From a virus, in the IMG/VR virus record IMGVR_UViG_3300010885_031189, positions 1 to 64,000 of that record: DNA of 64,000 nucleotides; one strand, given 5' to 3'. Positions 1-64,000 of this stretch are shown piece by piece (the stretch's first letter is position 1; every line of letters begins with the position of its first letter). Position numbers and translations under genes: made by a program. The notes below the pieces were generated by a model. That model was not told the DNA's origin. It saw only the letters and a list, made by a program, of their open reading frames with translations, and did no database searches.

Positions 1-2178
1 AGCAGTCCGGGCAATACATTCGGATGGCAGGCAAACTTAAAATCAGCCGCTTTTGCTAAACAAATGATTGATAAAGGTGTCACTGATATTGAAGCAATCA
101 GTGATGCTATTCATAAAGGTTGGAATGTAACAGCACACGCATTTGTTCAGAAGCCTGAACAATTTGATGATACTGCTAAGTTACAAGCTGCTGGTAAATT
201 AGAAGCAAAACTTAAACAACGAGCACAGTTGATGAAACAAAATTATGCTGAATTGCCAGAAGATGAAAAAGAAAAAGATCGGGTTGTTGCCCGTGCATTG
301 TTACAAGCATTAAAAGGTCAATCAGGTGTGGCGGAAGCAACTGGTGACAAACGGTTTGATTCTACTTTGGCAAACATTATCAAAGGTGCTACGCCAAACA
401 CACCTGAGAGATTTATAAAAGATATTAAAAATGTAGCCAAGATTAAATATAAATTCCAAGTAGGAGATTGGGTAACAATTGACCCTAACGAGACTGCCAA
501 GTGGCCCAGCAGTGGCATGATAGGTCGTATAAGTAGATTTAGCTCCGATGGTGACGCCGTAGTAAATGTAAATCCAAGTGGCGGTGCCAGTGGTGGTAAC
601 TCAAGTGGTACACATACCTCAGTGCCTACTTCAATGTTAGAAAAATTAGCTGTGAATTTAGATGAACCAGGTGTGTCGGAAGCATTAGATAAAGAAGGTG
701 ATTATCATGTATCCGTTCAAAAGGGAAAATTCTTGCCATCTGATCGTGGCGGCGGTAGTGATGAGAACCTCAACTATTTGCATGATCTAATGAATATTAG
801 CGGAACTGGTGGCGGTCCTATGTTAGTAACCATCTCCGATCCAAGAATTGCTACAGAAGTTGCGGCTATGTACGGTGGAAAGGTACTAAAAACTCGCTAT
901 GGAACTTATAGAATAGTTCAAAGTAAAGGACAGAATCAAAAAACACCAACACCAGAACCCGAATTGGTAGGTATGCGTGAGGACGGTGTGGCGGAAGGCT
1001 CTATAACTCCCGATGTCACCGTTAAAAAAATAAGTGACGATGGAAATGAAAAAGAATGGCATATATTTCGCGGCAAAGAAATGATTGGGTATGTAATAAA
1101 GAATCAGCCCGAGTTTGCTGATGGTCTATATATTGCTCATGGGCATGGTCCAGGTCGTGCTTTTGACAAAGAGTTTACGGGTTTAAAACCAGCCGTAAAT
1201 TATATAACGAGTCTAAAAGAAGGTGTGGCGGAAGACTCTTCATCACTTGATGAATATGAACGTAGATTGGCTAGCATACAATCGTTAAGATACAAAGATC
1301 CGCCGAAATATGCAATAGCGTATAAGGAGTTAATCACGGCTATGCCCAAAGAACATGCAGCACATGCTACTAATGTGCAAAAAGGTTCATATTCTTCCGG
1401 GGAGCGCGGATCAGGTACTGGTAGTATCGGGCGCGTATCAGAAGACTCAGCACAAGGTACTGCAAATAAAAAAGCTTGGGATAAAGGTCATGAAGCTGGT
1501 TACACCGGCAATGAAAAATGTCCATGCAAGCCAGGTTCTGCTGAAGAAAAAGCTTGGAATGCCGGTCATAAGGTTGGGCGGGATGAACGAAGCCATGAAA
1601 GACATGGTGTTAAAGAAGGCAATATGAAATCATCTGAAAATAATCCAACTGGCCCTAGTTTTGCTGGTGGTAAATTGAAGGGTACTGATTCTGCTGCTCA
1701 AGCTAAAAACAAATACGTAGGAGAAGACACAATGCCATCTGTTAAACTAATGCGTAATATCGCTGAAGGCTTGGTTAGAGTAGATGATGTAGTTCTAAAT
1801 CGTCCAGTTTACGGTAAACCAACTGATCAAGATCGCAGAGCAGTATATCGTATGGTTAGAGAATTTGCTGATGCCGGCATTGATTATAATGATGCAGTCA
1901 TTGAACTTGTTGAATATTTCAAACATGAATTGTCAGAACTAGCAGTTGCACCAACTATTCCAGCGGTAGGTGGACAACCAGCTACCACTACAGCACCTAC
2001 TGGAACACCAAGTAGTACAACTGCAAATACAGCAGCAAAAACACCAGATACTGTTAGTTCTACTAATGTTGTAAAACCACCAGTAACTCAACAAGGAGTT
2101 GATGCTTTAGCACAAATGGTTAAGAATGCTGGATTAAGCCCCAGTCAGATCAGCTATTTAATGTCACAGGCAAAATAA
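1..2178 (+). CDS. Large repeat-containing virion-type protein, 5' end outside window
   Basis: The frame is open from base 1 with no stop, so the gene begins upstream; the first ATG inside is at 64. At least 725 residues are encoded. I do not recognise the whole protein. Counting from the ATG at 64, the short motif GVAE recurs near residues 89-92, 309-312 and 388-391, with GVSE near 203, and separates unrelated-looking segments like a linker. Residues 470-508 resemble an Rmf/CrpP-type motif (AWxxGxxAG...CPC...AWxxGxxxGRDE). Residues about 585-630 form a charged, probably helical segment, and the last 80 residues are rich in Thr, Pro and Ala. Four more virion-like genes follow directly, so a structural or packaged role is inferred. 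Function is unknown. Confidence 0.75.
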   Translation, partial: SSPGNTFGWQANLKSAAFAKQMIDKGVTDIEAISDAIHKGWNVTAHAFVQKPEQFDDTAKLQAAGKLEAKLKQRAQLMKQNYAELPEDEKEKDRVVARALLQALKGQSGVAEATGDKRFDSTLANIIKGATPNTPERFIKDIKNVAKIKYKFQVGDWVTIDPNETAKWPSSGMIGRISRFSSDGDAVVNVNPSGGASGGNSSGTHTSVPTSMLEKLAVNLDEPGVSEALDKEGDYHVSVQKGKFLPSDRGGGSDENLNYLHDLMNISGTGGGPMLVTISDPRIATEVAAMYGGKVLKTRYGTYRIVQSKGQNQKTPTPEPELVGMREDGVAEGSITPDVTVKKISDDGNEKEWHIFRGKEMIGYVIKNQPEFADGLYIAHGHGPGRAFDKEFTGLKPAVNYITSLKEGVAEDSSSLDEYERRLASIQSLRYKDPPKYAIAYKELITAMPKEHAAHATNVQKGSYSSGERGSGTGSIGRVSEDSAQGTANKKAWDKGHEAGYTGNEKCPCKPGSAEEKAWNAGHKVGRDERSHERHGVKEGNMKSSENNPTGPSFAGGKLKGTDSAAQAKNKYVGEDTMPSVKLMRNIAEGLVRVDDVVLNRPVYGKPTDQDRRAVYRMVREFADAGIDYNDAVIELVEYFKHELSELAVAPTIPAVGGQPATTTAPTGTPSSTTANTAAKTPDTVSSTNVVKPPVTQQGVDALAQMVKNAGLSPSQISYLMSQAK
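325..1234 (+). repeat. Dispersed 13-bp repeat encoding GVAE linker
   Basis: GGTGTGGCGGAAG occurs at 325-337, 985-997 and 1222-1234, and with one change (GGTGTGTCGGAAG) at 670-682. All copies are in the same reading frame and encode GVAE or GVSE. Identity at codon third positions suggests recent duplication or exchange rather than only protein-level constraint. Confidence 0.7.
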
Positions 2179-2180
2179 TC

Positions 2181-3041
2181 ATGTATGTATTGGAATTGTT
2201 TAATGGTGCCGAATCCCCGAGTCCTCGGAGGAAAGTGTCACTTACAAATATAAAAGAAGATAGCACTATGCCCGATGTTACTGATCAACCTGTCACACAA
2301 TCCAATCCTGAAGACAAAATAACATTAGATGTTCCATTGCTTATTCGCATCATGGAATATGCCCGAGAGGATTCAAAGACTGATATGGACTTACATGATG
2401 TTGCTGAACGCTTGATTGCATTAAGCGCAAATGGTAACACATTAACTATGAGTGATTATGAATCAATTGTGGGTGGTGAAGCTGATATTGAAGAAGGATG
2501 GTCCGACATAAAAAGTGGATTGAAAAAAGGTCTTGCTGCTGGAGTATTAGGTGCTGCAGCATTGGGCGCCAATGCTGGTGGTGTTTCATTACCTAATTCA
2601 GGTGGTAGTTTCCCTCCAGCCGCACAACAAACATTGAATCAGCGTGTTCAAGCTATGAAAGATGCTGAGGCTGCAAAAACTGGTACAGGTAATGCACAGG
2701 CCGCAGACCTAAGTCACTTCAATACACAATATCTACAACAAGTAGCATCCGGCGAACATCAAAGACCCCTTGTTAGCGCAGACGATGCTAAAGCAGAACT
2801 ACAGTTAAGAGCAAACGGTAAACAACAAACTGTTACTACGGAACCTAGTACTAAACCAACAGGACCAACAGGGTTTAGTAAAGAATATCTACAAAAGGCA
2901 GCTGATACTAATCGTACTGGTAGATACCTGATTAGTGTTGAAAAAGCACAAGAACTATTAAAGCAACGTGTTGAAAAAGAAAGTGTATCTGAAGATATCA
3001 CTAGTTTCAAAGACTTAGTTGGAAAAATGAGAAGATTGTAA
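2181..3041 (+). CDS. Unknown virion-type protein with internal duplication
   Basis: A 286-residue protein starting two bases after the preceding stop, so probably co-transcribed with it. An acidic N-terminal half (residues about 45-110) is followed by a small hydrophobic Ala/Gly segment near residues 115-135 that could be membrane-interacting or simply flexible. The C-terminal half contains two copies of a roughly 36-residue unit, recognisable by YLQQVA...RPLVS...A and YLQKAA...RYLIS...A, separated by a Thr/Pro-rich linker. No family was recognised. Position between virion-type genes suggests a structural or ejected protein. Confidence 0.7.
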   Translation: MYVLELFNGAESPSPRRKVSLTNIKEDSTMPDVTDQPVTQSNPEDKITLDVPLLIRIMEYAREDSKTDMDLHDVAERLIALSANGNTLTMSDYESIVGGEADIEEGWSDIKSGLKKGLAAGVLGAAALGANAGGVSLPNSGGSFPPAAQQTLNQRVQAMKDAEAAKTGTGNAQAADLSHFNTQYLQQVASGEHQRPLVSADDAKAELQLRANGKQQTVTTEPSTKPTGPTGFSKEYLQKAADTNRTGRYLISVEKAQELLKQRVEKESVSEDITSFKDLVGKMRRL

Positions 3042-3049
3042 GATAAATA
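3042..3049 (+). promoter_or_regulatory. Late promoter candidate GATAAATA
   Basis: Matches the ATAAATA core of T4-type late promoters. With T4 geometry (the octamer at -13 to -6) transcription would start at 3055, the A of the next start codon. It lies just after the stop of the previous gene. Confidence 0.45.
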
Positions 3050-3054
3050 TTGAT

Positions 3055-3354
3055 ATGGCTAATACGGTATATGATAATTCATTAGTTCCAGTTGGATATT
3101 CTAACTGGAATGCATACCTCAATTCATTTCCAAAAATTGAACGAGGCGCTATCAAATGTGATGAAATAGCAGAACCTGAACGTAAAAAATTAGGTACTAA
3201 TAGTTATCGTGTTAATAATAATTATGTAGGAACCGTGGCACCTGTTACAGCAAGACCCTGGACAACTTCAACATTAGAAAATATAAACTTTATCTCAGAA
3301 GAAAATGATGACGTTCTAACAACTGAGGATGATAATCCTTTTATAATGGAATAA
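3055..3354 (+). CDS. Small unknown virion-type protein
   Basis: A 99-residue protein beginning at an ATG exactly six bases after the GATAAATA element, so its mRNA may have no leader. It is rich in Asn and Asp, has an acidic C-terminus and shows no predicted membrane segment. It sits four bases before the following fibre gene. No family was recognised; a structural or accessory role is inferred only from its neighbours. Confidence 0.6.
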   Translation: MANTVYDNSLVPVGYSNWNAYLNSFPKIERGAIKCDEIAEPERKKLGTNSYRVNNNYVGTVAPVTARPWTTSTLENINFISEENDDVLTTEDDNPFIME

Positions 3355-3357
3355 AAA

Positions 3358-4101
3358 ATGGCAATTAAAATCAGTCAGTTAACCCCACTTCCTACAGCTA
3401 CTACAACTACACTATTTCCTGTAATTCAAACAGGTGTTAATTATAGAGCTTCTTTTGGAAATATAGTATCATTCGTCAGTAATAATTTAACCAGCCTTTC
3501 TGGTAATTTATCTGTTAATATTCTATCTAGTACTAACAACGGGAACGGGACAAACTTTAAAGTGGGCGATGATGCTTGGATTGGTGATGTTAATATATCC
3601 AATACGCTTGCTGTCCGAGGTGTTCAAGATGCTGGACAGGGTTATATTATTTTTGGTAATGCTAACAATACCACATACATCGGGCGTAACGGAACTGGCC
3701 CTATTACAGCAACAGGAAACTTCGCAGTAACTGGTACAACGACAGTTAAGAGTATAAATGAAGCATTTACACCAAAAACTGGAGCCACTGGGGTAATAGC
3801 GCATGATTATAGTGCCAGTACTATCTTTAGTCACTCGTCCATTGCGGCTGATTTTACTGTAAATATAACTAATTTAACACTGCCTACATTAAATACTACC
3901 AATATTACATTAGTATTAACACAAGGGGCAACTGCTTATATACCATCTGCTTTACAAATTGCAGGTGCAGCACAATCCATTAAATGGCAAGGCGGAAGTG
4001 CTCCAACTGGAAATGCTAATAAAACAGATATAGTATCATTTAGTATTATGAATAATGCTGGTACTTATACCGTACTAGGTCAATTAGTGACATTTGGATA
4101 A
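3358..4101 (+). CDS. Tail-fibre-like structural protein
   Basis: A 247-residue protein of low-complexity beta-strand character, rich in Thr, Asn, Gly and Ser with very few charges, as is usual for phage fibre shafts. Residues 75-125 hold short repeats of the type GNANNTTYIGRNG. The C-terminal 80 residues (ITLVLTQGATAY ... SIKWQGG ... VSFSIMNN) match in layout the C-terminal domain of the collagen-like protein at 11105-11686 ([12 protein letters not shown] ... FKTLS ... INIF), so the two are probably fibre proteins sharing a terminal domain. It is followed directly by the polyglycine adhesin. Confidence 0.7.
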   Translation: MAIKISQLTPLPTATTTTLFPVIQTGVNYRASFGNIVSFVSNNLTSLSGNLSVNILSSTNNGNGTNFKVGDDAWIGDVNISNTLAVRGVQDAGQGYIIFGNANNTTYIGRNGTGPITATGNFAVTGTTTVKSINEAFTPKTGATGVIAHDYSASTIFSHSSIAADFTVNITNLTLPTLNTTNITLVLTQGATAYIPSALQIAGAAQSIKWQGGSAPTGNANKTDIVSFSIMNNAGTYTVLGQLVTFG

Positions 4102-4104
4102 CAT

Positions 4105-5007
4105 ATGCCATTTCTTGGATCATTTTCAGGTACTTTCGCAAAACGAAGTGGTGGACAATCATCCCTACTAATTGAAGTATTACTTGTTGCTGGTGGCGGT
4201 GGCGGTGGCGGTGGAACTTATGGTAATGCAAACGGTGGTGGTGGTGCAGGTGGATTTTTATACGCGGCTAGTCAATCAATTCCACACGGTAGCTATGTAG
4301 TGATGGTTGGAGGTGGCGGTGCAATGGGAACGGCTGGTGGAAATGCGTCCATTTCTGGTTCTGGAATGTCGTCTATTACTGCGATTGGTGGTGGTCGAGG
4401 CGGTGGCGGATCGTCAGGTGATGCCACCACTGGCGGGTCAGGCGGCGGCGCTAAAGGTGCCGGTAGCAACGGCAATGGATTTCCTTGGGGAGTGGGAATA
4501 AATGGACAAGGAAATCGTGGTGGTAATGGAGATGCCTGGGCATCGGGTGGACGAGTCGGTGGTGGTGGTGGTGGTGGTGCTAGTGGTGTGGGAACAGATG
4601 GAGGTCCTCCAGGAGGGAATGGTGGACCAGGATCACCCAATCCAATAGCTAGTTCTACGGTTGGACAACTTAATACTGGTATATACTATTTAAGTGGCGG
4701 TGGTGGTGCTGGCGGTTCTGATTGGGAACATCGAAATGGTTATGGTGGTATTGGGGGTGGTGGTAATGCAGGAGTATCTGGAACAGTCAATACTGGCGGC
4801 GGCGGCGGCGGATCGACTACTAATGGAAGTACTTATTCAGAAGGCTCTGTAATAACAGGTCCTGGTGGCTCAGGCGTTGTTATCATTCGTTATTCATCTG
4901 CATTTCCTGCATTATCATCAACATCTGGTTCGCCCAGCATTGTAGTAGCCAATGGATATCGTACATATACCTGGACTACTACAGGATCATATTCACTAAC
5001 TTATTAA
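4105..5007 (+). CDS. Polyglycine tail-tip adhesin
   Basis: A 300-residue protein with a short N-terminal strand region, then LLVAGGGGGGGG and a central 200 residues made of many glycine runs (GGGG, GGGGAGG) alternating with short variable loops. A beta-rich C-terminal cap ends in TWTTTGSYSLTY. Alternating glycine runs and loops are the hallmark of polyglycine type II sandwich adhesins, such as the receptor-binding gp38 tips of S16-like T4 phages. A host-receptor-binding role at the fibre tip is therefore inferred. The loops between glycine runs would be the hypervariable contact surface. It starts three bases after the preceding fibre gene. Confidence 0.75.
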   Translation: MPFLGSFSGTFAKRSGGQSSLLIEVLLVAGGGGGGGGTYGNANGGGGAGGFLYAASQSIPHGSYVVMVGGGGAMGTAGGNASISGSGMSSITAIGGGRGGGGSSGDATTGGSGGGAKGAGSNGNGFPWGVGINGQGNRGGNGDAWASGGRVGGGGGGGASGVGTDGGPPGGNGGPGSPNPIASSTVGQLNTGIYYLSGGGGAGGSDWEHRNGYGGIGGGGNAGVSGTVNTGGGGGGSTTNGSTYSEGSVITGPGGSGVVIIRYSSAFPALSSTSGSPSIVVANGYRTYTWTTTGSYSLTY

Positions 5008-5036
5008 GTTATGCAAACAACAGGACATCCTTAGGA

Positions 5037-5078
5037 CCGTGGTAGTTACTACCATGTAGATGTGGCCGGCTGCTGGCC
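5037..5078. other. GC-richer segment with two hairpins after adhesin gene
   Basis: TGGTAG-TTA-CTACCA (5040-5054) is a perfect 6-bp inverted repeat, extendable to 8 bp with one G-U pair. GGCC-N7-GGCC lies at 5064-5078. No T-run follows, so this is not a standard terminator. It could be a structured 3' end of the late transcript or a small RNA; nothing decides between these. Confidence 0.4.
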
Positions 5079-5100
5079 TGAAGAGTAACTATTCGCTACA

Positions 5101-5772
5101 GTGAAATTCAAAAGTGAGCAATTATTTTCCATGAACGACTTACACTTAACTGATAATTCACTTGACCCCATTGGGTACTTCAATAAACCAATAGGTAAAC
5201 TACTGTTTATTCCAACAGCTAGTGATATAAATCTGTTTGACCAAAACGGTTATGATCTTACTGATCTTGAAAAACATTATTATAGGTCAAATCAAACCTC
5301 AATGCAACCTCATCGGTATCGTACTGCAGCTAAATCAACTTGGATGACTCAAGCTGAAAATAAAATTTCTGGCGCAGTATTAAATCATGCCATGCTATTA
5401 CAGCGTAATGGGTATCAAGGTGAGGCACTTAAACAAATGGAATACTGGGCAAAAACTCTACCATTAGTATATAAAGTAGCTAAAATCCGTCCTAAATGGG
5501 GATTTGATTTCAGTATGGACTATGTTGATAGTAACGGAAATACATTTGAAGTTCTTCACTATGAATATGACCTATTTGATTATCAACAAGTACAGGATAA
5601 ATTAAACAAATATCAACCCCAATTCTTGAACTGTGATTGGGACGATGCTGCTAAAAGTATATTGGCACATAAGGATAAATGGTTTCACTTGGATTTCTTC
5701 CCCCAATCCAAATGGAAATGTGATTACTTTGGGATTGACAGCGAGAACTTCGGTCACGTTATCTGGTCTTGA
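5101..5772 (+). CDS. Conserved phage protein of unknown function
   Basis: A 223-residue protein. The longest start is the GTG at 5101 and an ATG lies ten codons later at 5131; neither has a good Shine-Dalgarno, and an in-frame stop at 5086 excludes anything longer. The C-terminal part is rich in aromatic and acidic residues (FEVLHYEYDLFDY, WFHLDFFPQSKWKCDYFGI). From memory it resembles hypothetical proteins of T4-like marine phages. No catalytic motif was recognised and no membrane segment is visible. Confidence 0.65.
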   Translation: MKFKSEQLFSMNDLHLTDNSLDPIGYFNKPIGKLLFIPTASDINLFDQNGYDLTDLEKHYYRSNQTSMQPHRYRTAAKSTWMTQAENKISGAVLNHAMLLQRNGYQGEALKQMEYWAKTLPLVYKVAKIRPKWGFDFSMDYVDSNGNTFEVLHYEYDLFDYQQVQDKLNKYQPQFLNCDWDDAAKSILAHKDKWFHLDFFPQSKWKCDYFGIDSENFGHVIWS

Positions 5773-5775
5773 GTA

Positions 5776-5804
5776 TTGACTTAACCAGTCAATTACTGTA
5801 TAAT
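5776..5804 (+). promoter_or_regulatory. Sigma-70 promoter for dsbA-like gene and polymerase
   Basis: TTGACT (5776-5781), a 17-bp spacer, then TATAAT (5799-5804). An inverted repeat ATTGACT-N5-AGTCAAT (5775-5793) covers the -35 box and could be an operator. Confidence 0.85.
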
Positions 5805-5830
5805 GATTCTTTAACTGTAAAGGAAATATA

Positions 5831-6091
5831 ATGACAGCACGAATGTTTAGTGGCGATCAAAAAATCCGTCTCGTTCAAATCATTAATGAAGGTATCAATG
5901 TTCTCCAGGAAGTTGAAGACTTGACTGCCGGACTTAATGAAACCATTAAGGCTATCGCTGAGGAAATGGAAATCAAACCAAGTATCCTGAAGAAAGCAAT
6001 CAAAATTGCATCCAAGAGTACTCTAGGTGAAACTAATCGTGATAACGAGGAATTGAACACCATCTTGGAAACTGTTGGCCGAACTCTTTAA
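5831..6091 (+). CDS. dsbA: DsbA-like double-stranded DNA-binding protein
   Basis: An 86-residue protein with an AAAGGA ribosome site before the ATG. It is wholly helical and charged: an N-terminal helix (KIRLVQIINEGINVLQEV), then EEMEIKPSILKKAIKIA and an acidic C-terminal helix. T4 DsbA is 89 residues, binds double-stranded DNA at late promoters and has a similar arrangement. I assign it to this family from size and general sequence likeness, without an alignment. It heads the operon with DNA polymerase, whose coding sequence follows closely. Another small helical DNA-binding protein cannot be excluded. Confidence 0.5.
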   Translation: MTARMFSGDQKIRLVQIINEGINVLQEVEDLTAGLNETIKAIAEEMEIKPSILKKAIKIASKSTLGETNRDNEELNTILETVGRTL

Positions 6092-6102
6092 GGAGCAATA
6101 GT

Positions 6103-8814
6103 ATCAGCTACATTGATTGTATTTTTGATAAAGATAAGGATGCTATACAGGTAGTCGAACGGGATAAACAAGGCAAGCGAGTCTTTACTCAGTATCCCGT
6201 GAACTATACACTGTATTTTCCTGATCGTAAAGGTAAACACCGAACTATCTATGGTACTACTGTTAGTAAATTCACAACTAAAAGTCGGACTGAATTTGAG
6301 AAAGAACGCAGAATTCATTCTGGCAAAACACTCTTTGAAAGTGATATCAATCCTATCTTTAGGTGTCTAAGTGAAAACTATTTAGGGGTAGATGCTCCTA
6401 AGTTACATACTTGCTTCCTTGACATTGAAACTGACTTCTCTCAAGAAAAGGGATTCTCTCCGGCCAGCGAAGCATTTAATTCAGTCACTGCCATCTCAAT
6501 GTACTTGGATTGGCTAGATCAACTAGTCACCCTAGTAATTGCACCATCACATATGAGTCCCGAAACTGCACAAGAAATTGTTGATCAGTTTGGTAATTCA
6601 ATCCTATTCACTAATGAAAAGGATATGTTTGATGCATTTTTTGCATTGATTGAGGATGCTGATGTACTAACTGGATGGAACTCTGAAGGATACGATATTC
6701 CATATATGGTGAATCGTGTCACTAGGGTAATGAGTAAAGATGATACTCGCAGATTTTGTTTGTTAGGGCAACTACCTAAACCAAGAACTTATGAACGATT
6801 TGGTAAAGAAGAAACGACCTATGACTTAGTTGGTAGGGTACATATGGATTACCTACAACTATATAAAAAATATAACTACGAAAGTCGGCATAGTTATAAA
6901 CTTGACACTATTGGTGAAATGGAAGTAGGAGAGAACAAGACTGCGTATGAAGGAACTCTTGATCAATTGTATAACAAGGACTTCAACAAGTTCATTGAAT
7001 ACAATCGTCAGGATACAATGCTATTGGTAAAGATTCACAATAAACTACAATTCCTGGAACTTGCTAACCAACTTGCACATGAAAATACAGTATTGTTACC
7101 TACCGTTATGGGGTCGGTGGCAATGATTGAAATGGCGATCATGAATGAATCTCATGCTCGCGGTATGGTAGTTCCAGATAAAAAACGAAAGGGTAAAAAT
7201 GATAATGAACAACAAGCAGCAGGTGCCTATGTTGCTACTCCCAAAAGGGGCATCCATGAATGGGTCGGTGCGACGGACATTAACTCACTCTACCCCTCAG
7301 CTATCCGTGCTCTTAACTTGGCCCCGGAAACCATTGTTGCCCAGGTCAGACAAAATTTAACTGATAAGTACATGCTTGAAAAAGGCATGAAACTTGCCAG
7401 AGAAAAAGCTAGACATAAAGAAGGTGATGATGATGTCACTGGTAGTGTTCTTTGGGAAGGACTTTTTGGTAGTTTAGAATACACTGCAGTAATGAATCAG
7501 GATAGAGGAACAATCCTCACCGTTGATTTTGAGGACGGTAGATCAGTTGAAATGAGTGCTGCTGAAGTTTGGAAGATGGTATTTAATAGTAACAATCCAT
7601 ATATCATTAGTGCGAATGGTACAATATTTACCCACTCACATGAAGGTGTAATTCCAGGGTTATTAACCAAGTGGTATTCTGATAGAAAGATCATGCAGAA
7701 GAAGATGAAAGAGTCTACTACTACTGAAGATAGAGATTTTTGGGATAAACGTCAACTTGTCAGAAAAATTCTATTGAATAGTGCATATGGGGCAATTTTG
7801 AATGAGCACTGTAGATTTTATGATAAACGAATCGGTCAAAGTGTAACTCTGAGTGGTAGGCAAATTGTTCGTCATATGATGAGTAACATCAATGAGTGCG
7901 TCACTGGTGAATATCAACATGATGGTGCTGCTATCGTATATGGTGATACTGACTCATGTATTTTCTCAGCATGGCCTATGGTAAAAGATGAAGTTGCGGC
8001 TGGTAAGATGGAATGGAATAAAGAAATTGCGATTGGATTGTATGATTCATTAGCAGATCAGGTCAACATTGGATTTCCTGCATTTATGGAACAAGCATTT
8101 CATTGTCCACGAAAGAATGGTGAAATTATCAAAGCCGGTCGGGAATATGTGGGTGATCGTGGTATCTTTATTACTAAAAAACGCTATGCTATTAATATCT
8201 ATGATAAAGAAGGAAAGCGTCAGGATAAAGATGGAAAGACTGGATCAATCAAAGCAATGGGTCTTGATTTGAAAAGGGCAGATACGCCTAAATATATTCA
8301 AGAGTTCCTATTAAATGTATTAACTATGGTACTTGCTGGTAAAGGACGTGAAGAGGTAATTGAAACTATCAAAACTTTCAAATTAATATTAGAAAAACAA
8401 CCAAGTTGGAGTAAAGGTAGTCCTAAATCAGTAAACAATCTTACCATGTATGGAGACAAGGAAGCACATAGTAAGACTGGTAGAGCAAATATGCCAGGGC
8501 ATGTTAGAGCAGCATTAAATTGGAATTTTTTACGAAAGATGAATGGTGATAACTACAGTCAAAAGATTGTTGATGGAATGAAAATTGTTATTTGTAAATT
8601 AAAATCTAACCCATTGGGGTTTACTTCAGTTGCATATCCCACTGATGAACTAAGATTACCCACATGGTTCTGTGACTTACCATTTGACGATAAATTAATG
8701 GAAGCTACCTTAGTAGATGACAAGATAGACAATTTATTAGGTGTATTAAACTGGAATGTGTTGTCGGATACTAATATCAATACTACCATTGGTAATTTGT
8801 TTAGTTTCTCATGA
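6103..8814 (+). CDS. 43: Family B DNA polymerase (T4 gp43 type)
   Basis: Replicative polymerase with proofreading exonuclease. Exonuclease motifs are FLDIETD, GWNSEGYDIPY and YNRQDTM; polymerase motifs are A DINSLYPSAI, B KILLNSAYGAIL and C YGDTDS, followed by KKRYA. The C-terminus ends IGNLFSFS, like the clamp-binding tail of gp43. The first conventional start is a GTG at 6199, but the frame is open back into the upstream gene. A strong TAAGGAG (6089-6095) sits seven bases before an in-frame ATC at 6103. Starting there gives 903 residues (T4: 898) and restores the N-terminal strands. I therefore place the start at AUC, which is unusual. The clamp gene follows. Confidence 0.93.
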   Translation: MSYIDCIFDKDKDAIQVVERDKQGKRVFTQYPVNYTLYFPDRKGKHRTIYGTTVSKFTTKSRTEFEKERRIHSGKTLFESDINPIFRCLSENYLGVDAPKLHTCFLDIETDFSQEKGFSPASEAFNSVTAISMYLDWLDQLVTLVIAPSHMSPETAQEIVDQFGNSILFTNEKDMFDAFFALIEDADVLTGWNSEGYDIPYMVNRVTRVMSKDDTRRFCLLGQLPKPRTYERFGKEETTYDLVGRVHMDYLQLYKKYNYESRHSYKLDTIGEMEVGENKTAYEGTLDQLYNKDFNKFIEYNRQDTMLLVKIHNKLQFLELANQLAHENTVLLPTVMGSVAMIEMAIMNESHARGMVVPDKKRKGKNDNEQQAAGAYVATPKRGIHEWVGATDINSLYPSAIRALNLAPETIVAQVRQNLTDKYMLEKGMKLAREKARHKEGDDDVTGSVLWEGLFGSLEYTAVMNQDRGTILTVDFEDGRSVEMSAAEVWKMVFNSNNPYIISANGTIFTHSHEGVIPGLLTKWYSDRKIMQKKMKESTTTEDRDFWDKRQLVRKILLNSAYGAILNEHCRFYDKRIGQSVTLSGRQIVRHMMSNINECVTGEYQHDGAAIVYGDTDSCIFSAWPMVKDEVAAGKMEWNKEIAIGLYDSLADQVNIGFPAFMEQAFHCPRKNGEIIKAGREYVGDRGIFITKKRYAINIYDKEGKRQDKDGKTGSIKAMGLDLKRADTPKYIQEFLLNVLTMVLAGKGREEVIETIKTFKLILEKQPSWSKGSPKSVNNLTMYGDKEAHSKTGRANMPGHVRAALNWNFLRKMNGDNYSQKIVDGMKIVICKLKSNPLGFTSVAYPTDELRLPTWFCDLPFDDKLMEATLVDDKIDNLLGVLNWNVLSDTNINTTIGNLFSFS

Positions 8815-8821
8815 TTCACTA

Positions 8822-8850
8822 TTGACTATTACTCGCGATTATAGTATAAT
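8822..8850 (+). promoter_or_regulatory. Sigma-70 promoter of sliding clamp gene with palindrome on -10
   Basis: TTGACT (8822-8827), a 17-bp spacer, TATAAT (8845-8850). The -10 box lies inside a perfect palindrome CGATTATA-G-TATAATCG (8836-8852), a likely repressor or activator site. Confidence 0.85.
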
Positions 8851-8884
8851 CGTTCTTAACTTAACCAACTAAAAGGAAATAAAA

Positions 8885-9610
8885 ATGAAAAGTATCTTAC
8901 AAAACATTATCGCATATACCCATAATCTAGGATTTGTTAATCTAGTAAAAATAACAGGAACTGAAGATTCACTTATCCTATCTGCAAAAGCAGAAGATAG
9001 TAGTATACTTGTCACTGGTACGTTTAATGACCCATGTGCCGAGATAATGGGTGTTTTTGGTATGCCTAATTTATCGAAACTAAAGACGATCTTATCATTT
9101 GATGATTATGATGCAGATGCAAAGATTGAAATTATTAGGAAAGCTAGTGACAATAATCCTGAAAAAATTCACTTTGAAACAAAGGGTGGTGATTTCGTCA
9201 ATGATTATAGGCTTATGGCAACGAACTTTGTTGAAGAATTAATCAAGCCATTCCAATACAAAGGAAAAGGATGGGATGTTACATGTGAGCCTACTGCAGC
9301 TAGTATATTACGTCTAAAGAAACAAGCTCAAGCTAATAGTGAAGAAACTACTTTTAAAATTAAAGCAGAGGATAATAATCTAATGTTTTATTTTGGTGAT
9401 GCAGCAACTCATAGTGGATATTTTGTATTCGCAACTAATGTTGAGGGAACACTAACTAGGGATTGGCAATGGCCCATTAATCAAGTAATAAGTATCCTAA
9501 GTTTACCTGGTGACAAACTATTCAGGATCAATGATCAAGGTGCAGTAGAAATTGTTATTGATAGTGGACTCGCTGTCTATAGTTATTTTATCCCAGCACT
9601 AACTAAGTGA
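8885..9610 (+). CDS. 45: DNA polymerase sliding clamp (T4 gp45 type)
   Basis: A 241-residue protein preceded by AAAGGAAA. It has the repeated beta-alpha-beta pattern of processivity clamps, with the segments VFGMPNLSKLKTILSF and DFVNDYRLMATNFVEELIK typical of gp45 homologues in T4-like marine phages (T4 gp45 is 228 residues). As a trimer it would encircle DNA and tether gp43. In T4 it also activates late transcription through gp55 and gp33. The gene has its own promoter and is followed by the transglycosylase-like gene with a 4-base overlap, implying translational coupling. Confidence 0.88.
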   Translation: MKSILQNIIAYTHNLGFVNLVKITGTEDSLILSAKAEDSSILVTGTFNDPCAEIMGVFGMPNLSKLKTILSFDDYDADAKIEIIRKASDNNPEKIHFETKGGDFVNDYRLMATNFVEELIKPFQYKGKGWDVTCEPTAASILRLKKQAQANSEETTFKIKAEDNNLMFYFGDAATHSGYFVFATNVEGTLTRDWQWPINQVISILSLPGDKLFRINDQGAVEIVIDSGLAVYSYFIPALTK

Positions 9611-11079
9611 GTAACAGAGCAATGGAACGAGTGAATTTATCTGCACAACAACAATCTGATTGGGCATTGTTCTTACCCGCCATTAGCTCTTTTTACATTG
9701 CTGGCCTAGGCAAACAAATAAAGGGCGAACAATATTTTCCACAAGCCAGGATACCACAAGGTATTCCTGATCTTGAATCACTAAACTTCTTGAACAGTAC
9801 CAAAGGATTGTTTACTTATAAGTGGGGTCTGTATAGTGCAGGACATGCCAATATTGATCCCACTGATCCTGATAGTAGTGAAACTATTATCCGTGAAAGA
9901 GAAGCTGGAACTTTTATGTTAGGTGATAGTGGTGGGTTTCAGATTATGAAAGGACAATGGCCTGGTGATTGGAAAGATCCGTCATGTCCAAAAGCAATGA
10001 AGAAGCGTAAAGCTGTTCTTAAATGGATGGATACTTATATGGATTACGGCATGGTACTTGACGTACCTAGTCAAACCATTCGTAATCAACATTTGTATGA
10101 TAAACACGGTATCAAAACAATTGGTGATGCTGTTACTGCTACTCATATCAATAATGAATATTTCATTAATAACCGTAACGGCGAATGTAAATTTTTGAAT
10201 GTATTGCAGGGGCTTACTCATACACAAAGTGATGAATGGTATGCTGAAATGAAGGATTATTGTGATCCCATTAAGTATCCAGGGAAACACTTTAATGGTT
10301 GGGCGATGGGTGGTCAAAATAAAATTGACATCCATTTGTTTCTTAAACGATTAGTAAATATCATTCATGATGGATTGCTAGTACAGGGTAAGCATGATTG
10401 GATTCATTGCCTTGGTACAAGTATTCTAGAATATGCTGTTATCTTTAGTGATGTTCAACGAGCGATTCGCAAATACCACAATCCAGATGTTACTATCAGT
10501 TTTGATTGTGCTACTCCTTTCTTTGCTGTATCTAAAGGATTGATATACAATACTACTTTGATGGAACATAATAAAAAGTGGACATATACTGAAGAAAAGA
10601 CTGCTGAAAATAAGAAATATGCAACAGACCATCGTAAGTTTAAGGATGCTGTATTGACTGATGCTATTCATAAGGTATTTCATGATAGTCCAATTACTGA
10701 TAAGCTATTGATAAGTGATGTATGTTATCGTGGTGTAGGGTTCCTTGGTCAACATGGTAAAGAAACCAAAACAAGTTGGGATACATTGTCATACACTTTA
10801 ATTCAGGCACATAATGTATACAAACATATGTTGTCTGTGCAAGATGCTAATCGTAGATATGATAGTGGTATTATTCCTAAGATGTTAATAGATGGATCAT
10901 TTGACAATGTAAATTGTGCTGAATTGATAGATGAAATCTTCTCTATTAAGGACAGACAGAAAAGTTTAGACTTGGTTGATCGTCATAGTAGGTATTGGAT
11001 GCAAGTAAAAAGTGGACAAGGCTATAGCGGTAAAAAAGCAATGAACTCACTTACTATGTTTAATGCATTATTTGTATAA
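9607..11079 (+). CDS. tRNA-guanine-transglycosylase-like protein, candidate DpdA
   Basis: A 490-residue protein with the TGT active-site pattern in order: GDSGGFQ (Asp107), LDVPSQ (Asp152), NVLQG (Gln201), WAMGG (Gly235-236), HCLGT (267-271), and FDCATP (Asp300) matching the nucleophile segment FDCVxP of TGT enzymes. A late HNVYKHM resembles the HNL segment, but the usual CxCxxC zinc site is not seen. Phage TGT-like proteins of the DpdA group insert 7-deazaguanines into DNA. That role fits here because folE, queD and queE lie 5-8 kb downstream. The GTG start overlaps the clamp stop; an ATG at 9622 is an alternative. Exchange in tRNA remains possible. Confidence 0.72.
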   Translation: MSNRAMERVNLSAQQQSDWALFLPAISSFYIAGLGKQIKGEQYFPQARIPQGIPDLESLNFLNSTKGLFTYKWGLYSAGHANIDPTDPDSSETIIREREAGTFMLGDSGGFQIMKGQWPGDWKDPSCPKAMKKRKAVLKWMDTYMDYGMVLDVPSQTIRNQHLYDKHGIKTIGDAVTATHINNEYFINNRNGECKFLNVLQGLTHTQSDEWYAEMKDYCDPIKYPGKHFNGWAMGGQNKIDIHLFLKRLVNIIHDGLLVQGKHDWIHCLGTSILEYAVIFSDVQRAIRKYHNPDVTISFDCATPFFAVSKGLIYNTTLMEHNKKWTYTEEKTAENKKYATDHRKFKDAVLTDAIHKVFHDSPITDKLLISDVCYRGVGFLGQHGKETKTSWDTLSYTLIQAHNVYKHMLSVQDANRRYDSGIIPKMLIDGSFDNVNCAELIDEIFSIKDRQKSLDLVDRHSRYWMQVKSGQGYSGKKAMNSLTMFNALFV

Positions 11080-11082
11080 ATA
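11075..11082 (+). promoter_or_regulatory. Late promoter TATAAATA
   Basis: Perfect match to the T4 late promoter octamer, overlapping the stop of the transglycosylase-like gene and 22 bases before the collagen-like fibre gene. It would switch on these two fibre genes late, apart from the surrounding early genes. Confidence 0.7.
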
Positions 11083-11104
11083 TAGTTAACGATGGAAGAT
11101 TAAA

Positions 11105-11686
11105 ATGGCAACTATAATAACAACAAAGGGAGCAACCGGAGCTACTGGTGTCCCTGGACCGAGGGGTGTGGCAGGATCTGTTGGACCTGCCGGAGTTGGA
11201 CTAAAGGGTTCCACTGGTGCTGGTGCTACTGGAGCCACTGGTATTCCAGGATCACCAGGTGGTGCTACTGGTGCAACAAGTATTATTCCTGGTGCTACTG
11301 GAGCCACTGGTATTCAGGGTATTACTGGTATTACTGGGGCCACTGGACTATTAGGTGCTACTGGTGTAATGACAGAAATGATATACGTCCTGGGTAATGC
11401 AGGATCAACATTTACACCAAATTATAGTCTGGGATCTATCCAATCATTGACTGCTAATATGAATTTTACATTATCAGTCCCAAGTAACATCCCAAATGGT
11501 GGGTCATTAACATTGATAATAACACAAGATGCTACCGGCTCCAGGCTAATGACAGCAAATACTGCATATAAGTTTGCAGGTGAAGGATTCAAGACGTTAA
11601 GTACCGCTGCAAATTCAATTGACATGATAAATATTTTTCGTGCTAGTTCAGCATATTATGTTACATTAACAACCGGGTACAAATAA
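11105..11686 (+). CDS. Collagen-like tail fibre protein
   Basis: A 193-residue protein. Residues about 9-87 are nearly continuous Gly-X-Y triplets, mostly GAT, GVP, GIP and GIT, predicting a collagen-like triple helix. The remaining 100 residues form a compact Thr/Ser-rich terminal domain ([23 protein letters not shown]) with the same layout as the C-terminus of the protein at 3358-4101. Such fibres occur on phage tails and necks. It has its own late promoter and a GGAAG ribosome site, and its stop overlaps the next start (TAATG). Threonine-rich triplets, without proline hydroxylation, are usual for phage collagens. Confidence 0.75.
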
Positions 11687-12357
11687 TGCCGATCGGTGCA
11701 ACTAGGCTAGGGTATCGTTTTCTGCCTATCCCACCAGCAGATGGAAGTGGTCCCCCGAGGCCACAATACTTTAATAGTAGTTTTGAAGCCGGATCAAATG
11801 GTTGGACCGTTATAAAAACTCGTATAATATTAAGTAGTACTACGATTTTAGGATATCCTGTTCCGGGCACTGAACCAACTCCTGTACAGACTATTACTAA
11901 GTCGAATGGTAGTGTTGCTGCATATTATTCTGCTATAGAAAAGATAGATGTAGCATCTTATGGTGGAACTAGTTGCTTAAAACTATTCAGTGACACGTTG
12001 TCCACAAGTGTTGCAGGCGCCACGGTGTATGGCCCAGCAGTATATTCAAATGTGGCAGTAATTGCTGAAGTAGGAGATTCAATAACATATGCATGGAAAG
12101 CAGTTTCCGGTGGAGATGCTTATAGATCGCTAGCTTATCTTATTGATAAGAGAAACGGCAGAATTATTACAATGTTTACTGCTGCTGGTCTTAGCGTAAA
12201 TGCTGCTACTGTTTGGCAAACACAAACCAGAATTTTTCAAGAAGGTGAGGCAGGCGAATATCACTTTGTATTTGTCAGTGGTTCACAAGATTCTACTAAT
12301 GGAAAAATACTTGGTGCTAGTCTGTTAATTGACAACGTTGCAATAATAAAAGCATAA
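11686..12357 (+). CDS. Fibre-associated beta-sandwich protein
   Basis: A 223-residue protein whose ATG shares one base with the preceding stop, so it is translationally coupled to the collagen-like fibre. It carries FNSSFEAGSNGWTV near the start and ASLLIDNVAIIKA at the end, a pairing common in jelly-roll carbohydrate-binding modules (N-terminal F...F..G..GW and C-terminal DNV). It is inferred to be a receptor- or sugar-binding tip attached to the collagen stalk. No catalytic residues were recognised. Confidence 0.6.
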   Translation: MPIGATRLGYRFLPIPPADGSGPPRPQYFNSSFEAGSNGWTVIKTRIILSSTTILGYPVPGTEPTPVQTITKSNGSVAAYYSAIEKIDVASYGGTSCLKLFSDTLSTSVAGATVYGPAVYSNVAVIAEVGDSITYAWKAVSGGDAYRSLAYLIDKRNGRIITMFTAAGLSVNAATVWQTQTRIFQEGEAGEYHFVFVSGSQDSTNGKILGASLLIDNVAIIKA

Positions 12358-12377
12358 CGAAAATCATTGGAACTAAC

Positions 12378-12452
12378 GGTCACTCTTGTATATGATCTAC
12401 CTACTCATCAAGGATGGTTCGCTTAAAAACCAATAGGATGAGGTCACTCTTG
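12378..12452 (+). repeat. 11-bp direct repeat before leaderless gene
   Basis: GGTCACTCTTG occurs at 12378-12388 and again at 12442-12452, where its last bases form the start of the -35 box. The spacing is 64 bases. It could be a pair of regulator sites or the trace of a duplicated promoter; nothing else is recognisable in this gap. Confidence 0.5.
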
Positions 12453-12478
12453 ACTTGTCATTAAATTTAGTGTATGAT
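12450..12478 (+). promoter_or_regulatory. Sigma-70 promoter giving a leaderless start
   Basis: TTGACT (12450-12455), a 17-bp spacer, TATGAT (12473-12478). The expected transcription start, about seven bases after the -10 box, is 12485, the A of the ATG of the next gene. Confidence 0.75.
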
Positions 12479-12484
12479 TGTGGC

Positions 12485-12964
12485 ATGACTACAATCTTAT
12501 CCCCAATGCAAACTAATTTTTTCATTGAATCATCTTCAAAAACTCTATTCGTCGTAGGAGTACATCCATCTTCTATAGTAAGAGAATGGGCCATTAGAAA
12601 AGATATCTCTATTATTTCTTTTGGCTATAACCATAGTTTTTGTACTCTAGGTGTCAATGACTCTGAAGGGTGGATTAAATGGGAAAATATGATATTGCCT
12701 CTTCTTCAAGAAGGATGGAAATGTTCACTAGAACTAGATGTAAAAGATGTTGAAGGTCTACATGAAAATGGTTTCTGTGAATTCAATAACTTTACTCCGA
12801 TCATTAGTGTAAAAATTCCTTATATTAGTTTACTCAACTACAATACTACTGTAAAAATTGATGAACTCGGTCAAACAAATCCTGGAATTTGGAGTCACCG
12901 ATTGCATTCACTGATGGATATTAAATCTTTCACAACTGAGCCTATCACACAAGAATTAGTATGA
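12485..12964 (+). CDS. Conserved phage protein of unknown function, probably leaderless
   Basis: A 159-residue protein. A longer reading from a TTG at 12455 would lie inside the promoter, so the ATG at 12485 is chosen; it coincides with the predicted transcription start. No membrane segment or known catalytic motif is seen. A central segment LELDVKDVEGLHENGFCEF and a later WSHRLHSLMD look like conserved core elements and, from memory, recall hypothetical proteins of marine T4-like phages. The stop overlaps the start of the next gene (ATGA). Confidence 0.65.
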   Translation: MTTILSPMQTNFFIESSSKTLFVVGVHPSSIVREWAIRKDISIISFGYNHSFCTLGVNDSEGWIKWENMILPLLQEGWKCSLELDVKDVEGLHENGFCEFNNFTPIISVKIPYISLLNYNTTVKIDELGQTNPGIWSHRLHSLMDIKSFTTEPITQELV

Positions 12965-13221
12965 TGTCAACTAGTTCTGTACAACTTACTATAAATGATT
13001 ATCAGTATTCAATTCTTAATGATTTGATTCAACAGGTTATCTTGGTAGGATTAATAGCAATAATAATAATGTTAATTATTATTGCAGTTTCAGTATGGGA
13101 AAATAATAAAAATAATGAACAATTGAAAAAAGTTATTGATGATCAATCCAATAAAATACAGGACCTAACTATCCAAATTTCAAAAATAAAACCTACTTCT
13201 GATCCATTCGGTAAAAAATAA
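12961..13221 (+). CDS. Small single-pass membrane protein with coiled coil
   Basis: An 86-residue protein (85 if the second ATG at 12964 is used). Residues about 24-46 form a strongly hydrophobic helix (VILVGLIAIIIMLIIIAVSV), followed by a Lys/Gln/Asn-rich coiled-coil-like region. The arrangement suggests a bitopic inner-membrane protein with its C-terminal helix in the cytoplasm or periplasm. It resembles in outline spanin-like or other small phage membrane proteins, but no lipobox or partner is seen. It is coupled to the upstream gene by an ATGA overlap. Confidence 0.65.
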   Translation: MMSTSSVQLTINDYQYSILNDLIQQVILVGLIAIIIMLIIIAVSVWENNKNNEQLKKVIDDQSNKIQDLTIQISKIKPTSDPFGKK

Positions 13222-13224
13222 CTA

Positions 13225-13253
13225 TTGACTATACTTGAATTTTCAAGTATAAT
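13225..13253 (+). promoter_or_regulatory. Sigma-70 promoter with perfect operator-like palindrome
   Basis: TTGACT (13225-13230), a 17-bp spacer, TATAAT (13248-13253). The whole spacer is an inverted repeat with 9-bp arms, ATACTTGAA-TT-TTCAAGTAT (13231-13250), reaching into the -10 box. A dimeric regulator bound there would block RNA polymerase. Confidence 0.88.
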
Positions 13254-13280
13254 ATACTCTCTTCAACATTCAACCAAATT

Positions 13281-13739
13281 ATGATTCAAGACCAACGAGA
13301 ACAAGCATTAGCAGATCGTAGATCAGCTATTTCATTCAAAGCAAAACGCATGGTTTGGATTACTTTCCGCAAGGAAGGTATTCATTGCTATCCAGCAGCA
13401 GCAACTGATCCCGCCCTTAAAACAGGAGACGAATATGATGTTAGCTTTCTAGGGACTCCACATCGTCACATCTTTCATTTTAAAGTGGCAATCGAAGTGT
13501 TTCATAATGATCGTGATATTGAATTCATTCAATTCAAACGGTGGCTTGAGAATCTTTATTCACAAGGAACACTAGAATTGAATCACAAAAGTTGTGAAAT
13601 GATTAGCGATTCTCTATATGAGGTTATCGCTACTCGCTACCCGAAACGGGACATCAATATCACAGTCAGCGAAGACGGTGAAAACGGTGCAACTATCAGC
13701 TACAAAACACATCAACCAATTCAACAACTAGCTATCTAA
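13281..13739 (+). CDS. T-fold-like protein (QueD/QueF resemblance)
   Basis: A 152-residue protein with no clear Shine-Dalgarno. The pattern PHRHIFHFKVAIEV, then IEFIQFKRWLENLY, KSCEMISDSLYEVI and ITVSEDGENGATI follows the layout of tunnelling-fold enzymes: a strand with an HxH pair, a helix, then a Glu-bearing helix and a final strand, as in 6-pyruvoyl-tetrahydropterin synthase/QueD. The proximity to folE, queD and queE supports a pterin or deazaguanine role. The resemblance was made by eye; the catalytic Cys is not obvious and QueF-like reductase activity is only a possibility. It may equally be a non-enzymatic T-fold relative. Confidence 0.5.
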   Translation: MIQDQREQALADRRSAISFKAKRMVWITFRKEGIHCYPAAATDPALKTGDEYDVSFLGTPHRHIFHFKVAIEVFHNDRDIEFIQFKRWLENLYSQGTLELNHKSCEMISDSLYEVIATRYPKRDINITVSEDGENGATISYKTHQPIQQLAI

Positions 13740-13762
13740 CATAGCATAATAAGGAAATAAAA

Positions 13763-14002
13763 ATGGCCCGCGATAATAAGAAGTACCTAGTTATGAAACC
13801 TGAAGTTTCACGCATTTTTGATGATCTAGTGCGATATCAAGAATTTTGCATTGAATATGGATTTGTCTATGATGAGGCCCATCTAGGCAATGAATATAGT
13901 CCATATGGTGACTATCTACGCAGTCAACAAGGCCGTCTACCCCGTGATAATTGGGGCTGGATGGTTCGTCAAGGTCGTAAGAACTTTAACCAAGAGCATT
14001 GA
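13763..14002 (+). CDS. Conserved small phage protein of unknown function
   Basis: A 79-residue basic protein with an AAGGA ribosome site eight bases before the ATG. It contains KKYLVMKPEVSRIFDDL and a Trp-rich end (NWGWMVRQGRKNF). No domain was recognised; it looks like conserved hypotheticals of T4-like marine phages. Four bases separate its stop from the glycosyltransferase start, so the two are in one operon under the 13225 promoter. Confidence 0.65.
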   Translation: MARDNKKYLVMKPEVSRIFDDLVRYQEFCIEYGFVYDEAHLGNEYSPYGDYLRSQQGRLPRDNWGWMVRQGRKNFNQEH

Positions 14003-14006
14003 TTCA

Positions 14007-15182
14007 ATGCGTACCTTGTACCACATTGGGCTTGAATCTTATAAGGCCCGTTACACTTATCAACTTCAACAGTGGTATGAGGCTGTATTCAAACGCCGTA
14101 ATATTGATTACCATATCGTTGAAGGCGAAACACTAGATGATACTAAAGCTATTGTTACTGGGCAAGTATTAGATGCTCATGGGCGTAGCTATTACTCAAT
14201 GACTCAGCTTGCACAATTAGTCAAGCTAATGAAACAGGGGAAACTTAATAATGAAGATGTTATCCTTTTTGAAGACATGTTCACTCCAGGTATTGAGAGC
14301 GTACCTTACATTCTCAATCAAGTGGACCCTGTTCATCGTCCTAGGGTTTTTGTTCGTTGTCTTGCTCAATCCATTGATCCTGATGATTTCGTTCATGTTT
14401 GGGGTATGTCAACTTGGATGGGTCACTATGAAAAAATGGTTGACTCATGGGTAGATGGTGTTCTTGCTACCAATGAAGAAATGGTAATGCATATGAAAAT
14501 TGCTGGGTGGAAAGCACCATTGTATAACATCAGTGGGCTAGCATTCGGTAAGGCTGAAGTGCAATCACGGGTTGACTCTATCAAGCCATTCAATGAACGT
14601 AAAAAGCGAGTGGTATTCTCAGCCAGATGGGATCAGGAAAAGAATCCTGATTTCTACATGGACCTTAGTGATGCATGGTTTAATCGTCATCCTGAAAGTA
14701 CAGTTGAATTTGCAGTCTGTAGTGGTTCTACACTGAAATCAAATAATGATAGTTACATGGCTAGGACTCGTTCATATCAACAGCGAGGTCTATTAACAAT
14801 CCATGAGAATCTAGAAAAGAATGATTACTATAACATTGTTAATGACAGTCGCGTTGTGTTTAATTGCGCTTTACAAGATTGGGTCTCAAACACCGTCTCT
14901 GAAGCTGACGCATTGGGATGCAATGTTCTTTATCCTGCTTATAGGTCTTTCCCTGAAACTTTTGCCAATGATTATACTCGCTTGTATGTTCCTTGGAGTA
15001 TAGAAGATGCTCTTAATAAACTAGAACCACTATTGGATTCTCCTCATCCTAAATTAGGTGCAATTAGTAGTTATAATGATGGTACTATTGATCGCATTTG
15101 TGATATACTTGAGGGCAAGGGTGAATCTATGCTTAGAATGAGTACAGATTATCGTAAACATACAGTTGAAACAAAATACTAA
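14007..15182 (+). CDS. GT-B fold glycosyltransferase
   Basis: A 391-residue protein. The frame is open 39 codons further upstream but that part overlaps the previous gene, so the ATG at 14007 is used. The C-terminal half shows the GT4/GT1-type nucleotide-sugar domain: RKKRVVFSARWDQEKNPDF (first strand and helix), a linker, then SRVVFNCALQDWVSNTVSEADALGC, where the SEADALGC Glu is the usual donor-binding acidic residue. The acceptor is unknown. It could act on DNA bases, virion proteins or host surface sugars. The deazaguanine genes downstream make DNA worth testing, but no T4 alpha- or beta-glucosyltransferase likeness is seen. Confidence 0.7.
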   Translation: MRTLYHIGLESYKARYTYQLQQWYEAVFKRRNIDYHIVEGETLDDTKAIVTGQVLDAHGRSYYSMTQLAQLVKLMKQGKLNNEDVILFEDMFTPGIESVPYILNQVDPVHRPRVFVRCLAQSIDPDDFVHVWGMSTWMGHYEKMVDSWVDGVLATNEEMVMHMKIAGWKAPLYNISGLAFGKAEVQSRVDSIKPFNERKKRVVFSARWDQEKNPDFYMDLSDAWFNRHPESTVEFAVCSGSTLKSNNDSYMARTRSYQQRGLLTIHENLEKNDYYNIVNDSRVVFNCALQDWVSNTVSEADALGCNVLYPAYRSFPETFANDYTRLYVPWSIEDALNKLEPLLDSPHPKLGAISSYNDGTIDRICDILEGKGESMLRMSTDYRKHTVETKY

Positions 15183-15194
15183 AGAAAGAATATC

Positions 15195-15401
15195 ATGGCT
15201 AGTCAAGAAAAAATCAATACAAATTACTCTTTGTCTTTCGGTAGCAGAGAAGATTCAACTAATGATACTTTAATGGATGTATCTATTAGCTTTGATAATC
15301 CCAAGGACGATTCAGTTATCATTCATCGTCTTAATACTTGGCTTAAAGCTATTGGACGAACTAACATTGAAGTAATTCCAGTATCATTGCCCAAAGGATA
15401 A
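15195..15401 (+). CDS. Small unknown protein
   Basis: A 68-residue acidic protein with AAAGAAAG upstream of the ATG. It contains the segment VSISFDNPKDDSVIIHRLNTWLKAIG, predicted strand then helix. No family was recognised. It lies between the glycosyltransferase and folE; its stop overlaps a GATAAATA element. Confidence 0.55.
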   Translation: MASQEKINTNYSLSFGSREDSTNDTLMDVSISFDNPKDDSVIIHRLNTWLKAIGRTNIEVIPVSLPKG

Positions 15402-15436
15402 ATAATATATATTGCTGCACAAAGGTGGCAATATAT
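15397..15436 (+). promoter_or_regulatory. GATAAATA element and hairpin before folE
   Basis: GATAAATA (15397-15404) matches the late-promoter core. It is followed by an inverted repeat ATATATTGC-N12-GCAATATAT (15407-15415 and 15428-15436), a 9-bp stem in the folE leader. The hairpin could protect or regulate the mRNA. It does not fit the preQ1 riboswitch consensus as I know it. Confidence 0.4.
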
Positions 15437-15469
15437 TAAAATTAAAACCATCACAAAGGAAGGTTATCC

Positions 15470-16153
15470 ATGTCATTTAATAAAACAAAAACAAATCCTG
15501 AATTGGGACTACAAGTACACGAATATCTAGTTAAAATGGGAGTTGAGACTCCCACTAATCTTAATGGATTAAGTCGCACTGATAAGATTGAAATCATTGA
15601 AACTCATATGAAGAAAATCATGGAGACTCTAGGATTAGACTTATCTGATGATAGTTTAACAGAAACTCCAAAGCGTGTTGCTAAAATGTATGTCAATGAA
15701 ATATTTTGGGGGCTTGATTATGAATCATTCCCAAAATGTACAACAGTTGATAACAAGATGAAATACAACGAAATGGTTGTAGAACGAAATGTTAATGTTC
15801 AAAGCAATTGCGAACATCATTTTGTAATCATTGATGGTCTTGCTACAGTTGGATATGTTCCCAAAGATAAAGTATTGGGACTAAGTAAAATCAATAGAAT
15901 TGTAGAGTATTTTAGTAAGCGTCCTCAAATTCAAGAACGATTGACTGAACAGATTTTCCATACATTGCAATTCATTCTAGATACAGAAGATGTTGCGGTA
16001 ATGATTGATGCTCAACATTATTGTGTAAAATCGCGTGGGGTAGAGGATACAGGTAGTTCTACTGTTACTACACGATTGGGTGGTGGATTCAAAACTGACC
16101 TGGCCGCCCGTACTGAATTTTATCAAATAGCTAGACAAGGTTGTGCAAGATGA
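15470..16153 (+). CDS. folE: GTP cyclohydrolase I
   Basis: Converts GTP to 7,8-dihydroneopterin triphosphate, the first step of folate, biopterin and 7-deazaguanine synthesis. The 227-residue protein has the zinc and catalytic signature: NCEHHFVII (Cys-Glu-His-His), KVLGLSKINRIVEYFSKRPQIQERLTEQI, and HYCVKSRGVED (second zinc Cys). Length and motif order agree with bacterial FolE. It has an AAGGAAGG ribosome site. Its stop overlaps the start of a small membrane protein gene, which in turn overlaps queD, so the three are translationally coupled. In this context it supplies QueD rather than folate synthesis alone. Confidence 0.93.
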   Translation: MSFNKTKTNPELGLQVHEYLVKMGVETPTNLNGLSRTDKIEIIETHMKKIMETLGLDLSDDSLTETPKRVAKMYVNEIFWGLDYESFPKCTTVDNKMKYNEMVVERNVNVQSNCEHHFVIIDGLATVGYVPKDKVLGLSKINRIVEYFSKRPQIQERLTEQIFHTLQFILDTEDVAVMIDAQHYCVKSRGVEDTGSSTVTTRLGGGFKTDLAARTEFYQIARQGCAR

Positions 16154-16293
16154 TTAATATCATACTTATAATAATTATTATTGCAATTATCATCGCTATT
16201 ATTAGGTTGACTCCAGTGAGTAAAAAATCTATGTATTGCACTGGTAATTGTGAACAAGGTCGTAAATGTGACTGTAAGCAGGATACATTATGA
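16150..16293 (+). CDS. 47-residue membrane protein with Cys-rich tail
   Basis: A short gene locked between folE and queD by ATGA overlaps at both ends (16150-16153 and 16290-16293). The product has an N-terminal helix made almost only of Ile, Leu and Ala (residues 2-18), then RLTPVSKKS and a tail with four cysteines (YCTGNCEQGRKCDC, Cys30, 34, 40 and 42). The spacing suggests a small zinc or Fe-S site at a membrane. I know of no function. The double overlap argues strongly that it is translated. It may hold a pathway enzyme or host protein at the membrane, which is speculation. Confidence 0.65.
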   Translation: MINIILIIIIIAIIIAIIRLTPVSKKSMYCTGNCEQGRKCDCKQDTL

Positions 16294-16766
16294 AATACCT
16301 ATCAACTAAAGAGTATTCAAACATTGCCCCAGTAGCATATCGTCAATGGCGGGCTGATAGTCATTGCAATAAAATTCACGGATATGCACTATCATTTAAG
16401 TTTGAATTTGAATGTGATGAACTTGATGTAAGAAACTGGGCAATGGACTATGGTGGTCTTAAACCACTCAAATCCTTCCTTAAAGAACATTTTGATCATG
16501 CGTTCCTGTTAGCTCAAGATGATCCTAACTATGCTGATATCAAAAGATTAGGTGATCTAGGATTAGCCAAAATAACTGAAGTTGAAAAGACGGGATGTGA
16601 AGGCTTGGCTGATTACCTTTACAAGTATGTAAATGGAATCTTTCTTCCTGACTATGGCAAATCAGAAGCTGATAGATTGTGGTGTTGCAAAGTAGAAGTA
16701 AGAGAAACTCCTAGCAATATGGCAATGCGGATGGGACATAGAGAAGACAACGAAGAGTTGTTTTAA
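16290..16766 (+). CDS. queD: 6-carboxy-tetrahydropterin synthase (QueD family)
   Basis: A 158-residue tunnelling-fold protein expected to convert dihydroneopterin triphosphate to 6-carboxy-tetrahydropterin. Recognisable parts are ADSHCNKIHGYALSF (Cys-x3-His-Gly), WAMDYGGLKPLKSFLKEHFDHAFLL, the Glu-bearing KTGCEGLADYLYKYV, and CCKVEVRETPSNMA. The usual HGH zinc pair reads HGY here, so one ligand differs from the bacterial enzyme. The start overlaps the preceding small gene. FolE upstream and QueE downstream make the pathway assignment firm, while the exact product is inferred. Confidence 0.85.
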   Translation: MKYLSTKEYSNIAPVAYRQWRADSHCNKIHGYALSFKFEFECDELDVRNWAMDYGGLKPLKSFLKEHFDHAFLLAQDDPNYADIKRLGDLGLAKITEVEKTGCEGLADYLYKYVNGIFLPDYGKSEADRLWCCKVEVRETPSNMAMRMGHREDNEELF

Positions 16767-16767
16767 C

Positions 16768-16796
16768 TTGCATTTACTATGTAATCATGATATAAT
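16768..16796 (+). promoter_or_regulatory. Sigma-70 promoter with palindrome around -10 (mazG-queE)
   Basis: TTGCAT (16768-16773), a 17-bp spacer, TATAAT (16791-16796). The -10 box is the centre of a perfect inverted repeat TGTAATCAT-N8-ATGATTACA (16780-16805), a likely operator controlling mazG-like and queE separately from folE and queD. Confidence 0.85.
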
Positions 16797-16822
16797 ATGA
16801 TTACACCACCGTGAGGTACATA

Positions 16823-17095
16823 ATGAATAAACAAACCCAAGAAGTAATGTCAATTCTGGCAGAAGAATGTGCTGAAGTTATTCAAGCTATTTCTAAGTGC
16901 CAACGATTTGGCATTGACAATTTAAAGCCGGGTAAACCAAAAACTAACAGAGAACATCTTGAAGAAGAGATTGGTGATCTATTGGCTATGGTAGATATCC
17001 TACATGAACTAGACATTGTTTCATGGACTAACCTTGATGAGGCCAAAGAAGCTAAGATTGAAAAATTGAAGAAGTGGTCAACAATTTATGAGTAA
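16823..17095 (+). CDS. MazG-like nucleotide pyrophosphohydrolase
   Basis: A 90-residue all-helical protein. The ATG at 16823 is chosen because GTGAGGT lies five bases upstream; a GTG at 16811 is possible but would be inside that site. The signature EECAEVIQAISK ... HLEEEIGDLLAMVDIL is the E-E-x-x-E plus E-x-x-D metal-binding arrangement of the MazG/MazG-like domain, which hydrolyses (d)NTPs to monophosphates. Single-domain MazG proteins are common in phages. In this operon it may shape the nucleotide pool, perhaps removing unmodified or modified dGTP; that is inference. It overlaps queE by eight bases. Confidence 0.8.
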   Translation: MNKQTQEVMSILAEECAEVIQAISKCQRFGIDNLKPGKPKTNREHLEEEIGDLLAMVDILHELDIVSWTNLDEAKEAKIEKLKKWSTIYE

Positions 17096-17954
17096 AATTA
17101 AAGTAAGCGAACTATTTTACAGTATCCAAGGAGAAGGCCGTTTCATGGGAGTGCCAAGTGTATTCCTAAGAACTTTTGGATGCAATTTCACTTGTGGTGG
17201 ATTTGGTATGCCTCGCGGTGAATTAAGTCAAGAGCGTATCAAAGTTGCCGCATTAGATGCCTTCGGTCCATACTCTAATTACAAAGAACTACCACTTGTG
17301 AGTACAGGTTGTGACAGTTATGCATCCTGGGATCCTGCATTCAAGCATCTTAGTCCTATGCTTGACACTAACACTATTGCTGATAGCATTTGTGAAATGT
17401 TGCCCTTCAAGGAGTGGCGTGATGAACATTTAGTTATCACGGGTGGAGAACCATTATTGGGGTGGCAACGGGCTTACCCAGATTTGATTGAGCATCCAAA
17501 GATGAGTGGGCTAAATGAAATTACATTTGAGACTAATGGAACTCAGCCGTTAACTGACGAATTTACCAAGTACCTACAGACATGGAATCAACGCCAATAT
17601 CCGCATGGTCCTGGTGGAGAAATTACATTTTCAGTCAGTCCTAAACTACCCTGTAGTGGTGAGAAATGGGAAGATGCTATCTGTACTGACATTGTACGCA
17701 GTTATGAAAATATTGGATATGCTTATCTAAAATTTGTAGTTGCTACTGAAGAAGATGCACAAGATGCCTTGAAGGCTACTGCTGAATATAGAGCTGCAGG
17801 GTTTAAAGGTCCTGTTTATCTAATGCCAGTTGGGGGTACGGAAAAAGTTTACGAGATGAACAATCGTAATGTAGCATTATTTGCGATTAAGCATGGACTG
17901 AGATACAGTGATAGACTTCAAGTCCCACTCTTCAAAAATGAATGGGGTACGTAA
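17088..17954 (+). CDS. queE: 7-carboxy-7-deazaguanine synthase (radical SAM)
   Basis: A 288-residue radical SAM enzyme expected to turn 6-carboxy-tetrahydropterin into 7-carboxy-7-deazaguanine. It begins with LFYSIQGEGRFMGVPSVFLR, the QueE substrate region, then GCNFTC (Cys32, Cys36). The third cluster Cys is found only after a roughly 38-residue insertion in GCDSYASW (Cys75), equivalent to the WCDS segment of bacterial QueE. ITGGEPLLGW is the SAM-binding GGEP motif and TFETNGTQ follows. The start overlaps the mazG-like gene. Length exceeds the usual 210-250 because of the insertion. QueC, the next enzyme, is not in the window. Confidence 0.9.
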   Translation: MSKIKVSELFYSIQGEGRFMGVPSVFLRTFGCNFTCGGFGMPRGELSQERIKVAALDAFGPYSNYKELPLVSTGCDSYASWDPAFKHLSPMLDTNTIADSICEMLPFKEWRDEHLVITGGEPLLGWQRAYPDLIEHPKMSGLNEITFETNGTQPLTDEFTKYLQTWNQRQYPHGPGGEITFSVSPKLPCSGEKWEDAICTDIVRSYENIGYAYLKFVVATEEDAQDALKATAEYRAAGFKGPVYLMPVGGTEKVYEMNNRNVALFAIKHGLRYSDRLQVPLFKNEWGT

Positions 17955-17966
17955 TTTAGTCTCATC

Positions 17967-18791
17967 ATGAAGAAAATATTAATCACAGGAAACTCTGGAT
18001 ACATTGGTTCACATCTGTCCTTACTATTGAGTAACAAGTATGAAGTACATGGTCTAGATCGCAAGAAACCTCAAGTAGAAGTAGCAAAGCATCATTTGCT
18101 TGATATAAATCAACCGATTTGTATTCCTGATCAATATGATGTTGTTATTCACTTGGCGGCATTAGTCAATGTGGGTGATAGTCAACGAATACCTACTGAC
18201 TATTACACTACTAATGTATTTGGTACTGTGAGTGTATTGAAAAATGTAATTAGCAACAGTTTTATTTTTGCTAGTACTGGTGCTGCCATGCAGTGTAGTA
18301 GTGCATATGGTATTAGCAAAAGGGCTGCTGAAGATTGTGTACGAGACCTTTGTACATTGTACCATCGTCACCACACGATATTCAGATTTTACAATGTAAT
18401 AGGCAGTGACGGCTTCATGCCAACTAATCCTGATGGCCTGATGTACAATCTTATGAAGGCTCCGGAACATGGTAAGTTCACGATCTACGGCAATGACTAT
18501 AACACTCCGGATGGTACTGCCATACGAGATTATGTTCATGTCAATGAAATTTGCAATTCAATTGAACAAGCTATAGAGAATCCAAGTAATAGTGTAGAAA
18601 ACCTTGGACATGGAATTGGACACAGTGTAAAACAGATGGTTGACTTATACAAGAAAATCAATCAAGTTGATTTTGATGTTAGCTATATCGGGAGACGAGA
18701 TGGTGATTTGGAGACGAGTGTATTAGATCATCCATCACCGTACATGGTACAATCATACAACATAGAAAGACTACTTACAGTAGTAAATTAA
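17967..18791 (+). CDS. NAD-dependent sugar epimerase/dehydratase
   Basis: A 274-residue extended short-chain dehydrogenase. ITGNSGYIGSHL is the Rossmann NAD site, VIHLAALVNVGDS and FASTGAAMQCSSAYGISKRAAE carry the catalytic Ser/Thr and Tyr-x3-Lys (YGISK), and AIRDYVHVNEI is typical of GalE-like UDP-sugar 4-epimerases. It probably interconverts a nucleotide sugar. It is shorter than GalE (about 340), lacking some C-terminal substrate residues, so the sugar cannot be predicted. It follows queE by 12 bases in one operon and might feed the glycosyltransferase at 14007. Confidence 0.82.
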   Translation: MKKILITGNSGYIGSHLSLLLSNKYEVHGLDRKKPQVEVAKHHLLDINQPICIPDQYDVVIHLAALVNVGDSQRIPTDYYTTNVFGTVSVLKNVISNSFIFASTGAAMQCSSAYGISKRAAEDCVRDLCTLYHRHHTIFRFYNVIGSDGFMPTNPDGLMYNLMKAPEHGKFTIYGNDYNTPDGTAIRDYVHVNEICNSIEQAIENPSNSVENLGHGIGHSVKQMVDLYKKINQVDFDVSYIGRRDGDLETSVLDHPSPYMVQSYNIERLLTVVN

Positions 18792-18800
18792 AGGAAAATT

Positions 18801-19193
18801 ATGTTCAATAAATTAAAAAATCTTTTTTCATCAGCCAATCCTGTCTCTGATGTAGATAAAATTGTTCCTGTATTTGATGTGAGTTCAACTGAAAAGAGTC
18901 CTAAAGAAAGGGCCGAGGAATTGGGTGAACCTTACATTGCTGTGATTTCTGTTGATTTAGATCCTGATAATATTGGCAATGGTTCCTTTGAATTAGATTG
19001 GAATGATAAATTTATTGCGAATTTAGTTCGGGCAGGATATCAAGGTAAAACTGATCAGCAACTAATTGACCAGTGGTTCAATGGAATTTGTCGTAACATT
19101 ATAAACGAGACATTTGCGCAAGAGCAAGCTGATCCAGATAATAGACTAATAAACAAACGAGATTTAGGATCAGGCCGATCAGAAATAAGTTAA
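18801..19193 (+). CDS. Conserved phage protein of unknown function
   Basis: A 130-residue acidic protein after an AAGGAAA ribosome site. It begins MFNKLKNLFSS, a short amphipathic helix, and contains AVISVDLDPDNIGNGSFELDWNDKFIANLVRAGY, which from memory is a conserved core of hypotheticals in T4-like marine phages. No catalytic motif was recognised. It is the last gene before a terminator-like hairpin. Confidence 0.65.
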   Translation: MFNKLKNLFSSANPVSDVDKIVPVFDVSSTEKSPKERAEELGEPYIAVISVDLDPDNIGNGSFELDWNDKFIANLVRAGYQGKTDQQLIDQWFNGICRNIINETFAQEQADPDNRLINKRDLGSGRSEIS

Positions 19194-19202
19194 ATTTTAA
19201 GG

Positions 19203-19246
19203 GGCTGTTGTTGTAAAAATACAACAGCCTCAATTAAATTTTTTTT
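19203..19246 (+). terminator. Hairpin with downstream T-run
   Basis: GGCTGTTGT (19203-19211) pairs with ACAACAGCC (19221-19229); after ten bases comes T8. The T-run is further from the stem than in a textbook terminator, but the position at an operon end just before a promoter supports the call. Confidence 0.65.
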
Positions 19247-19249
19247 ATC

Positions 19250-19277
19250 TTGACAACCTCCACAAAGGCTGTATAAT
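19250..19277 (+). promoter_or_regulatory. Sigma-70 promoter of helicase-HNH gene
   Basis: TTGACA (19250-19255), a 16-bp spacer, TATAAT (19272-19277). It begins TTGACAACCTC, the same 11 bases as the promoter at 24019. Confidence 0.85.
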
Positions 19278-19311
19278 TAAGTCTTCACCAACCAACTGAC
19301 GGAGTAATAAC

Positions 19312-21141
19312 ATGACTCGTGAATTCTCTTGTGCATTAAAGATGGACAAAGAAGACCAAGAAATATTTTTGCATGATAATGTGATTGGAGAAGCTATAAT
19401 TTCTCTTACCACTGGCAATAAACATATGCTAGTATGTAATGCAAACACAAATGCTGGCAAAACATTTGTTATTGCTAACTATTTGGTACCTAGTTTAGTT
19501 AGGTTGAATATTCCTAATGTTAAACCCTTGCGAAACTTTATTATAATTGCACCACCAACAGAAGTGCGTGATGATATTAGGAAAACATTCAAAAGCATGA
19601 ACTACAAACAGATTGATGGTAAGACCGTCGCTGTCTATCAAGAAAAAGATTTAATTGAAGTGGCTCAAGGATTTAGCAATCTTAACGGTGACATCAACAT
19701 TCTAATTGTGACTAATGCATGGTTCAACATGAACTATGATCTTATTCATGATAATGATCATATTAAATTTGATTGCGTCATCAATGATGAATCCCATTAT
19801 GCGAACGGCGTGCCTCATGTCGTTGATATGAAAATTTCAACTGGCTCTCAAAATAATAACGCACCACTTGTAACTTTCAATAATCTTGCAAACATGAGAA
19901 AAGCCGGTGCGCTAGTAATTCAATATAGTGCTACCCCAACTGTCAGTCAACAAGGTTTTACTCATTATGGTGGACTGGCATATAAACAATTGCCGGTTAT
20001 GCCCTTCAATTACTTGAAGGCACCATTTGTGCATTTCGTATCATCAACCCTAGAGGATAGTTACAGTACAATCACTGACTGGTATAGAAATCAGGTTAAA
20101 GTTATTTCTGACTTACAAAATAAAATTACTCCTGCTACTTGGAACCTAATTTCAAAAGATAGTCCGATACGCAAGATGATGCCAGCAGTATCTATTCGTA
20201 TTGGTGCAAATTCTGCGAAGAAAGAGCGTGGTAAAACATGGGACCAGTTACAAAAAACTATTCAATCAGATTGCACTACTGAAGGGTGGGATCTAGTAGA
20301 CTTAGTAGATAATTTAGAGTATGCCGGTACTCCGGTCAAGAAAACAATAGATGCTATTGACTTGGCTAATAGTAAGGCTAACGAAAATCGTCCTGCTATG
20401 TTTATTGTCAAGAATAAGCTCCAGATGGGAGCTAATATTCCACGATTAGCAGTTACTGGAGTTGTTCGTATTCCAAGTCAAGAAATTGCCGAAAATAACT
20501 GGGTTCAGTATTATGCAAGAACAAGCCGGCTGCCATATTTCCGCAGACATGATCTGGCGCGTGACTACATTTATAATTTGCCAATCAGCTATGAACAAAA
20601 AGAGTTGATTTGCTTATTGTATGTATATATGAGTAGTGCAATCTGTATTATGTTGATTGAAAGTTCATTGCTGGATGATAAGGTGGTCGCAGCTTACAGT
20701 GAAGGAAAGAAGTCAATTACTGCAGGACTCGCGTATTTTCTAGACCATCTTAAAGATGGGCATCTTAATTCTAAGCAGTTTGGTTCTACCATAATGGCAA
20801 ATAGTAGATACAAAGATTATATCAAAGCTACATTTTGTGAGCATTGTCCGACCGGAGATAATGGTCTCGCTAAGTGCTTGATGAATCTATATGAGGCTGT
20901 CTGCTCAGACATTGAGCCAATGGAATTTGAACAATTTATGGATGTAGCATGTAATATATATGATATTGACCATAAAGATGGTAATAGGCATAACAATGAA
21001 ATCGGCAACTGGAGTCCCGGGTGTTCTAATTTTCACCGAATCAAAACATTCATCCAAGGAGATTTTCTAAACAGGTATCAGGATGGACAACTTTTGGCAA
21101 GGCTTATTCCTGGCAAAGAAATCAAGTTGACATTTGCATAA
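19312..21141 (+). CDS. SF2 helicase with C-terminal HNH nuclease domain
   Basis: A 609-residue protein after GGAG. Helicase motifs in order: I NANTNAGKTF (about 42-51), II NDESHY (about 158-163, DExH type), III SATPT (about 206-210), and VI QYYARTSRLPY (about 399-409). The C-terminal 110 residues carry CEHC and IDHKDGNRHNNEIGNW ... CSNFHRIKT, a complete HNH zinc-finger nuclease signature with catalytic His in the IDH segment. It may resemble T4 UvsW or restriction-type translocases in the motor domain, but the HNH fusion is not part of UvsW. A role in recombination, repair or attack on other DNA is inferred. Confidence 0.8.
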   Translation: MTREFSCALKMDKEDQEIFLHDNVIGEAIISLTTGNKHMLVCNANTNAGKTFVIANYLVPSLVRLNIPNVKPLRNFIIIAPPTEVRDDIRKTFKSMNYKQIDGKTVAVYQEKDLIEVAQGFSNLNGDINILIVTNAWFNMNYDLIHDNDHIKFDCVINDESHYANGVPHVVDMKISTGSQNNNAPLVTFNNLANMRKAGALVIQYSATPTVSQQGFTHYGGLAYKQLPVMPFNYLKAPFVHFVSSTLEDSYSTITDWYRNQVKVISDLQNKITPATWNLISKDSPIRKMMPAVSIRIGANSAKKERGKTWDQLQKTIQSDCTTEGWDLVDLVDNLEYAGTPVKKTIDAIDLANSKANENRPAMFIVKNKLQMGANIPRLAVTGVVRIPSQEIAENNWVQYYARTSRLPYFRRHDLARDYIYNLPISYEQKELICLLYVYMSSAICIMLIESSLLDDKVVAAYSEGKKSITAGLAYFLDHLKDGHLNSKQFGSTIMANSRYKDYIKATFCEHCPTGDNGLAKCLMNLYEAVCSDIEPMEFEQFMDVACNIYDIDHKDGNRHNNEIGNWSPGCSNFHRIKTFIQGDFLNRYQDGQLLARLIPGKEIKLTFA

Positions 21142-21155
21142 ACATCTGCTATAAT
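21127..21155 (+). promoter_or_regulatory. Perfect sigma-70 promoter giving a leaderless start
   Basis: TTGACA (21127-21132), a 17-bp spacer, TATAAT (21150-21155): full consensus. The -35 box is inside the last codons of the helicase gene. The expected start of transcription, 21162, is the A of the RNase H ATG. Confidence 0.88.
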
Positions 21156-21161
21156 AAGTCT

Positions 21162-22157
21162 ATGAACAAATTTCTACTCATTGACCTGGCTAACACTTTC
21201 TTCAGGGCTAGACATTCGGCTCATAGAGCTTCAAGCTCTGAAGAACGAGTGGCTTTCGCTTTGCACGTGACTCTGAGTAGTATCAACAAATGCTGGCGGG
21301 ATCAGAAAGCGGATCATGTTATTATATGCTCGGAGGGAAAATCGTGGCGCAAAGCTTTCTATCCCCCATATAAAGCGAATCGTGCTGTAGATAGAGCCGC
21401 TGCAACTGAATCAGAACAGGCGGAAGATAAACTTTTTTGGGAAGCGTTTGACCATATGAAAACCTTCTTAACTGAGCGTAGCAACTGCACAGTATTGCAA
21501 CACGCCCAACTAGAAGCGGATGATCTTGTCGCAGGGTGGATTCAATCGCACCCTGCCGATTCGCATGTCATTGTCAGCAGTGATACTGACTTCTATCAGC
21601 TACTTGCGCCAAATGTCAAACAGTATAACGGTATCGCAGATGAACTGCATACCCTTGAGGGAATCTTGGATCGTAAAGGTAAACTAGTCATTGACAAGAA
21701 GACAAAAGAACCTAAGAAGATTCCGGATCCTAAATGGATCCTGTGGGAAAAATGTGTGCGTGGCGATCCAACGGATAATATCTTTAGTGCATATCCGGGC
21801 GTGAGGACTAAGGGCAGCAAAAATAAAGTAGGGCTTGAAGAGGCCTTTGCCGATAGAGACAAGCGCGGATATTTTTGGAACAATCTCATGCTACAGCATT
21901 GGACAGACCATGATGGGAAAGAACACAAAGTGTTAGACGATTACCGTCGCAATGTTACTCTAGTAGACCTGTCTGCTCAACCTGATGAAATAAAAGCTAT
22001 TCTAGCAGAGTGCATATCCACTAATAGTGTAGCTAAGAAGAAACCAATGGTAGGTGCACAATTCCTAAAGTTTTGTGGAAAATTTGATCTAGTGAAGGCT
22101 AGTGAGCAGGCTGAAGCATACGCCAGTTGGCTAGGTGCTTCGTATAATTGTAAATGA
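21162..22157 (+). CDS. rnh: RNase H / 5'-3' exonuclease (FEN1 family)
   Basis: A 331-residue nuclease of the PIN/FEN family, like T4 RNase H (305 residues), which removes RNA primers from the lagging strand. Metal-binding acidic residues are seen in FLLIDLANTFFRA (first Asp), AQLEADDLVAGWI, VSSDTDFYQLL and KCVRGDPTDNIFSAYPGV, the last being the helix-three-turn-helix DNA site; WRKAFYPPYKANR is the usual basic Tyr-containing segment. The mRNA is probably leaderless. Its stop is seven bases before the next gene. Assignment to RNase H rather than another FEN-type exonuclease rests on the T4-like setting. Confidence 0.82.
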   Translation: MNKFLLIDLANTFFRARHSAHRASSSEERVAFALHVTLSSINKCWRDQKADHVIICSEGKSWRKAFYPPYKANRAVDRAAATESEQAEDKLFWEAFDHMKTFLTERSNCTVLQHAQLEADDLVAGWIQSHPADSHVIVSSDTDFYQLLAPNVKQYNGIADELHTLEGILDRKGKLVIDKKTKEPKKIPDPKWILWEKCVRGDPTDNIFSAYPGVRTKGSKNKVGLEEAFADRDKRGYFWNNLMLQHWTDHDGKEHKVLDDYRRNVTLVDLSAQPDEIKAILAECISTNSVAKKKPMVGAQFLKFCGKFDLVKASEQAEAYASWLGASYNCK

Positions 22158-22164
22158 GAAAAAT

Positions 22165-22620
22165 ATGTTGAAAGCAAGACCAGTTGTTACCAATAAGTTT
22201 TGGGTCGTAGAGAGCGATGGTAGGCAAGTTGCTACTATTCAAGCAGCCGAAGACGGGGTCGTATTGGTAGAAGGAGAACATCGTGAGAAGTTTGCCACCC
22301 TCAAACTTTTACGTTCCAAGTATAACATCAGTTTAGTACAGACTCCTGTGAAACCTGTTTCACCGGTCTATGAACATGCAGTTCATGACTATCCATGTGA
22401 TACTGCACCATTCAATCCAATATTTAATATTCAACAGAAACTTCCGTTGTACACTAAGAGTGCCAAGAGTAAGAGTTATTACTGTGCTGGATATTACTTG
22501 ATTAAGTATGATGCTGAATGGAAGATTGAATTTTGTCCAAAAAGAATTTTGCTTATTCGGCATCCTCGTAAGGGACCTTACCATAGTATAGAAGAAGCCC
22601 AATCAGCGGCTACTAAATAG
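22165..22620 (+). CDS. Conserved phage protein of unknown function
   Basis: A 151-residue basic protein; the ATG at 22165 is chosen over a GTG at 22135 because the latter overlaps the RNase H gene. It contains ARPVVTNKFWVVESDG, an inner FNPIFNIQQKLPLYTKSAKSKSYYCAGYYLIKY and a Tyr/Arg-rich end. From memory it matches hypothetical proteins found next to replication genes in T4-like marine phages. The many aromatic and basic residues would suit nucleic acid binding, which is a guess. Confidence 0.65.
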   Translation: MLKARPVVTNKFWVVESDGRQVATIQAAEDGVVLVEGEHREKFATLKLLRSKYNISLVQTPVKPVSPVYEHAVHDYPCDTAPFNPIFNIQQKLPLYTKSAKSKSYYCAGYYLIKYDAEWKIEFCPKRILLIRHPRKGPYHSIEEAQSAATK

Positions 22621-22648
22621 TAGACATATTGAAGATTCAAGGGATAAC

Positions 22649-22948
22649 ATGAGCCGACCTAAGCCAGTGGTGATACTAGAACACCTAAATAAAACAAACT
22701 ATAAATGCGATCAAGTCCTAAGCAGTGAGGGAGTATGGGCCGTATACTATGATAACAAGCCCATCAATTTAAAGGCCCAAAATATCTTAGTAAGCTATCC
22801 TGGCGCAAAATATCGCAAAGTTAGTTTTTCTAATCCTGGTCATTCTATTAACTTAGCTAAGAAACTGAATACTCAATTCAAAACGGATAAATTCACAGTA
22901 GTGTTATTGTCACAAGGACATACGGTTTATTCTGCAAAATCACAGTGA
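22649..22948 (+). CDS. Conserved small phage protein of unknown function
   Basis: A 99-residue basic protein starting MSRPKPVVILEHLNK, with GVWAVYYDNKPINLK and YPGAKYRKVSFSNPGHSINLAKKLN. Predicted mixed alpha/beta with no membrane segment. It resembles conserved hypotheticals of marine T4-like phages (from memory). It is in the same operon as RNase H and the two genes on either side. Confidence 0.65.
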   Translation: MSRPKPVVILEHLNKTNYKCDQVLSSEGVWAVYYDNKPINLKAQNILVSYPGAKYRKVSFSNPGHSINLAKKLNTQFKTDKFTVVLLSQGHTVYSAKSQ

Positions 22949-22957
22949 TAGTTAACT

Positions 22958-23329
22958 GTGACTCAGCTTGAATGGACTCGTAGATTATTGAATGTATCAC
23001 CTCAGGTAAATGATGATAGAACGGCTGCGGCACATTACAGAATAAATTGGTGGTATAATCCTACTAATAAGAACAGTATGCGTCTTACTAGAGAGGGCTT
23101 CCAATTTGCCTCCTTTACGGTCAAAATACAGCACTATTCTCATACTTTAGGTGAAGAAATACTACCAAAAACACTCCTGCAGTTAGAGAAATCATTGCAG
23201 TATCCATACTACATCAAAACTTATAAAGAGTTACTTGTATTTGATGAAGCTACATCTTTTACATTAATATTATATAATAACAATTTGCAGCAGTATCTAG
23301 ACAATATACAAAAATTTAATAGTGTCTAG
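22958..23329 (+). CDS. Unknown small protein, GTG start
   Basis: A 123-residue protein starting at GTG 22958, ten bases after the preceding stop; no ATG lies near. It contains EWTRRLLNVSP and INWWYNPTNKNSMRLTREGF and ends in a Leu/Gln/Asn-rich segment. No family was recognised. Spacing to its neighbours suggests it is the last gene of the RNase H operon. Confidence 0.6.
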   Translation: MTQLEWTRRLLNVSPQVNDDRTAAAHYRINWWYNPTNKNSMRLTREGFQFASFTVKIQHYSHTLGEEILPKTLLQLEKSLQYPYYIKTYKELLVFDEATSFTLILYNNNLQQYLDNIQKFNSV

Positions 23330-23334
23330 AAAAA

Positions 23335-23363
23335 GATAAATAATAATGTATTCACTGAATACA
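23335..23363 (+). promoter_or_regulatory. GATAAATA element and short palindrome
   Basis: GATAAATA (23335-23342) matches the late-promoter core and is followed at once by TGTATTC-ACT-GAATACA (23347-23363). No sigma-70 promoter is obvious here, so this pair may control the two following genes. Confidence 0.45.
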
Positions 23364-23386
23364 AACACACACACAAGGAAAATAAA

Positions 23387-23683
23387 ATGTTTACAAACTA
23401 TCCGCAAGATATTACATCTTGCTTAACTCCTGACGCATTTATTAATGTGTTACAAACTATCAAACGTAATTTAACTGATAAGATCATTACTGATCCTATA
23501 CTTAACAAAGCAGCGCATGAGTATATTACTGCGCAGACTGAGTTTGCTAAAATATTGACCCGTAACTTCACTGAACTCAGCAAATACACTATTGATTCCT
23601 GTACCAAGAAAGTATTTACAGTTGCGGAAACAACATCAAAAACAAAAGCTCCTAAAGCAAGAGCATACTCAGACGAAGAATAA
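23387..23683 (+). CDS. Unknown helical protein
   Basis: A 98-residue protein with AAGGAAA before the ATG. It is almost entirely helical up to residue 80 (ITAQTEFAKILTRNFTELSKYTIDSC) with a Lys/Ala-rich, then acidic tail ending YSDEE. The helical pattern recalls phasin-like proteins, but this is too weak to name it. It is followed 11 bases later by another conserved gene and then by a strong terminator. Confidence 0.6.
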   Translation: MFTNYPQDITSCLTPDAFINVLQTIKRNLTDKIITDPILNKAAHEYITAQTEFAKILTRNFTELSKYTIDSCTKKVFTVAETTSKTKAPKARAYSDEE

Positions 23684-23694
23684 TAGGATACAAT

Positions 23695-23970
23695 ATGACA
23701 AACTTTAAAACACCATCAATCCCTGAAGTAAAATTTAACAAGAACGGTTACGAACTACGAACAGACATCCTGGCAATGGCTAAGGATATGGTTAGCTCAG
23801 ACTATCAATATAAGTTTCAAGGTTGGGAACTCAGTGCGCAACGTGATGAGAAAACAGGGCAACTTGTTACCACTGTCGGTATGCCTGAATTTCCCGGACT
23901 AGATAAAGTACTAGAAACGGCAGAGAAGATGTATGCATTCGTTAACGCATCTGCCCCAAAGAAGTATTAA
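23695..23970 (+). CDS. Conserved small phage protein of unknown function
   Basis: A 91-residue protein with IPEVKFNKNGYELRTDILAMAKDMV and VLETAEKMYAFVN near the two ends. From memory this is a widespread hypothetical in T4-like cyanophages and related phages. Predicted helical. No function is known to me. It ends the operon before the 23991 terminator. Confidence 0.7.
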   Translation: MTNFKTPSIPEVKFNKNGYELRTDILAMAKDMVSSDYQYKFQGWELSAQRDEKTGQLVTTVGMPEFPGLDKVLETAEKMYAFVNASAPKKY

Positions 23971-23990
23971 TCCAATTTGCTCTACAATGA

Positions 23991-24013
23991 CCCCGATCAG
24001 ATCGGGGTTTTTT
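23991..24013 (+). terminator. Strong rho-independent terminator
   Basis: CCCCGAT (23991-23997), a 3-base loop, ATCGGGG (24001-24007), then T6. Textbook structure 20 bases after the preceding stop. Confidence 0.92.
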
Positions 24014-24018
24014 ACGGC

Positions 24019-24047
24019 TTGACAACCTCATCTACTTGTGCTATACT
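24019..24047 (+). promoter_or_regulatory. Sigma-70 promoter of small-gene operon
   Basis: TTGACA (24019-24024), a 17-bp spacer, TATACT (24042-24047), right after the terminator. It shares TTGACAACCTC with the 19250 promoter. Confidence 0.85.
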
Positions 24048-24077
24048 GAAAATATAAACCAATTTGGACTCACCGAA

Positions 24078-24326
24078 ATGTCAATTTTATTGAAATATTT
24101 TGATAGTGTTACTTATAAGCCCAAGTACTTTCTTGGTGATAGAGTTCAAGGAAAATGGAATAAGATTCCATTCGTTGGTACTGTAGCTAATGATACTGAA
24201 ATAAATGATGACGGTCCAAATGTTCATATCTTTTTGGATTTGCCTGTTACATATAAAAATACAATTCATACCATTATCACAGTCAAACATCGTGATGTAA
24301 AGAAACTTCCAATTATTAAGGATTAA
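24078..24326 (+). CDS. Unknown small protein
   Basis: An 82-residue protein; the start is the ATG at 24078, since an upstream in-frame TTG at 24036 lies inside the promoter. The sequence alternates short strands and charged loops (KYFLGDRVQGKWNKIPFVGTV ... VHIFLDLPV), with the look of a small SH3-like beta-barrel. The pattern FLGDRVQGKW-x-PFVGTV would suit a KOW- or Tudor-type barrel, but I do not assign a family. Confidence 0.6.
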   Translation: MSILLKYFDSVTYKPKYFLGDRVQGKWNKIPFVGTVANDTEINDDGPNVHIFLDLPVTYKNTIHTIITVKHRDVKKLPIIKD

Positions 24327-24328
24327 AA

Positions 24329-24526
24329 ATGTCAAAATATATTAGTGTTGAAATTAGTCTAGATGAATTCTCTGATGAAGAACTTAGTAAAGAATTGGCT
24401 GATCGCGGTTACCAATCTGACTCTGATATAGAATTAACCGAGATTTGGAGATTGCGTATTAATGGATTGCCATACGAAGATAAGTTAGATGTGTACTTGC
24501 GTGATACTTTAGGCAAGGCCATTTAG
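24329..24526 (+). CDS. Unknown small acidic protein
   Basis: A 65-residue, strongly acidic protein beginning MSKYISVEISLDEFSDEELSK. It starts two bases after the previous stop. The acidic, strand-then-helix character is common among small phage host-takeover proteins and DNA mimics, but there is no specific evidence for either. Confidence 0.6.
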   Translation: MSKYISVEISLDEFSDEELSKELADRGYQSDSDIELTEIWRLRINGLPYEDKLDVYLRDTLGKAI

Positions 24527-24527
24527 T

Positions 24528-24535
24528 AATAAATA
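24528..24535 (+). promoter_or_regulatory. AATAAATA element
   Basis: Matches the ATAAATA late-promoter core, 19 bases before the next start. Possibly chance in AT-rich sequence. Confidence 0.25.
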
Positions 24536-24554
24536 CTAGCATTAGGAAACCAAC

Positions 24555-24725
24555 ATGAACAAAGTAATTCAACAGTTAGCCTCTGATGCAGGATTTAGTA
24601 GTACATTTGAAAATGATCGTCTTGAAAAGTTTGCTTTATTAATACTGGAAAAGTGCATGAAAACTGCCGATGAACTCGGTATGAATTCATATGAATCTAT
24701 AATCCGAAAAGAATTTAATTTATAA
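24555..24725 (+). CDS. 56-residue unknown protein
   Basis: A short gene with ATTAGGAAACC ahead of its ATG and the next gene two bases after its stop. The product (MNKVIQQLASDAGFS ... EKFALLILEKCMKTADEL) is helical and follows the pattern of very common small phage proteins with an EKFAxLIxxEC segment. No function is known to me. Good ribosome site, tight spacing and this familiar pattern support it being real. Confidence 0.6.
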   Translation: MNKVIQQLASDAGFSSTFENDRLEKFALLILEKCMKTADELGMNSYESIIRKEFNL

Positions 24726-24726
24726 T

Positions 24727-24933
24727 ATGACATGTATTAAAATTGAGCGTGAAGATATTAGTGATTTTATCATTATCACTAATACCCTAAAGCGTGAAGG
24801 GTTAGTACAAGGAGAAGATTTTTCCTGGGCCTACTATCCTCCTAAGTGGGGACAAGTTGATCGGGCAAAACATGCGGTTTTTACCTTTAGGTCCGATGTA
24901 AACGCCACAATGTTTGCGTTGAAGTGGACATAG
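24727..24933 (+). CDS. Unknown small protein
   Basis: A 68-residue protein one base after the preceding stop. It contains DFIIITNTLKREGLVQGEDFSW and ends FRSDVNATMFALKWT, a mixed alpha/beta layout like small ferredoxin-like folds. No family was recognised. It is the last gene before the MoxR promoter. Confidence 0.6.
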   Translation: MTCIKIEREDISDFIIITNTLKREGLVQGEDFSWAYYPPKWGQVDRAKHAVFTFRSDVNATMFALKWT

Positions 24934-24968
24934 TGTTGTATTTTAACAACATCGCAATACCCGTACAT

Positions 24969-24997
24969 TTGACAAGGGTACTGTTTTTTGATATACT
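24969..24997 (+). promoter_or_regulatory. Sigma-70 promoter of MoxR gene
   Basis: TTGACA (24969-24974), a 17-bp spacer, TATACT (24992-24997). A weak hairpin TGTTGT-N6-ACAACA (24934-24951) without a T-run lies upstream. Confidence 0.85.
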
Positions 24998-25029
24998 AGT
25001 GTCTTACATTAATCAACACAAGGACTGAA

Positions 25030-26130
25030 ATGGCTATTGTTACTGAAAATCGCACTGTCACTACTACTGAAGCTCGTCGCTCATTGCTGCGTTGTTTCGC
25101 AAAGCAACGCCCAGTATTTCTCTGGGGTCCTCCTGGAATTGGCAAGTCAGATTTGGTATCTGGCATTGCCAATGAGCTTGGCGCAGTCATGATTGACTTG
25201 CGGCTGAGCCAAATGGACCCCACTGACATTCGCGGGATTCCATTCTATAATAAAGAAATCAACAAGATGGATTGGGCAGCACCAATTGAATTGCCTGATG
25301 AAGAATTCGCATCAAAGTATCCATTGGTTGTTTTGTTTCTTGATGAATTGAATGCGGCTCCTCCAGCAGTTCAAGCTGCCGCATATCAGCTTATCCTGAA
25401 TCGTGCAGTTGGCAAGTATCGTATGCCCGACAATGTTGTTCTGGTTGCGGCTGGCAATCGTGAAAGTGACAAGGGTGTTACTTTCCGCATGCCTAGTCCA
25501 TTGGCAAATCGGTTTGTCCACTTGGAAGTTCGTGCTGACTTTCCAAGTTGGGAGCATTGGGCTGTGCAAAACAAAATCCACAAGGATGTGGTTGGTTACT
25601 TGGCTTTTGCTAAGCAGGACCTGTTTGACTTTGATCCACGATCTAGCTCTAGGTCCTTCGCTACTCCACGTTCTTGGGCATTCGTGAGTGAATTGCTTGA
25701 TGACAATGACAATGATAGCAGCACTACTGATCTGGTAGCAGGTACAGTTGGTGAGGGCATGGCAGTCAAGTTTATGGCGCATCGGAAGATTTCTGGTCAG
25801 ATGCCCAATGCTACTGATATTCTGGCAGGCCGTGTCACGGAATTGAAGATCAAAGAAATTTCTGCGATGTACTCGCTAACTGTTTCTTTGTGCTACGAAT
25901 TGAAAGAGGCTTACGAAAAGTCTGTTGGTAGCAAGCAAGAAAAGTTTAACGAAATGGCAGATTACTTCTTCCGTTTCATGATGGATAACTTCACAACTGA
26001 ATTGGTTGTGATGGGAGCCAGGGTCGCTATCACAACATATGGCATCCCATTCGTTCCAAACAAGCTGAAGAATTTTGATGAATTCCATAAGCGTTTTGGA
26101 AAGTATGTTGTTGCTGCATCAAGCAAGTAA
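25030..26130 (+). CDS. MoxR-type AAA+ ATPase
   Basis: A 366-residue AAA+ protein after AAGGA. Walker A is LWGPPGIGKSDLV (about 31-43), Walker B is VVLFLDELNAAPP (about 100-112), sensor 1 lies in VVLVAAGNRESD, and the arginine-finger region is RMPSPLANRFVHLEV. The order and the AGN(R) segment match the MoxR/RavA branch, chaperone-like ATPases that work with VWA-domain partners. The very next gene encodes such a partner, so the two probably act as a remodelling pair. It has its own promoter and a strong terminator between it and the partner. Confidence 0.87.
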   Translation: MAIVTENRTVTTTEARRSLLRCFAKQRPVFLWGPPGIGKSDLVSGIANELGAVMIDLRLSQMDPTDIRGIPFYNKEINKMDWAAPIELPDEEFASKYPLVVLFLDELNAAPPAVQAAAYQLILNRAVGKYRMPDNVVLVAAGNRESDKGVTFRMPSPLANRFVHLEVRADFPSWEHWAVQNKIHKDVVGYLAFAKQDLFDFDPRSSSRSFATPRSWAFVSELLDDNDNDSSTTDLVAGTVGEGMAVKFMAHRKISGQMPNATDILAGRVTELKIKEISAMYSLTVSLCYELKEAYEKSVGSKQEKFNEMADYFFRFMMDNFTTELVVMGARVAITTYGIPFVPNKLKNFDEFHKRFGKYVVAASSK

Positions 26131-26136
26131 AATACA

Positions 26137-26156
26137 GGGGCTACGGCCCCTTTTTT
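26137..26156 (+). terminator. Rho-independent terminator with UACG loop
   Basis: GGGGC (26137-26141), loop TACG, GCCCC (26146-26150), T6. The C(UACG)G closing loop is the especially stable UNCG type. It lies six bases after the MoxR stop. Confidence 0.92.
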
Positions 26157-26188
26157 GTTGCATTTTTGTAACAACTTGCTTGGTGTTT

Positions 26189-26218
26189 TTGAACATCTAT
26201 GCTATAATGATTACTTAC
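26189..26218 (+). promoter_or_regulatory. Probable sigma-70 promoter of VWA gene
   Basis: TATAAT (26213-26218) is perfect; the -35 box is weaker, TTGAAC (26189-26194) with an 18-bp spacer. The expected start is about 26225, giving a leader of only about eight bases. Confidence 0.7.
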
Positions 26219-26232
26219 AAACAGGAACTAGT

Positions 26233-27495
26233 ATGACAACTACAATTACTGACAAAGAGAAATCTGTCACTATCACCAATCCAAAGATTGATGCATTGGC
26301 CCGTGAAAAACTGGTTACAGCCCGAGTTGGTCTTTTGCTCAAAGCTAGTTTTTTTGGTAATTTGGCAACACGCTTGAAATTGCTTAATGCTGATGATTGG
26401 TGTGCTACTGCAGCAACTGATGGTCGCCATTTCTATTACAATTCTGAATTTATTAATTCACTCAGCCTAACAGAATGTGAATTTCTTTTTGGGCATGAAG
26501 TTTTGCATGTAGTGTATGATCATATTGGACGGCGCGAAGATCGTAATCCTATACTTAGTAACATTGCTGCTGACTATTGTGTCAACCAGGACCTGATTGA
26601 TTACAACATTGGTCAGCGCATTACCAAAGTTAAGATTCTGTATGATCGTAAATACAAAGGCATGAGTTTTGAAGAAGTGTATGATGATTTGTATAAGAAT
26701 GCAACTAAGATCAACATGCAGGATCTGTTTGATCAAATCCTTGATGAGCATATTGGTGGTGATGCTGATGGTGGTGACGGAGTGGGTGAGGGTGATGGAC
26801 CAGGATCTGCAAAGAAGAAAAAGCCTACGCTATCTCAAGAGCAACTGAAAGAGATTAGGGATGAGATCAAAGAAGCAGTACTTCAAGCTGCACAGGCAAG
26901 TGGTGCTTGCAATCTCCCGGCTGGTGTTCAGCGTTTGATTTCAGAAATGACTGAAAGCATCATTAACTGGCGTGAGTTGTTGCTTCAACAAATTCAAAGT
27001 ACTATCAAGCAAGATTATAGTTGGATGCGTACTAGTCGGCGAAGCTGGCATATGGATGCTGTTATGCCTGGAATGATTCCAGGGGATACAGTTGATGTTT
27101 GTATTGCAATTGATACATCAGGGTCTATTAGTGAAAAAGAGCTAAAGATTTTCTTGAGTGAAATCAAGGGTATCATGGAAAGCTACACTGATTATAAGAT
27201 TCATCTGTGGTGTTTTGACACGGCCGTACACAATCCGCAAGTGTTCAATCAAGAGACTATGCATGACATTCTGGCATATGAACCAAAGGGTGGTGGTGGA
27301 ACTGATTTTGATGCCAATTGGACTTTCATGAAAGACAATCAGATTGAACCTAAGAAATTGATTGTGTTTACTGATATGTGTCCATTTGGAAGTTGGGGTG
27401 ATCCTGACTACTGTGATACAGTTTGGATTTCTGTAATGTCTGATACTATTGCACCATTTGGAATCACTGCCAAGTACGAAGACTCCCTGAAATAA
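26233..27495 (+). CDS. VWA-domain protein with metallopeptidase-like motif
   Basis: A 420-residue protein; the ATG at 26233 is used because a longer reading would include the promoter. The N-terminal half has FGHEVLHVVYDHIGR (HExxH at 88-92 and another His at 97), the zinc motif of the putative metallopeptidase domain found in DUF2201-type proteins. A low-complexity Gly/Asp linker and a helical segment follow. The C-terminal half is a VWA domain with the MIDAS residues IDTSGS (about 293-298), GGGGTDF and FTDM. It probably partners the MoxR ATPase. Whether it cuts proteins is unknown. Confidence 0.85.
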   Translation: MTTTITDKEKSVTITNPKIDALAREKLVTARVGLLLKASFFGNLATRLKLLNADDWCATAATDGRHFYYNSEFINSLSLTECEFLFGHEVLHVVYDHIGRREDRNPILSNIAADYCVNQDLIDYNIGQRITKVKILYDRKYKGMSFEEVYDDLYKNATKINMQDLFDQILDEHIGGDADGGDGVGEGDGPGSAKKKKPTLSQEQLKEIRDEIKEAVLQAAQASGACNLPAGVQRLISEMTESIINWRELLLQQIQSTIKQDYSWMRTSRRSWHMDAVMPGMIPGDTVDVCIAIDTSGSISEKELKIFLSEIKGIMESYTDYKIHLWCFDTAVHNPQVFNQETMHDILAYEPKGGGGTDFDANWTFMKDNQIEPKKLIVFTDMCPFGSWGDPDYCDTVWISVMSDTIAPFGITAKYEDSLK

Positions 27496-27505
27496 TCAAT
27501 AGCAT

Positions 27506-27751
27506 ATGACACCAACATCATCAACTGATTTTACTACGCTAGAAATTGCCGTGGAGCGTATTGATGTATTACAGAATCGTTTAATTTTGTGTGAGCAAGT
27601 ATTAGATGATATAGTAAGGTCTCTTGAGATTGCTACTGCGACAGGGCAGATGAGCCTGACTTCAAGTTTTGTTAGGTCTGCGGAAGATTATTTAACTGAC
27701 CGTATGGACTTGGCAGGCGAGAATGCAATGAGTAGTGATGATCAGGGATAA
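27506..27751 (+). CDS. Unknown small helical protein
   Basis: An 81-residue acidic protein, helical throughout (LEIAVERIDVLQNRLILCEQVLDDIV), beginning ten bases after the VWA stop. No ribosome site stands out. It overlaps the next gene by 14 bases. No family was recognised. Confidence 0.55.
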   Translation: MTPTSSTDFTTLEIAVERIDVLQNRLILCEQVLDDIVRSLEIATATGQMSLTSSFVRSAEDYLTDRMDLAGENAMSSDDQG

Positions 27752-28022
27752 CTTCCCAAATCCATTAAATGTGATGGGGTTGCGGAAAGTTGAACACTTG
27801 CCGCCCCATTTTTATTCCGTTAATTTTGATGTTGGAACAAATAGCAAGAGGATAACGGATTGGATTTGGGAACACCTTGAAGGACGGTTTTATTTTGGTG
27901 ATGTATACAGTCTGGTAGATGGTACTGGGCACGGCTACTTACAAAAGTGTGCAGCCTTTGAGATTCATAGTGAGGCTAGTTATTTTGCATTAGTTCTAGT
28001 AGATTTAAACAGTTATCAATAA
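27738..28022 (+). CDS. Conserved small phage protein of unknown function
   Basis: A 94-residue protein; ATG 27738 is preferred to the adjoining GTG at 27735. Segments FYSVNFDVGTNSKRITDWIWEHLEGRFYFGD and CAAFEIHSEASYFALVL give an alpha/beta fold with many aromatic residues. It resembles hypotheticals of T4-like phages from memory. A weak hairpin with T8 overlaps its stop. Confidence 0.6.
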   Translation: MIRDNFPNPLNVMGLRKVEHLPPHFYSVNFDVGTNSKRITDWIWEHLEGRFYFGDVYSLVDGTGHGYLQKCAAFEIHSEASYFALVLVDLNSYQ

Positions 28023-28031
28023 CTTTTTTTT
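28011..28031 (+). terminator. Weak terminator-like hairpin
   Basis: AGTTA-TCAA-TAACT (28011-28024) followed by T8 (28024-28031). The stem is only five A/T-rich pairs, so termination would be partial. Confidence 0.4.
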
Positions 28032-28084
28032 ACAGTAATGAGGCCGCTATTAAATATAGTTATATCTTAATGGAGATTGATTAA

Positions 28085-28300
28085 ATGACTGACACAACCA
28101 AAGAAGAATCCCCAGCATCAGAGGCCCCAAACTTAACATTGCAAGACCTAACATTAGTTGTACAACTACTTCAAGTGGGAGCACAACGAGGTGCTTGGAA
28201 AGCCGATGAATTATCAACGGTCGGGGCATTATATGACAAGTTAGTAGTTTTCTTAACTGCTGCAGGAGTCATTCAGCCTAAGGCTGAGGAAAATAAATAA
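28085..28300 (+). CDS. Conserved small phage protein of unknown function
   Basis: A 71-residue helical protein preceded by GGAG. The core LTLQDLTLVVQLLQVGAQRGAWKADELSTVGALYDKL is a pattern seen in many T4-like phages (from memory), often beside early genes. No function is known. It begins an operon that continues into DHFR and ThyA. Confidence 0.68.
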   Translation: MTDTTKEESPASEAPNLTLQDLTLVVQLLQVGAQRGAWKADELSTVGALYDKLVVFLTAAGVIQPKAEENK

Positions 28301-28313
28301 AAAGGAAATTATC

Positions 28314-28973
28314 ATGTATAAACATGTTGCTAAACATAACGATAAGAAAACGGTACTGTTGTGGAGACAAGTGCCCGGTGAGGACCATATGTGCTTGGTA
28401 GCATATAGTGATCTTCTTCCGCGCATCTATCATGATGCTGTAATGAAGGTACTGGAAAGTGACATGGGACAACAAGCTGAGAATTTTTCAGATGCATTAT
28501 TCCGAAGCATGATGCCAGATGGTCGCAATTGTCTTGAAGCATTACATCGTGATGGACTTATCAAAAAAGTTCCTGCGAATCAAGTTATTGTTACACCAAC
28601 AGCATCAAGCTCAGTTCGACTAGATGAGCTAAATAAAATATTGAATGAGATGGCAACCGGGCAATCTGCAATTGACCGCATGGCTAAACTTGATGGTGAA
28701 TATGGATATGCCAAGGCAAAGAAACCTACTGGTAATAAGGTAATTGAACCAGTAGAAAATACTATCCTTAATGAAGGTGTATTGAGTGATAAGGACTTAG
28801 CACAAGACAGATTAAAGCAGGCTGCTACCATGAAAGCCAGTGCTGCTCAATTAATGGCAGAAGCTGAAAGATTGGTAACTGAAGCCACCGCGTTAGACCC
28901 AACTACTACTATTGCCACCAATGACAACCCCATCCCCAAGAAAAAAGCCACGATCAAAGTTAAAAAAGATTAA
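28314..28973 (+). CDS. Conserved phage protein with helical C-terminus
   Basis: A 219-residue protein after AAAGGAAA. The N-terminal domain (KKTVLLWRQVPGEDHMCLVAYSDLLP ... VMKVLESDMGQQAENFSDALF) looks conserved among T4-like marine phages, from memory. The rest is a long, Ala/Glu/Lys-rich helical region and a basic tail ending KKKATIKVKKD, which would suit nucleic acid or protein binding. Its 3' end overlaps the next gene by 53 bases in another frame. Confidence 0.68.
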   Translation: MYKHVAKHNDKKTVLLWRQVPGEDHMCLVAYSDLLPRIYHDAVMKVLESDMGQQAENFSDALFRSMMPDGRNCLEALHRDGLIKKVPANQVIVTPTASSSVRLDELNKILNEMATGQSAIDRMAKLDGEYGYAKAKKPTGNKVIEPVENTILNEGVLSDKDLAQDRLKQAATMKASAAQLMAEAERLVTEATALDPTTTIATNDNPIPKKKATIKVKKD

Positions 28974-29265
28974 CTTTTCTGTAAGGGATAAGTGGAAACA
29001 TATCCTGAAAGATGTTGAAAAGAAAGAAATTCCAGTAACTTTTTTACAGGCTATCGCAGTGACTTTGATAGATGGTACTGTAGTTGACATTAATATCAAA
29101 GAATTAATAATGGCCGGTACTGATCCAGATGACATTGAAATCATGATTGATGCTAAACTAAAAGCACTTGATGATATCATTCATGATGTTGATTTTTTCA
29201 TCAGCATAGATGATGTTGTTAATACTGTCCAACCCGTAACTGATGAACTATTAAAAGATTTATGA
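28921..29265 (+). CDS. Conserved phage protein of unknown function
   Basis: A 114-residue protein; ATG 28921 is chosen over a TTG nine bases earlier. It overlaps the preceding gene by 53 bases. A basic N-terminus (SPRKKPRSKLKK) precedes the domain NFSVRDKWKHILKDVEKKEIPVTFLQ, and an acidic helix-rich end finishes in TDELLKDL. It resembles hypotheticals of T4-like marine phages from memory. Its stop overlaps the DHFR start (ATGA). Confidence 0.65.
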   Translation: MTTPSPRKKPRSKLKKINFSVRDKWKHILKDVEKKEIPVTFLQAIAVTLIDGTVVDINIKELIMAGTDPDDIEIMIDAKLKALDDIIHDVDFFISIDDVVNTVQPVTDELLKDL

Positions 29266-29774
29266 TTGCAGCTATTTTCGCAGTTGACCCCAATGGTGGG
29301 ATAGGGTATGAAGGTACATTACCCTGGCCCAAGAATAGTGCCGACTTGAAATGGTTCAAAAATAATACACAAGGTCAAATTGTGGTGATGGGAAGGCATA
29401 CTTGGGATGATCCACTGATGCCAAAACCATTACCGAATCGTGCAAATATTGTAATTAGTAACCGAGCATTGGATGACTATCCCACCGTCACTGTATTTTC
29501 TGGTGATTGGTTAACATCATTGAAACTGTTACGAAATAATATCAATGACAAAGATATTTTTATCATTGGTGGGGCACAAATCCTCCAACAATGTCTTCCA
29601 ATCTTAGATAAAATTTATCTAACAAAAATCAACACTGCATATCCAAGTGATGTTACAATAGATGTAGACAGTTATCTGTCTGAATTTGAATGCACTTACT
29701 ATAGCCCAACTTCAACTTGCACTTTCACAATTTATGAAAAATTATCTAGAAGCACTACAATATATACTGGATAA
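29262..29774 (+). CDS. frd: Dihydrofolate reductase
   Basis: A 170-residue enzyme that reduces dihydrofolate for thymidylate synthesis. Signatures: AIFAVDPNGGIGYEGTLPWPKNSADLKWFKNNT (substrate Asp in the N-terminal helix region), VVMGRHTWDD, NIVISNR and IFIIGGAQILQQCLP (NADPH-binding GGA). Its length is normal. The start overlaps the previous stop, and the thyA start lies within it (41-base overlap), so the pair are co-translated. It probably replaces or boosts the host enzyme during phage DNA synthesis. Confidence 0.9.
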   Translation: MIAAIFAVDPNGGIGYEGTLPWPKNSADLKWFKNNTQGQIVVMGRHTWDDPLMPKPLPNRANIVISNRALDDYPTVTVFSGDWLTSLKLLRNNINDKDIFIIGGAQILQQCLPILDKIYLTKINTAYPSDVTIDVDSYLSEFECTYYSPTSTCTFTIYEKLSRSTTIYTG

Positions 29775-30615
29775 CGGTACTGAACGAGGTGACCGTACTG
29801 GCACTGGCACATTATCTGTATTTGGTATGCAACATCGGTATGATCTTGCAAAAGGGTTCCCTGCTGTAACTACAAAAAAACTAGCATGGAAAGCTATGGT
29901 AGGTGAACTACTTTGGTTCATTGAGGGTGGTAGTTCAGAACGAAGACTAGCTGAAATTACACACGGTACTAGTGAAGGTACTACTACTATTTGGACGCCG
30001 AATGCATTAGCTCCTTACTGGAAACCCAAAGCACAATTTGATGGTGATTTAGGGCGAGTGTATGGTGTACAATGGAGACATTGGAGAGGAGTCAAGCCAA
30101 TGCATCATCCTGAAATGCCAGCTAGTGTTAATGTAGCAACAGAAGTTGATCAATTGGCTGTATTGATTTCTGGAATCAAATCTGATCCCAATGGTCGCCG
30201 TCATATTTTATCTGCCTGGAAGGTTGATGAACTTGATCAAATGGCATTGCCTCCATGCCATGTAATGAGTCAATTTTATGTTGCCAATGGTAAGTTATCT
30301 TGTCAGATGTATCAACGGTCTGCAGATTTCTTTCTGGGTGTACCATTCAACATTGCATCATATGCTCTACTAACTCATATGATTGCGCAAGTGTGCGGTT
30401 TAGAAGTAGGTGAGTTTATTCACTCTATTGGTGATGCCCATGTGTATTGTAATCATATTGAGCAGGTCCGTGCGCAGCTATTGCGTGAACCATTTCCAAG
30501 TCCTAAGTTATGGTTGAATCCTGAAATCAAATCAATTGATGATTTCAAGATGAGTGATTTTAGGCTTGATGGTTATACCAGTCACGGTGCTCTTACTGCC
30601 CCAATGGCAGTGTGA
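29734..30615 (+). CDS. td: Thymidylate synthase (ThyA)
   Basis: A 293-residue folate-dependent enzyme methylating dUMP to dTMP. Motifs: DRTGTGTLSVFG, the helix VGELLWFIEGGSS, RRHILSAWKVDELDQMALPPCHVMSQFYV with catalytic Cys in PPCH, YQRSADFFLGVPFNIASYALL and IGDAHVYCNH. The ATG at 29734 lies inside the DHFR gene; a TTG further up is unlikely. Unlike T4 td, no intron interrupts it, but a GIY-YIG nuclease gene on the other strand overlaps its 3' end by 34 bases. Confidence 0.93.
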   Translation: MKNYLEALQYILDNGTERGDRTGTGTLSVFGMQHRYDLAKGFPAVTTKKLAWKAMVGELLWFIEGGSSERRLAEITHGTSEGTTTIWTPNALAPYWKPKAQFDGDLGRVYGVQWRHWRGVKPMHHPEMPASVNVATEVDQLAVLISGIKSDPNGRRHILSAWKVDELDQMALPPCHVMSQFYVANGKLSCQMYQRSADFFLGVPFNIASYALLTHMIAQVCGLEVGEFIHSIGDAHVYCNHIEQVRAQLLREPFPSPKLWLNPEIKSIDDFKMSDFRLDGYTSHGALTAPMAV

Positions 30616-31016
30616 TTAGTATCTTTGAATGTTTCATCATTTGCTAGAGGTTGTAGCAAATGTATGAGCGCACCTTCTAATGCAGTGAGTGCAGTTTCTG
30701 AAGTTAGTTCGGTGTAGTAGATTGTCCATTCTTTTGGATTCATATTCGTATTATGTTCACGAAGTTGTTTCCATCCCTTAGGGTCCGTTTGATATGATTT
30801 TGTTTGGCCGTGAGCCTTAGGCCAGTGAGTATCTTGTCTATTGCGGATCCATCCTTTACCTACATAGATGGGGCGTTGTTCATCATCTTCTATGATATAG
30901 ATACCTCTAGCATTAGATGGTATTTCTTTATAGTACCGCCAAGGTAGTTGATGGATTTGTGTTTTTATGTTTAGTAATTTATTACAAATATCAATTGTTT
31001 GTAGGATTGATATCAT
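30582..31016 (-). CDS. GIY-YIG family nuclease
   Basis: A 144-residue protein with the GIY-YIG core RGIYIIEDDEQRPIYVGKGWIRNRQDTHW, where YVGKG replaces YIG, and a later Glu in ALEGALIHLLQPLAND that would hold the metal. It lacks a separate DNA-binding domain, so it could be a minimal homing or repair nuclease. It runs against thyA and overlaps its 3' end by 34 bases. The position next to td recalls the T4 td intron nuclease, also of GIY-YIG type, though no intron is present. Confidence 0.78.
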   Translation of the reverse strand: MISILQTIDICNKLLNIKTQIHQLPWRYYKEIPSNARGIYIIEDDEQRPIYVGKGWIRNRQDTHWPKAHGQTKSYQTDPKGWKQLREHNTNMNPKEWTIYYTELTSETALTALEGALIHLLQPLANDETFKDTNHTAIGAVRAP

Positions 31017-31186
31017 GGTAATGGAATTCTTATGATATCTGATTCTGTAACGAATAGTGTAGTAGCGCCGTTACATATCCGTAGTGGATTTTCTGTAACA
31101 ATTGTGAACACTGACTTTAGCTGATAAAGATTAGCGAAATGAATGGAGGGAACAAAGGTGGGACTTATCGTACAAGTTGGTATCAT
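31013..31186 (-). CDS. Small unknown protein
   Basis: A 57-residue protein from the ATG at 31186 (a TTG four codons upstream is the alternative). Its stop overlaps the nuclease start as ATGA, supporting translation. The C-terminal half (SVFTIVTENPLRICNGATTLFVTES) is beta-rich. No family was recognised. Confidence 0.5.
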   Translation of the reverse strand: MIPTCTISPTFVPSIHFANLYQLKSVFTIVTENPLRICNGATTLFVTESDIIRIPLP

Positions 31187-31204
31187 TTCAACTTTCAATC
31201 AAGT

Positions 31205-31236
31205 GTAATAAGTATCATCGTAATGATACTTATTAC
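31205..31236. terminator. Perfect 14-bp hairpin after tail fibre genes
   Basis: GTAATAAGTATCAT (31205-31218), a 4-base loop, then its exact complement ATGATACTTATTAC (31223-31236). It lies 23 bases beyond the last fibre gene of the minus-strand block. No T-run follows on either strand, so it may be a processing or stability hairpin, a weak terminator or a protein site. Confidence 0.5.
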
Positions 31237-31258
31237 TACTGGTGATAGGTAGAAATAA

Positions 31259-31795
31259 TTACGCAGTGATGCGGGCTATGAGAATTTTACTGATAGAAGT
31301 TGCAGTAAGCACCTTATTTGCAGGTAACAATCTGTAAGTTATAGCAGTCATAGATGAATTATCAAAGTTGATCTCACCTGACAGCACAAAAATACAAGTA
31401 GCATTAGGTTCAGAATATGTTTCGCCTTGTGGTAGAGTATAGATATCACTAGTCCAGGTAGAATTTTTATTATCCGGTGATACACAATACCTAGTAGCAT
31501 GCGGACTCACGACTTTCATTTTACTAATTAGTGTACTATCTGATGGAACACTTGCCATGTAAGTAGCGAAAGTTTCATCATATTGATCACGCCAAGTTTC
31601 TCCAACATTCATAATCCTAGAGTAATCACCTATAGAATATAATATAGACCCATTGGCATAAATGCTGCCACCTGACATTCTAGTTTGTTCAGATGGTCCT
31701 GACGCTGGATATTTCCATCGCTGTTCATCGCCTTGATATTGAACATTTTGTGATACGGTAAAACCTGCAACTTTGGTAGATGAAAATGTAAACAT
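31259..31795 (-). CDS. Unknown virion-associated protein
   Basis: A 178-residue protein with an AAGGG ribosome site (read on the minus strand). Predicted beta-rich N-terminal part (FSSTKVAGFTVSQNVQYQG) and a mixed central segment. No family was recognised. It is the last gene of the fibre block and is probably a fibre accessory or assembly protein by position. Confidence 0.6.
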   Translation of the reverse strand: MFTFSSTKVAGFTVSQNVQYQGDEQRWKYPASGPSEQTRMSGGSIYANGSILYSIGDYSRIMNVGETWRDQYDETFATYMASVPSDSTLISKMKVVSPHATRYCVSPDNKNSTWTSDIYTLPQGETYSEPNATCIFVLSGEINFDNSSMTAITYRLLPANKVLTATSISKILIARITA

Positions 31796-31804
31796 GGGTA
31801 TCCC

Positions 31805-32215
31805 TTAAATAGTAGAGTTGTCAGGCTTTGGATTAGCAGTTTTTATTGCATTTATAACATCATAAAACGGTTGTGATTTAGGTGTATCTCCGGTATCCAT
31901 AGAGTGCCATAGCATATCTAATTGTTCGTTAATACTAGGATATATACTTTTTCTAGCAATTCTGTATGCGTATGCAGATGCATCATCTGCTGGTAATGCA
32001 ACCGCTGTTGAAATTGGAGCTATTACTTTTCCACCTGGGATAATTTTCTTTGTTACAACATCAACTGCATCTGTTGTACTATCTGATTGTTCAGCTAATA
32101 AAAATTCACCCGGCCAAGGACCTACTTGAAGAGGTAGTACAGAGTCATCACATGAGCCAGTCCGTAATATAACTCCATTGCTATTATAGATTGTAAAATA
32201 GGTTTGCATATTCAT
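31805..32215 (-). CDS. Tail fibre assembly-like protein
   Basis: A 136-residue protein. The C-terminal part YPSINEQLDMLWHSMDTGD ... FYDVINAIKTANPKP follows the YPxxxEQLDxL pattern common in short phage tail-fibre assembly and tail accessory proteins. The N-terminal half is beta-rich with FTIYNSNGVILRTGSC. It lies directly downstream of the long fibre gene, as fibre chaperones often do. Confidence 0.62.
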   Translation of the reverse strand: MNMQTYFTIYNSNGVILRTGSCDDSVLPLQVGPWPGEFLLAEQSDSTTDAVDVVTKKIIPGGKVIAPISTAVALPADDASAYAYRIARKSIYPSINEQLDMLWHSMDTGDTPKSQPFYDVINAIKTANPKPDNSTI

Positions 32216-32236
32216 TATTTCTTAATTATTGTTACA

Positions 32237-34078
32237 TTATACTGCATAATCTCTCCATATGCGTATGATTGTCGTACAATATCCATCTTTAGCAACCATA
32301 TGCATACTGGGAGAACCATCTGTAGTTGTAATTGCTGCAGATATATCAGCGGCAGTAGCTAATGTAAATCTACCAACGCCGAATATAGTTGCGGTTTGCC
32401 AATCTCCTACTGTATTTACTCCGGCTGTACTTAAAACCTCATACACTATTAGGTCAGGAACCCAAAAAGTATACTCAGTGCCAGGATCAACCTTACTGCC
32501 ACCAATCGTTTCAGTGACATAAGACCCAGTGTTTGCAATAGTAGTTGGATTTCTAATAATAGCGGTATAACATGAATCATTTGTATCGCTACCCGCAGAT
32601 TTCACTGGGACTGATAACTCATAAAAATATGTACCTGCTTGCAAATTTATTCTATACAAATCAGTATCCACTGCACCACAATGATTATTTAATGCGGCCG
32701 CATCTAATGGAAGAGGTAGCCAATAATTAAGAGGTATGCCTGGACCTGGACCTGGACCTTTATAAGTTCTCACATAATCGGGCAATGATGCGCCGGGAGC
32801 TATTTTATTAATTGTTATTGCATCAGTAGCAATAGCTTCAGTCACTACTGTTCCATGTACTAACAAATTACCATTGATAGATACATTGCCATTCATTGCA
32901 ATATTACCACCAGTAACAGAAAATGGATTTTTACTGCCACCATCTGTAAATATTTTGAAAGTATCAGCATTTATAATAAATTCAGATGGTCCGGTTATTC
33001 CTGACAAAATCTGGAATCCTGCGATGTGTCCACCTGCATTTAAAGTAACTCCATATTTTGCAGAGACACCATTAATTGAACTTGATAGCGTTGATACATT
33101 AGAAGTTAAATTACCAACAGTGGATGTTACACCTGATATCTGGGTAGCATAAGAACTAGTTGCATTAGCTACTGCTTCTGCAAAGTCAAGTATTCCAGCA
33201 GAAGTAGTTACATTGCCTGTAGTAATACTTGCATACAGTGAATCTATGCGTGATGCTATTGCTAAATTGGCAGTTGTTTGTGTTTGTTCGGTGCTTCTTA
33301 TCCAAGCTGATGTATTAGAAGTTAATGTTGTAACATTAGATTCTAGTCCACTAATTCTAGTGCCATAACTACCAGTCGCATTAGCTACTGCCGATGCAAA
33401 ATCAAGAATTCCAGCAGTAGTAGTTACATTACCTGTTGTGACATTTGCTAATAGCGTATCTATTCTCTGAGCTATTGCTAAGTTTGCAGATGCATAAACA
33501 TAGTCAACATGACTGATCAATGCTGTTGTATTAGATTCCAACGAATTATAGTTAGCTTGCAGTGTCTCTACATGTGTTGCCAGAGAATAAGTTGCAGTAG
33601 CTACTGCTTCATAGAAGTCAGTTATTCCCGCAGAAGTTGTTACACCACCTGACGTAAGATTAGCCCCTAATGTCATTATAGTATTTGCCCATGCTATATT
33701 AGCATTTGCGAATGTATTAGATAGATAGGTAATCCAAGCAGTAGAATTACTAGAGGTGGAACTTAAATTACCAGCGAGGCCTGCTATATTTGCCATTACT
33801 GAATCTTCTGGAATACGAACATTGACCCAACCAGATGGTTTATAATAACTTAGTCTATCATTTCCAATATCATACCATGTTTGTCCTAGTAAAGGATGTG
33901 CTGGTTGAACATTACTTGCAAAATTTTCAACAAGATGTACTAAATTAGTGTTTACTGATGTACCATAATTAATAGAACCTCTACCTACTAGTGATATACT
34001 AGTTGCAGAGGTATTAATTGTCTGTTCTGGTACGGCAACTAGTAAGTTACCATTTGATCTATATATACTGTATGTCAT
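32237..34078 (-). CDS. Long tail fibre protein
   Basis: A 613-residue fibre. The first 70 residues (YSIYRSNGNLLVAVPEQTINT ... LLGQTWYD) are shared with the protein at 35912-36718 and form the virion-attachment module. The middle (about 90-330) is a heptad-like helical shaft with repeated units ITTGNVTTSAGILDF and TSAWIxxxxxxxxxANLAIA. The C-terminal half is a beta-rich tip with a short Gly-Pro run. It is inferred to be trimeric and receptor-binding. A CATAAATA late element lies 46 bases upstream of the start. Confidence 0.8.
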   Translation of the reverse strand: MTYSIYRSNGNLLVAVPEQTINTSATSISLVGRGSINYGTSVNTNLVHLVENFASNVQPAHPLLGQTWYDIGNDRLSYYKPSGWVNVRIPEDSVMANIAGLAGNLSSTSSNSTAWITYLSNTFANANIAWANTIMTLGANLTSGGVTTSAGITDFYEAVATATYSLATHVETLQANYNSLESNTTALISHVDYVYASANLAIAQRIDTLLANVTTGNVTTTAGILDFASAVANATGSYGTRISGLESNVTTLTSNTSAWIRSTEQTQTTANLAIASRIDSLYASITTGNVTTSAGILDFAEAVANATSSYATQISGVTSTVGNLTSNVSTLSSSINGVSAKYGVTLNAGGHIAGFQILSGITGPSEFIINADTFKIFTDGGSKNPFSVTGGNIAMNGNVSINGNLLVHGTVVTEAIATDAITINKIAPGASLPDYVRTYKGPGPGPGIPLNYWLPLPLDAAALNNHCGAVDTDLYRINLQAGTYFYELSVPVKSAGSDTNDSCYTAIIRNPTTIANTGSYVTETIGGSKVDPGTEYTFWVPDLIVYEVLSTAGVNTVGDWQTATIFGVGRFTLATAADISAAITTTDGSPSMHMVAKDGYCTTIIRIWRDYAV

Positions 34079-34129
34079 TCTAGTTTATTTCTGTAGTTAA
34101 TATTGATAGGTACTGTGTGCATTTAATAC

Positions 34130-34137
34130 TATTTATG
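34130..34137 (-). promoter_or_regulatory. Late promoter candidate CATAAATA
   Basis: On the minus strand the sequence reads CATAAATA, with the ATAAATA late core. The expected start is near 34124, ahead of the long fibre gene. Confidence 0.5.
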
Positions 34138-34171
34138 CCAGGTTACCTATTTCAAGAAACCTGTGTGCATA

Positions 34172-35905
34172 TTATGGAGTTTTACGTAGAATTATTAATA
34201 TTGCTCTATTGTCTGCAAATATGCCATACCCTTTATTCTCAGCAGGTACATCTTCATAATGTCCACCCATCATATCTTGAGAGCCGGTGTCATTAACAAA
34301 ATACTGATATGCAGGTATAAACACTGATTGTCTCATTCGTTGTGGAACTGTTGCCCCGGTGTTATTTACCGCAAGTATAGCTGATGAACTGGCATGCCAC
34401 GTTTGTGCGGCTGTAATAGTATTACTACCAGTATACTCTAAATTATTTAATTCTGATGTATTATAGTCTATACTATCCGATCCAATCAACAGACTAATCA
34501 TACCGCTAGGCAAATCATATTGGAAATATGTATTATCAGGTCCAGTATTTCCAACAGGAGTGTATGGTCCTTGATATATAGACCAACCACCAGGTATTAA
34601 TGCACTATACGCTGCGACACCATAATTATGTACCCCATCCCAATTGTTCCAGTGGAAGTCAGTATATACATTGCTTGGTGCATTAGCGCAGTCTCCGGTA
34701 ACCTGAGATATTGATAACGCATGAGCTAGTGGTATATTTGTTAGTACATATGGAGAAGCATCAGCGTCTGGTGTCGTTACAGGAATCGGAGTAGCTGCAT
34801 TCCAGTATACATTACGACCAGACACCCATGTTAATGTTGTCCATTTTGCAACAGTAATAGAGCATGATGCTGCGTCGGAGAAGTGATAATTTACTTTAGT
34901 ATTCTGCTGTGAATAGTTGTTTTCATGGTAGCCTGTAGTAGATGCATCTCCCGGGTAAATAGTTGCTTGAAAAGGTACGCCTCCCGATTGGGACCCAGTT
35001 CCATCATGCGAAAGAAAACTTCTAAACAAGTTAGTTCGGTTGTTCCAGAAATAGTTTGCTAGTTCAAGTTGAGTTGATCCAGGAGCTAAATTAATACCTA
35101 CACTAATCGCATTAGTTGGAACAATACCATTTAATGTCAAGGTGAATGTTTTTCCACTGCTGGTTGTAGTGAATGTGAATATAATTTCGCTAGCTCCACC
35201 TGCAGTAAAGTGTAGCCCTGTTAATGGTGCTGAATTAATATCAGCAGAAGTAACACCTGTTATAGTGAAAGGTATTGCTGTTCCATTTACAACATTAGTT
35301 GTTGCTAAGTGTATGGTAACTGTTCCACCTACATCAACCGTTGCAGCACTTCTAGATAAAGTATATGTAGGATCAGATGAAGTAATAGAAGTATCATTAA
35401 TGATAAGATTACTTGTTGCTACTATTGGACCTGAACCTGAACCAGTATGTAAATTGAATGTTGCTATTTCTAGACCTTCGGTTAAATTATCAGCATTAAT
35501 TGTTCTAGAAAAAGAAGCAGTATTACTGACTATGGAAGCAGTCCCGGTTAACACACCGTCAGTAAAGTCTGCAGTAGTAATTCCGGTACCACTTGTTGTC
35601 CAGTATACTGTACTGTTTGGAACTCCTACTGAAGTAATCGTAAATATTACAGTATCACCTTCATTTTTAGTAATAATTGTTGGAGTCATTATATAGGATG
35701 ATGCAGAGGCCCCGTGAAAATTACCAATTGATATAGTTCCTGCTGCAGGAATTGCTGTTTGAACATTGTTTGGGTATCCAACTGCACCACTGGCAGTATA
35801 TGATCCGCCTGCATAATATTCACTTATAGCTACAGGGTTAGTTCCACCAAATTCTATTTGTATATTCCCTAATGATAGTGGATTTGCGTAAACTGGTAAG
35901 GTCAC
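34172..35905 (-). CDS. Tail fibre with Calx-beta-like domain
   Basis: A 577-residue fibre protein. The N-terminus (LPVYANPLSLGNIQIEFGG ... ISIGNFHG) is an attachment-type module seen in marine phage tail proteins. Residues about 75-170 have the Calx-beta outline NEGDTVIFTITSVGVPNSTVYWTTSG ... EGLEIATFNL, and a related second unit follows. The C-terminal part is Trp/Tyr/Asn-rich and probably binds the host surface. It is one of three consecutive fibre genes read leftward. Confidence 0.75.
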   Translation of the reverse strand: MTLPVYANPLSLGNIQIEFGGTNPVAISEYYAGGSYTASGAVGYPNNVQTAIPAAGTISIGNFHGASASSYIMTPTIITKNEGDTVIFTITSVGVPNSTVYWTTSGTGITTADFTDGVLTGTASIVSNTASFSRTINADNLTEGLEIATFNLHTGSGSGPIVATSNLIINDTSITSSDPTYTLSRSAATVDVGGTVTIHLATTNVVNGTAIPFTITGVTSADINSAPLTGLHFTAGGASEIIFTFTTTSSGKTFTLTLNGIVPTNAISVGINLAPGSTQLELANYFWNNRTNLFRSFLSHDGTGSQSGGVPFQATIYPGDASTTGYHENNYSQQNTKVNYHFSDAASCSITVAKWTTLTWVSGRNVYWNAATPIPVTTPDADASPYVLTNIPLAHALSISQVTGDCANAPSNVYTDFHWNNWDGVHNYGVAAYSALIPGGWSIYQGPYTPVGNTGPDNTYFQYDLPSGMISLLIGSDSIDYNTSELNNLEYTGSNTITAAQTWHASSSAILAVNNTGATVPQRMRQSVFIPAYQYFVNDTGSQDMMGGHYEDVPAENKGYGIFADNRAILIILRKTP

Positions 35906-35911
35906 AGTAAG

Positions 35912-36718
35912 TTACCCCTTCTTTAGGATAGCGACTTCATTCTTTAATTCCTTAATTGCTTCTATTAGTAATGGAATTAATCTTTCATATTGAACTGTTA
36001 AATATTTCTCATCAATTGGTGCTGGAACAACTATTTCTGGTAAAACTTCCATAACTTCTTGCGCACTAACTCCTACTTCAGGTTTAGCGACATATCCCAA
36101 ACTTTGTGCCAATTCATTTGCAGAGTAATGAAATCCATTTAGTTGACATACTTTATCTAATGCGTTTTCTATGTTACCAATACGATTTTTCAATCTGTCA
36201 TCCGAATAGTATGCCACTATATCATTTGTTGCTCTAATTTGTCCAGCTACACCGCTAGCTGCAGTACCGACACCTAAAGAAACAACTTGTGGATTGGAAG
36301 TGTATACTGGAATACCAGCACCACCACTAGTTAATAATTGTCCTACTGTTCCTGGACCAAAAAATCCAGTAGTATTCACTGATGTTTGATATGGAACCTG
36401 ACCAGTTGTGCCATTGGCTAAATTAGTTGATATTACAGGTACACTTAATGTAGACGATATTGTCACCCATGTAGTTGCATTACGATATTTTAAAGTATTG
36501 GTAGAAGAGTCATACCACAGTTGACCTTTTAAGGGTGTAGTAGGTGCATTAGTATCTGCAAAATTTTCCAATAAGTGGACAAAATTTTCGTTTAACACTT
36601 CGCCATATCCAGCGAAGTTTTTACCAATCAATGTTAGACTAGTGAAGTTATTATCGGATGTACCGTCTTCTACTGCTACTAATAGATTATTATTAGTCAA
36701 ATTTATGTTATATGCCAT
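35912..36718 (-). CDS. Tail fibre with S74 self-cleaving chaperone
   Basis: A 268-residue protein. The N-terminal 75 residues match the attachment module of the long fibre at 32237-34078 (NNLLVAVEDGTS ... LKGQLWYDSS). The C-terminal 100 residues are an intramolecular chaperone of the peptidase S74 type: YYSDDRLKNRIGNIENALDKV (SDDRLK cleavage segment), GVSAQEVMEVLPEIV and a final coiled coil LLIEAIKELKNEVAIL. Such domains help trimerise fibres and are then cut off. A GATAAATA late element lies upstream. Confidence 0.85.
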   Translation of the reverse strand: MAYNINLTNNNLLVAVEDGTSDNNFTSLTLIGKNFAGYGEVLNENFVHLLENFADTNAPTTPLKGQLWYDSSTNTLKYRNATTWVTISSTLSVPVISTNLANGTTGQVPYQTSVNTTGFFGPGTVGQLLTSGGAGIPVYTSNPQVVSLGVGTAASGVAGQIRATNDIVAYYSDDRLKNRIGNIENALDKVCQLNGFHYSANELAQSLGYVAKPEVGVSAQEVMEVLPEIVVPAPIDEKYLTVQYERLIPLLIEAIKELKNEVAILKKG

Positions 36719-36739
36719 GAGATTTAAATTCCTATAATA

Positions 36740-36747
36740 TATTTATC
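36740..36747 (-). promoter_or_regulatory. Late promoter candidate GATAAATA
   Basis: Minus-strand GATAAATA. Expected start near 36734 gives a 16-base leader to the S74 fibre gene, containing an AGGA ribosome site. Confidence 0.55.
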
Positions 36748-36759
36748 GTAGACTATATG

Positions 36760-37389
36760 TCAAACTTGATTGGTTAGATTGGTTAGTGTTTGTATTCTAA
36801 CTGTATAATCAATTTGAATCAATCGGTTAAGACTTTTTTGTATTGGATGGAAAACCACATGTGTTAATAGTTTGCCGGTTCCTGGTCCGGCAGCACTCCA
36901 ACCCCTGAGTCCTAATTCATCAAATACAAAAGTACCATTAGTATTTGACCCATTATCAAACGCAAATTGACCAGTAGGCTCACCATAATTCAGCAAACAA
37001 CTAACTAATATATCAGTATATACTGTGCCGGGTACATGCCTTATAGACATATTATTTCTGATGGGATCAGGATTAAGATCACTTGTATCATCTATAATTT
37101 TATAGTATGTTGGATTATACAAATTTGAATTTTGCGTATTTACATTTGCAGGTAAATAATTTATAATACCAGTGGGATCAATTGCAGTTCCACCGTTACC
37201 GAAATGCATTTCATATAAGTAATTAGTTTTTTTATTTGCCAAATTATAAGCCAATGCTTGACTCATATTTTCAAAGTGAATAGCATTCTTTTTGTCAACT
37301 AATACTGAAGGATTTTCACTATCAGTCACATCTGTGATTTTAATAAAGCCTTGAATGATTGACTGTAATGATTCGTTGGACATTCCCAT
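36760..37389 (-). CDS. Conserved tail or baseplate structural protein
   Basis: A 209-residue protein with AAAGGG ahead of the start. It contains GFIKITDVTDSENPSVLVDKKNAIHFENM, a common opening of T4-like phage tail proteins, then HFGNGGTAIDPTGIINYLP and the final VVFHPIQKSLNRLIQIDYTVRIQTL, both familiar from hypotheticals beside cyanophage baseplate genes. It is inferred to be a virion structural protein at the baseplate-fibre junction. The small gene upstream repeats its first domain. Confidence 0.68.
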   Translation of the reverse strand: MGMSNESLQSIIQGFIKITDVTDSENPSVLVDKKNAIHFENMSQALAYNLANKKTNYLYEMHFGNGGTAIDPTGIINYLPANVNTQNSNLYNPTYYKIIDDTSDLNPDPIRNNMSIRHVPGTVYTDILVSCLLNYGEPTGQFAFDNGSNTNGTFVFDELGLRGWSAAGPGTGKLLTHVVFHPIQKSLNRLIQIDYTVRIQTLTNLTNQV

Positions 37390-37409
37390 TTCTACCCTTT
37401 AAATATTAA

Positions 37410-37565
37410 TTATGCACGACTTTGAATCAAAATTTCTCCAGATGCTGGATCAAAAATTTTAATAAAACCTTGCACTGATATCCCGCTATTTTCATCTGGC
37501 ATACTTTCACTATCCTCTAGTTCGGTAACCTCGGTTGAATCAGTGCTATGTTCATTATTTATCAT
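37410..37565 (-). CDS. 51-residue truncated paralogue of next gene
   Basis: A short minus-strand gene. After an acidic N-terminus (STEVTELEDSESMPDE) it reads SVQGFIKIFDPASGEILIQSRA and stops. The QGFIKI-x-D element equals the start of the downstream structural protein (IQGFIKITD). It is therefore either a real short paralogue or the remnant of a duplicated gene. It lies between the 1268-residue baseplate gene and its longer relative. Confidence 0.55.
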   Translation of the reverse strand: MINNEHSTDSTEVTELEDSESMPDENSGISVQGFIKIFDPASGEILIQSRA

Positions 37566-37584
37566 ATAATATAACTCTATTTAG

Positions 37585-40500
37585 TTAGTAGATGTATGGT
37601 GCTACAATTGATGGTTCTGTAATGGCCTGTTGCACACTAATATCCTCAACTGGTGTCCCAGCATCATATAGATCACCTACTGAGGTACCACCACATCCTC
37701 TTGTTAATTGACCTAATACAGCACCAGACTTGGTATAATACTGTATTCTTTCACCATCAATGTATACTATACCAGGAATTAATCCTGGGGCATTCGGAGT
37801 AGGCAATGTAGTACCATCTGTGACCGTGATAATTGAATCAGTGATATGTAATGGTTCAGCTAATGTGGTTATGTTAGCATGTGTAATATTAGTGTAGAAT
37901 ATTTCTTCATTTATATCAACAAACATTCTAAATCCCATAGTACCGGTCAATGATGATAGTACTGCTATTGATACTGAATCATACATAGTTCCAGGAATAT
38001 GTTCGTCAGGCGAATGAGAATATAATTGGTTAATGAATGTTCCACCAGAAACAATAATATTAGCAGTAGAAATTCCATTTATACTACTGAATAATCCACC
38101 AAATATAGTACTATCGTCTGGAACTTGATCATCACTATCTGCTGATGAATCTACTTCAATTCCTGGAACTAATGATGTTAATACTCTAGGTGGCATACTA
38201 CTCGTAGGTTGATAACATGCCATAATTCTATCATTTGCATTATCAAAAGAACCAGAATCAACTAACTTGAATATGCCAAAGTCAAATCGGCCCGATCCAG
38301 GAGCGTCTATTGAATTAATATATCCCTGTCCCTTATATTGAACAAGTGTATTTGGAGGGTATGATTGTTCAAAAATGTCACTGTCATATAGAGAAGAATC
38401 AAATCCACCCTTTACCCAATCAACAACGCGGCTGGTGTATGAAATACGATCAAATTTTATTGTTGATTTTACTTTACGAGTTTTTATATTTGTTAATATT
38501 GGTACTGCTTGTGCCCAACGAGAGACAGGAATGTCCATCAATCCCATATAATCTCTATCAGTAATATCTCTACTTGCTTCATCATATGAATCGTATTCTT
38601 CAGGTAGAATGTCATACCCTAAGTTAACAATTGATTGTTCTGGTACAATTCTAGTTACTATTAATTGCCCTCTATACATGTAAAAATCAAACTCGCATAC
38701 TGCGATTGTACTAAGATCATCTGCTCCATTGTATATCTCAAGCCCTTTTCCTTCACCTGAAGTTGGTCTTCCTACTAAAATATATGATGATCTACGTTTA
38801 AATAGTAATTGAGCACCAAATCTTTCAGAACTAGCTCCACATCTATACATTGCTTCTTGAAGTGCAGTATCAAATATATTTAATTGAGGTTCATCATCCG
38901 TTTGTACAATAACAATGTAATCTTTGCTAGTATTATTGAGATCCGCGGTTAACTCAGCAACTTTGCTTACATCACCATATATATCATATGTTTTACTGAA
39001 TGCTAAATCTAATACACCATTATATATTCTAATACGATGTAATGTATAACTACGGGTAGCTGAATATATCAAACTTCCAGTTTCACCATCATATAATCCA
39101 GAAGCAAGAGTTCCAGTAATATCATTATAACCTCTTGATATGACTTTATATTTTATTGGTACAGTGACTGGAGTTACTCCTGTCCCAGATATTTTCACCA
39201 ATGGTGTACTAGTATACCCACTGCCTTGATTTGTGATGTAAATTTTTTGTATGCTACCATTTGATGAATTTATAGTAGCATATGCTTTAGCTCCTGAACC
39301 ATTACCATCAGTACTAATTATAGAAATGTCAGGCGATGTTATATAACCATATCCAGGAGATACTAATTCTATACTGCCTACTCCGTAAGTATGATGATTT
39401 TTCCAATCAACATATTTTGGTTTATTAAATAAGATAGCATCTTTGTTTACATATTCACCATTTGGGCTCCTGTATACATTCAAATCTGAATCGTAATATG
39501 CAGGTAAATCAAAGTCCGATATTGCAATAGGAGCATTTTCTAGTCCATAATGACTGATTATGTATTCACGGATCTTAGTTCTGTATGGCTTGATTTCATT
39601 GATATAATCAAGATAGTTATCCCATTTATCTTTGCTGTAGCTAGATGGTTGTAGTAATCCATCAATTTCTTGTTTTAATGAAATAAAGCTAGTTTTAAAT
39701 GCCCAGTCTATTGTCTGTTGCTCCGCTATAATACAATAAATCAACACAAATATCAATTTGTTGTATTCCTCCAATAATTCATCAACAAACAGGTCTTCTG
39801 CCAATCCTGATAATATATATCTAAACTCAATAAAAGAATTTCTATCAAAATAATCTACGTCAATAGTGTCAGAGTCAAATCCACTTGTCTTCCATAAATC
39901 TTGACTTAATTCAATCGTTCCATTTTCAAGACCTATTAAGCTGCGTGTATCAGCAGAAGAATACAAGTATATTTCAAATTTACCTTGCTCATTGGTTGTT
40001 ATTTTTACTATATCCCCTGCCTTAAGAGTAAGTTTATATACATCTTTTTCTAATTTCACATTATAGTTAATTTTAGTAGTATTACTGTATCCAGTGGCAT
40101 ACCAATTAACAAATTTCCAATACTTGGTCACATCAAATGCTTGAATAGTATTAAATACCCAGACCTTAACTGAATTTATTTCAGTTAATTTATATAATAC
40201 CCAATATCCATCATGTGTGCTATCACTTTTAACTAATATTATATAACCAGGACTCTTTAAACTTATGCTTATTAGGTCCAAATCTTCCTTAGTATCTACT
40301 ACTTCATCATATTTTGACTCTGCTGGAAAAGGAGCCATTGCATATAAATTATCTGATAAGGTCAAATAATTATTAATCAATTTATTTGTAACCGGATGCT
40401 GTATTAATATAGAATTTATATAATCAACTATTTTCTCAACCATAGCTAACCTGTTAATTATTAAGGTTTGTCTAGGGCGAATACTTAATCCAAGTTTGTT

Positions 40501-41391
40501 ACCAGCAGATAATTTAAAATCTGGAACTAAATTTAAAGTTGAATCTGCTCCAATTAAACTGTCTAATAGCTTTTTAATTATACGAGGCGGTACTAATCTC
40601 TTATCATTGTTTTCTTGTACTAGTTCATATTCACTATGGATAATATTTTCATTCAATGAAGTTTGATATCCTATATACAACGCAGTATCTGACTCTGATA
40701 GATATTTCCCTATGTTATATAACGATACACTATTGTCTTTCAATATGGCAGCGTATGGAATACCTTGAGTTTTTGGATTAGATATCATATCTTCCAATGT
40801 AACTACACTATGGGTTTTCGTTGGGTCTATCTTTGTATTCTTTGCTCGTACCCAATAATAATACTTACTGCTAATTACACCAGTAACTTCATTTACATAT
40901 GCTAACTCAACATACGCACTATCATCTTGATACTTTGGTATTCCATTTAAGTCAGCTTCAACATATTCTGAAGGCAATACCTCGGCCGATATCCACTCAT
41001 ATACCTCAATTGTACTACCGGGAAATAATCTACCCCAATTACTTATTCTATATGCGAGCGAGTCTTGCTCGTAATCAAAATATCTTACATTATCTAAATC
41101 CCACCAGGTCTTGCCCAATTGCAGGTCACCCCAATGGAATTCCAGGTCAATTGGCAATGTATCAGAAGTTCCAATGTTATACTTTGCAGGATCAAAATTT
41201 GTTATGTAATCTAAATCCTGTTGCGCTGTGCCTAGTATCTTTCCTTTATTTGGATCAATATAATCTAGCTTAGTAAGTAATGAATTGCTTTTTACATCAT
41301 ACAAGTATAATCCAGTGACACTGTTTAAATCAACAATGGTATCTTGATTTTTAACAGTTTTCCATCCAGAAGGAAGAGGTGTAGTTGTCAT
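37585..41391 (-). CDS. Large baseplate-region structural protein with ILEI-like domain
   Basis: A 1268-residue protein in the position of T4 wedge genes 7-8. The middle (about 680-740) contains beta repeats of the type SPGYGYITSPDISI and NQGSGYTSTPLVKISG. Residues about 775-885 (YTLHRIRIYNGVLDL ... YDIYGD ... KDYIVIVQTDDEP ... ALQEAMYRCGA ... SYILVGRP) follow the ILEI/FAM3-type carbohydrate-binding fold. The C-terminus is beta-rich (YIDGERIQYYTKSG ... LTRGCGGT), like cell-surface contact modules. The exact T4 counterpart is uncertain. A GATAAATA element lies seven bases before the ATG. Confidence 0.72.
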   Translation of the reverse strand: MTTTPLPSGWKTVKNQDTIVDLNSVTGLYLYDVKSNSLLTKLDYIDPNKGKILGTAQQDLDYITNFDPAKYNIGTSDTLPIDLEFHWGDLQLGKTWWDLDNVRYFDYEQDSLAYRISNWGRLFPGSTIEVYEWISAEVLPSEYVEADLNGIPKYQDDSAYVELAYVNEVTGVISSKYYYWVRAKNTKIDPTKTHSVVTLEDMISNPKTQGIPYAAILKDNSVSLYNIGKYLSESDTALYIGYQTSLNENIIHSEYELVQENNDKRLVPPRIIKKLLDSLIGADSTLNLVPDFKLSAGNKLGLSIRPRQTLIINRLAMVEKIVDYINSILIQHPVTNKLINNYLTLSDNLYAMAPFPAESKYDEVVDTKEDLDLISISLKSPGYIILVKSDSTHDGYWVLYKLTEINSVKVWVFNTIQAFDVTKYWKFVNWYATGYSNTTKINYNVKLEKDVYKLTLKAGDIVKITTNEQGKFEIYLYSSADTRSLIGLENGTIELSQDLWKTSGFDSDTIDVDYFDRNSFIEFRYILSGLAEDLFVDELLEEYNKLIFVLIYCIIAEQQTIDWAFKTSFISLKQEIDGLLQPSSYSKDKWDNYLDYINEIKPYRTKIREYIISHYGLENAPIAISDFDLPAYYDSDLNVYRSPNGEYVNKDAILFNKPKYVDWKNHHTYGVGSIELVSPGYGYITSPDISIISTDGNGSGAKAYATINSSNGSIQKIYITNQGSGYTSTPLVKISGTGVTPVTVPIKYKVISRGYNDITGTLASGLYDGETGSLIYSATRSYTLHRIRIYNGVLDLAFSKTYDIYGDVSKVAELTADLNNTSKDYIVIVQTDDEPQLNIFDTALQEAMYRCGASSERFGAQLLFKRRSSYILVGRPTSGEGKGLEIYNGADDLSTIAVCEFDFYMYRGQLIVTRIVPEQSIVNLGYDILPEEYDSYDEASRDITDRDYMGLMDIPVSRWAQAVPILTNIKTRKVKSTIKFDRISYTSRVVDWVKGGFDSSLYDSDIFEQSYPPNTLVQYKGQGYINSIDAPGSGRFDFGIFKLVDSGSFDNANDRIMACYQPTSSMPPRVLTSLVPGIEVDSSADSDDQVPDDSTIFGGLFSSINGISTANIIVSGGTFINQLYSHSPDEHIPGTMYDSVSIAVLSSLTGTMGFRMFVDINEEIFYTNITHANITTLAEPLHITDSIITVTDGTTLPTPNAPGLIPGIVYIDGERIQYYTKSGAVLGQLTRGCGGTSVGDLYDAGTPVEDISVQQAITEPSIVAPYIY

Positions 41392-41397
41392 AATATG

Positions 41398-41405
41398 TAT
41401 TTATC
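41398..41405 (-). promoter_or_regulatory. Late promoter candidate GATAAATA, near-leaderless
   Basis: Minus-strand GATAAATA; with T4 geometry transcription starts at about 41392, one base before the ATG of the 1268-residue protein. Confidence 0.5.
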
Positions 41406-41411
41406 CTTGTA

Positions 41412-44400
41412 TTAGATAGAATTATTACTAGTAGCACGCTTAGGAAGCGTAATATTATTTGGATTATATACTATAGCTTCCCACTGTCCATCTTGATTTT
41501 TATCTACCCATGCCATATCTCCAACTCTCCAACCATTTTTTGGTGGTGAACTAGTTACTTGACTGATAGTTGAGTACCTCATTCTGGTAAGATCAAATAA
41601 ATCTCCACTGCCCTCTATTGGATTTGTTCTTATTAAATTTACTAGAATTGAGTCAATTGCTACAATAACGGAAGTAGTACTTTCAACTACAAGAACTTGA
41701 TAAAAATTATCAAAATTGGCATCTAAACCGCTAAAAGCAAAAACATCACGCACTGCTAATCCATGTGCCGCACTCATAGTAACTGTAATCTTATTATCCA
41801 ACGCATAATCAAGTTTAGTTACAGTGTGTGGTACTTCTGTAACACGATAAACTTGCCAATCGTCATTGAAATCTTTTGCCACCCAAATTCTATAACCAGT
41901 TACAATATTAGGTAATATTGCTGATAGGGCAGCATAATTGGTCATATCAAATAACAAAGAATCAACATCATTTATATTAACATATCCTGCAGATTTTATA
42001 TCATCTTCATAATATCGGGTTGGTTCCCTGTTTAAAAATACAGATGGCTCATATTTCAACGGACTATTCAATAAATTCAACGGACGCACTATATTAACCA
42101 AATCAACACTCGTATCATTTTTGCCCAATAGTGATAATGATGATGGATTTGCTTTATATTGTGTTTCATCTAATCGTACACTGATGCTTTGGTTAGCATC
42201 TATTGCACCATATTCTCCGACACGCATTGCCCATTCTTCAAATGTAATTAAATTAGTTTGTTGCTTATTGAATTGGCTCTTTGCTAATGCAGATATTGCA
42301 TTCTGTGTTCCCTTTTCTCTAATATATCCTTGGTAGAATTTACTTTGAGTGGTTTGATTCATACCAATGTCTTCAAGATATGACCTACTTCTATACCCTA
42401 TTAATCCTTTACTAAAGGTATCAAAATTTTCATCCAATTGCTGATTATCAATATTATATATGTCAGCAAGTTTAAGTGCATTATTAGAAAAGTTTGGTAG
42501 TAATCCAGATGTTAATGCTCTATCCAATTGACTCCAATAATTAAAGTCAAATGAGTCAGCAGCAACCATATCTTGTAATGCAGTATATGATATCTTTTTA
42601 TAGGAAACAATATCTCCTTTTTTATAATCAGTGGTAGGTGACCAATTAGTAGTTACTGAATTATTATAAATAAATCCTGCTGGCGAAAGTTCACCATTCC
42701 AATTGGAAGTTTTACTTCCGGTAATCCGTAATCTATGTTGTCTGTTTCCTAATTCTGGCTTGTAAATTACATCATTGAATACTGTAACATTATCAAATAT
42801 TAATGTATGGTCATATTGAACTAATGTAATTTCGGCAAATGCTATGGTTTGTCCATATATAGCATTAATAGTTGTTACTACTGAATCTCTCACTATATCT
42901 AATGCAGTATTTTTTATAACTTCAAAATTTGGATTCAAAATTCTTGATTCATTTGGACGATTGCCAATCATATCAACCACTGAATCTGTACTAGTAAATT
43001 TCAACTCGCTACCCACTGGGCTTAATACTAAAATATTACCAGATTTCCATCCCTGTAATGTCCAGGTTAGAAATTCTTCAGCAGCAAGTACCCAATCTTG
43101 TGTCTTTCCTAAATCTGAATTGTAATTCTCAAACACAAATCCCTGTGCTATTAATATTCTCTGATAACTTACCAAAAAGTCTACAATCTGTTGTTTGTTC
43201 TTAAACTCGTATCCATACGGTACTGTAATTTTTTTATTCTGATAATCGTTATATATAACACCTCGGGTGTTTAATACTTGAATTGCATATGAACTTCCAG
43301 TAGATTGACTTGGTATTATAGTAAAATATGGTGTTTTTAAATTATAACCACTTACTGTATACCCTGAATCTGTTTTTTCTACTATTACCGCACTATAATT
43401 AATTCTTCTAATGGGAACACTCTTATTGAGATGAACCATATAATTTTCATCTGGAATAATAGTTGATTCATTTGTACTATTAGGACTATACTGATCTGCT
43501 AATACAGTGATATATTTCTTATCAGTGAATCCTGCCATTTTATGACTTAATTTTACATCTAATGCACTAAGGTAAGTTCTTACTTTTGTTGGACCGATCA
43601 TTCCAAAACTAGTAATGTAATCGGATACCCAATTTATATAACCACTTGCCCTGGTTATATTACCGTTTACTGATTCACCATTAATAACTATACTGGTAGG
43701 TGTAACTTTTTTGTTGGTTGAGTTAACTGTAAATTGTCCTATATTCACTCTTGGTGTATATCTAGATGTATCTACTAATGTACCAAAATAGACAGCCGGT
43801 TTAAGTAGTGCAATAGTTCGTTGCATTGCATATGCAAATTCACTAGTTCTTCTCCATGCTGATTCAACTGGACCTTGATCACCTATTGAGAAAGTATAAT
43901 TTAATGTGGCACTATCAAATTTACTTAATAATTGGGTAGGGTCAATTAAATTACCAGACGCATCTACTGGTAAAAAAGTGGATAAATTTGGACGAGCATA
44001 TAGCGGATTGTAACTATCTGTTACATAATTGTATCCATCTTCCAAGTCAAGCCATAGATTCAACAATCCTGAGGTGTATGGTGCTGCACCATATCTTGCT
44101 TCCCATCCTGAAGGTTTTTCTGAGAATCCAATCATTTCCCACGGATGAGTGTGAGGGCGATCAGTATCGTAAAAATACTTATATATACCTCTCCAATAAC
44201 CAATCATTGGTTGTCCATCAATATCTAAACATCTATTATAATTCCAACTAAATTCATTATTTGATTGGAAATAAGGATTACCACTATAATCTATCTTGTT
44301 ACCACCAATCCATTTCAAAAATTCAGAATTTAATACTGAATTGAATTCTGTTAATGAATATTCAGTAGTACGGAACTTGCCCGGAGTATAAGAAGCAATA

Positions 44401-47400
44401 TCAATTAGCTCAGTTTTATACTCTGCTTTTATATTATTGTAAATTCTACGCTCTAACTCAAGCAAATATACATCTCTCAAATCACCAAATGCTGGGGTTA
44501 AGCTACCATCATGACCTTGAATTACTGCAATCTCAGTTTGATATGTGTTGTCCATGTATATCTCTGGCATATATTTTGGATACAACCCTAACTTAGTTGG
44601 AGTTTCTGGAACACAATTGCCGTCAGTGCGATACTCTCTTATTTCTAATATTCCATCAACTGCCAATTCTACTGCATCAGTGATTTTTAATGAAGCTACC
44701 ACAATATTAAATATATAGTCTCGGTTAACCATCAGTTGCTGTCCATTGTAATATACAATAATTGCACGATTGCTTAATTCGGTGATACTATATAATGAAT
44801 GTAAAGCATACCCGGTTGAATATAAATTATCTGTTACATTTGTATTTTCAATACGATGACTTAATGTTGTATAATTATCACCTGAGGGTAACATATCACT
44901 ATAGTACCAGGAAAAACTACCATTCTTAACAGCATTTATTATTGACACAACTGCGTCTACACCTGCTACTGGATTAGCTGGATTTAGATCAGGTAGTGTG
45001 ACACATAATTCTAAAAATTTATTCTTAAATTTAGTGTATTCTCTGCGAGCCAAATCTATTGCATTAATGAAATTAAGATTTGAATCAATCAGGAATAAAG
45101 ATGAATACATTACTGGAGCAGAATTTTGAAGTATACTACCATTTCTATTTCTGTAATAATAATTTTTTAAAGTCTGTCCTTCAGATAACAGAGTATTTTG
45201 ACTAATATGTAATAGATGATTTCTCATCTGGCCTAATGTGACTGCTGACAATGATATATTTTTGCTATTAGCGTCTAGGTTAGTTGGAATTTGATAATAG
45301 CCTAATTTACTTACTGGTTCTCCATAAATTAATATATCAATTGTATCACCAATAGTTAGATACCCAGTATTAAACTTTACGGTATTTTTTACACCGACCG
45401 GTAACTTAGAAAAATTGGTAGTAATAAGTTTATTATTAACAAATACCTTAAAGTTAGATACATAGGCTGATGATACTTCAAGCACATCATATTCAAAATA
45501 ATTAGTTGCACCTGTATATGTGTGAGTGATCAGTTGGTACTGTTTACTTTTCTCTAATACTGTTGTCCATACTATTTTGTCACTATACTGAGTAAAGTTA
45601 AAGGCATTAAATTTAACTAAATCTGTGAATAAATTTTGACGTAAAAATCCGTTAGATATTGGAAAGGTTAGATTGCTTTTATTAACAGTGTACGTAAAAT
45701 CCTCATTGTCAAAATTATTTTTGAAGTTAATATCGCCGATAGAATTACCAACACTGGTATAACTTAATGGTAAGTTTAGTATTGGATCAACTGTTCCTGT
45801 TCCTTCAAGGAAAGAGAATATTCTAGTACCACTAAAAGTACTGTTGACATAAGTATTTTTATCAGCCAAACTAATATCATTTGCATCAATCACATCAAAT
45901 AATGGCGGCTGATTTATTGTTGTTTTAATCTGTGACTTCTGCCAAAATCCAACGGTTGGATCATTGGTTAAACTTAAACTGTTATACCAATGAGTAATCT
46001 TGGCATTAGTACCACTCAATGCCAATACTGTACTGTACTTATATGCGATTGGTAAATCAGTTGCAGCTAGTATAACTCTTGCATGATTAAATGCAAAAGT
46101 AATGGTATCTTCAGATGCTGGTGCAACCTGTTCAATATGTAATATTGTATTTGAATATATACGTTTAACTTTGCCAATATAATCAACCCGAGGAGTGTCA
46201 AAAGAATCAGTATCATTAGAAGTTTGGTCATACCCAGTGTTGGTGTATAAATGTGCTCCCTTTTTAAATTCAGTTAGAAAATTAGTACCTATACCAGTGA
46301 CAATAAAAGAACCTGCGGTTGTTGTTATTTCCCCAGTAACTCCCTCATCAGTACTATCAAAAAATGTTGCACCACTTTGATCAGTGTATTGAATTTCGTA
46401 TATTTGTCTTCTAACGGATGAACTTATGTCATTTGAAAAAATAATAGTTTGAAATTCTTCTACTACTAGTCCTAATCCTGCCAAAACATTAATTGAAACA
46501 TTATTAACTTGTGTTGATGCATTTGTTATGACTTCATCAAATAGGTCAACATTTGGTAGTGGTACTCTACCATTGTTAAACAACTGTAGATCCTGGTCAA
46601 ATTCAATAATAGGTCTGTTTGCCCGTTGGTATTGGTCAAACATTGGTATTTTGCCTAAGTAATCAGCAGTCGCAGTAATTACATCAATGTGGAACCATCT
46701 ATTTGCACGACTCCAGGCATTCAGATCAGTACATGCACGATTTATTACTATATAATCTGGTATCAATGAAGACTGAATTGGTTCATCATAATTACCTATA
46801 TCATAATTCATGATATCAAATGGAACATTACTATCGTCCGGTAATATTTCAACTGCCAATAAGGTATCTACATTCACTAATGAAATGCCAGTACCGACCC
46901 CTTCTACTATATAAGTTTTTGGCACGACAGGTAGTGTCGTAGGATCATCTGACCAATATGATTGTGGAATCACTGTATTGTCAAATGATATTCTTAGTCC
47001 ATTTGTAAATACGACACCATTGGGACTGGTATATGCGAGTTCACCAATAATACCAGTATTAATATTAATAGGTCCGTATGAATTTACTACTTGCGCAGCG
47101 TCTATAATATTAATGGTTTTAATTTGAGCACTGTTATTGGCATTTTGTAAATACAAAGCAGACAATGGAGCAGTAATATCTGGAGACAATGTTATTGTCC
47201 CACTTGAATTTTTAAAAAACTCATAGCCACCTTGAGTTTCACCATCATTAATACGCACCCGATTTCCAATTGGAAAATCTCTTACTTTTGTTAGAGTTAC
47301 TATTTCAGTATCATCAATGTTTATTTGCCAAATATCATACCGATCATCTACCGGAACAATTGTGGAAGTTGATGTAGTCCAATCTGCACCTGATGTACTA

Positions 47401-48239
47401 CTATTTAAAAATATGATATATTTTCCTATAGGAAAATCAGTATCTGAATCAAATTGAATTATGTCACTTAATAAGTTACCATCTATACTAGTAAAAGTAG
47501 CTGATATGGCATAATCTATATAATTTATCAATGGTAGATTATAATAATAATCTTGCACATCGCTGGCTGGAACTGTAAATGTTATGGTGGCGGTACCATT
47601 GTTTGTTACACCATGTATACGACGGCTTGAAACTTCCGGTAAATATTGTTTAGTACCAGTTATACCTGGTTCAGTTTGAATCCAAATATTTCCAGAACCA
47701 ACATTTAACTGATAGGTATATCCTCTAGTTAAGTTAATGCTTCCAGCCGTTGTTATATCAATAGTGCGTACCAGAGGAGTTGAATTAGGTATCTCAGCAA
47801 TAGAAGTTAAAGGAACACTGTCAGGAAAAGTTGATAACCAATAGTATTGACTAAAATTTATTAACTTGTCCAAATCTATTTTAGGATCATAATTGTAATA
47901 TTCTGAGGCAAATAATCTAGAATGATTGTCTGTTAGTCCACCATAATATCCAATTTTTGATACTAGATCAGAATAATCACTATAGAAATCTATCTCATTA
48001 CTACTATTTTTAATAGTTACGCTAGGCTCAAGTTGATAATTAGCTCTGGCAGTAGTAGGCTCTACAATATAATTGTCACCTGTTTTAAAAGTAGGAGAAA
48101 ACTTTCTTCCAATATATCCATCTAATCTCTTATAACTTGGCTCACTAACCAGTTGGTCAAGAGTTGCGTGTAAGAACTTTTTATTTGTATTACTTTGAAA
48201 TACTGCAGGAAGAAAATCTAAGGTCTTTCTGGTAGCCAT
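41412..48239 (-). CDS. Giant baseplate-region structural protein (2275 aa)
   Basis: The largest protein of the window, directly after gp6 and thus in the position of T4 gp7 (1032 residues), but more than twice as long. The N-terminus (TLDFLPAVFQSNTNKKFLHATLDQLV ... GYIGRKFSPTF) looks like a conserved docking domain. The remainder is mixed alpha/beta with many Tyr/Asn-rich strands, and no enzymatic motif was recognised. The C-terminus has WRVGDMAWVDKNQDGQWE. It is inferred to be a baseplate wedge or peripheral protein; gp7 equivalence is positional only. Confidence 0.68.
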   Translation of the reverse strand: MATRKTLDFLPAVFQSNTNKKFLHATLDQLVSEPSYKRLDGYIGRKFSPTFKTGDNYIVEPTTARANYQLEPSVTIKNSSNEIDFYSDYSDLVSKIGYYGGLTDNHSRLFASEYYNYDPKIDLDKLINFSQYYWLSTFPDSVPLTSIAEIPNSTPLVRTIDITTAGSINLTRGYTYQLNVGSGNIWIQTEPGITGTKQYLPEVSSRRIHGVTNNGTATITFTVPASDVQDYYYNLPLINYIDYAISATFTSIDGNLLSDIIQFDSDTDFPIGKYIIFLNSSTSGADWTTSTSTIVPVDDRYDIWQINIDDTEIVTLTKVRDFPIGNRVRINDGETQGGYEFFKNSSGTITLSPDITAPLSALYLQNANNSAQIKTINIIDAAQVVNSYGPININTGIIGELAYTSPNGVVFTNGLRISFDNTVIPQSYWSDDPTTLPVVPKTYIVEGVGTGISLVNVDTLLAVEILPDDSNVPFDIMNYDIGNYDEPIQSSLIPDYIVINRACTDLNAWSRANRWFHIDVITATADYLGKIPMFDQYQRANRPIIEFDQDLQLFNNGRVPLPNVDLFDEVITNASTQVNNVSINVLAGLGLVVEEFQTIIFSNDISSSVRRQIYEIQYTDQSGATFFDSTDEGVTGEITTTAGSFIVTGIGTNFLTEFKKGAHLYTNTGYDQTSNDTDSFDTPRVDYIGKVKRIYSNTILHIEQVAPASEDTITFAFNHARVILAATDLPIAYKYSTVLALSGTNAKITHWYNSLSLTNDPTVGFWQKSQIKTTINQPPLFDVIDANDISLADKNTYVNSTFSGTRIFSFLEGTGTVDPILNLPLSYTSVGNSIGDINFKNNFDNEDFTYTVNKSNLTFPISNGFLRQNLFTDLVKFNAFNFTQYSDKIVWTTVLEKSKQYQLITHTYTGATNYFEYDVLEVSSAYVSNFKVFVNNKLITTNFSKLPVGVKNTVKFNTGYLTIGDTIDILIYGEPVSKLGYYQIPTNLDANSKNISLSAVTLGQMRNHLLHISQNTLLSEGQTLKNYYYRNRNGSILQNSAPVMYSSLFLIDSNLNFINAIDLARREYTKFKNKFLELCVTLPDLNPANPVAGVDAVVSIINAVKNGSFSWYYSDMLPSGDNYTTLSHRIENTNVTDNLYSTGYALHSLYSITELSNRAIIVYYNGQQLMVNRDYIFNIVVASLKITDAVELAVDGILEIREYRTDGNCVPETPTKLGLYPKYMPEIYMDNTYQTEIAVIQGHDGSLTPAFGDLRDVYLLELERRIYNNIKAEYKTELIDIASYTPGKFRTTEYSLTEFNSVLNSEFLKWIGGNKIDYSGNPYFQSNNEFSWNYNRCLDIDGQPMIGYWRGIYKYFYDTDRPHTHPWEMIGFSEKPSGWEARYGAAPYTSGLLNLWLDLEDGYNYVTDSYNPLYARPNLSTFLPVDASGNLIDPTQLLSKFDSATLNYTFSIGDQGPVESAWRRTSEFAYAMQRTIALLKPAVYFGTLVDTSRYTPRVNIGQFTVNSTNKKVTPTSIVINGESVNGNITRASGYINWVSDYITSFGMIGPTKVRTYLSALDVKLSHKMAGFTDKKYITVLADQYSPNSTNESTIIPDENYMVHLNKSVPIRRINYSAVIVEKTDSGYTVSGYNLKTPYFTIIPSQSTGSSYAIQVLNTRGVIYNDYQNKKITVPYGYEFKNKQQIVDFLVSYQRILIAQGFVFENYNSDLGKTQDWVLAAEEFLTWTLQGWKSGNILVLSPVGSELKFTSTDSVVDMIGNRPNESRILNPNFEVIKNTALDIVRDSVVTTINAIYGQTIAFAEITLVQYDHTLIFDNVTVFNDVIYKPELGNRQHRLRITGSKTSNWNGELSPAGFIYNNSVTTNWSPTTDYKKGDIVSYKKISYTALQDMVAADSFDFNYWSQLDRALTSGLLPNFSNNALKLADIYNIDNQQLDENFDTFSKGLIGYRSRSYLEDIGMNQTTQSKFYQGYIREKGTQNAISALAKSQFNKQQTNLITFEEWAMRVGEYGAIDANQSISVRLDETQYKANPSSLSLLGKNDTSVDLVNIVRPLNLLNSPLKYEPSVFLNREPTRYYEDDIKSAGYVNINDVDSLLFDMTNYAALSAILPNIVTGYRIWVAKDFNDDWQVYRVTEVPHTVTKLDYALDNKITVTMSAAHGLAVRDVFAFSGLDANFDNFYQVLVVESTTSVIVAIDSILVNLIRTNPIEGSGDLFDLTRMRYSTISQVTSSPPKNGWRVGDMAWVDKNQDGQWEAIVYNPNNITLPKRATSNNSI

Positions 48240-48252
48240 TCTTATTTACCTA

Positions 48253-51200
48253 TCAAAATGTGATACTACGATTTGATGCTGCTAAACTTTGATTTAATTG
48301 TCCAGATGTTAAGGATGTGATAATCTCTACATTATCTACTGTAGCTGAACTAATTATAATTTCATTTGCTTCTGCATTAATTTGATATAAATTACCAAAA
48401 CTCACCGTGTCATCATCAGGCACTATAATAATACTAGCAATATTTGGACTTAATACTCTATGTAAATATGCTGATAACTCACTAAAGTAAAATGTATCAC
48501 CAAAATCCCAGTTTGTTATATCAAAATAAACATTTATTGCATTTATCACTGATGTTTTAATATCAGCATCACTTATATTTAATCCAGGATTTTTCACAAC
48601 CTTAAAGGTCGCTTGTAAATTAAGTGAAGATTTATTACCAAACACCGGCTTAAACTTTGCACTTTGAAAAACAATAGTGTCACTTATTGATTTTATATTG
48701 TTTAATGTCGCATAATCAGTTTCTAATGCTATATTTGTTGGTGCAACTGGTTCTGCTACTGTGTTTGAATTATCTACAATCCAATTGCGATAATCAGTAT
48801 TATATGTAGTGGTTAACACATATAAATCAATGATATTACTGGTACTAGGATCAACCCTGCTATTACTTGGAGTTGTATGTCTATACTGATAATACAAATC
48901 TTGTCGCCCATAATATGCGATGTAATCTGATAACGGATTTCCTAATGCCAATGTACTAGACAATTGATAGAATAAATTTTCAGTTGTTGCATAAAATAGT
49001 TGTCCGGCAAAAAAATTACCTTTATTAGTTATTATCTGAGAAGTAGTAGCATAGATACTAACAATAGTTTTATTATCTACTAATTCAATATACATGAATC
49101 GATCATTTTCATATCCAACAACTGTCTTGAAAAATACATATTTACTATTATTACTGGGTAAAGGATTTACTATAAATTCAAATAATTGTGGATTATCTGG
49201 AACACCATCATTATTTGTATCAGCAAAAGTAACATAAATGCTGTTAGTACTTGCATATCCGTCAGGATCTACAATAGAATTATGTACATACCATGAAGAA
49301 TCTTGCCCCAATGGTAATACTGTATTAGGTCCAGGATTAGTCTTTAATATTTTTATATTATCTCTTATTACTTTTCCAGCTTTGCTATCAAATACATTCA
49401 AGTCTCTATCAAAAAAGAAATTTGTTTCCGCTGGACTGTGAAAAATATATTCTAATCCACGATAATAAGTAGTATATTGTTCAGATGCAGCATTATAGGT
49501 AAATCTTAATAACCAGCTATTATTTAACTGAGTTCCACTTTGGCTACCTATATTTAATAATGAAAATGTATTTTGAATAGTACTTGAAGTGGAATCTATT
49601 TTTAAATTTTCTTCGTAGATTATTCTCCATGATCCGCGTACTGCATCATATTCTAATCCAAAATTTTTATATGTGTTTATTAAGTCAACAAGTGCCGTAG
49701 TAAAAGCAGTGCTTATGTAATTTTTAAATACAGGAAATATACTAAAAACTATAGCATTAGTGGGTACTTTTACATTTAAAGTTACTGGTCCTACCCCAGT
49801 AGAAAGATTACCCACTCCGCGATTTGCACCATCACCAATTACATTAGTAACAGATGCATAAAAGAAGGTTTTATCATCCAGTCTTATTGCTTGTCCTGGA
49901 ACAAGATTGTTATTAATATCAAAATGGAAGTTTACTGGTGAAGTAAACTTTATAATTGCGCCTACTTTTAAAAATGTTGCACCTGAATTAGATGCTGCTG
50001 CGCCACCAATTAATGATGGAACATTTAATTTTTTGAAATATCCAGTTGAACTGGTTGTTCCGGACGTAGTTGAATTCCATGTCAATCCGCCCGACTGATA
50101 TGCAGGAAAATTAGCATAATAGAATTGTAATAATTCTTGAGACTTTATCACATTAGCAATAGAAGTTGTTAAAATTCTGCGTATTTCTATTGGTGATAAG
50201 AAATTAAATTTTAAATTTCTAAGGTAACTATTACGATACAATACACCATCTTCGCCGAACATATTGGTACTGCTATAATTGGCAGTGGGATCTAGTGTGT
50301 CTAAATATTTACTTAACCCAATACTAGTTCTGTTTAATGCTTTTACTTTAGATACAGAACTAAAAGTAGTATAAGGTAAAATATTATAATCTTCACCGGT
50401 AATCATGCGATTCTGAGTATAATATTGTTGAGGAGCTTTTTGCTTTATATCATCAATACTTTCTCTAGAAGATGCATTGGCAATAGTATACCCTAAACTG
50501 GCTCTGAATGTAATAGTTTCTATACGGTTAATACGACTAACATAATTAAATGATATCGTAATTGACTGCATTGAATCAGGTGTAATCTTATACCCTAGCC
50601 CATTGGCTGTTCTGTAAAAATATCTGAATTTGCCTTGTGGTATATTAGAAAATGCTCCATCACCAAAAATTAAATCAACTTGATCTCCGGCTTTGCTGTT
50701 AACTTGATATAGATTTCTAGCAGATGCACTATTATAGATAACATTTATTCCAGCAACTGCTGGGACGGCCTTCCATAAAGTTTGTAGGTTGCCATTTGAA
50801 TCCAAACTGTATAACCATCCATCCCCATTATTAATGCCATTTATATCTACATTAACTATTTTATTAGGAACAACATCAGTTATTGAGAAATCAAAACTAG
50901 CAAGATTTCCTTGCTTAAAGTAAAAGAAGAATCCTGTGTTATTACTAGAATTTCCCAAATTATCATTTTTATATAATACATTAAACACTCCACCTAATTT
51001 AGGTGAGGTCTCATAGATATATGGTTCATTGGTCGATGAAGAACTAACTGCTTCAAATGCAGTTTTTGATCCTTCAATTGAAGCGTCAAATCTATAAATT
51101 GGCAACACTGATGGAATTAAATTAATGCTATACTCATCATTGGTAATACCATTTAATAATTGTGAATTACCAGGCTTCCCTACTATTTGACTGTTAACTA

Positions 51201-51690
51201 AACATGCATTAAATATTACAGTAAATTGTTCTAGCCAATTCTCATTGGATGGGTCATTCCATGATATAGGTGTACCACTAAGATTTATACTATTACTATC
51301 ATACACATTTTCACTCGTAGATATACTATCTACTTTTAGAAATCCAGATGCAGATATTGCTCTTTTCGGATTATAACTTATTAATCTGGCTAGTTTTAAT
51401 ACACTATCTCTTCGTTCAGCCGTATCTAAAAAGTTTTCTCTAGCATTAAGGTCTGTCCTAAATGCCAAACTTTGTCCCATGAAGGCAATAAGGTCTATCA
51501 GTGCAATAAATTCGCTACTTTCAGTAAAATCGTTGAAATCTTCTGGGTAATATAACTTGAGATAATCAATCATACTCTTACGCAGAGTCTCAAAGTCATA
51601 GGTAGAGAAGTCAGCTTCTCGGAAGGTCTGATATAGTTTTTTCCAATTTTCTGCTGCTAGCAGGCTGGTTTGACGAGAAATTATAGCCAT
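48253..51690 (-). CDS. 6: Baseplate wedge protein gp6
   Basis: A 1145-residue protein whose N-terminus is typical of gp6/J-type wedge proteins: YQTFREADFSTYDFETLRKSMIDYLKLYYPEDFNDFTESSEF ... IDLIAFMGQSLAFRTDLNARENFLDTA. Dimers of gp6 form the inner ring of the contractile-tail baseplate. T4 gp6 is 660 residues; the longer form here has extra mid-domain sequence, as in other marine T4-like phages from memory. It follows gp25 in the same transcriptional direction, as in T4-like clusters. Confidence 0.9.
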   Translation of the reverse strand: MAIISRQTSLLAAENWKKLYQTFREADFSTYDFETLRKSMIDYLKLYYPEDFNDFTESSEFIALIDLIAFMGQSLAFRTDLNARENFLDTAERRDSVLKLARLISYNPKRAISASGFLKVDSISTSENVYDSNSINLSGTPISWNDPSNENWLEQFTVIFNACLVNSQIVGKPGNSQLLNGITNDEYSINLIPSVLPIYRFDASIEGSKTAFEAVSSSSTNEPYIYETSPKLGGVFNVLYKNDNLGNSSNNTGFFFYFKQGNLASFDFSITDVVPNKIVNVDINGINNGDGWLYSLDSNGNLQTLWKAVPAVAGINVIYNSASARNLYQVNSKAGDQVDLIFGDGAFSNIPQGKFRYFYRTANGLGYKITPDSMQSITISFNYVSRINRIETITFRASLGYTIANASSRESIDDIKQKAPQQYYTQNRMITGEDYNILPYTTFSSVSKVKALNRTSIGLSKYLDTLDPTANYSSTNMFGEDGVLYRNSYLRNLKFNFLSPIEIRRILTTSIANVIKSQELLQFYYANFPAYQSGGLTWNSTTSGTTSSTGYFKKLNVPSLIGGAAASNSGATFLKVGAIIKFTSPVNFHFDINNNLVPGQAIRLDDKTFFYASVTNVIGDGANRGVGNLSTGVGPVTLNVKVPTNAIVFSIFPVFKNYISTAFTTALVDLINTYKNFGLEYDAVRGSWRIIYEENLKIDSTSSTIQNTFSLLNIGSQSGTQLNNSWLLRFTYNAASEQYTTYYRGLEYIFHSPAETNFFFDRDLNVFDSKAGKVIRDNIKILKTNPGPNTVLPLGQDSSWYVHNSIVDPDGYASTNSIYVTFADTNNDGVPDNPQLFEFIVNPLPSNNSKYVFFKTVVGYENDRFMYIELVDNKTIVSIYATTSQIITNKGNFFAGQLFYATTENLFYQLSSTLALGNPLSDYIAYYGRQDLYYQYRHTTPSNSRVDPSTSNIIDLYVLTTTYNTDYRNWIVDNSNTVAEPVAPTNIALETDYATLNNIKSISDTIVFQSAKFKPVFGNKSSLNLQATFKVVKNPGLNISDADIKTSVINAINVYFDITNWDFGDTFYFSELSAYLHRVLSPNIASIIIVPDDDTVSFGNLYQINAEANEIIISSATVDNVEIITSLTSGQLNQSLAASNRSITF

Positions 51691-51713
51691 TGTGTTGTAT
51701 AACTCAGTTTATG

Positions 51714-51721
51714 TATTTATT
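51714..51721 (-). promoter_or_regulatory. Late promoter candidate AATAAATA
   Basis: Minus-strand AATAAATA ahead of gp6; the expected start is near 51708, leaving an 18-base leader without a clear ribosome site. Confidence 0.45.
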
Positions 51722-51739
51722 TTAGTATAAAGTAGACAC

Positions 51740-52117
51740 TTAATTGATAACAGATAACTGTTTAGAGTCTCGGTCAAAATTCAAGGTCATAACAGCAAGT
51801 TGATTAGTTATAACATACCTAAGGTTCAATATGATTTGAATACCATACTGATATTCAGTAACTGATAATTCATCAACTGATAACCGTGGGTCATAATTAA
51901 CGATAGTTTTAATATCATTAATTATTGTATCTTTGACCGATGATGTAAATGGATCAAACAATAGATTCCATATAATGCAACCAAAGTTTGGATTCATTAA
52001 TTTTTCACCCTTTCGGATATAAAAATGGTTAATGAGGTCTTGCTTAATCAAAGCAAAATCAGTTACTTTAAATTTACGAGTCCTATTAAAAGTACTAAAT
52101 CCAGAATAAGTAGTCAT
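51740..52117 (-). CDS. 25: Baseplate wedge protein gp25
   Basis: A 125-residue protein of the gp25/lysozyme-fold wedge family: KVTDFALIKQDLINHFYIRKGEKLMNPNFGCIIWNLLFDPF carries the conserved EPR-like core region (here KGEKLMNPNFG). It then has VKDTIINDIKTIVNYDPRLSVDELSV. Length agrees with T4 gp25 (132). gp25 joins the sheath to the wedge gp6. A CATAAATA element six bases upstream makes the mRNA probably leaderless. Confidence 0.9.
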   Translation of the reverse strand: MTTYSGFSTFNRTRKFKVTDFALIKQDLINHFYIRKGEKLMNPNFGCIIWNLLFDPFTSSVKDTIINDIKTIVNYDPRLSVDELSVTEYQYGIQIILNLRYVITNQLAVMTLNFDRDSKQLSVIN

Positions 52118-52122
52118 ATATA

Positions 52123-52130
52123 TATTTATG
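52123..52130 (-). promoter_or_regulatory. Late promoter candidate CATAAATA, leaderless gp25
   Basis: Minus-strand CATAAATA within the end of gene 5. The octamer at -13 to -6 puts transcription start at 52117, exactly the A of the gp25 ATG. Confidence 0.5.
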
Positions 52131-54222
52131 CTAGTTTTGCTAGTACATCAACTGCGTATCTTCCTCTATTGAAATAAGTTGTACCAGATGTATTGTTAGC
52201 ATCTTGTCCAGTACCGGTCTTTCTCCAAGTATTAGCTCCACCCGAACCTAATAAATGGCTAGCACTTAACATTCCAGCAACAGTACATTGATCATCTCCA
52301 TTTTTTATTCCCTGTTTTTTAACCAAGGTAGAATAATTTGAATTTAATAAGGTAAGCATTGCAGTTTCTTGCACGCCTGAATTGGATAAAAAATCTTCTT
52401 TTGAATTGATACCATCTTTGCCGCGCCAACTTGAAGGATAATTTACTGCATTATTGCCATATAACGCAAGTGCATCTTTCTTAATGTATCCCTGATCTGA
52501 TAACACTGCTGCACTGAACTGGTACTTTCCAATATAATTAAATTGATTAGTAGCTTTATAATTTCCACTGCTTTCGCTATATCCTATTTGTGTCATCAAT
52601 GCTTTAGTTTGTTCTATGGTCAATGGTCCTACTGCACTTACTGGTGTAGGATTGCTAGTGTTATTCATATAACTTTTAGGAGCGCCCTTACTAACAGATG
52701 CATTAGCTGCAGCCGTGGGTCCAGCGTCAGATGATCCACCACCAATGCATTCAATTGGGTTAATATCTTCAGTAGGAGGATCTCCTTTAGTTACATCTGC
52801 GTTTTCACTGCCTGCTGGAGTAGGTTGAACTAATGGTCCGGTTAGTGCAGCATTTGGTGTCCCTGTTTTTCTAGACCAGGGTTCATGTGTTGGAGCTATT
52901 TTAACAATACTGTTTAATGCACCAGGAGTGCTTATCCATTTGCCATCTTTAAGTCCAGTTTCACTTAATTTGTTTACTGTGATAGGCGCAGGTTGAGTAA
53001 TTTTGGGGCCTTGTCCAGAATTCAAGTTTATAGTTGATCCAGTAAATTTCAAATCGGCAGCTGAACTGAAACTTCCGCCTTCTGACGCATTTAGGTCTAA
53101 TCTTCCAGCACTAGCCAGTCCTATACTGCCAGCATACAATACTGTCTGGTTAATGCTTGTTAAGTTTATCTCTTTACTTTGTAAATTTATAGCTTTAGTA
53201 GCAGATAAGTTAAAGGTTCCACCTGCATTTAAATTAATGTCTTTATCAGCATGTAAATTTAAGTCCGCTTTTGTTCGTATATTGACACTACTAGCACTGA
53301 ATACATTTAAATGTCCGCTACCTGTCATTTCTAACCAGACACTGCCATTACTATTTCCAATGTATAGAATTTTTTCCGAGTCATTCATTAACAGTTGATG
53401 CCCACCCGCTGTTCGTAAGCGTATCAATCTGTCTTTGTCATTGGTGTCACCATCATCCATTACAAATTGATGACCACCTTTTCGTGTCATTACAGTATCA
53501 GTTGCATTTTCATTGAATGGTCGGCCTGGAGTGCTTATACCAAATACTGTACTAGGTGTTTCTCGTTGACTACTACTACTAATTGTACCTCGTACGGTAT
53601 CTTCATCCAATCCTTGAGTGAATAGAATCTTAGCTTGTTCTTCATGTAGAGGCTTCTTGAGAGCTACATATTGTGTCCAATCTACATCTACATTTTCATT
53701 GAACTCAACAACTGGCATTATTTTTTTAGCGTATAACTTTTGGACAGTTGGGTCTTTAATTTTGGTATCATCTATGTTCTTGGCCCCTGCTAAACCAGGA
53801 ACCATGTGATGCCCTAATTGATTCGGCACACATGCGAACCAATATCCTCTCATAGGATCGCCAGCTACAAAAGTACAAAGTACCAAATTTCCTATATCTG
53901 GAACAGTAAACCACATACCATAGGTATGTCTAACTGTAGTAAATGAATTTTCGGTCGGAGCTGTTTTACCTGGAATAGAATTCTGTTGAGTAGTACTACC
54001 AAAGAATGGACTAGCATAGCTTACTGTTCGCCAGTTACTGGGATTAGTTTCGTCACCTGCACCTAAGTCAGGAATCCAAATTTGAAGTCTACCCGACATG
54101 GTATAGTCAATGTTATTAACAATTTTACCGATGTATGGCCCTGAATCAAGTCGTAGACCGGGACTATCCTCTCGTCTTACATATTCCGGAACTTTTTTAC
54201 CAGAGCGTTTGTCACTAGCCAT
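52126..54222 (-). CDS. 5: Baseplate central spike gp5 with C-terminal peptidoglycan hydrolase
   Basis: A 698-residue hub and spike protein. An N-terminal OB-type domain (YIGKIVNNIDYTMSGRLQIWIPDLG ... MWFTVPDIGNLVLCTFVAGD) is followed by the start of a triple-stranded beta-helix with HQFVMDDGD and HQLLMND, and by repeated strands (NLHADKDINLNAGGTFNLSA). After a Pro/Gly linker, residues about 540-690 form a lysozyme/transglycosylase-like domain: MTQIGYSESSGNYKATNQF, YIGKYQFSAAVL. In T4 gp5 the lysozyme domain lies between OB and helix; here it is at the C-terminus. It punctures the outer membrane and cuts peptidoglycan during infection. Confidence 0.87.
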   Translation of the reverse strand: MASDKRSGKKVPEYVRREDSPGLRLDSGPYIGKIVNNIDYTMSGRLQIWIPDLGAGDETNPSNWRTVSYASPFFGSTTQQNSIPGKTAPTENSFTTVRHTYGMWFTVPDIGNLVLCTFVAGDPMRGYWFACVPNQLGHHMVPGLAGAKNIDDTKIKDPTVQKLYAKKIMPVVEFNENVDVDWTQYVALKKPLHEEQAKILFTQGLDEDTVRGTISSSSQRETPSTVFGISTPGRPFNENATDTVMTRKGGHQFVMDDGDTNDKDRLIRLRTAGGHQLLMNDSEKILYIGNSNGSVWLEMTGSGHLNVFSASSVNIRTKADLNLHADKDINLNAGGTFNLSATKAINLQSKEINLTSINQTVLYAGSIGLASAGRLDLNASEGGSFSSAADLKFTGSTINLNSGQGPKITQPAPITVNKLSETGLKDGKWISTPGALNSIVKIAPTHEPWSRKTGTPNAALTGPLVQPTPAGSENADVTKGDPPTEDINPIECIGGGSSDAGPTAAANASVSKGAPKSYMNNTSNPTPVSAVGPLTIEQTKALMTQIGYSESSGNYKATNQFNYIGKYQFSAAVLSDQGYIKKDALALYGNNAVNYPSSWRGKDGINSKEDFLSNSGVQETAMLTLLNSNYSTLVKKQGIKNGDDQCTVAGMLSASHLLGSGGANTWRKTGTGQDANNTSGTTYFNRGRYAVDVLAKLA

Positions 54223-54225
54223 TTG

Positions 54226-56877
54226 TTATCCTAATCCCATATCAACTACATTTCCATCGCCTGCTGTACTAGTAATAGATGTAGTTGGTGCTGTTTCATC
54301 AATTTTCTGCAATGCTTGTCTGTTAAGGTCTGGGGCAACATCAATAACATTTGCTTTCTTATTCTCAGCCGCTTCTACTTTACCCACTTCTTTATTGGTG
54401 GTAGGTATAGTGGTAGTGGTGGCAGTTGTAGCATCAGTTGCATTCTGCATTTGTTGAGCTTCTCCTAACTTAACTGTCGCTGCGGCAGCATCAGCAGTTG
54501 TTTTCGGATCTGCTACTCGTTGTGTAGATTCAGTTGGTGGTGTATTTGAATCATATTTTGGTTGATCTAATAATCTAACTAAGTCAAGAGACTGAGTAAA
54601 TTGTCCTTTATCAAACGAATTTTCAATAGTTATGATACGATAAATTCCACTGAATACGCTAGTACTATATGTATCACCTTCTTTCAATCCATCCATCAAT
54701 CCAGTGTCTTGATTTAGATCAGACGGTGTTCTGAACTCCAATAATGCAAATATTTCTTGAGTGTCCATTGTTAAACTTGAATGCTTATCTATGGCAAGGT
54801 CTTGTCCCTGAGCTACCATATTACTTGGATTAAAAAATAAGTCATCTTGTTTTATAAATTCAGGATCCCCAGAAATTTTAAGTTTAACATTTATCATGTC
54901 TCCTCTACTACTTGACATCATTGATTTGTGTAAATCATTTGCGTCAATAGTTTTCTTATCTTGGGTAGCATTAGTAGTATTGGCTGAATCTGCCTGCGCT
55001 GAAACATTTTTGTACTTATTTACTGCGATTGATCCCTTCTTATCGGTATCAGTTGAAGTTGTATCTGCATTATTTTCAACTGTTGCTGCTGCTTGTACTT
55101 TTATAGATTCACCTTTGGCAGCATCTGCTGTCATTATAGTAAAAAACATACTATCAAAATCAATAGAAAAATCAAGTATTGATTGATTTAACCCAGTATA
55201 CATGTAATAATATTCTTTTACACATGTAGTAGGAAGAGATTTAGTAGCGTTTGGATATTTTTGATTAAAATGAGGAATTTTTGTAATATAATATGTTATT
55301 GATTTTTGATAAACTCTGCGTTTCTCATCAAACTTACCTAATTCTAGCCGTGGTACGATTTTAAAAGAAAATATAGGGTCATTTTCGGTTACTTCAGTGG
55401 GTGGAGGATCTTTAATTTGCTTTTTGAAAAAATCACTATTTTTTATTACTTGATTAATTACTTCAACAATAGATGTTCCTGCATTTATGCTGAAGGTCGA
55501 TGAGTCGGGTTCTACTATTCCGGTAGGCACAACATTGAATTTTGACCTAATAGCATCAGCACCAGTTCTGTTTTTCATATTGGTACTACTTGCTGGATTT
55601 CTTTTTGGATCAACTATTAATGAATTTGCTATATCATCATCAATTACAAAATTAAATTCATCTGCAAATTGTTGGTGATTATTTTTTACCAATTGTTTTT
55701 CATAACTATTAATTGCGGCAGTATAGCTATAAGTTTTAAACGCTGTATTGTTATTTGATTGTACGGCATCTGTTGCTCCTTTAAGGGTATCCGCAGTTCT
55801 CTTTCCAGCCTCTGCCGTATTACTACCTAATTCACCCATTGAATTAACTATGTTATTATTTGTGTTTGCTTCTTTAACCGCAGCATTAGCAGCATTTCTA
55901 CTATCTACAATTATAGCAGCCTGGCCTGCATCGCGAGTAGAACTAAAAAATTCTTGAATATTTTTAGCTTGCACTTCAAAGAATGCAGGAGTAGTACAAT
56001 TACTTTCTGAATAGGCAGTATGTGAGTATGGTACAGCATCAAATTGATATTCTGATCCTTTGAGGCTAGCTTTTATTTTACAATTTATTAATTTTATTGG
56101 TATAAATTTAGTCTGTTCAGTGATAGGGCCCAATGGTTGACCTTTATCACTATTCCCATAAAAATCTACCTGCAACATAAACGGAAGTTGATCCCAATTT
56201 TTTGCCTTTAATGTATCAGCTACTGCAAGTAATCGGTTCATTAATGTAATACCATATGGTTCAATTATGGTAAAGTGAACCTCTATTACATTTGTGCCTC
56301 GTGTTCTGGCATTAAATCCAATAAGTGTCATAAATTTTAAATTGTCAAAATAGAAATCTTCTATAAAATTTGCATCTCGTTTAAAATTTTCACCTTTTCT
56401 ACCAGCACTAGCTATTAATACAGTTCCCTGTCCACCATCAGTTACTGGTATATATTGATAACCAGGTACAGTAACTAACTTGTTGTATATACTAGGTGGT
56501 AGAATGTGTAAGCTTACTCCATATGTGTAATTTGCATAACCATCTAATGGATTTTCTCTACCACCATATCCTGCTATTACCTTACGAGTAACGGCTTCTT
56601 GTTTACCACCCACGTCACTCTGTGCAGATTCAGATGCAGGTTTTTTTAATAAATCAGTGTTTATTCCTAATAATCCAAGATCAGCCGTACCAGTTTTAAA
56701 CGCGGAATCTAATTTTGTTTTTTCCTGAAAAGTTATTTTTTCACCTGCAGTAGAAGCTAATTGTTCCGCAGCTACATTATTGGCAGCAGTGACTTTATCT
56801 GCTGCAGTAGTCAACGGATTAGCTGCTTGCTTACGAGCGGCAGTATCTGATGCAAAAGTTGCTGGGGTAGTTGCCAT
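54226..56877 (-). CDS. Baseplate hub-type structural protein
   Basis: An 883-residue protein between gp5 and gp53. The first 75 residues are Ala/Thr/Lys-rich and helical. Then comes NPLDGYANYTYGVSLHILPPSIYNKL ... FIEDFYFDNLKFMTLIGFNARTRGTNVIEVHFTIIEPYG, a beta-barrel-like domain common in cyanophage baseplate proteins, followed by a long helical middle. A C-terminal domain IFALLEFRTPSDLNQDTG ... TSVFSGIYRIITIENSFDKG, with a hub-like strand pattern, ends in low-complexity sequence. A gp27- or gp29-related hub function is possible but unproved. It abuts gp53 without a gap. Confidence 0.65.
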   Translation of the reverse strand: MATTPATFASDTAARKQAANPLTTAADKVTAANNVAAEQLASTAGEKITFQEKTKLDSAFKTGTADLGLLGINTDLLKKPASESAQSDVGGKQEAVTRKVIAGYGGRENPLDGYANYTYGVSLHILPPSIYNKLVTVPGYQYIPVTDGGQGTVLIASAGRKGENFKRDANFIEDFYFDNLKFMTLIGFNARTRGTNVIEVHFTIIEPYGITLMNRLLAVADTLKAKNWDQLPFMLQVDFYGNSDKGQPLGPITEQTKFIPIKLINCKIKASLKGSEYQFDAVPYSHTAYSESNCTTPAFFEVQAKNIQEFFSSTRDAGQAAIIVDSRNAANAAVKEANTNNNIVNSMGELGSNTAEAGKRTADTLKGATDAVQSNNNTAFKTYSYTAAINSYEKQLVKNNHQQFADEFNFVIDDDIANSLIVDPKRNPASSTNMKNRTGADAIRSKFNVVPTGIVEPDSSTFSINAGTSIVEVINQVIKNSDFFKKQIKDPPPTEVTENDPIFSFKIVPRLELGKFDEKRRVYQKSITYYITKIPHFNQKYPNATKSLPTTCVKEYYYMYTGLNQSILDFSIDFDSMFFTIMTADAAKGESIKVQAAATVENNADTTSTDTDKKGSIAVNKYKNVSAQADSANTTNATQDKKTIDANDLHKSMMSSSRGDMINVKLKISGDPEFIKQDDLFFNPSNMVAQGQDLAIDKHSSLTMDTQEIFALLEFRTPSDLNQDTGLMDGLKEGDTYSTSVFSGIYRIITIENSFDKGQFTQSLDLVRLLDQPKYDSNTPPTESTQRVADPKTTADAAAATVKLGEAQQMQNATDATTATTTTIPTTNKEVGKVEAAENKKANVIDVAPDLNRQALQKIDETAPTTSITSTAGDGNVVDMGLG

Positions 56878-57180
56878 TTATAATCCCAAATAAGTGGTCA
56901 ATGTGTTTTTGTTAGGAATGTATATAGTCTGTCCAGGAAAGAAATCAAATATCGGATCTTTTATTACATTTGGATTTCTAACAGCAAATACCCACCACAA
57001 TGATGAACTTCCATATAAGTCATTGGCTAACATATCAGGTCTATACTTGTATACAATACCTATTGTATACTCAACATCAGATGCTAATTTAGGTATCGCT
57101 CTATATGATAGTATATCAAGAAATGGGCCAAAAGTTGGTGTTTTATAATAAGGACTAGTTTTTGAATAGGCTGCTGACAT
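56878..57180 (-). CDS. 53: Baseplate wedge protein gp53
   Basis: A 100-residue protein with the gp53 core IGIVYKYRPDMLANDLYGSSSLWWVFAVRNPNVIKDPIFDF and a C-terminal LysM-like PGQTIYIPNK. T4 gp53 (196 residues) links neighbouring wedges; this is the shorter form found in other T4-like phages. Its start overlaps the stop of the upstream gene and its stop abuts the hub-type gene, so the three are one operon. Confidence 0.88.
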   Translation of the reverse strand: MSAAYSKTSPYYKTPTFGPFLDILSYRAIPKLASDVEYTIGIVYKYRPDMLANDLYGSSSLWWVFAVRNPNVIKDPIFDFFPGQTIYIPNKNTLTTYLGL

Positions 57181-58055
57181 TATATAAATCCTCCTTGCTT
57201 GACCAGTCTACCAGCAGCAAAATCTTCTAAATTAAACTTAGATATAACCTTTTTGCTATATACTGGTTGTAATGTTATTGATAGACTACTAGTGACAGGT
57301 AATCTGGTAAAATCAGAATCAACTGGGATAGCAATATAATCAACATCAGGAGATAATGTATGTTGAAATTGGGTAATAACACACGGTACATGTGGGAAAT
57401 AATGACTACCGTATCCATCTAAAAATACCATAGGTGGTGGATTTCCTCTATGATCACCACTACCAAAAAACATTTTAGTAGCTGCTCTAAAAAAGTATAT
57501 ACATGCTAGTAAATATGCCCCTTCTGTTTCATTTTGAACAGTAAAATCTCCTGCTATGTTTATAGCTTGTACTTCACTATTTTCATACGCTTGTGCAGAA
57601 TAATTACTATGTGTAAATTTCTGTACACCATATGAAGCAGTATGTACTACTGTTATATTAGGGGTATATGGAAAAATTACCCCACTCGTCGATTGTAATG
57701 GAGCCATCACTCCACTTGATGCACTATTATACAATAACCCTGATGCTACACTTATTTTAACACGCCAATCATTGGCATTATTTGATGATGTAATTTTAAG
57801 TGGGGGTGGTGAGCGAGTGCCACCACCACGAACTAACCCATTGCTAGATAATCTTTCTGCTACTAGATCGGCCTGATCTGGTATGCCGCGAGAACGCAAG
57901 GTTACAGGAGCGAACGGGTCTCCGCTGCCGTCAAGACTGGAATAATCGAGGCCCCCTCCACTTGCAAAATCTGTTGCAGATGTCCCTGCTGATTCGTCAC
58001 TATCCCATGATCCATTTCCACTTCCTACTACAGTACCATCATACGTTATTGGCAT
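57180..58055 (-). CDS. Baseplate / tail-tube cap protein (gp48-like)
   Basis: A 291-residue protein, first gene of the leftward structural block. It has a disordered Gly/Ser/Asp-rich N-terminus, then KFTHSNYSAQAYENSEVQAINIAGDF, LLACIYFFRAATKMFFG, PMVFLDGYGSHYFPHVPCVITQFQHTLS and a final LSITLQPVYSKK. The order of a central helix with two aromatic residues, a VPCxI strand and a final long strand resembles gp48 tube-cap proteins. The likeness is partial, so gp54 or another tube-initiator is possible. Its ATG follows AGGAA. Confidence 0.5.
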   Translation of the reverse strand: MPITYDGTVVGSGNGSWDSDESAGTSATDFASGGGLDYSSLDGSGDPFAPVTLRSRGIPDQADLVAERLSSNGLVRGGGTRSPPPLKITSSNNANDWRVKISVASGLLYNSASSGVMAPLQSTSGVIFPYTPNITVVHTASYGVQKFTHSNYSAQAYENSEVQAINIAGDFTVQNETEGAYLLACIYFFRAATKMFFGSGDHRGNPPPMVFLDGYGSHYFPHVPCVITQFQHTLSPDVDYIAIPVDSDFTRLPVTSSLSITLQPVYSKKVISKFNLEDFAAGRLVKQGGFI

Positions 58056-58089
58056 ATTTATATTCCTAGAAACATAGTTTCCTATATTA

Positions 58090-58097
58090 TATTTATG
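58090..58097 (-). promoter_or_regulatory. Late promoter candidate for the leftward baseplate block
   Basis: Minus-strand CATAAATA; expected start near 58084 gives a leader of about 29 bases with AGGAA before the ATG at 58055. It lies in the divergent gap shared with the gp55 promoter. Confidence 0.55.
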
Positions 58098-58130
58098 AAG
58101 AACGAAATATGCTTAGTTTATAGCAAAAGG

Positions 58131-58158
58131 TTGACATTTGGTATCATTTTATGATACT
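58131..58158 (+). promoter_or_regulatory. Sigma-70-type promoter of gp55 with palindrome
   Basis: TTGACA (58131-58136) is perfect. The -10 box is weak; GATACT (58153-58158, 16-bp spacer) is the best candidate. An inverted repeat GTATCAT-TTT-ATGATAC (58141-58157) covers the -10 region, so a regulator may bind here. Its half-site also occurs in the 31205 hairpin. Confidence 0.6.
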
Positions 58159-58187
58159 ATTGTAAATACTTCATCTAGGGAGATACA

Positions 58188-59081
58188 GTGAAATCAAATT
58201 ATCTAAATAATAAAGACATACTAAAAGAAATTCATAGAAGCAAATCTACTTACTGCTCCTTTATATCAAAAGACTTAGCCGACTATGATATTATTATCCA
58301 TTCAATTAATAACATCACTCAAGAAACAGTTGATCAGGCTAGAATTAATAGGGCAGATCGGTTATCTAGGCTAGCACTTGATGCCGCAAATGCATTAGGT
58401 GAAAAAAGAAAATTAGAGGAATTTGCAATCGATCCAGATACTGTTCTATCCACTGATGTAGTAATACGATTGATGACTTGGGATCATGTCCCAATTGATG
58501 ATATCAAAACTAAAAAAGCTGAGGCTGCTCAGGCTGAACTTGAAGAAAATGAACCAGTTCATACTGAATATGATGATGATGATGAAGTAGAAACAAAACT
58601 GTCTCCCTCAACTACTAGGTATGTAAAATGTAACTTCCCACCATTTCAACATTTTAAAGTTGATACCACTAATACTCCAATTTGTGTAGGCAAAAGCCAT
58701 TGGACAGGTGATCTAGTCACCGGTAGTTGGAGTCGTGATCACGGTGCTATGACAAAAACATTAGCCATAATGTTCATGAAACTATGTGAACGATATGCCA
58801 CTCGTAGTAATTGGCGCGGGTATACTTATAATGATGAAATGCGTAGTCAGGCCCTATTACAATTAAGCCAAATCGGATTGCAATTTGATGAGAGTAAATC
58901 AGCGAATCCTTTTGCATACTACACTGCTGCAGTGACCAATTCTTTCACTAGAGTGCTAAATATAGAGAAGCGTAATCAAAATTTGCGTGATGATATATTA
59001 GAAATGAACAACGTGAACCCATCTTATACGAGACAGGGTATGAGTTCAGGAATGCACTATGGTGACGGAGATCATGATTGA
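58188..59081 (+). CDS. 55: Late-transcription sigma factor gp55
   Basis: A 297-residue protein after AGGGAGA with a GTG start. It opens with YLNNKDILKEI, the gp55 N-terminal motif, and after an insertion resumes with MTKTLAIMFMKLCERYATRSNWRGYTYNDEMRSQALLQL, the sigma region 2 equivalent that reads the late -10 element, then AYYTAAVTNSFTRVLNIEKR. T4 gp55 has 185 residues; the extra 110 or so between these parts (about 30-170) is acidic in the middle and contains YVKCNFPPFQHFKV. The C-terminus (GMHYGDGDHD) lacks the hydrophobic clamp-binding tail of T4 gp55. Confidence 0.85.
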   Translation: MKSNYLNNKDILKEIHRSKSTYCSFISKDLADYDIIIHSINNITQETVDQARINRADRLSRLALDAANALGEKRKLEEFAIDPDTVLSTDVVIRLMTWDHVPIDDIKTKKAEAAQAELEENEPVHTEYDDDDEVETKLSPSTTRYVKCNFPPFQHFKVDTTNTPICVGKSHWTGDLVTGSWSRDHGAMTKTLAIMFMKLCERYATRSNWRGYTYNDEMRSQALLQLSQIGLQFDESKSANPFAYYTAAVTNSFTRVLNIEKRNQNLRDDILEMNNVNPSYTRQGMSSGMHYGDGDHD

Positions 59082-60792
59082 CGAAATAGCTAGACTACAA
59101 AAACTAAAGCGTCTAACAATGGACTTGTTATTCAAGTCTGTTGTTTGGAATAAGCTTTCATTATACAAAAGTGAATACATAACTGATCCTCGTCAGATAT
59201 TGTATCATGCTTCTATTGATTCATTGATTGTCCCTACTTGTTTTTGTGGGGGCTCATTAAAATGGCACCCTGACAAAAGAATGTATAGATCATTTTGTTC
59301 AACGAAATGCACTGCCATTGGAACTATAGAAAAATCTAGAGTTACTAATTTAGAAAAATATGGCAGTCACTATACACAAACCTCTGAATACAAAGATAAA
59401 GTAAAACAAACCTCTTTGAATAAATTTGGCGTTGACCATTATAGTAAAAGTAGTGAGTTTTCTCAACGAATAAAAGAAACCAATTTAGCTACTTATGGGG
59501 TTGAACATCCATCCCAAAATATAGAAATACAGAAAAAGATAGTAAAAAAGTTTATTGAAAACTACGGTGAAACTAATCCAATGTTAGTTCAATCTGTAAA
59601 AGATAAAATTGAAAAAACAAATATAGATCGGTATGGTTTCAAAAATGCTGCTCAAAATACACAGGTTCAACTAAAGACAGCAGATACTAATCGTAAGAAA
59701 TATGGTGTAGGTAATGCCATGCAAAATAATACAATTTCTAATAAAGCCATCTTAACTAGAAAACAGAATTACTATAGTGAAGATGTATTAGCTAAATTAT
59801 CCAATCCTACTTGGCTTTCTGAACAAAATGAAACAATGAGCATTGCAACTCTAGCTACTAAGTTAGAAGTAAGTTCAAGTAATCTATGTAAATATTTTCA
59901 CAAGTATGGTATTGAAATTAAACAACATAGTACTACTGAACTAGAACAAAAAATGGTAGATTATTTTGTGGGCAAAGGTATAAAGGTTGAATTGAAAAAT
60001 AGAACTCTTATATCCCCTAAAGAAATTGATCTGTACTTTCCAGATTTAAAACTAGGGATAGAAATAAATGGATTTTATTGGCATTCCGAAGAATTTCAAA
60101 AAAATAAGTTCTACCATTTGAATAAGTCCATTGCTGCAGAACAAGCAAATATAGAACTATGGCATTTCTGGGATTGGGAACTTATTGATCATTGGGATAT
60201 AATTATTAGTAAAATTGAACATAAAGCCAATCTTAGTAAAAGACTATATGCTAGAAAATTAAACATTAAACTAGTTGATGCCAAAGAAAAATTATCGTTC
60301 CTACAAAGAAATCATATTCAACAGGATTGTGCCAGTTCAGTGAATATAGGACTATATGATAATGATCAATTAGTAATGATCGCTACTTTCGGAAAAAGTA
60401 GATTCGCTAAAAAAATGGATTGGGAATTACTGCGTCTCGCAGCAGAACAAAAAACTTCAATCGTAGGTGGTGCTTCTAAATTGTTATCCGAATTCGTTAA
60501 TAATCATATGCAATCAGGAGAAAAGTTAGTAAGTTATTGTCACCGGAGATTTAGTACCGGAAATGTATATAAGAAATTACAATTTGAACTGTCACATACT
60601 ACCAGCCCTGGATATTGCTACAGTAGGCGTGGGTTACCAGCCGGATCCAGGAATAAATGGCAAAAACATAAATTAGAAAAGTTGTTACCGGTGTTTGATA
60701 CCACATTATCTGAATCTCAAAATATGCAAGCGAATGGTTATTGGAAAGTTTGGGATTGCGGACAATATGTTTTCACTTATACTAAGCCGTAG
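59059..60792 (+). CDS. Homing endonuclease, Vsr-like with DNA-binding repeats
   Basis: A 577-residue protein; the ATG at 59059 has AGGAA six bases upstream and overlaps gp55 by 23 bases. An N-terminal zinc-finger-like segment (CFCGG ... FCSTKC) is followed by six repeats of 22-25 residues (about 90-230) with the core YGVxHxxQ, likely DNA-reading units. A C-terminal nuclease domain contains KEIDLYFPDLKLGIEING, FYWHSE and NIELWHFWDWEL, as in Vsr-like EDxHD homing endonucleases. It sits between conserved genes 55 and 47, a typical intergenic homing site. Codon use looks more AT-rich than its neighbours. Confidence 0.78.
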   Translation: MVTEIMIDEIARLQKLKRLTMDLLFKSVVWNKLSLYKSEYITDPRQILYHASIDSLIVPTCFCGGSLKWHPDKRMYRSFCSTKCTAIGTIEKSRVTNLEKYGSHYTQTSEYKDKVKQTSLNKFGVDHYSKSSEFSQRIKETNLATYGVEHPSQNIEIQKKIVKKFIENYGETNPMLVQSVKDKIEKTNIDRYGFKNAAQNTQVQLKTADTNRKKYGVGNAMQNNTISNKAILTRKQNYYSEDVLAKLSNPTWLSEQNETMSIATLATKLEVSSSNLCKYFHKYGIEIKQHSTTELEQKMVDYFVGKGIKVELKNRTLISPKEIDLYFPDLKLGIEINGFYWHSEEFQKNKFYHLNKSIAAEQANIELWHFWDWELIDHWDIIISKIEHKANLSKRLYARKLNIKLVDAKEKLSFLQRNHIQQDCASSVNIGLYDNDQLVMIATFGKSRFAKKMDWELLRLAAEQKTSIVGGASKLLSEFVNNHMQSGEKLVSYCHRRFSTGNVYKKLQFELSHTTSPGYCYSRRGLPAGSRNKWQKHKLEKLLPVFDTTLSESQNMQANGYWKVWDCGQYVFTYTKP

Positions 60793-60796
60793 TAGT

Positions 60797-60825
60797 TTGC
60801 AATTCATATTACAATCTGATATAAT
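60797..60825 (+). promoter_or_regulatory. Sigma-70 promoter giving leaderless gp47
   Basis: TTGCAA (60797-60802), a 17-bp spacer, TATAAT (60820-60825). The start of transcription expected at 60832 is the A of the gp47 ATG. Confidence 0.75.
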
Positions 60826-60831
60826 AGCTAG

Positions 60832-61848
60832 ATGAGTAATTTATTCAAAAAATCACTAGTTATCACGGATATACATTTCGGCCTAAAGTCAAACAGTATC
60901 TTACATAATGAAGACTGTTTGGCTTTTATCCGATGGGCTACTAAATTAGCAAAAGAACAAGGATGCGAATCCTGTATCTTCATGGGGGATTACCATAATA
61001 ATCGGGCTACTGTAAATGTACAGACTCTTAGCTATTGTATGCAAGGACTTGAACATCTAAGTGAAAACTTTGACCAAGTATTCTTCATCCCTGGTAATCA
61101 CGATCTGTTCTTTAGAGATAAACGAGATATTCATAGTTCGGCTTGGGCTAAACATCTTTCAAATGTAATTATCTGTAATGATTGGTTCAAATCAGGAGAT
61201 GTTACCATTGTGCCGTGGTTAGTTGGTGATGACTTCAAACAAATACCAAAAGTGGATACTAAATACACATTCGGACACTTTGAACTACCACATTTTTATA
61301 TGAATGCTATGGTTCGTATGCCTGAACATGCTGGTATTCAACGAGAAGACTTTGTTAATACGCAACATGTGTTTAGTGGGCACTTTCATAAACGCCAATC
61401 TCACCAAAATATCACTTATATTGGAAACTGCTTTCCACATAACTATGCGGATGCAGGAGATGATGATAGAGGATGCATGATTTTAGAATGGGGTCAACCA
61501 CCAGAATTCCATGCTTGGCCTGATCAACCAGTATATCGCGTATATAACCTAAGTGATGTACTTGAGAACACAGATAAGCTATTATTAGCTGGAATGCACG
61601 CCCGTGTAAACTTGGATATTGATATTTCATATGAAGAAGCATCTTTCATTAAGGATACCTTCATGGAAACATACAAATTGAGAGAAATTAAACTGATAGC
61701 TCACCAAAACAATTCACTAGATGGTAATATGTCACTAGGAAATATCACTTTCCAAAGTGTAGACCAGATTGTATCTGAAAACTTGACTTCAATTGCTAGT
61801 GAACATTATGACCCTAAGGTATTACTGGACATTTACCGAAATCTCTGA
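60832..61848 (+). CDS. 47: Recombination endonuclease subunit gp47 (SbcD/Mre11)
   Basis: A 338-residue calcineurin-like phosphoesterase. Metal-binding motifs: ITDIHFG, FMGDYHNN, IPGNHD, FGHFE and SGHFHKRQ. With gp46 it resects DNA ends for recombination-dependent replication and degrades host DNA. Length equals T4 gp47 (339). The mRNA is probably leaderless, and the last base of its stop is the first base of the gp46 start, coupling the two subunits. Confidence 0.93.
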   Translation: MSNLFKKSLVITDIHFGLKSNSILHNEDCLAFIRWATKLAKEQGCESCIFMGDYHNNRATVNVQTLSYCMQGLEHLSENFDQVFFIPGNHDLFFRDKRDIHSSAWAKHLSNVIICNDWFKSGDVTIVPWLVGDDFKQIPKVDTKYTFGHFELPHFYMNAMVRMPEHAGIQREDFVNTQHVFSGHFHKRQSHQNITYIGNCFPHNYADAGDDDRGCMILEWGQPPEFHAWPDQPVYRVYNLSDVLENTDKLLLAGMHARVNLDIDISYEEASFIKDTFMETYKLREIKLIAHQNNSLDGNMSLGNITFQSVDQIVSENLTSIASEHYDPKVLLDIYRNL

Positions 61849-63614
61849 TGCTAAAAATCAAATCAATAACTGCTAAAAATTTCCTGTCAATTGGTAATGT
61901 TACACAAAGCGTAAATTTAGATCGTACTGACTTAACCCTAATCCTCGGTGAAAACTTGGACTTGGGTGGAGATGACTCTGGTTCTAGAAACGGAGTAGGA
62001 AAAACAGCTATATTACATGCAGTAAGCTATGCTCTGTATGGCGCTGCTCTAACTAGTATCAAAAAAGACAATCTTATCAATCGTACTAACGGGAAGAATA
62101 TGCTTGTTACGGTTGAATTTGAAAAAGACGGAATAGAATATCGCATTGAACGAGGACGTAAACCAAATGTCATGCGATTCTATGTGGGCAGTGTAGAACA
62201 ACAAGTTACAGATGAAAGTCAAGGAGACAGTAGAGAAACGCAAACTGTAATTGAGCGTTTACTTTGTATGAGTCATACAATGTTCAAACATATTGTTGCT
62301 CTTAACACTTATACTGAACCTTTTCTAAGTCTAAAGGCCAATGAACAACGGGAAATCATTGAACAACTACTTGGTATCACATTATTGAGTGAAAAGGCCG
62401 ATCTTTTAAAAGAACGAGTTCGTAATAGCAAAGATTCTATCACTCAAGAAGAGTTCAGGATAAAAGCAACCAATGATGCGAACAAACGAATTGAGGAACA
62501 GATTACTGCACTCAAGCGCAGACAAACAATGTGGTTAACCAAGCATACTTCTGATTGTTCAGACTTAGTGGCCGCGTATGATCAATTGAATCAAATTGAC
62601 ATTGATGTAGAAATTGCTTCCCACAAGTCACTAGCTCTGTATAATCAAAAGAAAACAACAATCGATACCATTGTTGCTTCTTCCAAAAGGACAACAACTG
62701 ATTTGGCTAAGGAAGAAAAGACCTCGGCTAAGTTGGCATTGGAAATTACTTCGTTGCAAGATCATAAGTGTTATGCTTGTGGTCAGGATATGCATGATCA
62801 AACACATGAAAGTGTGTTAGCTGCAAAAATCAAGCTACTAGATGAATCAAATTCTCAAATTGCAACCTACAAAGAACAAATTAGTGCATATGCTAGTGAA
62901 ATTTTAAAATTAGGTGATATTGGTATTGCACCGACTGTATTCTATGATTCGGAGTCTGATGCAGTTGAACATAGATCAAGCTTAGCAAGTTTACAAACTC
63001 AATTGAATACAAAAAATGCAGAGATTGATCCGTATGCTGATCAAATTTCAGAAATGATTAGAACTGCCCTTGAAGTTGTTAGTTATGATACAATTAATTC
63101 ATTGACTAGTATGAAGGATCATGAAGAGTTTTTATTGAAATTATTAACTAACAAAGATAGTTTTATTCGTAAGAAGATTATTGATCAAAACTTGTCATAT
63201 TTGAATCTACGACTAGGATATTATCTAGAAAAGATTGGATTGCCGCATCAAGTTGAATTCCAGAATGACCTAACTGTTAATATTACTGAACTTGGACGAG
63301 ACCTTGATTTTGATAATTTGTCCAGGGGAGAACGTAACCGTTTGATATTGAGTTTAAGTTGGGCATTCCGAGATGTATGGGAAAGTTTGTATCAAAGTAT
63401 TAATTTGTTATTTGTTGATGAGTTAGTAGATTCAGGGTTAGATTCAAGTGGAATGGAAAGTGCATTAGCAATTCTAAAGAAGATTAGCCGAGATAGCAAG
63501 AAAAGTGTGTGGCTAGTAAGTCACCGAGATGAATTAGTGGCCCGAGTAGAGAACATCCTTAGAGTAACCAAGTCTAATGGATTCACTACATATGGGTCAG
63601 ATGTAGAGATTTAA
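61848..63614 (+). CDS. 46: Recombination endonuclease subunit gp46 (SbcC/Rad50)
   Basis: A 588-residue SMC-like ATPase. Walker A lies in SGSRNGVGKTAILHAVSYALYG, the Q-loop in MFKHIVALNTYTEPFLSL, the zinc hook is CYACGQDM between two coiled coils, the signature motif is NLSRGERNRLILSLSWA and Walker B is INLLFVDELVDSGLD. Length matches T4 gp46 (560). It works with gp47 as a DNA-end nuclease. The final stop overlaps the 5' arm of a long terminator-like stem. Confidence 0.93.
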   Translation: MLKIKSITAKNFLSIGNVTQSVNLDRTDLTLILGENLDLGGDDSGSRNGVGKTAILHAVSYALYGAALTSIKKDNLINRTNGKNMLVTVEFEKDGIEYRIERGRKPNVMRFYVGSVEQQVTDESQGDSRETQTVIERLLCMSHTMFKHIVALNTYTEPFLSLKANEQREIIEQLLGITLLSEKADLLKERVRNSKDSITQEEFRIKATNDANKRIEEQITALKRRQTMWLTKHTSDCSDLVAAYDQLNQIDIDVEIASHKSLALYNQKKTTIDTIVASSKRTTTDLAKEEKTSAKLALEITSLQDHKCYACGQDMHDQTHESVLAAKIKLLDESNSQIATYKEQISAYASEILKLGDIGIAPTVFYDSESDAVEHRSSLASLQTQLNTKNAEIDPYADQISEMIRTALEVVSYDTINSLTSMKDHEEFLLKLLTNKDSFIRKKIIDQNLSYLNLRLGYYLEKIGLPHQVEFQNDLTVNITELGRDLDFDNLSRGERNRLILSLSWAFRDVWESLYQSINLLFVDELVDSGLDSSGMESALAILKKISRDSKKSVWLVSHRDELVARVENILRVTKSNGFTTYGSDVEI

Positions 63615-63705
63615 CTGTTTATGCGGATGAACAATAAACCTAAAATAGTAAATGAAACCGATTGATTTAGCACCAATCACCCCGCATAAGCAGTTACTTT
63701 TTTTT
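63613..63705 (+). terminator. Long-stem terminator-like structure after gp46
   Basis: The 14-base arm at 63613-63626 pairs with 63682-63695 (one G-U pair), closing a 55-base loop that has its own hairpin (GATTG ... CAATC). T8 follows two bases after the stem (63698-63705). It acts like an intrinsic terminator but the large structured loop would also suit a small RNA or a regulated 3' end. Confidence 0.6.
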
Positions 63706-63751
63706 AGCAGTGATGTAGGAACGATAAGTACTTCACGATGAGAATTTATAA

Positions 63752-64000
63752 ATGAGTGGATCAAAGAGTAAGAACAAAGGCAATTCGTGGGAACGCACTG
63801 TTGCCAAATTTCTATCTGATTTGTATTCCGCTCCGTTTATTAGAACTCCCCATAGTGGAGCATTCATTGGAGGCATGAACTCAATAAGAAAGCAATCATT
63901 GAGTGAAAGCCAAATCAAGAATTTCAAGGGAGACATTATACCCCCTGAAACTTGGAAAAAGTTTAACTGTGAAGCAAAGTCGTATGCTGACTTTCCGTTT
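63752..64000 (+). CDS. PD-(D/E)XK nuclease, Holliday-junction resolvase-like, cut by window end
   Basis: The first 83 codons of a gene that runs off the window. The N-terminus (SGSKSKNKGNSWERTVAKFLSDLY) has a Glu in a helix, followed by GDII and CEAKSYADF. The E ... GD ... E-x-K arrangement is the catalytic core of PD-(D/E)XK nucleases such as archaeal Hjc or phage resolvase-like proteins. It follows gp46/gp47, so a recombination role fits. The family cannot be fixed without the rest. Confidence 0.65.
   Translation, partial: MSGSKSKNKGNSWERTVAKFLSDLYSAPFIRTPHSGAFIGGMNSIRKQSLSESQIKNFKGDIIPPETWKKFNCEAKSYADFPF

Follow-up and report, generated by a model that had tools for sequence, protein, structure and literature searches.

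Initiation at AUC, AUU or AUA (together AUH) is a textbook curiosity drawn from a handful of genes: the AUU of infC is conserved across bacteria, pcnB and the internal product of T4 gene 26 also start at AUU, and dsg of Myxococcus starts at AUC. In Escherichia coli infC, which encodes initiation factor IF3, autocontrol is lost or expression rises when AUU is replaced by AUG, to go by the titles of Butler 1987 and Brombach 1987 as cited in PMC9845219. Gene-specific, repeatedly evolved non-ATG starts have been described in lacI, cra and mlc of Enterobacteriaceae and argued to be adaptive (PMC11445065). For phage DNA polymerases, the closest described control is that of T4 gp43, which represses its own translation through an operator that overlaps the ribosome binding site and holds gp43 down, and some T4-related gp43s do not autoregulate (PMC3014915). 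Our literature search for AUH starts of phage DNA polymerases found no paper.

The window analysed here covers positions 1-64000 of an uncultured virus record that is 98,319 bases long and carries a T4 gp43-like polymerase gene whose apparent start codon is AUC, preceded by a strong Shine-Dalgarno (SD) sequence (Table 1).

Table 1. Coordinates of the polymerase locus (window positions) and of initiator-like tRNA genes in two relatives.
Feature	Position	Strand	Remarks
dsbA-like upstream gene, 86 aa, resembles phage transcription regulator phrog_639	5831..6091	+	ATG start; control gene
Shine-Dalgarno TAAGGAG, 7-nt spacer	6089..6095	+	its TAA doubles as stop of the dsbA-like gene
AUC (ATC), very probable start codon	6103..6105	+	conserved in L001-L005, L133, L134, L171; AUH at homologous codon in about 10 further lineages
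GTG, first in-frame canonical start, codon 33	6199..6201	+	no SD; GTA in L001; judged a non-start
Family B DNA polymerase (T4 gp43-like), 903 aa, read from AUC	6103..8814	+	Pfam, PHROG, fold
Phage sliding clamp relative, downstream gene, 241 aa	8885..9610	+	control gene; ATG in 160/161 loci
CAU tRNA, initiator-like	L634:522-598	-	1:72 mismatch
CAU tRNA, initiator-like	L635:760-833	+	1:72 mismatch
CAU tRNA, initiator-like	L635:18191-18265	+	1:72 mismatch

The polymerase and its N-terminus

The polymerase matched PF03104 (exonuclease, 1.6e-21) and PF00136 (polymerase domain, 5.2e-42), both above cut-off, as well as phrog_262 (E=4.7e-200), and RB69/T4 gp43 was also recovered by sequence profile. 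An AlphaFold model built from 47 native sequences (pLDDT 79.7) found RB69 (4khn) as its best Foldseek match (E=2.4e-43, TM 0.67-0.70), the top PDB matches being RB69/T4 gp43. Among the neighbours, the gene at the clamp position of Sinorhizobium phage Phosso is annotated "DNA polymerase III sliding clamp beta". After the clamp comes a 490-aa protein (9607-11079), whose GTG start overlaps the clamp stop and which gave no Pfam or PHROG match; we take it to be vaguely like a tRNA-guanine transglycosylase/DpdA-type enzyme. Elsewhere in the window, an AAA ATPase (26155-27492, phrog_1297) adjoins a DUF2201 VWA-like/metallopeptidase-type protein with a TTG start (25030-26127), the two forming a MoxR-VWA-like pair, and a 577-aa DUF7487 protein (59059-60789) with a weak IF2_N match below cut-off is probably not an initiation factor.

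An earlier note had placed TAAGGAG seven bases before an in-frame ATC at 6103, had found no ATG, GTG or TTG that would give a full N-terminus, and had compared the resulting 903 residues with the 898 of T4 gp43; re-reading the coordinates and the frame confirmed the placement and the missing canonical codon, and the 898 residues of T4 gp43 agree with its coding sequence of 2697 nt. The spacer is CAATAGT (6096-6102), the computed anti-SD pairing amounts to -8.4 kcal/mol, and the frame closes at TGA (8812-8814). Upstream of the ATC, 19 in-frame codons lead back to a TAA, with ATG, GTG or TTG in none of them. The site joins an AUH codon and a properly spaced SD sequence with no alternative canonical start.

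The same note had proposed comparing this codon in related phages, and ATC was found likewise at the homologous codon in eight independent IMG/VR contigs from several metagenomes (L001-L005, L133, L134 and L171; polymerases 88-90% identical), where it is preceded by AAAGGAG with the identical 7-nt spacer. The AUH start is thus conserved within the nearest clade, in nine contigs including the window and in two distinct versions, and in the family at large it is recurrent and not universal; the nearest neighbour of the window, L006, has ATG at codon 2. L001 and the window differ in the SD region by a one-base indel, which shifts the frame relative to the dsbA-like gene and leaves the SD-to-ATC spacing unchanged. 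In L001 an in-frame TAA lies four codons ahead of the ATC, and the other contigs of its clade have an in-frame stop at that distance too; therefore, the N-terminus cannot reach further upstream without readthrough.

The first 32 residues themselves look like part of the protein. In the model, strands are predicted at residues 5-9, 14-20 and 26-32, so that residues 1-32 there make up the first three strands of the RB69/T4-like N-terminal domain. When 13 proteins were aligned, the ATC codon (I1) fell on the annotated Met1 of phage Phosso and of Agrobacterium phage Atu_ph07, and E19, R20 and G24 proved invariant as far away as T4 gp43. In codons 2-32, 12 changed codons were synonymous and 6 nonsynonymous, 15 of 19 substitutions fell at third positions, and dN was 0.084 as against 0.077 in the rest of the gene (dS was saturated); judged from these substitutions, codons 2-32 are under purifying selection. 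Unusual conservation of the first seven codons at the DNA level was not found, as 31% of blocks were equally conserved.

These observations also bear on the other ways of obtaining an N-terminus. A standard ORF listing reports the GTG at 6199, the first canonical in-frame start, which would remove 32 residues (as the earlier note stated, and as checked in frame). However, this codon has no SD sequence, it is replaced by GTA in the 88% identical relative L001, whose next canonical start is codon 77 and costs 76 codons, and a start there would strip the conserved strands together with all three residues common to T4; adding the selection on codons 2-32, the GTG start is ruled out, and we consider a shorter polymerase scarcely credible. 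An isolated odd start usually stems from a single-base mistake, but a sequencing or assembly error in place of ATG is ruled out by the occurrence of ATC in the independent sister-clade contigs, and AUH is found in about 10 other lineages. A fusion with the dsbA-like gene through frameshift or readthrough would have to pass the in-frame stop that many AUH relatives carry 3-8 codons upstream of the start; moreover, the polymerase frame relative to the dsbA-like gene is -1 in the window and the same frame, after TAA, in L001, and since no single recoding mechanism fits both, this was ruled out as well. The chance of an error or of such recoding is, in our estimation, negligible.

With five lines of support, namely the ATC, SD and spacing kept alike in independent contigs, the upstream stops in AUH relatives, the purifying selection on codons 2-32, the homology to Met1 and the structural need for residues 1-32, we consider it very probable that AUC 6103 is the true polymerase start.

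Recurrence and gene specificity of the start

The earlier note regarded the start as a lone oddity, which it is not: for the polymerase gene it recurs across the phage family. When 2.9 million viral contigs were scanned for the DNA pattern SD + ATH + Ser-Tyr-[IV]-Asp, polymerases starting with ATC, ATT or ATA turned up in many lineages whose identity to the window is only 53-61%, and L110/L192 was the only lineage with a canonical codon between the upstream stop and the AUH. Further scans added L536 and L581 (TCN serine), while L498 proved to be a contig already represented, and L602, an ATC relative recovered without the AGGAG requirement, has the weaker GGGAG as its SD. SD strength was compared between AUH and ATG genes, but it is unusable as evidence because most AUH genes were found via the AGGAG pattern.

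Against ascertainment bias, an unselected census was taken of loci recovered by internal protein motifs only. Its 182 distinct loci start with ATG (138), ATG at codon 2 (6), TTG (31), ATC (5), ATA (1) and ATT (1), and with GTG in none. In a second sample, conditioned on AGGAG + NTG (n=98, among the matches listed), at least 80 starts were ATG and at least 17 TTG, with no GTG or CTG. In a FastTree phylogeny of 195 polymerases, at least 13 changes of the AUH label are needed, 10 of them forced by starred branches; in a reduced version, from which fragments and first residues were dropped, the numbers are 10 and 9. AUH starts are therefore recurrent in the polymerase family as far as its sequences and tree go, with at least 9-10 changes forced by well-supported branches among 190-195 proteins. 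Some of these changes may be losses and not gains, as the ATG of L006 next to the window illustrates.

The homologous start codon is TTG in loci among L009-L080 and L199-L354. In many window-type relatives the dsbA stop shares bases with this TTG or ATG (TTGA, ATGA, TAATG), which suggests translational coupling. In L088 and L193 the polymerase match comes in two or three pieces with about 0.2-1.5 kb of intervening DNA, and these interruptions look like introns, inteins or homing-endonuclease insertions.

The neighbouring genes served as controls. In the polymerase loci the clamp starts with ATG, with a single locus unresolved, and an ATG is available to dsbA in 176 of 179 resolved loci. TTG and AUH taken together occur in 38/182 polymerase genes and 0/161 clamp genes (Fisher p=6e-12), and AUH alone in 7/182 and 0/161 (p=0.016), both values computed ignoring phylogenetic relatedness. 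Within the 98,319-base record, ATC 6103 is unique as a non-ATG/GTG/TTG opener of a long frame with an SD of at least a 5-mer and no better start; the other matches to that scan lay directly before an ATG, overlapped a minus-strand gene or fell within the polymerase frame, and no second gene of the record has an AUH or CTG start with a strong SD and no better option. Since the neighbours keep ATG and the record holds no other such start, a relaxed start rule throughout the genome or the host is unlikely. The position, conservation, recurrence and gene specificity of the start are thus established at the level of sequence comparison.

Start strength and rival explanations

The AUC would be read by ordinary fMet-tRNA, whose CAU anticodon would mispair at the third codon position, and the strong, well-spaced SD (UAAGGAG, 7 nt) would make such initiation possible. 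Work in a reconstituted system showed that IF3, EF-G and RRF discriminate against weak pairing at the third position, as in AUU/CAU, and that very little product forms (PMC10158994); for this reason AUC should be weak too. The weak start codon may then act as a built-in throttle on an enzyme required in small amounts, lowering its expression, and translation of the polymerase may become sensitive to IF3 and to initiation conditions. The gene appears to have repeatedly swapped AUG for UUG or AUH in the phage family, and the weak start may do passively what the T4 operator does. An operator-like RNA hairpin was sought at the start, and neither the window nor L001 folded beyond shuffles (z -0.04 and 0.74). 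The AUC start probably limits polymerase synthesis, much as AUU does in infC, and its regulatory role and selective reason are inferred. Such a throttle is plausible and agrees with what has been published on weak codon-anticodon pairs, and we regard a real, gene-specific weak start with a strong SD, read by fMet-tRNA and acting in this way, as likely on the evidence of the compared sequences.

The most serious competitor holds that the AUC is a start with no regulatory role, reached by near-neutral drift among AUG, UUG and AUH and tolerated through a compensating strong SD. The scatter of start codons over the tree, the presence of all three AUH codons, the frequent TTG (31/182) and the lack of a conserved operator structure all agree with it, but the clamp (ATG in 160/161) and the dsbA-like gene (176/179) do not drift. 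GTG is a more frequent alternative start among bacteria at large (PMC9845219), and as neutral drift would be expected to yield it too, its absence (0/182, and 0/98 among the matches listed in the second sample) speaks mildly against pure drift, which we consider rather unlikely. It could also be supposed that the phage contributes an initiator tRNA of its own, dedicated or altered (a GAU anticodon or a relaxed CAU initiator, for instance), which reads AUC efficiently; the start would then not be weak. Three large relatives (240-374 kb) do bear 19-33 tRNA genes, and two of them (L634 and L635) encode CAU tRNAs with the 1:72 mismatch that is a hallmark of initiators (C1xA72 or A1xA72) and with anticodon stems other than the standard GGG/CCC; phage-borne tRNAs of this kind could alter start-codon selection. 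However, the polymerase of these relatives begins with ATG, which leaves the tRNAs and the start without a direct link, the genes adjacent to the polymerase keep ATG, and no GAU tRNA had initiator features. No tRNA gene of any kind was found in the 98-kb record or in the AUH-start fragments tested, these phage genomes being incomplete. A phage IF3 was not seen either (IF3_C in 0/15 records including the 98-kb record, IF3_N in 0/5), and a search of bacterial genomes for a relative as a clue to the host found none. We judge an efficient, tRNA-assisted start to be highly improbable.

Returning to the weak start as a throttle, the fact that some 79% of relatives have ATG, and that AUH lineages are mostly sparse, does not point to a strong and uniform need for AUH. 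To speculate further, there may be recurrent selection for sub-optimal polymerase starts (UUG, AUC, AUU and AUA, never GUG or CUG) in uncultured huge phages, with the start codon, and not a protein-bound RNA operator, setting the dosage, possibly coupled to the state of IF3 in the host or to initiator-like tRNAs of the phage; we put this forward tentatively, as a possibility that we would sooner doubt than assert.

Comparison with described systems

About 10 separate acquisitions of AUH by a replication polymerase whose neighbours keep AUG make the choice of start look like evolved dosage control, and they offer a natural replicate series for testing it. In practical terms, ORF calling restricted to ATG, GTG and TTG would truncate AUH polymerases by 6-113 codons in the cases seen. 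Non-canonical starts of the infC type were already known; the wider and new result, as read from the loci compared here, is that uncultured huge phages of one family have come to AUH again and again, and specifically in the polymerase.

Like the polymerase gene, infC of E. coli is one essential gene with an AUH start (AUU), but the infC product itself senses the weak codon, whereas the polymerase is no initiation factor, and unlike in infC the start codon of the phage family varies among AUG, UUG and AUH. With gene 43 of T4 and RB69 the locus shares the gp43 family, and there the level is limited at translation initiation (PMC3014915), as we infer it to be here; T4 gene 43 starts at AUG and has a hairpin operator to which gp43 binds, whereas the window polymerase has no outstanding hairpin and its weak element would be the start codon. 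The non-ATG starts of lacI, cra and mlc are likewise gene-specific and repeated, although they are GTG or TTG and belong to transcription regulators, while those of the phages are AUH and belong to a replication enzyme. Finally, T4 gene 26, pcnB and dsg are single genes, whereas the phage polymerase has been hit repeatedly within one family.
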